20,202 nucleotides of DNA from the IMG/VR virus record IMGVR_UViG_3300038360_000092, positions 1 to 20,202 of that record. One strand, written 5' to 3'. Below the pieces are notes generated by a model. That model worked only from the letters and a program-made list of their open reading frames with translations, had not been told where the DNA came from and made no database searches. The translations under genes and the position numbers were made by a program. Positions 1-20,202 of the stretch are shown piece after piece (within the stretch, counting starts at the first letter, position 1; each line of letters starts with the position of its first letter). The stretch comes from a virus.

Positions 1-1
1 G

Positions 2-484
2 CCCGAGGCTCGCGTGCCGGCGGAGGCCATCGACTCGCCGAATGATTCGGTTCAGCAGATGTCCGAAACGCTCAAGCGAGTTACCCAGCCGGCCAAGCCG
101 TGGAAATGGAACTGGACGGTAACAGAACTCGACCACGGGACGAGGGAATGGACGACATCCAAGGAAGATGTTAGCCCGTCGATCATGGACGCCCTTTACG
201 GCTTGCCGAGCAACTCCGAGATGTTTTGCGGCGTGCCCCCCGGCTGCCTTCACGTGACAGGATGTGAGGCGACATTCCGTATCGAGCACGGCGAGGTGGA
301 TGTCAACGTCAGTATGCTAGAAGTGGCCTGCTCGTCGAGAAAGAACGGCGCGGCTCTGCTACACGAAACCTATCCTATCTGGCCCCGTGCTAGTTTTTGC
401 GAGATATTTCCGGGTGAGCATAACATTGTTGAGGTACAGCGGATAGTTATGCGGGCACCCGGTCGGACGGGAGGCTTGCCGTGA
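2..484 (+). CDS. Hypothetical protein, 5' end possibly outside the window
   Basis: The first visible start is GTG at 14, giving 156 residues, but the frame is open back to base 2, so the true start may lie to the left of the window. I do not recognise the family. The product is soluble-looking, with no membrane segment or signal peptide. It is rich in Trp near residues 30-50 (KPWKWNWTV) and has scattered Cys residues. Its stop overlaps the GTG of the next gene by four bases, which suggests translational coupling. It lies just upstream of the portal gene, where terminase genes usually sit, but nothing in it resembles a terminase ATPase or nuclease. Function unknown. Confidence 0.55.
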   Translation, partial: PEARVPAEAIDSPNDSVQQMSETLKRVTQPAKPWKWNWTVTELDHGTREWTTSKEDVSPSIMDALYGLPSNSEMFCGVPPGCLHVTGCEATFRIEHGEVDVNVSMLEVACSSRKNGAALLHETYPIWPRASFCEIFPGEHNIVEVQRIVMRAPGRTGGLP

Positions 485-768
485 AGCAACATGCAGCCCC
501 GGTTGTATTCGACCCCAGCAACCTCACCGAAGAGCAAGAGGAAACGGTTATGCGAATAGTTTCCGCGGCGATGATGACCCGCAATGAAATCATCGAGATG
601 TTCGTACAGATTACTGTAAACATGGACCGGTTTAAGGTAAATACATTACGGGCGGCCAAGGCCATAAACGCCTTTTGTGCTGCCCAGAAAAAAGCCGAAC
701 GGAGCACCCAGGGCAAGCGGAAACGCGGGCTACGGAATACGTACAGCGGAGGACCGCAACTTAGCTAG
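481..768 (+). CDS. Small hypothetical protein upstream of portal
   Basis: This encodes 95 residues from a GTG start, chosen because GGGAGG at 469-474 sits six bases upstream and the start overlaps the previous stop by four bases. The middle (about residues 17-65) is predicted by eye to be helical. The C-terminus is strongly basic (KKAERSTQGKRKRG), which could contact nucleic acid. No family is recognised. An 89-residue ORF runs antisense through it, but the coupling and ribosome site favour this strand. About 90 bases without a gene separate it from the portal gene; they hold only the portal ribosome site. Confidence 0.55.
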   Translation: MKQHAAPVVFDPSNLTEEQEETVMRIVSAAMMTRNEIIEMFVQITVNMDRFKVNTLRAAKAINAFCAAQKKAERSTQGKRKRGLRNTYSGGPQLS

Positions 769-857
769 GATCAGAGACTAAAAGGTAACGACAACCAATA
801 AACCAAAAGTCTGGCGGGAATATCAGACATAACGCGGCAGACCCGCTGGAGGACAGA

Positions 858-2639
858 ATGATTCGACAAGCAGGAGACTGGCTGCGGCGAGTAGTATCGG
901 CCGCGACGGGCTGGGCACCGACCGACGATCGATGGTACGGATCTAGCTGGGCCGGAACCCCGACCCAATCGGGCGTTGCGATCGATGAAGATATCGCGAT
1001 GAGTTATGCGGCCGTGTTTATGGTCGTGTCGAAATATGCGAAGACGATGGCCACGTTACCCGTGCAGGTCCTTGATCGCGTGAGCGACCTGGAGCGACAG
1101 CCGGTCGACCATATACTGAACGACCTATTTACGGTGGAGGCAGCGCCGGACGTTACGGGCTTGACACTTCGCGAAATGCTACAAGCCAACGCCATGCTTT
1201 GGGGGAACGGCTACGCTGAAAAAGTCTTGTCTAACGACCGGTCGGAACTTCGACAACTCATCCCGTTAATGTCGCGAGACGTGACGCCCATGCGGGCCGA
1301 TGACGGGTCGTTGGTGTTCGCACATCGCCCCCCAGGTGGACCGTCCCGCATATTACCCGCAGACCGCGTCTTTCGAGTTCCGGGACTGTCGCTAAACGGC
1401 ATGACAGGCTTGTCTGTGATCGGCTACACTCGCGAAGCCTTGGGGCTTGGCATGGCGGCCACGGAAATGGCGGGCAGCTACTACGGCAATAGCGCGTTTA
1501 TGGGCGGGTTCGTTCAACGCGACCCAGACAAGGAGGTGGGCAAACTGAGCCGGGACGGGGGGGAGCAGCTTATAGCCGACCTGGAGCGCAAATTCAAAGG
1601 AGCCAATAAGGCGTTCGGGATCGGGCTGCTGCGCGAGGGCATGAAGTATAGCCCAGTCCAGATACCACTTGTCGACGCGGAGTTGCTGGCGTCTCGTGAA
1701 GCGTCCGTGATCGACGTGTGCGGGATCTTTGATATCCCGCCGTCAAAAGTTCACCGGCTCAAGGACGGCGGCAAATGGAACAACATGGAAGAACAGGACA
1801 CGGCGTGGGCCAAGGATTCGCTGCGGCCGTGGTGCGTGCGGTTTGAGACAGCCGTGCGGTCGCAATTACTGCCACGAGACAGCAGTCTGTATTTCCGCCA
1901 CAACCTGGCCGGGGTCATGCGTGGTGCCTTCAAAAGCCAGAATGAATCCTTTGCTATCGGTCGGCAGTGGGGCTGGTTTTCGATCAACGATATCCGGAGC
2001 TACCTGGAGTTGAATCCCATCGAGGGCGGCAACACATACCTAGAGCCGATGAATATGGTCCCCGTCGGAGAACCGCGGATTCAAACGACTCCACCACGCA
2101 AGGGCGACGATGGTGAGAAGGGAAGTGAGTTCTTGATGTCGCAAGACGCGTTGTCGGCGGGAGCGAGCAGTGGTGCGTGTGGTACTGCATTGCTTTGCGA
2201 CCTGGCCGATAAGCAGGTCGCCACGTTTGCCCCGTTGGCTCGCGACATAGCTTCGCGTGTCGCAGGCAGGGAAATCAAAGAGGTCACGGCCGCCCTGGCC
2301 CGGCTGGAAAAGACCGGCAAGACAAAGAACTTCGCGGCGTGGCTCGACAAATTCTATACACAGCACGTCGAATATATCGAGCAGTGTTTGCGGCCACTTG
2401 CCGAGGCGTTCAAGGCAGCAACCGGCCGAGATTTACAATCGCTGCCGGCAGATGTCGCCGGGGCGTACGCCGAATCGAACCACGACACCCTAATGGCGAT
2501 TGCCGAGGATCCGGCAAGGATGTCCGGCGTGCTCGACACCTGGAAAAAAACCAAAGCAGATGCCCTTGCGGCCGGTATCGTCCGGCTGCTCGAAGAGTCG
2601 ATGAAATCAGAGTCACCAACCCCGACGAATAAGGAATGA
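858..2639 (+). CDS. Phage portal protein, HK97 family, with long C-terminal extension
   Basis: The portal forms the dodecameric ring at one capsid vertex through which DNA is packaged and ejected, and it nucleates head assembly. Residues 1-405 follow the HK97-type portal pattern: an N-terminal segment with SYAAVFMVVSKYAKTMATLP, then a GNGYA motif near 117, FDIPPSKV at 291-298, NMEEQDTAW near 309 with the usual Pro-Trp (SLRPWCVRFE), and GWFSINDIR followed by NPIEGG near residue 390. At 593 residues it is well above the roughly 400-450 usual for the family. Residues 407-593 form an added, mostly helical domain with a Trp-Leu-Asp-Lys-Phe-Tyr patch. GGAGG at 852-856 precedes the ATG. The stop overlaps the protease start in ATGA. 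Confidence 0.93.
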   Translation: MIRQAGDWLRRVVSAATGWAPTDDRWYGSSWAGTPTQSGVAIDEDIAMSYAAVFMVVSKYAKTMATLPVQVLDRVSDLERQPVDHILNDLFTVEAAPDVTGLTLREMLQANAMLWGNGYAEKVLSNDRSELRQLIPLMSRDVTPMRADDGSLVFAHRPPGGPSRILPADRVFRVPGLSLNGMTGLSVIGYTREALGLGMAATEMAGSYYGNSAFMGGFVQRDPDKEVGKLSRDGGEQLIADLERKFKGANKAFGIGLLREGMKYSPVQIPLVDAELLASREASVIDVCGIFDIPPSKVHRLKDGGKWNNMEEQDTAWAKDSLRPWCVRFETAVRSQLLPRDSSLYFRHNLAGVMRGAFKSQNESFAIGRQWGWFSINDIRSYLELNPIEGGNTYLEPMNMVPVGEPRIQTTPPRKGDDGEKGSEFLMSQDALSAGASSGACGTALLCDLADKQVATFAPLARDIASRVAGREIKEVTAALARLEKTGKTKNFAAWLDKFYTQHVEYIEQCLRPLAEAFKAATGRDLQSLPADVAGAYAESNHDTLMAIAEDPARMSGVLDTWKKTKADALAAGIVRLLEESMKSESPTPTNKE

Positions 2640-3571
2640 TTATAATGGCTGCACGTAACCCCGTAGACGTAGCGTCCGCACAACTGGACCTCCACCGCAT
2701 TCGCACGGCCCCGTGGGCGATGCTCGAAACGGCGTTCCCGGCGTTGTGCCAGGCGGCCACCGTTCGGGTCGAGATCGCAGAGGAACCGGCCGAACCGTCC
2801 CTCTTCGCCGAGTCCCCGGGGCCCGCCCAGGCGGCGATTCCCCGGCTGCCCAAGACTTCCGGGCAGGCGGCCGTAATACCGATTCGCGGTGTGATTGGCC
2901 AACACCGGGGCGGCGACTATTGGGCAGGCACGTACACGGAAGTGCTGTCGGCGCAGATCGCCCGACTTGTGGCCGATCCGGCTATCGGCTGTATTCTCCT
3001 GGACATCGACTCACCGGGCGGGATCGTCTACGGCACCCCGGAACTGGCCGAGCAGATCTTGGCGTTCCGGGATCTAAAACCGATCTACGCGGTGGCGAAC
3101 GGTATGGCGGCGTCGGCCGCTTACTGGATAGCGTCGGCCGCCACAAAGGTGTTTGTCACGCCGTCGGGCGAAGTGGGCTCAATCGGCGTTTGGAATTCCC
3201 ACTGGGACTGGTCGAAGGCGCTCGAACAAGAGGGCGTCGACGTAACCATGATCCACGCGGGTAAATACAAAATCGAGGGCCACCCCTACGCGCCGCTGCC
3301 TGAAGAGGCCAGGGAGGAAATGCAACAGTCGGTCAACCGGTATCACGACATGTTTCTTGGAGCCGGGGCTAAAGGCCGGGGTACTACCAAGGCCACGGTT
3401 CGCGAGACATTCGGGAAGGGGCGGCTACTCGGAGCCGAGGCAGCCAAGGCGGCGGGCATGGTCGACGGGATCGCAACCGTCAACGACGTTTTGGCGGCGG
3501 TACTGAAACCCCGGAATGCGCGACAGTCTGCCGCTTTGGGCCTGTCGGCCAGGGCGGCGGGTGTGGAATAG
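2636..3571 (+). CDS. Head maturation protease, S49 (SppA-like) peptidase
   Basis: This is a serine protease of the SppA/phage protein C type. In phages of this kind it cleaves the capsid scaffold (delta) domain inside the prohead. It has DIDSPGG at residues 123-129, the nucleophile region NGMAASAAYW with Ser160 as the likely catalytic serine, and HAGKYKIEGHPY, where Lys210 or Lys212 would be the partner lysine. Its 311 residues suit phage S49 proteases. There is no signal peptide, so it should act in the cytoplasm, unlike cellular SppA. The start at 2636 overlaps the portal stop by four bases; ATG at 2645 is an alternative. The position between portal and capsid is classic for this role. Confidence 0.92.
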   Translation: MIIMAARNPVDVASAQLDLHRIRTAPWAMLETAFPALCQAATVRVEIAEEPAEPSLFAESPGPAQAAIPRLPKTSGQAAVIPIRGVIGQHRGGDYWAGTYTEVLSAQIARLVADPAIGCILLDIDSPGGIVYGTPELAEQILAFRDLKPIYAVANGMAASAAYWIASAATKVFVTPSGEVGSIGVWNSHWDWSKALEQEGVDVTMIHAGKYKIEGHPYAPLPEEAREEMQQSVNRYHDMFLGAGAKGRGTTKATVRETFGKGRLLGAEAAKAAGMVDGIATVNDVLAAVLKPRNARQSAALGLSARAAGVE

Positions 3572-3579
3572 GAGCAAAC

Positions 3580-3801
3580 GTGACCACGCAATTAACCGAA
3601 CGACAAGCCCGAGTAGTCGAGACCATTCGGAATTACACCGACACCCACGGCTACGGGCCTGCGGTGCGGGACTTGGCAGATGAGTTGGGTATCTCCTCGG
3701 CTGGCGCACAGAGGCACCTGGACGCACTGAGACGCAAGGGCGCGATCACCCGGACGCCGGGTGTGGCTCGATCGTTGCGGGCGTGCGCCCCCACGACGTA
3801 G
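3580..3801 (+). CDS. Stand-alone LexA-type winged-helix DNA-binding protein
   Basis: This encodes 73 residues from GTG at 3580, with AGGAG at 3570-3574 five bases upstream. It matches the N-terminal DNA-binding domain of LexA almost end to end: LTERQARVVETI, then HGYGPAVRDLADELG (helix 2), ISSAGAQRHLDAL (recognition helix) and RRKGAITRTPGVARSL (wing). The LexA autoprotease domain, including its Ser-Lys pair and Ala-Gly cleavage site, is absent, and the stop codon comes right after the wing. It therefore cannot respond to RecA by self-cleavage. It lies within the head genes and immediately before the structured capsid leader, so it may regulate late genes locally or act at host LexA sites. Its target is unknown. 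Confidence 0.85.
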   Translation: MTTQLTERQARVVETIRNYTDTHGYGPAVRDLADELGISSAGAQRHLDALRRKGAITRTPGVARSLRACAPTT

Positions 3802-3943
3802 CCCCTCTTCGGGTGGCGTTAACATAAAAATACCTATGCAAGAATTCAGAAGTGGGTAAACTACAACCTGAAACATGGCACGCGGTCTGACCGGGGCAAA
3901 GCCCCCGAATCAATCGCGGACGCAACGACGTTCTTTCGGTCGC

Positions 3944-4019
3944 AAAGCCGGCCGGCAAACGTCCCTACCGGACTCAGAACTTTATTTTGAGCCGTCGGGG
4001 TCTTGCCGGCCGGCTTTTT
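3944..4019 (+). terminator. Long hairpin with T-run, terminator or attenuator
   Basis: A 15-base perfect inverted repeat, AAAGCCGGCCGGCAA at 3944-3958 and its complement at 4003-4017, runs into TTTTT at 4015-4019. Further pairing closes the inside: CCC 3963-3965 with GGG 3998-4000, CGG 3969-3971 with CCG 3992-3994, and CTCAGAA 3973-3979 with TTTTGAG 3985-3991 (one G-U) around a CTTTA loop. It looks like an intrinsic terminator with an elaborate arm. It ends only 36 bases before the capsid ATG, so transcripts from upstream must read through it. Confidence 0.7.
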
Positions 4020-4020
4020 G

Positions 4021-4052
4021 CTTGCGCTTTCCCTGATGGCGGAAAGCGTAAG
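4021..4052 (+). promoter_or_regulatory. Hairpin covering the capsid ribosome-binding region
   Basis: CTTGCGCTTTCC at 4021-4032 pairs with GGAAAGCGTAAG at 4041-4052 over 12 bases (one G-U) around an eight-base loop, CTGATGGC. The 3' arm contains the only purine-rich ribosome-site candidate (GGA at 4041-4043) and ends three bases before the ATG at 4056. The folded form should hide the ribosome site; unfolding or a bound factor would expose it. The functional meaning is inference. Confidence 0.6.
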
Positions 4053-4055
4053 ATC

Positions 4056-5432
4056 ATGACAATCACCGAGATGATCGCCAAGCGGAAAGAGCTTCTGGCC
4101 GTCGCCGCGGCCGTGGGAGAAGAGGGTCAATCCGAAGACGGCGTTACTGACGAGCGGCTGGCCGAGGGGCAAGCGGCCCTAGAGCAAGCCGAAACGTTCA
4201 AGGTTGATATCGAAGCGGCCGAAGCCAGGCGAAGCCAAGGCGAGGCGCTCTTGACCGGTGCGGCGGAGGCGTCCAAGTGGGACAAGCAGCCGCAAAAGCA
4301 GATTTCGGCCCCCGCTCTCTTGACCAACCAGGACCCGCCGGAGAAGGTTGCAAGCGAGCCGGGCGAATTTGCGTCGTTGGGTGAGCGGCTGATGGCCGTC
4401 CGAAACGCCCAGAGTCAGCATCCCACCGAGTGGGACCAACGGCTATTGCCACAGGGTGCGATTTCCGGCGCCGGTGAGACGATCGGTTCCGATGGCGGCT
4501 TCCTTGTCGGTACTGACGAGGCGTCTGGACTGCTGGAGCAGATGTACGCCAACAACCAGATCCTCACGGGCGGCGATGGCTATTCTGGCCCGATGCGTGT
4601 TCCGATTTCTGCCAACTCGAATTCCGTGAAGTTCAAGGCACTGGCACAAACCAGCCGGGCCGACGGCAGCCGCCTTGGTGGAATCCAGGCATCGTGGATC
4701 GAAGAGGCGGGCACAAAGCCCGATACCAAGCCGACCTTCCGTCAGCTTGAGTTGAGCCTGAAGAAGCTGGTCGGTCTGTACTACGCCACCGACGAACTGT
4801 TGCAAGACTCTGCCGCTCTTGAGTCGATGGTCCTTGGTTGGTTTGCCCAGGAATTCGCTTTCAAGGTCCAGGACTCGCTGATCAACGGCACCGGGGCCGG
4901 GGTGCCGCTCGGCATTCTCAACGCCCCCTCGCTGGTTACCGTCGCGAAGGAAACCGGCCAAACGGCGGCCACGATCGTCAAGGAAAACATTGACAAGATG
5001 TGGTCCAGGATGTGGCCGCAGGGGATCGGCAACTCGGTCTGGCTGATCAACCAGCAGGTCTACCCGCAATTGTTCAGCCTGTCGCAAGCCGTAGGCACCG
5101 GGGGCGCTCCGGTTTACCTGCCGCCGGGTGGTCTGTCGGCCAGCCCATTCGGAACCCTGCTCGGACGACCTGTCGTTCCGATCGAGCAGTGCCAGGCGCT
5201 GGGCACCAAGGGCGATATATTCTTCTGCGATTGGTCGCAGATGATGTTCGCCGACAAGGGTGGAATCCAATCCGCGTCCTCGATCCACGTCAAGTTCGTG
5301 AACGACGAGACGGCCTTCCGGTTCGTTTATCGTTGCGATGCCCAGCCGATTTGGGCGTCTGCCTTGACTCCGTTCAAGGGCGGATCGAGTGCGACCATCG
5401 GCCCGTTCATTTCCTTGGCCACCCGCAGCTAA
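4056..5432 (+). CDS. Major capsid protein, HK97 gp5-like
   Basis: This is the main shell protein; it assembles as hexamers and pentamers around the scaffold and is processed by the upstream S49 protease. The start is the ATG at 4056 (458 residues). An in-frame TTG at 3987 would translate the leader hairpins and is unlikely. Residues 1-about 80 are charged and helical, like the delta scaffold domain that is removed in maturation. From about residue 135 the sequence shows HK97-fold hallmarks: GSDGGFLVGTDEASGLLEQM, a SWIEEAGTKPDTKPTFRQLEL beta segment, YYATDELLQDS, and INGTGAGVPLGIL, followed by a C-terminal DWSQMMFADKGGI region with HVKFVNDETAFRF. The exact cleavage site cannot be assigned from sequence alone. 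Confidence 0.95.
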   Translation: MTITEMIAKRKELLAVAAAVGEEGQSEDGVTDERLAEGQAALEQAETFKVDIEAAEARRSQGEALLTGAAEASKWDKQPQKQISAPALLTNQDPPEKVASEPGEFASLGERLMAVRNAQSQHPTEWDQRLLPQGAISGAGETIGSDGGFLVGTDEASGLLEQMYANNQILTGGDGYSGPMRVPISANSNSVKFKALAQTSRADGSRLGGIQASWIEEAGTKPDTKPTFRQLELSLKKLVGLYYATDELLQDSAALESMVLGWFAQEFAFKVQDSLINGTGAGVPLGILNAPSLVTVAKETGQTAATIVKENIDKMWSRMWPQGIGNSVWLINQQVYPQLFSLSQAVGTGGAPVYLPPGGLSASPFGTLLGRPVVPIEQCQALGTKGDIFFCDWSQMMFADKGGIQSASSIHVKFVNDETAFRFVYRCDAQPIWASALTPFKGGSSATIGPFISLATRS

Positions 5433-5475
5433 CAACCGATTCGAGCCAGCGATGGCCATATAAGGAGTTTCGACA

Positions 5476-5985
5476 ATGACAAGTCAACTTTCACTGCCTG
5501 AGAAATTCAAGATCGTCAACATTGCCCCCTCGGCAACCGGGACGGGTGTAGTCTATGACGCCGTGTGTTGCAAGACCGCCCATAAAGTGTGGTTCATCAT
5601 CACGCAGCTATACGTTGCCGACACAGACATCACGTTCAGTCTGGTCGAGGGCACCGACGTTGCGATGGGCACAACCTCCGCCGTCACTAAGGCGTTTCCC
5701 GTCTGGTACAACGCCGACGTGGCAGCGGCCACAACCGGAGCGGCTGCGACAACCGAGATCGACGGGCTCACCCTGATTACCAGTGGTGCGTCTCACGAGT
5801 TCGACACGTCGGCTGGCAAGAGCCAGATGTGCATTATCGAGTGGGACCCGGCCAAGCACACGTCCGGCTACGATTGCATCCAGGTTGCCGACGCTGGCGG
5901 AAACGCCAGCAACTACGTGACTGGAATCGCAATCGTGGAGACGCGATTTCCGGGAGCCAATCCTCCGTCCGTCGTGATCGACTAG
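5476..5985 (+). CDS. Capsid-associated hypothetical protein (possible decoration protein)
   Basis: This encodes 169 residues, with AAGGAG at 5462-5467 eight bases before the ATG. It is rich in Thr, Ala, Val and Asp, with alternating beta-like segments (KVWFIITQLYVADTDITFSLVEG), no membrane segment and no catalytic motif, as expected of a small beta-rich virion surface protein. It directly follows the capsid gene, the usual place for a decoration or cement protein. Its central pattern, where a beta strand runs into a TGTA/MGTTSAV-like segment, faintly recalls the genes at 9771 and 10334, but the similarity is too weak to claim homology. Confidence 0.7.
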   Translation: MTSQLSLPEKFKIVNIAPSATGTGVVYDAVCCKTAHKVWFIITQLYVADTDITFSLVEGTDVAMGTTSAVTKAFPVWYNADVAAATTGAAATTEIDGLTLITSGASHEFDTSAGKSQMCIIEWDPAKHTSGYDCIQVADAGGNASNYVTGIAIVETRFPGANPPSVVID

Positions 5986-5994
5986 GGGTATAGG

Positions 5995-6789
5995 ATGCTG
6001 TTTGTAGTAACCGGTTCGCCACGATCTGGCACCCGCTACGCATCGCGTTTGCTGGCCGCGACGGGTCTTCCGTGCGATCACGAGAAGACCCTGCGGCCGC
6101 GTACGCTGATTGTGGATGTTGCAATGTGGCCGAAGCTGGATATTGGCGAGTCAAGCTGGATGGCATGGTGCCTATTGCCTTTAATGGTCGGGCACCGTGT
6201 CCCGGTGTTGCACACGATCCGTAACCCGTGGAGCGTGATCGACTCGCTGACAAACCGCAACCATATTCTGAACCCGTTAATCGACAGCGATTCGAGTTTA
6301 CAGAGCGTACGAGAGGTAATCAACGCTTATCTGCCCGACCTATTCGGCAGGGAGCAGCGGGTGGATAGGGCAGCCGCGTTGGTGCTTGGCTGGAATCGCT
6401 TGATTGAAGAAAACCAGCCCGAGCGGCTTGTGTACTACGTCGACAGACTTGACACGCCGTCCGTCCGAAAACTGCTGGCCCACGTGGGCGCACACAACGT
6501 CTCCGACGAGAAGATCACGGCGGCTCTCGACGAGGTGAGCAAGTCGACCAATTCGGGATACACGGTAGACAAAGTGCCCGGTATCAGTGATCCCGACGTG
6601 GCCGCATGGGTCGGGCAGTACGCAAAAGATAACGACGTTGGCAAGATAACGACCTGCAAGATTCGTGACGTTGCGGCACGAGAGACCCCCGAACAGTTGG
6701 TCGAACGGATGGACCCGGAGTTAGCCGAACAAGTCAACGAATACGCCCGCATGCACGGCTACCCGTGCTACGAACTTGTGACCGCATAG
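5995..6789 (+). CDS. Sulfotransferase-family protein
   Basis: Sulfotransferases move a sulfuryl group from PAPS to a hydroxyl or amine of a glycan, protein or small molecule. Both nucleotide-binding signatures are present: the 5'-phosphosulfate loop TGSPRSGTRYASRLL (residues 6-20, with R10-S11-G12-T13), and the 3'-phosphate motif HTIRNPWSVIDSL (residues 73-85, with R76 and S84 in the expected spacing). Its 264 residues suit a single domain; the acceptor part is not recognisable. There is no signal peptide, so it would act in the cytoplasm. The start is ATG at 5995, nine bases after the previous stop. A metabolic enzyme directly among capsid-decoration genes is unusual. The acceptor could be a virion protein, a sugar or a host molecule; unknown. 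Confidence 0.85.
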   Translation: MLFVVTGSPRSGTRYASRLLAATGLPCDHEKTLRPRTLIVDVAMWPKLDIGESSWMAWCLLPLMVGHRVPVLHTIRNPWSVIDSLTNRNHILNPLIDSDSSLQSVREVINAYLPDLFGREQRVDRAAALVLGWNRLIEENQPERLVYYVDRLDTPSVRKLLAHVGAHNVSDEKITAALDEVSKSTNSGYTVDKVPGISDPDVAAWVGQYAKDNDVGKITTCKIRDVAARETPEQLVERMDPELAEQVNEYARMHGYPCYELVTA

Positions 6790-6797
6790 GAAAACCA

Positions 6798-7523
6798 ATG
6801 CCTGATCGAATCGACTCACGAAGCGAAAACGGGTACATCCGTTTTTTCGATACCTCGACGGGCGACACCGTGGACGTATTAACCGGTGGCCCGAAGATCA
6901 TTCAGAACTTCTGGACGCCGTCTGAGATGTACACCGATTCGGCGGTCAACAGCAGCACCTCGGTAATTGCCAACGGCGTCTGCACGATCACGACCGGCAC
7001 GGCCGACAACGATGATCACGACTTTACGAGCGGGCTGATCTTCGACCCATCGAAAGGTTTGACGGCGGAGTGCCGGGCCGCGTTGGGTGACGTTGACCAG
7101 ACCGCGTTTAATTTCGGTTTCTCCGACGCAATCACCGAGGCCGCCGACAAGATAGCCTGCACGTCATCCGCTGGCACACTTACCAGCAACGCCACCGATT
7201 GCGCGTTATTTTACTACGATGCCGACGACACGACCGACCGAGTGAAGGCCGTAGCTGTCAACACGGGCACGGACGGGACGGTGATCACTGCCAGTTCCGC
7301 GGCTCTCGTGGACGCTGCCTATCACCGATACAAGGTCGAGATCGATCCGGCAGGAAACTGCAAATTCTACTACGACAACGTTCTGGCGGGAACCACGTCC
7401 GCTGGTGTTGCTACTACGGCAACGCTTTGTGCTTACTGCGCACTGATCAATCACCCGTCCGCCGGGGCGGCTGCCGATACGGTGGCGCTCCGCTACATGC
7501 ACGCATGGCAGTGGATCGCCTAA
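6798..7523 (+). CDS. Beta-rich structural protein, possible concanavalin-like fold
   Basis: The start is ATG at 6798, which has AGGA at 6788-6791 and follows the previous stop by eight bases; an upstream in-frame start at 6765 would overlap the sulfotransferase. Its 241 residues have no membrane segment. Features such as YHRYKVEIDPAGNCKFYYDN, and a C-terminal RYMHAWQWIA, resemble strands of concanavalin A-like (laminin-G type) jelly rolls found in phage surface proteins. I infer this from pattern only. It probably belongs to the head-decoration block. It could also be a host-glycan binding protein. Confidence 0.6.
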   Translation: MPDRIDSRSENGYIRFFDTSTGDTVDVLTGGPKIIQNFWTPSEMYTDSAVNSSTSVIANGVCTITTGTADNDDHDFTSGLIFDPSKGLTAECRAALGDVDQTAFNFGFSDAITEAADKIACTSSAGTLTSNATDCALFYYDADDTTDRVKAVAVNTGTDGTVITASSAALVDAAYHRYKVEIDPAGNCKFYYDNVLAGTTSAGVATTATLCAYCALINHPSAGAAADTVALRYMHAWQWIA

Positions 7524-7562
7524 CAACTCACCACCCCATCGCTAACAAAGGAAAACCCTGAG

Positions 7563-8510
7563 ATGGCCGGAACTAAAACTTCTCAATTCGTGCGCCACAC
7601 CCCTGGCGGCGCGTTCAACGTCGAGGATCAAAGCTACTCGACCGGAGATCGCTGGTACGTCCACAGCGGGACGGGCACCGACGGCCTCGGGTACGGCACG
7701 CACCCCGACAGCCCATGTGCAACGATCGACTACGCGATCGGCCTAGCAACGGCGAGCCAGGGGGACGTTATCTATGTCATGCCGGGCCACGCGGAGAGCA
7801 TCACGGCCGCGGGTATCGACGTGGACAAGATCGGCCTGTCAATCGTTGGGCTTGGGAACGAGAACAACCGACCGACGATTACCTTCTCCGCTACTGATTC
7901 TGATGTGGATATTGACGCGGACGATGTGTATATCTCGGGGCTCCGGTTCGTTTCGGGGATCGCCGACTTGGCCTTGATGATCGACGCGAACGCCGAGAAT
8001 CTGGTGATGGAAAATTGCGAGTTCGTGGGGCCAACGTCCTACGAGGCGGACAACTTCATCAACATCGCCACGACGAAGGACTACTTCACCTTCCGCGGGT
8101 GCGTGTTCCGTCAAGGAGCCGACCCGGATGGGACCGATGGCGGTGACGCCACGGGCTGCTTTTATATCGTCGACTCCGAAAACATCACGGTTGAGGACTG
8201 TATGTTCCTCGGCGAGTTCGAGACGAGCATCTTCCACAACAAGACCTCAGCCGTAAAGAACTTGTGGATTCGCAACTGCTATGGAGAGCAAGCGTTGGGT
8301 GGTGCGGACGTGGCGACGATTGTGGCGGGTGCAACTGGCGGGATGGTTCGCTGTGCGTGGAATGTACCGGACGCCGGAGACAATACGACCATCGGGAGCT
8401 TCATCACGATGGCGTTGGATTCTCCATTCGGCTACCACGATTGCACGTTCATGAACGATAACGCCGCCGGCGAATGGGCAGCTTCGGCCGTCAACGCCGC
8501 GACCGCATAG
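7563..8510 (+). CDS. Right-handed beta-helix protein, copy A
   Basis: The product has 315 residues. After an N-terminal stretch with NVEDQSYSTGDRWYVHSG, residues about 55-270 show the short recurring strands of a pectate-lyase-like parallel beta-helix: GDVIYVMPGHAE, LSIVGLG, TITF, VDIDADDVYISGL, LVMENCEFVG, FTFRGCVFR, ITVEDCMFLG, LWIRNCYGEQ. Such helices are common in phage fibres, tailspikes and glycan-degrading enzymes. No catalytic residue set can be assigned. AAAGGA lies upstream (7547-7552). A clearly related gene follows 11 bases later. Its position between capsid and connector genes suggests a head fibre or decoration rather than a tail spike. A carbohydrate-active role remains possible. 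Confidence 0.75.
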   Translation: MAGTKTSQFVRHTPGGAFNVEDQSYSTGDRWYVHSGTGTDGLGYGTHPDSPCATIDYAIGLATASQGDVIYVMPGHAESITAAGIDVDKIGLSIVGLGNENNRPTITFSATDSDVDIDADDVYISGLRFVSGIADLALMIDANAENLVMENCEFVGPTSYEADNFINIATTKDYFTFRGCVFRQGADPDGTDGGDATGCFYIVDSENITVEDCMFLGEFETSIFHNKTSAVKNLWIRNCYGEQALGGADVATIVAGATGGMVRCAWNVPDAGDNTTIGSFITMALDSPFGYHDCTFMNDNAAGEWAASAVNAATA

Positions 8511-8521
8511 GAGGATTCACA

Positions 8522-9484
8522 ATGCCTGGAACAAAAACAGCACTATTCAGTCGCATGGCCCAAGGCGGTCTATACAACGTCGAGGACTTGCGGATGACTA
8601 CCGGGGATCGGTGGTGGGTCCACAGCGGAACCGGAAGCGACACCGCGAACAGCGGACTGTCTCCCGATGACGCATTGGCTACTATCGACGCGGCCATCAA
8701 CAAATGCACGGCGAGCGTTGGCGATATCGTCTACGTAATGCCGGGCCACGCCGAAACGATCGGTGCGGCCGGGATCGACGCGGACGTGATCGGCTTGTCC
8801 ATTATCGGGCTTGGCATCGAGAACAACCGGCCGACGATTACGTTTAATGCCACCACATCGGACATCGACATTGACGCCACGGATATATATATCTCTGGGC
8901 TGCGGTGCTTGTCCACCGTCAATAACCTGGCGAAGTTCGTGGACGTGAACGCCGAGCGGTTCACGATGGAAGACTGCGAGTTCGTTACGACGAGCACGAA
9001 AGAGGCGTATTGTTTTATCGACATCGCCACCACGAAAGACTACTTCACGTTCCGGCGATGTACATTCCGACAGCCTACCGACCCGACCCACGCGGGCGGG
9101 GACGGTGCGGCGGGCAGCGGGTGTTTCTACATCGTGGACTCGGAGAACATCTTGATCGAGGATTGTGTTTTCCTCGGCGAATTCGAGACCAGTATCATCC
9201 ACAACAAGACCTCGGCAGTAAAGAACCTCTGGATTCGCAACTGCTACGGCGAGCAAGCGTTGGCCGGTGCGGATGTTGCAACGATCGTTGCAACGGCTAC
9301 CGGGGGAATGGTTCGCTGTGCTTGGAACGTGCCGGACGCCGGGGACATCACGACCATCGGCGACTTCATTACGATGGCCGCCAACAGTCCGTTCGGCTAT
9401 CACGACTGCTCGTTTATGAATGACAACGCCACTGCCGGTGCGGGTGAATGGCAAGCCCTGCCGGTCAATACGGCTTCCACGTAA
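8522..9484 (+). CDS. Right-handed beta-helix protein, copy B
   Basis: The start is ATG at 8522, preceded by AGGAGG at 8510-8515; an in-frame start at 8474 overlaps copy A and is unlikely. Its 320 residues align with copy A along the whole length. Shared stretches include NVED, TGDRWxVHSGTG, VMPGHAE, ENNRPTITF, IATTKDYFTFR, HNKTSAVKNLWIRNCYGEQA and GGMVRCAWNVPDAGD. The N-terminal third has diverged more than the C-terminal half. This pair is a tandem duplication. The two proteins could form a mixed trimer or offer alternative receptor or substrate specificity; neither is shown. Confidence 0.75.
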   Translation: MPGTKTALFSRMAQGGLYNVEDLRMTTGDRWWVHSGTGSDTANSGLSPDDALATIDAAINKCTASVGDIVYVMPGHAETIGAAGIDADVIGLSIIGLGIENNRPTITFNATTSDIDIDATDIYISGLRCLSTVNNLAKFVDVNAERFTMEDCEFVTTSTKEAYCFIDIATTKDYFTFRRCTFRQPTDPTHAGGDGAAGSGCFYIVDSENILIEDCVFLGEFETSIIHNKTSAVKNLWIRNCYGEQALAGADVATIVATATGGMVRCAWNVPDAGDITTIGDFITMAANSPFGYHDCSFMNDNATAGAGEWQALPVNTAST

Positions 9485-9494
9485 AGGACGCACG

Positions 9495-9752
9495 ATGATC
9501 ACCGAACTAGTCAACGGATACAACGTCACAGGCAACCACGGAGCGGGCGCCGTCCGTGAATATCACGTCTGCGACTTGGCCGGCAACACGCTGGCCGAGG
9601 CTGCCGGCAAGGTGCTGGCGATAGCTGCCGCGAACGCACGCGAACCGGGCGACGTTCCCGAGCCGGTTGTCGAAGAAGTCGCGCCCGAGCCGGTTGTCGA
9701 AGAGGTCGCGCCTGAGCCAGTTGCAGAAGAATTCACGTATTACAGCACTTAA
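9495..9752 (+). CDS. Small protein with Pro-Glu-Val repeat tail
   Basis: The start is ATG at 9495, with AAGGA at 9484-9488; the in-frame ATG at 9420 overlaps copy B. The product has 85 residues. The first half (MITELVNGYNVTGNHGAGAV...) is unrecognised. The last third consists of near-identical nine-residue repeats of the type EPVVEEVAP, encoded by a 27-base DNA repeat. Acidic Pro-rich tails act as flexible linkers or spacers. It sits between the beta-helix pair and the second duplicated pair, so it probably belongs to the same surface block. Function unknown. Confidence 0.6.
   Translation: MITELVNGYNVTGNHGAGAVREYHVCDLAGNTLAEAAGKVLAIAAANAREPGDVPEPVVEEVAPEPVVEEVAPEPVAEEFTYYST
9657..9733 (+). 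repeat. 27-base tandem repeat, two full units and one partial
   Basis: Units at 9657-9683 and 9684-9710 differ at one base (A or G at the 18th position, the last base of a Glu codon). A third, diverged unit runs 9711-9733. The unit length is a multiple of three, so each unit adds nine residues (PEPVVEEVA) without disturbing the frame. Slippage could change tail length between related phages. Confidence 0.85.
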
Positions 9753-9770
9753 CGCGAAAGGGACAGCCCC

Positions 9771-10316
9771 ATGGGGTCCATCACCATACGAGGCGCAAGC
9801 GATGCAGAGGTTGCCAATGTGGATAACCATGCACTGCGAGCAAGACAGTACGGCGAGTGGGAAGACGCTCTCGCCAACGGCCAGGCGTTTTCATGGATGA
9901 ACGCCACCTATGACTACACGGCACTTGATACCATTCTCGGCGTGGAAAACAACTCGCCGACCAAAGACCTGAAGATCAAGTCAATCTTCGTGACAGGCTC
10001 GACGGCTTCGCAGTTTGTCGTGTTTACCGCGTCTGGTATTACGATGGCTGGCACGGCGGTCACTGGCGTAAGCCTCAACCGGAACGTCGCGACCGTAGCG
10101 CCGGCTACAGCTAAGGGCGACGAAACCGGGAACGGCGAGCAAGCTGGCGGATACGTCACCGGCTTGATTGCGGGGCAGTTTGCCAATAATGGGCAGGTCG
10201 AAATTCCGGTTGATGGGGCGATAATCCTGCCCCAGGACCACATGATAGGCGTTGATCTGACCGCCGACGGAACAACTTGCAATGTTGTGATCTTTGGTTA
10301 TTTCGTTGACCGCTAA
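9771..10316 (+). CDS. Capsid-region structural protein, paralogue A
   Basis: This encodes 181 residues, with a purine-rich ribosome site (GAAAGGGA, 9756-9763). The gene at 10334 is a paralogue: both carry an AFSWM motif, then TYD, DTILGVENNS, a beta-rich middle with (M)xGTAVxG, a TAKxDETGN segment, and a C-terminal DGAIxLPxDxxxGVDLT followed by VxIFGxF. The protein is beta-rich, lacks membrane segments and has no enzyme signature. It is most likely a virion surface or decoration component. The family is not recognised by name. It is not tail-like by position, since the connector genes follow it. Confidence 0.65.
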   Translation: MGSITIRGASDAEVANVDNHALRARQYGEWEDALANGQAFSWMNATYDYTALDTILGVENNSPTKDLKIKSIFVTGSTASQFVVFTASGITMAGTAVTGVSLNRNVATVAPATAKGDETGNGEQAGGYVTGLIAGQFANNGQVEIPVDGAIILPQDHMIGVDLTADGTTCNVVIFGYFVDR

Positions 10317-10333
10317 TAAAAGGAGCCACCCCA

Positions 10334-10888
10334 ATGGCTGACTATGCAGAGCCACACGCTATCGTGGGGCAAAATGGTTCCGGCGTCTACGTCGAAGACA
10401 GCGGAATGCGAACCAACACCCGGTCAGACTTTGACCAGGCCGTGATTGACGGCCGGGCGTTCTCGTGGATGTCCCAAACCTACGACCCAGACGCTCACGA
10501 TACGATCCTGGGCGTGGAGAATAACAGCACGACGCACGTGTTGAAAATCCACAAGGTGTTCGTCTGGTCGGATACTGCCAGTGCGATCCAGGTGTTTACC
10601 ATATCCGGCAAGACGATGACTGGGACGGCGGTGCCTGGAACGAACCTCAACCGTGCTTCTGGCCGGATTGCCGAGGCTACTGCCAAGGCCGACGAGACGG
10701 GGAACGCGGAACAGGCGGCTGGCTACACGCAGCACTTGCTGCATAAGCAAATCGCCGCAAACGCGCTCAATATCCTCGACATCGATGGCGCCATTGTGTT
10801 GCCGAATGATTTTCTCGTCGGGGTCGACCTCACCACCGCCGCGACTGCAGCCAACGTTACCATCTTTGGTTGGTTCGAGGAAATGTAA
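10334..10888 (+). CDS. Capsid-region structural protein, paralogue B
   Basis: This encodes 184 residues, with AGGAG at 10320-10324 just before the ATG. It is a paralogue of the gene at 9771 along nearly its whole length (AFSWM, DTILGVENNS, GTAVPGTNLNR, TAKADETGN, DGAIVLPNDF, VTIFGWFEE). The pair has diverged more than the beta-helix or tail-tube pairs, so this duplication looks older. Its N-terminus (residues 1-30) differs and includes GVYVEDSG, which recalls the NVED segment of the beta-helix genes. That could be a shared anchoring segment, though it is short. Confidence 0.65.
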   Translation: MADYAEPHAIVGQNGSGVYVEDSGMRTNTRSDFDQAVIDGRAFSWMSQTYDPDAHDTILGVENNSTTHVLKIHKVFVWSDTASAIQVFTISGKTMTGTAVPGTNLNRASGRIAEATAKADETGNAEQAAGYTQHLLHKQIAANALNILDIDGAIVLPNDFLVGVDLTTAATAANVTIFGWFEEM

Positions 10889-10903
10889 CGAAGAAAGCGG
10901 GAG

Positions 10904-11473
10904 ATGATCCATAGCATTCGAGCAACACGCACCGAGCCGAGCGAGGAACCGGTCAGCATCCCCGAATTGCGGGACGCTGCCCGGATCACCGCTAAGACGC
11001 ACGACGCCCAACTGGGTGCTTTCCTCATCGCCGCCCGAAAGGTGATCGAGGAAAGTTACCTCTGGCGAGCGCTAATTACCCAGACGTGCGTGGACCGGTT
11101 CGATAGTTTTGCAGATGAAATGGAGCTTCGCTGGTCGCCAGTACAGAGCCTCACGTCGGTGGCGTATCTGGACACCGACGAGGACAGCCAAACCCTGGCG
11201 GCTACCTATTACGAGCTGGGCCAGAATAACGGTCTAGGGATTGTGCGTCTCAAGTACGACCAATCGTGGCCGACGGTATTGTCGCATCCAGATTCGGTAA
11301 CGGTTACGTCGGTGTGTGGCTACGGTGACGACGCGGAAGACGTGCCGCAACCGATCCGCCAGGCAATTATTCTGCACGCCCTGTGGCAGCACACGCAACG
11401 CGAGGGCATGGAATACCCTGGCGCCGCAATCTCCAGTTTATTGGGACCGTACATTTCGCATCGGTGCATTTAG
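10904..11473 (+). CDS. Head-tail connector protein, HK97 gp6 / phiE125 gp8-like
   Basis: Proteins of this family form the ring attached beneath the portal. The 189-residue sequence follows the usual layout: EPVSIPELRDAARI followed by LGAFLIAARKVIEESYLWRALITQTC (helical first part), then SPVQSLTSVAYLDTDED, a YELGQNNGLG segment, a SWPTVLSHPDSVTVTSVCGYG strand, and VPQPIRQAIILHALW with a final short LLGPY motif. GGGAG at 10899-10903 abuts the ATG at 10904, a tight spacing. It begins the neck block after the long decoration block. Confidence 0.85.
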   Translation: MIHSIRATRTEPSEEPVSIPELRDAARITAKTHDAQLGAFLIAARKVIEESYLWRALITQTCVDRFDSFADEMELRWSPVQSLTSVAYLDTDEDSQTLAATYYELGQNNGLGIVRLKYDQSWPTVLSHPDSVTVTSVCGYGDDAEDVPQPIRQAIILHALWQHTQREGMEYPGAAISSLLGPYISHRCI

Positions 11474-11484
11474 CGGGAATTGAC

Positions 11485-11730
11485 ATGAACACCGAATATA
11501 GAATCGTTGAGCGAGCGGGTGTATTTCGGGCACAATACCGAGACATCTGGGCGTGGTGGCCATTGAGGCTAACGCAATGGTGTTACGCTCTGAAGCACGG
11601 CTGCCATAGAGAGGGACTCGGTTCGCCAGAGGAATGGGATTCATACGAAAAGGCGGAGGAGGCAATTACGGATATGCTGGCCAAAGAGAAAAGAGAAGCC
11701 ACGGCATGGCAGCCGGTAGCGGGAACCTAA
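11485..11730 (+). CDS. Small hypothetical protein
   Basis: The start is ATG at 11485, with GCGGGA upstream (11473-11478); the in-frame start at 11383 overlaps the connector gene. The product has 81 residues, is Trp-rich (RDIWAWWPLRLTQW) and has a helical C-terminus. Many phages carry short proteins with a YxVxxxxxxFxAQYR...WW pattern, but no function can be given. It lies four bases before the cytidylyltransferase. Confidence 0.5.
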   Translation: MNTEYRIVERAGVFRAQYRDIWAWWPLRLTQWCYALKHGCHREGLGSPEEWDSYEKAEEAITDMLAKEKREATAWQPVAGT

Positions 11731-11733
11731 ACC

Positions 11734-12417
11734 ATGAACGTAGCGGCAATCATCCCTGCCCGCGGAGGCTCAAAAGGCATCCCACGTAAAAACCTCCAGC
11801 AGGTCGGGGGATTGCCGCTCGTTCGTTGGTCAATCAATGCAGCCCGGCAAGCGAAACTGATCGACGATGTGTATGTGTCGACGGATGATTCGGATATAGC
11901 CGCCGTGGCTCAGCATGGGGCTACGGTGATCCATCGGCCTGCACGGCTGGCCACCGATCGGTCAACTACCCCGGAGGCGGTGAGTCACGCGGTGGAGTCG
12001 ATGGCAGTCAAGCCAGACATTCTGGTAGTGATGCAATGCACGACACCGTTTACCACGCCGGGCGATATTAACCGAGCCGTAGCAATGCTAATCGAGGATG
12101 AATCGGCCGACGTAGTAGCCACGGTATGCGAGGACCACGGGTTCCAGTTGCGGCCGTACGCGGGTGGCGTTGAATGGGTTACTACGGAGCGAAGCGGCCG
12201 AGAGATTCGCAGACAAGACATTGAGCCAACGTACAAACTGAACGGTGGTTTATTCGTGTTTCGGACAGATGCGTTTATGCGGCAGCCAGATTGCATGTTC
12301 TTCGGCACGGTGCGCACGTGCGTCATGCCGGCCGACCGGTCTATTGATATCGACACGCCGTATGACCTGCACGTAGCGGAGGCGACGGCCCAATACTTAG
12401 CGGGAGAAAGCAAGTGA
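11734..12417 (+). CDS. CMP-nonulosonate (N-acylneuraminate-type) cytidylyltransferase
   Basis: Enzymes of this family join CTP and a nonulosonic acid (sialic, legionaminic or pseudaminic acid) to give the CMP-sugar that glycosyltransferases use. Hallmarks are IPARGGSKGIPRKN (residues 7-20, CTP-binding loop), an MQCTTPF segment (100-106; most members have LQPTSP), YKLNGGLFVF (167-176), and SIDIDTPYDL (203-212), whose Asp residues bind metal. Its 227 residues match the family length and all core parts are present, so it looks intact. The sugar specificity (sialic, Leg, Pse or Kdo) cannot be read. It overlaps the next gene by four bases, so the two are coupled. Confidence 0.88.
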   Translation: MNVAAIIPARGGSKGIPRKNLQQVGGLPLVRWSINAARQAKLIDDVYVSTDDSDIAAVAQHGATVIHRPARLATDRSTTPEAVSHAVESMAVKPDILVVMQCTTPFTTPGDINRAVAMLIEDESADVVATVCEDHGFQLRPYAGGVEWVTTERSGREIRRQDIEPTYKLNGGLFVFRTDAFMRQPDCMFFGTVRTCVMPADRSIDIDTPYDLHVAEATAQYLAGESK

Positions 12418-13160
12418 TCAACAAGAAGTTTCCAGAGGACGAATGGATCGTCGTAGGCTCGTCACCGGGTGCGTCTGAGTTTCCGCAGTTGCGGGCTCAG
12501 TTGCCGGACGCGGTCACGATAACCACTAACCGGGGCTACAAGCTGTTTACGGAAGACGACCCGCCGCAGGTGTATTTCCTCTGCGATCTGCTGGACCTTG
12601 TCCCCGGCAGGGTCGACGACGATGGCAGCGAAGCGTCGGAGCGGTTTCTGGACTGTCGAGCGGCTGGCAGAAGCTTGCACGATAACGGATGTCACGTAAT
12701 CGGCCACATTCGGAACGCTCAACTTCGCGACCAGTGGGGGCTCGATTGGTTCGACGAACTGATCATTGCCGAAGTGGGCTCGTGGCGCCCGTGGTCGTTT
12801 CAGCGTGGCAAGTACACGGCGGCCCGGTTGTCGGGCTTATTCGCGTTGCAGTATGCGATCAACAAGGGAGCCAAGCGTGTCCACCTGATCGGCTGCGAGG
12901 GGTACGCGAAGGGCGGCCATTATTTCGACAAGGGCGAGGATAGCCCTGTCGGCGACGACTTCACGACATCGCACATCGAGCCGTTTACGTGGGCAGTGAT
13001 CAAGGCGTGCCCTGATGTCCATTTCACGTTCTACGGCGATTTGAACTACAAGGTTGTCGGCACCGAGAACGTCACGCAGTGCAAGACGGTGGACGTGATG
13101 GATACCGTCGTTGAATATGTCGGCAAGGACAAGGACAGCGAAGCGGAGGGGCAGTCATGA
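12414..13160 (+). CDS. DUF115 / sialyltransferase-like Rossmann protein
   Basis: The product has 248 residues from a GTG start overlapping the cytidylyltransferase stop. It shows a WIVVGSSPGAS nucleotide loop (11-21), TTNRGYKL (37-44) and, after SGLFALQYAINKGA, VHLIGCEGY followed by GGHYF (156-171). The same layout (IVGNGPS, an N-containing strand, and an LxGxD/E-HYF motif) occurs in the DUF115 and MAF-type flagellin glycosylation proteins and in GT42-like sialyltransferases. I infer a glycosyltransferase using the CMP-sugar made by its neighbour. A different Rossmann function cannot be excluded from sequence alone. Confidence 0.6.
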   Translation: MINKKFPEDEWIVVGSSPGASEFPQLRAQLPDAVTITTNRGYKLFTEDDPPQVYFLCDLLDLVPGRVDDDGSEASERFLDCRAAGRSLHDNGCHVIGHIRNAQLRDQWGLDWFDELIIAEVGSWRPWSFQRGKYTAARLSGLFALQYAINKGAKRVHLIGCEGYAKGGHYFDKGEDSPVGDDFTTSHIEPFTWAVIKACPDVHFTFYGDLNYKVVGTENVTQCKTVDVMDTVVEYVGKDKDSEAEGQS

Positions 13161-13384
13161 AATCATGCGTAATAGCTAACAGCGTGTGGCGATGGCCCGA
13201 GTGGATAGCATTATGTGAGCGACTGGAGATTCCACTGGACTTCGCCAATCGCGACATATCCATACGCTTGTCAATGGACTGCGAGGTAGTCGTGAACCAT
13301 ACCTATATCGGAAGGGACGCCACTGCGGAGGACCACCCCCTTGACCCTCAGTTTGTAGATGGGATAGATGTCCGTCACCGATAA
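13157..13384 (+). CDS. Small hypothetical protein
   Basis: This encodes 75 residues. The ATG overlaps the stop of the previous gene by four bases, and its own end overlaps the next gene by 17 bases, so it is part of a chain of coupled genes. No recognised domain. Two Cys (4 and 20) and several Trp are near the N-terminus. The sequence LDFANRDISIRLSMDCEVVVNHTY recalls a beta-alpha unit. It could accompany the sugar genes, but this rests on position alone. Confidence 0.45.
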   Translation: MKSCVIANSVWRWPEWIALCERLEIPLDFANRDISIRLSMDCEVVVNHTYIGRDATAEDHPLDPQFVDGIDVRHR

Positions 13385-13706
13385 ACCCAGCCGCCGAAAC
13401 AAATACGTCCGTGTTGAGAAACCAACGCAGACCACCACTGCCGGAAAGACATCCGAGACGTGGTCGTTTTGGTGCCATGCGTGGGTGTCGATCGAACCGG
13501 TGTCGGGCCGCGAGGGCATGGAGGTACACGAGCAGCAGTCGAGCATCACGCACTTATGCCGGGGGTTGTACGCGGAATTCGATACGGTGACGGCCGACTT
13601 CCGGATCGTCTGGGATAGCCGGACGTTCCATCTGCTCGAAGCCCCGCGGAATCTGGAAGAGGCGAACGTGATTTATGAGATGGCGATAGAAGAGGAGACG
13701 CGGTAA
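13368..13706 (+). CDS. Head closure / head-tail joining protein
   Basis: At 112 residues, this matches the small phage head-tail joining family (SPP1 gp16-like), which closes the connector pore after packaging. Seen in sequence: KTSETWSFWCHAWVSIEPVSGREGMEVHEQQ, a RGLYAEFDTVTADFRIVWDSRTFHLLEAPRNLEEANVIYEMAIEEE tail of alternating strands, as is usual in the family (W-A-x-I-x-P and the W-D-x-R-T/F-x-L-L). The ATG lies inside the previous gene. The stop and the next ATG share one base (TAATG). Confidence 0.85.
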   Translation: MSVTDKPSRRNKYVRVEKPTQTTTAGKTSETWSFWCHAWVSIEPVSGREGMEVHEQQSSITHLCRGLYAEFDTVTADFRIVWDSRTFHLLEAPRNLEEANVIYEMAIEEETR

Positions 13707-14284
13707 TGGCAGCCGGTCCCAAAAGCCTAGTATGGATGAGCGTCGAAGGCGCGGCGGACGTGTCGCGCGTATTGAAGACGTTGCCGATTCGGTGGCAGAA
13801 GAGGGTGGTTCGGTCGGCTGTGCAAAAGGTTGGACGGAAGATGGTCACGCGGGTTAAGTCAGCGGTGGGCAGACAGGCAGTGGATTCGGGCCTGCTGAAA
13901 AAGAGCATCGGAATGCGAACCTGGCAGAAGACCACGGCCGGTTACGGGACGGCGTTTGGCGTGACGATCGGGGCACGTAAGGGGATGGGCACGCTGGTAG
14001 TAAGGAACAAAAAGGGGAAGAAAAAGGCACTAACGCGCAAGGCCATATCTAAGCACGTAGCGGCGGGCGGCGGCACTAAGGCGGAATATGCGGACCCAGC
14101 GAAATACGCCCACTTACCAGAAGGCGGGGCCAAGCGAAAGAAACACGGAGTGGTGAAGCCGACGCGATACATGGAGCACACCGACCACCGCTACCGGGCA
14201 CAGAATAGGGCCGACCTATGGCGGGAACTAGTCACCGGTCTTGAGATGGAGACACGCAAACTGGCGAGAGCGAGGGGTCTGTGA
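13706..14284 (+). CDS. Neck/tail protein, HK97 gp10-like
   Basis: HK97 gp10-type proteins sit in the neck or tail-completion complex. The 192-residue sequence has the family's N-terminal helix pair (VSRVLKTLPIRWQKRVVRSAVQKVGRKMVTRVK), the DSGLLKKSIGMR segment, a basic loop rich in Lys (KKGKKKALTRKA), and a PAKYAHLPEGGAK...RYMEHTDHR region matching the Y-A-x-x-x-E-x-G and P-x-R/A-x-F/Y-M pattern. The basic middle may be an insert. The stop overlaps the next GTG start by four bases. Confidence 0.82.
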   Translation: MAAGPKSLVWMSVEGAADVSRVLKTLPIRWQKRVVRSAVQKVGRKMVTRVKSAVGRQAVDSGLLKKSIGMRTWQKTTAGYGTAFGVTIGARKGMGTLVVRNKKGKKKALTRKAISKHVAAGGGTKAEYADPAKYAHLPEGGAKRKKHGVVKPTRYMEHTDHRYRAQNRADLWRELVTGLEMETRKLARARGL

Positions 14285-14691
14285 GTTTGGAAACGCAAGT
14301 ACAAACGCGGCTCGAAGCGGTGAGCAACTTGACCGACGCGGTGAGCACGCGGATTTACAGATACATCCGGGCGAGGAAGACGCCCTTGCCGTGTGTGGTG
14401 TGGCGACGAATGGAAACGGAGATCGTACACCACGCGGCGGGCGAGACGGAAACGCGTTGGGCTCGGCTGGAGGTGATTTCCATTGCGGATGATATGGACA
14501 CGGTGCGAACGGTTGCCGATGCGGTGGCGGAGGCGTTGTCGGGCTGGAGTGATTCCGGCGGGACGGTATCGATCAGCATGTGCCACCAACAGAGCGACCT
14601 CGACAACGTAATACCGCCAGACCACGGAAACGAGTCGACGGAATATCAGGTGATCCAGGACTATCGACTGAGCTATTACGAAGCGGCCTAA
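14281..14691 (+). CDS. Tail completion protein, DUF3168-like
   Basis: The product has 136 residues from a GTG start overlapping the previous stop. It opens with LETQVQTRLEAVSNLTDAVSTRIYRYIRARKTPLPCVVWRRM, a typical pattern of the tail completion/terminator family (helix, then a RIYxxxxPxxxxLPxVV strand). It then has a WARLEVISIADDMDTVRTVADAVAEAL helix and ends with YQVIQDYRLSYYEA strands. It acts at the tail tip facing the head, closing the tube. The order with gp10-like before and tail-tube genes after is standard. Confidence 0.82.
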   Translation: MSLETQVQTRLEAVSNLTDAVSTRIYRYIRARKTPLPCVVWRRMETEIVHHAAGETETRWARLEVISIADDMDTVRTVADAVAEALSGWSDSGGTVSISMCHQQSDLDNVIPPDHGNESTEYQVIQDYRLSYYEAA

Positions 14692-14693
14692 TT

Positions 14694-14915
14694 ATGTTCT
14701 TAGAAATCGACAGGCTGAACCGACGTGGAGCCAACGAGCGGCCGACGCTCGTGAAAGAATTGATCCGGATCGACCTGATTCAGAAGATGCGGCCGAAGGC
14801 GGTTACCGATTGGGATCAGCCGTGTGTGGAGTTGGATCTGGAAGGCGAGCAGACCGTTTGCTGCCAGGGCACGTTTGAGGGCGTATTAGAAGCGATAGAG
14901 GGTGGCGACAAATAA
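14694..14915 (+). CDS. Small hypothetical protein
   Basis: This encodes 73 residues from ATG at 14694, two bases after the previous stop; the longer in-frame start at 14580 overlaps the tail completion gene. Sequence shows FLEIDRLN and VKELIRIDLIQKMRP followed by an acidic C-terminus. It recalls a small unnamed protein often found between tail completion and tail tube genes. No function known. A frame shared with the first tail-tube gene continues downstream, but a stop lies at 14913-14915. Confidence 0.55.
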   Translation: MFLEIDRLNRRGANERPTLVKELIRIDLIQKMRPKAVTDWDQPCVELDLEGEQTVCCQGTFEGVLEAIEGGDK

Positions 14916-14960
14916 ACAACAGCGGGGACGGCATCCACGGGGGATGAGCGGTATGAGTCG

Positions 14961-15317
14961 ATGGCTGATGATAGTTTCAATGGCGCGTCAATTAAGCTGG
15001 CGACGGTAGACGTTGGTCCGCTGCGCTCCATATCCTTTTCGGAAGCAGGGGCAAAAGCCGACGTAACCGATTCCGACGATACGGCAAAAGCCTACGCGGT
15101 AGGCATAGCCGACGCCACGGTAACGTGCGAGGTAGTCGGCGGTGTTTCCGTCTCGGTCGGAGATACGGGCGACCTAGACGTAACGTGGGGCGATATCGGA
15201 GCGTCCACTAGCGGGTCAATTGCAAGTGCTCAAGTGGTGAGCATAGCGACCAACGGATCAATGGACGGAGAAATCACGAGCACCGTGGAATTCTGCACGG
15301 CTGCTCCAACAGCATAA
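14961..15317 (+). CDS. Major tail (tube) protein, copy A
   Basis: These 118 residues look like a minimal tail-tube protein: SISFSEAGAKADVTDSDDTAKAYAVGI, with a TVTCEVVGG strand, DTGDLDVTWGD loop, and ITSTVEFCTA C-terminal strand. The position between tail completion and chaperone genes is the standard one for this role. The ATG at 14961 is the first start in this frame after the previous stop. The leader is odd: instead of an ordinary ribosome site it has a GGCATCCACGGGGG element 17-30 bases upstream, and copy B has almost the same element. A second, closely similar copy follows the terminator. Confidence 0.72.
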   Translation: MADDSFNGASIKLATVDVGPLRSISFSEAGAKADVTDSDDTAKAYAVGIADATVTCEVVGGVSVSVGDTGDLDVTWGDIGASTSGSIASAQVVSIATNGSMDGEITSTVEFCTAAPTA

Positions 15318-15325
15318 CTGAGTCA

Positions 15326-15385
15326 AGCGGTCTAGGGTTAGCGCCCGAAAGCCCGGTTCCCGCCCGGGTTAGACCGCTCGTTTTT
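15326..15385 (+). terminator. Intrinsic-terminator-like structure between tail-tube genes
   Basis: AGCGGTCTA at 15326-15334 pairs perfectly with TAGACCGCT at 15370-15378, followed two bases later by TTTTT (15381-15385). Inside, CCCGG 15352-15356 and CCGGG 15364-15368 close a seven-base loop, and GGG 15335-15337 can pair with CCC 15344-15346, so a three-way junction is possible. It would cut transcription after the first tail-tube gene and lower expression of the genes after it. Confidence 0.7.
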
Positions 15386-15425
15386 GTGGGAATGGCGTCC
15401 ACGGGGGGCGGATGGTTTTGGCCCG

Positions 15426-15782
15426 ATGGCCGACGACAGTTTCAATGGTGCAAGCCTGACGTTTGCAACCGTGGCAGTTGGACCAATTCGGTCCATATCC
15501 TTTTCGGAAGTCGGCGCAAAAGCCGACGTAACCGACTCTGACGATTCGGCGAAAGCCTATGACGTTGGTATTCCCGACGCGACGGTAACGATCGAAGTCG
15601 TCGGGGGTGTTTCCGTCTCGGTCGGCGATACGGGCACCCTCACGATTGCATGGGGTGATATCGGCACGGCAACTAGCGGGACGATTGCCCAGGCTCAGGT
15701 TGTGAGCATCGCAACCAACGGCAGCATGGACAGCGAGATTACAAGCACCGTGGAATTCTGCACGGCTGCTCCAACAGCTTAA
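15426..15782 (+). CDS. Major tail (tube) protein, copy B
   Basis: Also 118 residues, and co-linear with copy A without gaps. Differences cluster near the N-terminus and the middle (DVGPLRSISFSEAGA against AVGPIRSISFSEVGA; CEVVGG against IEVVGG). The last 35 coding bases before the stop (15744-15778) are identical to copy A (15279-15313), which suggests recent duplication or gene conversion. The ATG at 15426 is chosen over an in-frame TTG at 15384 because the upstream DNA is shared with copy A but falls in a different frame there, so it is not coding. It follows the terminator-like structure. Mixed tubes or phase-variable alternatives are possible. Confidence 0.72.
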   Translation: MADDSFNGASLTFATVAVGPIRSISFSEVGAKADVTDSDDSAKAYDVGIPDATVTIEVVGGVSVSVGDTGTLTIAWGDIGTATSGTIAQAQVVSIATNGSMDSEITSTVEFCTAAPTA

Positions 15783-15797
15783 CCAGGAGATGAACAG

Positions 15798-16217
15798 ATG
15801 AGTTTGACGCGGGAAAGTTTCGAGAGTGGCGTTGCGGCAATGGTCAAGGTTCGGAAAGTACCGATCCCCGAATTGAACGATGACGCATGGATTCGGATAT
15901 TGCCTTCGGCCGAGCGGGACGCCTATGACCGATCTGTATGGGACGATGACGGCAAACGCATACCAGACGTGGCAGAAAACCTGCCGACGCGACTGATAGT
16001 GCTCTGCCTTTGCGACGAGCACGGCGAGCGAATGTATCCCGACCCAAAGGACGACACGCCGAACGAAGGTCTGGCTATTGTCGCCGCATGGCCGACCCCG
16101 ATTGCCGAGCGGCTGTTTATAGCGTCGCGCACCTTCAACATGATGGGTAAGGATGACCTGGAGAAAGCGGCAAAAAACTTCGAGAAAACCCGCGACGACT
16201 CTTCCGATTCCGACTAG
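15798..16217 (+). CDS. Tail assembly chaperone, gpG-like (zero-frame product)
   Basis: The product has 139 residues. Chaperones of this kind bind the tape measure during tail assembly. AGGAG upstream at 15784-15788 precedes the ATG. The sequence (KVRKVPIPELNDDAWIRILPSAERDAYDRS, then RLIVLCLCDEHGERMYPD and an ERLFIASRTFNMM helix) follows the tail chaperone pattern seen before tape measure genes. The 3' end carries the slippery heptamer A AAA AAC in codon phase. Ribosomes that do not slip stop at 16215-16217 after a DDSSDSD tail. Confidence 0.82.
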   Translation: MSLTRESFESGVAAMVKVRKVPIPELNDDAWIRILPSAERDAYDRSVWDDDGKRIPDVAENLPTRLIVLCLCDEHGERMYPDPKDDTPNEGLAIVAAWPTPIAERLFIASRTFNMMGKDDLEKAAKNFEKTRDDSSDSD

Positions 16218-16522
16218 CGGCGTCGATGGGGAAGAGTTACGCGGAGCTGCTGGCCAGTATGGACTCGCCAGAGCTAACCGAATGGGAAGCGTTGTATACG
16301 CTCATCGAGCCAATGCCGGAGGATCGGGCCGACTTGCGAATGGGGATAACGGTTTCAAACGCCTACGCGCCGCACATACGAAAAGGCGCAGCGATGCCGA
16401 GACCGTCTGATTTTATTCCGAAGTGGGACGGCAAGCCAAGCAAGCCTAAGCAAACGATCGATCAGATGAAAGCAATTTGGGACCAAGCGGCACGCGCGTT
16501 TTCACGCAAAAAGAAGAAGTGA
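15798..16522 (+). CDS. Tail assembly chaperone, predicted gpGT-like -1 frameshift fusion
   Basis: A -1 shift at 16172-16178 would move ribosomes from the gpG frame into the frame of the DUF4035-like ORF, which is open from 16157, giving about 241 residues (127 from the first frame, 114 from the second). The joint would read AAKK then LRENPRRLFRFRLAAS before MGKSYAELL. Fusion proteins of this type (lambda gpGT) bring the T part to the tape measure. The frame relation, slippery site and gene order all agree, but the protein itself is inferred. Confidence 0.75.
16172..16178 (+). promoter_or_regulatory. A AAA AAC slippery site for -1 ribosomal frameshifting
   Basis: The heptamer AAAAAAC lies exactly as A-AAA-AAC in the zero frame, the canonical phase for simultaneous tRNA slippage in bacteria. 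Downstream, ACTCTTCC at 16198-16205 can pair perfectly with GGAAGAGT at 16230-16237, with a possible inner CGAC/GTCG helix. The 19-base spacer is longer than usual for a stimulatory hairpin, so its role is doubtful. Confidence 0.8.
16226..16522 (+). CDS. Second tail chaperone ORF, DUF4035 (gpT-like) part
   Basis: This ORF has 98 residues from its own ATG, with SYAELLASMDSPELTEWEALYTLIEPMPEDRADLRMGI followed by KKPSDF-like RPSDFIPKWDGKP...KQTIDQMKAIW: the E-W-x-A-x-Y-x-I-E-P and P-x-DF-P pattern of DUF4035. The ATG at 16226 has no clear ribosome site, so it is probably made mainly by frameshift. It ends with FSRKKKK two bases before the tape measure ATG. Confidence 0.8.
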   Translation: MGKSYAELLASMDSPELTEWEALYTLIEPMPEDRADLRMGITVSNAYAPHIRKGAAMPRPSDFIPKWDGKPSKPKQTIDQMKAIWDQAARAFSRKKKK

Positions 16523-16523
16523 T

Positions 16524-18581
16524 ATGGCATACGTCGGGACACTAGCTGTCAACGTCATTGCGAACACCGGCCGATTCCGGTCTGGTCTGCGGACAGCGTC
16601 CCGAGATGTGCGCAGGTTCTCCGGGGCGGTCAATGCGTCGATGCGCATGCTGTCGCCATTTACGTCGATGCTTGGCGCGGGGATTGGCGTTGGGGCAGTA
16701 GCTGGGCTCGTGGCGGCCGGTAAAGCCGCAAATGAGTTTGGCGGGGCCATGAATCGTTCGCTCGCCATTATGGCGGATGTCGGGCCTGAGATGCGTCGCG
16801 AGATGGAAAAAACAGCGGCAGCGATTGCACGAGATACGCAGTTTTCAGCCAAGGAAGCGGCCGAAGCATATTTCTTCCTCGCATCTGCTGGAATGAATGC
16901 CAAACAAAGCCTGGCTGCCATGCCCGCCGTGAGTAAATTTGCTGCGGCCGGAAATTTCTCTCTTAGCCTAGCCACAGACTTAGCCACGGATTCACAGAGT
17001 GCCCTCGGCATGAAGTCTAAGGACGCAAGCAAAAACCTCAAAAACCTTACGGCTATTACAGACCAACTGGTTAAAGCGAACACGGTCGCAAACGCATCCG
17101 TTCAGCAGTTTTCGGAGGCCCTCACAAACAAGGCCGGCGTGGCGATGAAAATGTACGGCATCACGTCCGCAGAAGGACTGGCCGTCCTGTCTGCGTTTGC
17201 TGACCAGGGCATCAAGGGGGCGGACGCTGGAACAAAGTTCGGTATTGTATTGCGAGACCTGACGACGAAAGCAATTACAAATAAGAAGGCGTTTGAGGAT
17301 ATCGGATTGCGTGTGTTTGAGGGTGGCGAAATCCGAAACCTCGCAGACATCATTCTCGACCTGGAGAACAAGTTCAAGGGGCTGAGCGATGAGCAACGGA
17401 AGGCCACTTTACTTAGTGCAGGCTTCACCGATAAGAGCGTGTCGGGACTACAGGCTTTGATCGGGTATTCGCAGCAGATCCGCGATTGGCAGGCCGCGTT
17501 AGAGCAGGCCGGCGGTACGGTCGACCAAGTGTCGGACAAGGTACTGACGAAGTTCGACAAGGCATGGAACAAAGCATCCGCATCCATCGGCCTTGCAACG
17601 CGAGAATTCTTCCCTCCTCTCCTAGACGCATTGGCAGACATTATAGACCGGACTGCTGGGGCATCTAAGGGAATAAAGGATGTCGGTGATGCCGCGGCGA
17701 ACCTAAAACCACCACCTCGCACCGGCGGCGAACTCTGGGGCGAGACAGCGGCCGACTATGCGGTAGAGTTTGAAAAAGCCGCCCGAACCGTGCACTTGGC
17801 ATGGGCGCAGCTAATGTCTCCGGACCCGAATACTCAGCGACTCAAAGACCTCCGGCAGTCACTTGCGCGGGTTGGAATGGACCCTGACGTAACTAGGCAG
17901 GCGGACATAGCACAAGCAGAAAAGGCGGCGGCGTTAAAGCGGAGGCGAGACGGGACCCTAACGAACAAGGAACTGCTACGAGACTGGCAAGACCAAATGA
18001 AAGCGGCGTACAACATAGACCCGATAAGCGTCTGGGACTCGGTATCGCAAGGCATAGACAAGGCGACCCGCGTGGCTGGCACTTACGCAAGCGTCATGAA
18101 AGACATAGCAGCGACACAAGCCGAAGCGACTGCAGAGCAGGCGAAGCAACTAGAAGAGGAGCAAGCCAGCCAAGCAGCACGGGCGAAGGCTCTATTTGCC
18201 TCAACCCGCACCCCGCTTGAAAACTTCAAAAGCGGGGTTGCCGATCTGATCTCGATGCTGGATTCGGGGATGCTGTCGGGCGAGATGGGGGCGGACATTG
18301 CGGCCCGGAAATTCACGCAACTCAAGGGCGAGTTTGAAGGCTCGGTTGAAAAGCCGACGCCAACAGTCGATCCCGGCTTTGCTCCGGCTTTGCTTGCGGG
18401 AACCCGGGAGGCATATTCGGCGCTGATTCGAGCAGCACGCCCTGACAATATGCGAGAGCCTGCGGAAGCAACCGCGAAGGCCACTGCGGAAGCGGCGGCG
18501 TTGCTTGCACAGATCAAGCCGATCCTTGATGCGATCAAAAACAACGCCAGCAAGCCGGGCACGACGGAGACGGCACCATGA
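16524..18581 (+). CDS. Tail tape measure protein, TP901-type
   Basis: The protein sets tail length and leaves with the DNA on ejection. Its 685 residues begin with VGTLAVNVIANTGRFRSGLRTASRDVRRF, a hydrophobic segment at about 46-66 (PFTSMLGAGIGVGAVAGLVAAG), and then a typical TP901 core with EFGGAMNRSLAIMADVG, ARDTQFSAKEAAEAYFFLASAGM, NASVQQFSEAL and ADQGIKGADAGTKFGIVLRDL. The second half is less conserved, Ala/Lys/Gln-rich and helical near 520-560. No lysozyme or peptidase motif is visible. By the usual rule of about 0.15 nm per residue the tail would be near 100 nm. The start is one base after the previous stop. Confidence 0.92.
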   Translation: MAYVGTLAVNVIANTGRFRSGLRTASRDVRRFSGAVNASMRMLSPFTSMLGAGIGVGAVAGLVAAGKAANEFGGAMNRSLAIMADVGPEMRREMEKTAAAIARDTQFSAKEAAEAYFFLASAGMNAKQSLAAMPAVSKFAAAGNFSLSLATDLATDSQSALGMKSKDASKNLKNLTAITDQLVKANTVANASVQQFSEALTNKAGVAMKMYGITSAEGLAVLSAFADQGIKGADAGTKFGIVLRDLTTKAITNKKAFEDIGLRVFEGGEIRNLADIILDLENKFKGLSDEQRKATLLSAGFTDKSVSGLQALIGYSQQIRDWQAALEQAGGTVDQVSDKVLTKFDKAWNKASASIGLATREFFPPLLDALADIIDRTAGASKGIKDVGDAAANLKPPPRTGGELWGETAADYAVEFEKAARTVHLAWAQLMSPDPNTQRLKDLRQSLARVGMDPDVTRQADIAQAEKAAALKRRRDGTLTNKELLRDWQDQMKAAYNIDPISVWDSVSQGIDKATRVAGTYASVMKDIAATQAEATAEQAKQLEEEQASQAARAKALFASTRTPLENFKSGVADLISMLDSGMLSGEMGADIAARKFTQLKGEFEGSVEKPTPTVDPGFAPALLAGTREAYSALIRAARPDNMREPAEATAKATAEAAALLAQIKPILDAIKNNASKPGTTETAP

Positions 18582-19522
18582 CGGTAATATCGGTAGAGCC
18601 GAAATACGGCGGACTGTCTGGATCGGGCAGCCTCGAAGGCGTTCGGGAATATACCAAGGTTTACATCGTTACGACGGATGCGGTGAGCGATGGGGTTATC
18701 ACTGTAGGCAATGCTCTTGGGCTGCCCCGGAAAGGGTGGGTCTACACTTGGCAGGGCGAGACGGACGCGGGGGCGCTTTGCCACGACGTGAATCCGGTAC
18801 AGGATCAAGGGAATCATTTCGTGTGGGAGGTAACGTGCCTCTACTCAAGCAACCTAGGCGGAAGCGGCGCACTCACGAAGAACGATCCACGGTTCGACGT
18901 AGACAATCCGCTGTCCGCACCGCCCGAAGTGACATGGCAAAGCTGGGAAGAGATAGAGGTGGTGACGTTTGACCAGGCAGGCAAGGCGGTCCTGAATGCG
19001 GCGGGGCTTCCGTTCGATCCTCCGCTCACGCGGCGGACCAGGCAACGCTCGGTGACGATCGTGCGAAACGAAGCGACGTATCCCGCCGTGCTTGATCGGG
19101 ACTATCTGGGCGCGATAAATAGCGATCTGTTCTACGACTGGCCACCGCTGACAGCGATGTTGGAAGACCTTACTGCCACGGCGAAGTTCTCGCAGAACAG
19201 GCTCTACTGGCGTGTGCGGTACGAGATACGGTTCCGCAAGAGCACCCAGAACCCAGACTGGCGGCAGCGGACATGGGATGCAGGCAGGCAACATTTCAAG
19301 CGGGACGCCGACGGATTGCTAGAGACGGTCGACGATATCACCGGCAGTTTCGCCACACTAAAATTATTCAACCCAACGGACGATGGCGTAGTATCGACCA
19401 ATGTCGTATTTTTGAATGAGGACGGCACGCGCATGTCCCAAGAAGACGTGAAGAAAGGCAAGGCGAGGCTTCTCGTATTCCAGGTCGACCCGGACAAACC
19501 ATTCTCCGCGCTGAACTTATAA
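18578..19522 (+). CDS. Hypothetical tail-region protein
   Basis: The product has 314 residues; the start overlaps the tape measure stop by four bases (ATGA). I do not recognise a family. It is beta-rich with many Trp and Asp, has no signal peptide or membrane segment, and carries LPFDPPLTRRTRQRSVTIVRNE in the middle and FRVRYEIRFRKS-like strands (WRVRYEIRFRKSTQ). Position right after the tape measure, where distal tail or baseplate genes lie, suggests a tail tip component. No enzymatic motif is seen. Confidence 0.6.
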   Translation: MTVISVEPKYGGLSGSGSLEGVREYTKVYIVTTDAVSDGVITVGNALGLPRKGWVYTWQGETDAGALCHDVNPVQDQGNHFVWEVTCLYSSNLGGSGALTKNDPRFDVDNPLSAPPEVTWQSWEEIEVVTFDQAGKAVLNAAGLPFDPPLTRRTRQRSVTIVRNEATYPAVLDRDYLGAINSDLFYDWPPLTAMLEDLTATAKFSQNRLYWRVRYEIRFRKSTQNPDWRQRTWDAGRQHFKRDADGLLETVDDITGSFATLKLFNPTDDGVVSTNVVFLNEDGTRMSQEDVKKGKARLLVFQVDPDKPFSALNL

Positions 19523-19532
19523 GGGGCCAATA

Positions 19533-20202
19533 ATGGCAACATTGTACTTCATTGGCAAGTCGGCGACTGCGGCGCAAGTTGGCACCGTGCAAATTACGGC
19601 GGTGGATGGCACGCCCGCAAATACCACGTACATTCTGACTGTGGGCGATCAGACCGTGTCTGCGGTTGGCGATACGGACGTGAACACCACGGCCACCGCT
19701 CTGGCTGCGGCTTGGAATGCCTCAACTCATGCCTACTTCACCGGCGCTACAGCGGTGGCGGCGACGGATACGGTCACTCTGACGGCAGACACGGCGGGCG
19801 TCCCGTTTACGGCCACCAGTAGCGTCAGCGGTGGGACTGGAACAATCGGAGCGTATTCGGCCACCACGGCGTCGGCGGGGCCTAACGACTGGTCCTCTGG
19901 CGATAATTGGAGCAGTGGGGCAAAGCCTGCTAATGATGACGATGTGGTTTTGCGGGATTCGTCTGTCAATCTCTGCTGGGGTTTGGATCAATCGGCGGTG
20001 GAACTCGACAGCCTGACGATTGAGAAAACGTACACCGGAAAGCTCGGGCTGGACTACATGGTGTTTGCCACTTCAGTCGACGGCAACACAACCGTGACGA
20101 CAGACGTAGAGTATCGGCCCACCGAACTGGAAATCGACACGCCGGTCCTGAATATCCGGCGACACAATGGGCCGGGGTCGGCAAACGGCAGCGGGCGGAT
20201 TC
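19533..20202 (+). CDS. Tail or fibre-like protein, 3' end outside the window
   Basis: The ATG at 19533 follows the previous stop by 10 bases, with AAGGGG at 19521-19526 as a ribosome site. The frame stays open to the window end: 223 full codons with no stop. The first part (ATLYFIGKSATAAQVGTVQI, then TYILTVGDQTVSAVGD and NTTATALAAAWNAS) looks like a repeat-rich beta domain of environmental-phage tail proteins. Residues about 118-135 read NDWSSGDNWSSGAKPANDDD, resembling the W-x-x-G-x-N-W-S...P...D motif of secreted repeat proteins. Function unknown; tail, adhesin or fibre is likely. Confidence 0.7.
   Translation, partial: MATLYFIGKSATAAQVGTVQITAVDGTPANTTYILTVGDQTVSAVGDTDVNTTATALAAAWNASTHAYFTGATAVAATDTVTLTADTAGVPFTATSSVSGGTGTIGAYSATTASAGPNDWSSGDNWSSGAKPANDDDVVLRDSSVNLCWGLDQSAVELDSLTIEKTYTGKLGLDYMVFATSVDGNTTVTTDVEYRPTELEIDTPVLNIRRHNGPGSANGSGRI

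Follow-up and report, generated by a model that had tools for sequence, protein, structure and literature searches.

Introduction

To our knowledge, phage particles are generally regarded as bare protein, and few virion glycosylation systems are known. The described systems closest to the phage genes reported here are the NeuA/PseF/LegF synthetases (PF02348; TIGR03584), the GT42 enzymes CstI and CstII (PF06002) and the Maf proteins (PF01973 together with PF20157). CstII-type enzymes work from the cytosol on lipooligosaccharide. Maf proteins O-glycosylate Ser and Thr residues of flagellin from CMP-nonulosonates by means of a PF01973 domain, which is CstII-like (PMC11339370). With regard to phages, glycosylation is described for mycobacteriophage virion proteins, namely capsid and tail tube proteins (Freeman et al. 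2023, as cited in PMC12619734). In the literature covered, from which subscription journals were largely absent, we found no report of a CMP-nonulosonate synthetase or an MptE-like transferase that glycosylates virion proteins, of a phage cassette that combines a CMP-nonulosonate synthetase with a DUF115/MptE-like protein, or of nonulosonate glycosylation of virions.

Here we analyze such a gene pair, designated P1 and P2, in a 20,202-base fragment of IMG/VR (IMGVR_UViG_3300038360_000092), referred to below as the window. An earlier note on this DNA had described a CMP-sugar synthetase gene that overlaps a DUF115/sialyltransferase-like gene by four bases inside the neck block, and had suggested that the two act together on a sugar supplied by the host. 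We compared both proteins with the systems mentioned above, collected their relatives from viral and cellular sequences, and considered which acceptor the pair may serve.

Results

Gene order in the window

The window follows the standard siphophage order of portal, S49 protease, HK97-type capsid protein, gp6-like connector and head closure genes, with gp10, gp17, tail-tube-like proteins and the tape measure 3' of the head closure gene. The positions of the pair, its flanks and the capsid gene are shown in Table 1. Both reading frames and their motifs are present as the earlier note described them, the GTG start of P2 lies within the stop of P1 (a four-base overlap, GTGA), and profile matches of the flanking genes agreed with its placement of the pair between the gp6-like connector and the head closure protein. 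What that description had missed was two small ORFs, one between the gp6-like gene and P1 and the other overlapping the stop of P2. The upstream ORF was not found in relatives, and family searches with it gave no match. The downstream ORF had no match in family searches either, and it is kept in the contig L075 (684-872; 44% identity over 48 aa, tblastn E 1.2e-9). Its homologue there lies upstream of P1, so that the two copies flank the P1-P2 pair on different sides, which suggests a rearrangement or a mobile unit. The downstream ORF is a possible member of the cassette.

Table 1. Positions of the P1-P2 pair, its flanking genes and the capsid gene in the window
Feature	Position	Strand	Remarks
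Major capsid protein, candidate acceptor	4059..5432	+	PF05065 E 1.2e-44; start codon at 4059 is an assumption (ORF as listed 3987-5432)
gp6-like head-tail connector	10904..11473	+	phrog_442 E 6e-20; flank of the pair
Small ORF in the gp6-P1 interval	11497..11730	+	77 codons; frame start possibly upstream
P1, predicted CMP-nonulosonate synthetase (sialic/pseudaminic/legionaminic acid-type)	11734..12417	+	ATG start, 227 aa
P2, probable CMP-nonulosonate-dependent glycosyltransferase of the MptE-like/DUF115-GT42 superfamily	12414..13160	+	GTG start, 248 aa
Small ORF overlapping the P2 stop	13157..13384	+	75 aa
Head closure/head completion protein	13368..13706	+	PF05521 (Phage_HCP) E 3.3e-7; phrog_25 E 1.9e-6

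The protease-capsid interval contains a 73-aa protein that consists of a LexA DNA-binding domain only (3580-3801, E 6e-20), and the capsid-connector interval contains two paralogous proteins resembling right-handed beta-helices (7563-9484; Beta_helix E 3e-4 and 2.5e-3). Genes of structural type are also duplicated in tandem at 9771-10888 (the 9771/10334 pair) and 14961-15782 (two tail-tube-like copies).

P1, the probable activating enzyme

P1 carries the motifs IPARGGSKGIPRKN and SIDIDTPYDL. It matched PF02348 at 89.6 bits (cut-off 22.6; E 3.3e-25) and aligned end to end with the NeuA structures 6ifd, 9ftb and 1eyr in PDB (E 1e-27 to 1e-28). In this alignment, R10, K14, K19, N20, Q101, D205 and D207 of P1 correspond to R12, K16, K21, N22, Q104, D209 and D211 of Neisseria meningitidis NeuA, the CTP- and metal-binding residues of that enzyme. 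Among the relatives of P1, D207 is invariant, and the position of D205 is occupied by Glu in L075. Against the PseF model TIGR03584, P1 scored 135.9 bits, under the equivalog cut-off of 205.7, and hence it was not assigned as a pseudaminic acid-specific PseF.

The 80 nearest cellular genes share 34-45% identity with P1. A NeuB-type nonulosonate synthase was found in 62 of these 80 loci, which fixes the substrate class of the synthetase family to which P1 belongs. On the basis of the PF02348 and NeuA matches, the CTP- and metal-binding residues and the frequency of NeuB in these loci, P1 is very probably active as a CMP-nonulosonate synthetase. Its first identification as a CMP-sugar synthetase was thereby confirmed at the level of profiles, structures and catalytic residues.

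Phylogenetic analysis showed that P1 of the window and its homologues in L075, L029 and L013 form a virus clade (support 99/98) outside the sampled cellular sequences. The seven P1 proteins of neck type fell into two groups in the large tree, whereas a reduced set united them (84/95); P1 may therefore have been recruited once or on two separate occasions. Compared with the described NeuA/PseF/LegF enzymes, P1 has the same fold, motif and catalytic residues, but it differs in its score below the PseF equivalog cut-off, its membership of a virus clade, its location in a capsid block, the absence of NeuB from the contig, and the fact that its homologues may be fused to a transferase.

P2, predicted fold and counterparts of CMP-site residues

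P2 carries the motifs VVGSSPGAS and LIGCEGYAKGGHYF. When searched alone, it had no match over the cut-off in Pfam, NCBIfam or PDB, including PF01973 and the CST-I model PF06002, and it reached only E 0.011 against phrog_4603 (alpha-2,3-sialyltransferase). Profiles of the P2 family, on the other hand, matched CstII (E 1.7e-7 for profile A2 with 15 members and 1.3e-10 for profile A6 with 21 members) as well as the Maf structure 5mu5 (E 0.003-0.005). A core-only profile built from the six closest relatives of P2 gave E about 1 against CstII; thus, the link between P2 and CstII runs via the wider phage family. Among individual members, PF01973 (MptE-like) was matched by 9 of the 21 in A6 (L065 at 55.5 bits, over the cut-off), phrog_4603 by 7 of 15 relatives (best E 6.8e-7) and PF06002 by 2 of 21 (best E 5e-4); L079, a core member, reached only E 0.004 against PF01973. 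It should be noted that a wide iterative profile risks drift, and that the main claims use the eight-member core and the A2 and A6 profiles, with the single exception of the adjacency count in 55 contigs described below, for which a broad P2-like profile was used.

Structure prediction gave a model of the window P2 with pLDDT 77, whose top PDB match in Foldseek was CstII (1ro8; E 3.7e-4, prob 1.00, TM 0.43). The model of the corresponding domain of L013 (pLDDT 91) matched both MptE (8sd5; E 2.8e-4, TM 0.47-0.48) and CstII (1ro7; TM 0.50), each with prob 1.00. These TM-scores are modest (0.43-0.50), and MptE, a kinase, matches as well as CstII. In BFVD, the top matches were phage MptE-like proteins. 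Matches to SDR proteins were also obtained with Foldseek and were put down to generic Rossmann similarity (TM about 0.3).

In the profile alignment, N39, S140, Y164 and Y170 of P2 correspond to Asn31, Ser132, Tyr156 and Tyr162 of CstII, which belong to its CMP site. All eight core members of the P2 family have N39 and Y164, and seven have S140 (Thr in L021) and seven Y170 (His in L075). In the 21-member alignment, N39 and G160 are the only invariant columns and the column of Y170 is near-invariant. No conserved counterpart was found in the core members for the catalytic His188 of CstII: a His occurs near this place at differing positions in P2, L029, L013, L021 and L044, and none is present in L075 and L068. 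Therefore, P2 was not filed as a GT42 enzyme.

These results show that P2 is kin to CMP-sugar transferases, and suggest that it probably has a fold of the Maf/MptE-like-GT42 family and is quite probably a CMP-nonulosonate transferase. The DUF115/sialyltransferase-like character proposed for P2 thus failed in searches with the single sequence and held for family profiles and fold searches. The earlier note had named profile searches and structure prediction as checks; the former matched P1 directly and P2 at the family level, and the latter, for the model of the window P2, placed CstII first.

With Maf proteins, P2 has in common a probable CstII-related fold of the PF01973 type, the probable CMP-nonulosonate donor and a synthetase encoded nearby (for example, in L129), but P2 has one domain only and lacks the N-terminal PF20157 (Maf_flag10_N) of Maf, and its context is capsid-neck rather than flagellar. 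With respect to CstI and CstII, the P2 family has its best PDB profile match in this group and keeps the Asn, Ser, Tyr and Tyr of the CMP site, but a conserved equivalent of His188 is lacking, P2 itself does not match PF06002 and no lipooligosaccharide locus surrounds the gene. phrog_4603 is matched better by relatives of P2 than by P2 itself, and the core family gave no tblastn match in GenBank phage records.

Distribution and coupling of P1 and P2

Searches of IMG/VR with P1 or P2 as single proteins found no relatives. A scan of IMG/VR for the synthetase motif gave 67 contigs, in whose neighbouring ORFs P2 relatives were sought, and a second scan gave L075 and L079. Homologues of P1 and P2 are joined in a single ORF (423-426 aa) in L029/L067, which represent one lineage, and in L013, and they are adjacent or overlapping in L021, L044, L068 and L075. 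The last of these is syntenic with the window (56% identity for P1 and 59% for P2, both frames intact). Across the relatives, the pair has kept its frames intact, and identity ranges from 31 to 59%; in L079, P2 adjoins the capsid gene without P1. In a broader count, a P2-like ORF was fused or adjacent to the synthetase in 18 of 55 non-redundant viral contigs, whereas random genes of the same loci gave a mean of 5.6 and a maximum of 14 in 5,000 draws. Thus, the predicted coupling of P1 and P2, proposed earlier from one pair of overlapping genes, is strongly supported by gene fusion in other phages and adjacency in more of them.

The core P2 profile had no match at E<1e-3 in the 80 nearest cellular synthetase loci (one weak match, 0.003, in L152), tblastn with the core family had none at E 0.01-0.1 in 50,697 GenBank phage records, and a search of genome contigs with P2 found nothing. 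In the collections searched, the core family was seen only in uncultured viral contigs. The sole P1 match in the GenBank phage set, Moritella FPLJ01000048, was rejected as a bacterial capsule locus mis-filed there.

Placement and occurrence of NeuB

In every core contig, the pair or P2 adjoins the gene for the major capsid protein or gp6, in at least three arrangements. It lies in the interval between capsid protein and gp6 in L076 and L078 (both fusions) and L079 (P2 only), between the protease-side genes and the capsid protein in L021 and L068, 3' of the capsid protein in L044, and between gp6 and head closure in the window and L075.

NeuB was found in none of the nine neck-type (capsid-block) records, whereas all 17 of the remaining viral contigs in which the synthetase has a P2-like neighbour encode it. 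All these contigs may be fragments, so that the absence of NeuB is weak and only suggestive evidence. With the same reservation, this distribution is consistent with the earlier proposal that the sugar comes from the host. It is suggestive of two architectures, one in large self-sufficient viruses and the other a minimal capsid-block unit that depends on host sugar.

Many viral contigs (L008, L014, L015, L034, L042, L043, L051, L065, L066, L041 and others) encode NeuB together with a CMP-nonulosonate synthetase and between one and three MptE-like proteins, and are thus predicted to hold most of a nonulosonate pathway. The synthetase of L066 (3796-5433) carries a fused C-terminal domain that by eye resembles a branched-chain/D-amino-acid aminotransferase. 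In addition, a protein of 264 aa encoded in the window close 3' of the capsid gene (5995-6789) has a GSPRSGT P-loop and matches Sulfotransfer_3 weakly (E 0.026), and in L011 and L050 the synthetase is followed by a sulfotransferase-like gene (phrog_3347); sugar sulfation may thus accompany nonulosonate genes in some phages.

Discussion

We propose that P1 would convert CTP and a free nonulosonic acid (of the pseudaminic, legionaminic or sialic acid type), which probably comes from the pool of the host, into CMP-nonulosonate, and that P2, a soluble Rossmann-type transferase, would hand the CMP-bound sugar on to an acceptor. The most likely acceptor would be a capsid, neck or tail protein of the virion made simultaneously, and the outcome a particle coated with negatively charged sugar. 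The activation step is well supported and the transfer step is likely. A virion protein is the leading acceptor because the pair appears to be cytosolic and membrane-free (neither P1 nor P2 has a long hydrophobic segment) and lies in the capsid-neck block of several phages. Maf modifies Ser and Thr of flagellin, and therefore protein acceptors would be natural for the P2 superfamily. If transfer takes place, we infer from the location of the genes that a virion acceptor is reasonably likely. For the unit as a whole, in which host nonulosonic acid would be activated and attached to a virion protein, we lean somewhat towards acceptance. A wider proposal, which we put forward tentatively and with some doubt, is that a capsid-block cassette crossing phage lineages, including its single-chain synthetase-transferase form, captures free nonulosonic acid of the host and O-glycosylates the phage's own capsid or neck proteins, giving nonulosonate-coated virions.

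The same enzymes might instead modify the host surface (lipopolysaccharide, capsule or a teichoic-type glycan) and thereby block superinfection or alter the surface of the lysogen or infected cell. Given the cytosolic action of CstII-type enzymes on lipooligosaccharide, which the PDB names of GT42 enzymes such as CstII also indicate, genes in this location could serve such an acceptor as well, and phage glycosyltransferases that alter host serotype are known (discussed in PMC12619734). However, every core contig has the pair embedded among late capsid-neck genes and not near lysogeny genes, both proteins are free of hydrophobic segments, and neither a flippase nor another gene for surface glycans was recognised in the window. 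We consider a host-surface acceptor unlikely on these grounds.

The fold data also bear on whether P2 transfers a sugar at all. The MptE-like pterin pyrophosphokinase 8sd5 matches the structure as well as CstII does or better, and the P2 family is without a conserved equivalent of His188; both points speak for the reading that P2 is an MptE-like phosphotransferase or a protein that binds or hydrolyses CMP-nonulosonate. The pair would then tune the pool of CMP-sugar, for instance through depletion of the CMP-nonulosonate of the host. This appears improbable: P2 keeps the CMP-binding Asn/Ser/Tyr/Tyr pattern of CstII, the fused synthetase supplies a CMP-sugar and not a pterin, and no pterin genes were seen nearby.

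CMP-nonulosonate synthetases are common in bacteria, and the pair could be a passenger (moron) of bacterial origin without a phage role. This reading is very hard to reconcile with the restriction of the P2 core family to viral contigs in the collections searched, the intact frames at 31-59% identity, the repeated fusion or adjacency and the fixed placement. Finally, the DNA-modifying transferases known to us use UDP-sugars, the pair lies in a capsid block, and no base-hypermodification gene was recognised in the window. Attachment of the sugar to phage DNA rather than protein is hence scarcely credible, even though virus transferases that hypermodify DNA exist (Pyle et al. 2024, as cited in PMC12619734).

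With transfer to a virion protein as the preferred reading, P1-P2 would represent phage glycosylation by a Maf/GT42-like transferase that is accompanied by its own activating enzyme, and the unit would provide a small enzyme, possibly in a single chain, with which proteins could be sialylated. The pair also offers a concrete test of the function of MptE-like proteins in phage genomes. If the proposal is true, phages might mask their particles or tune adsorption with a metabolite of the host.
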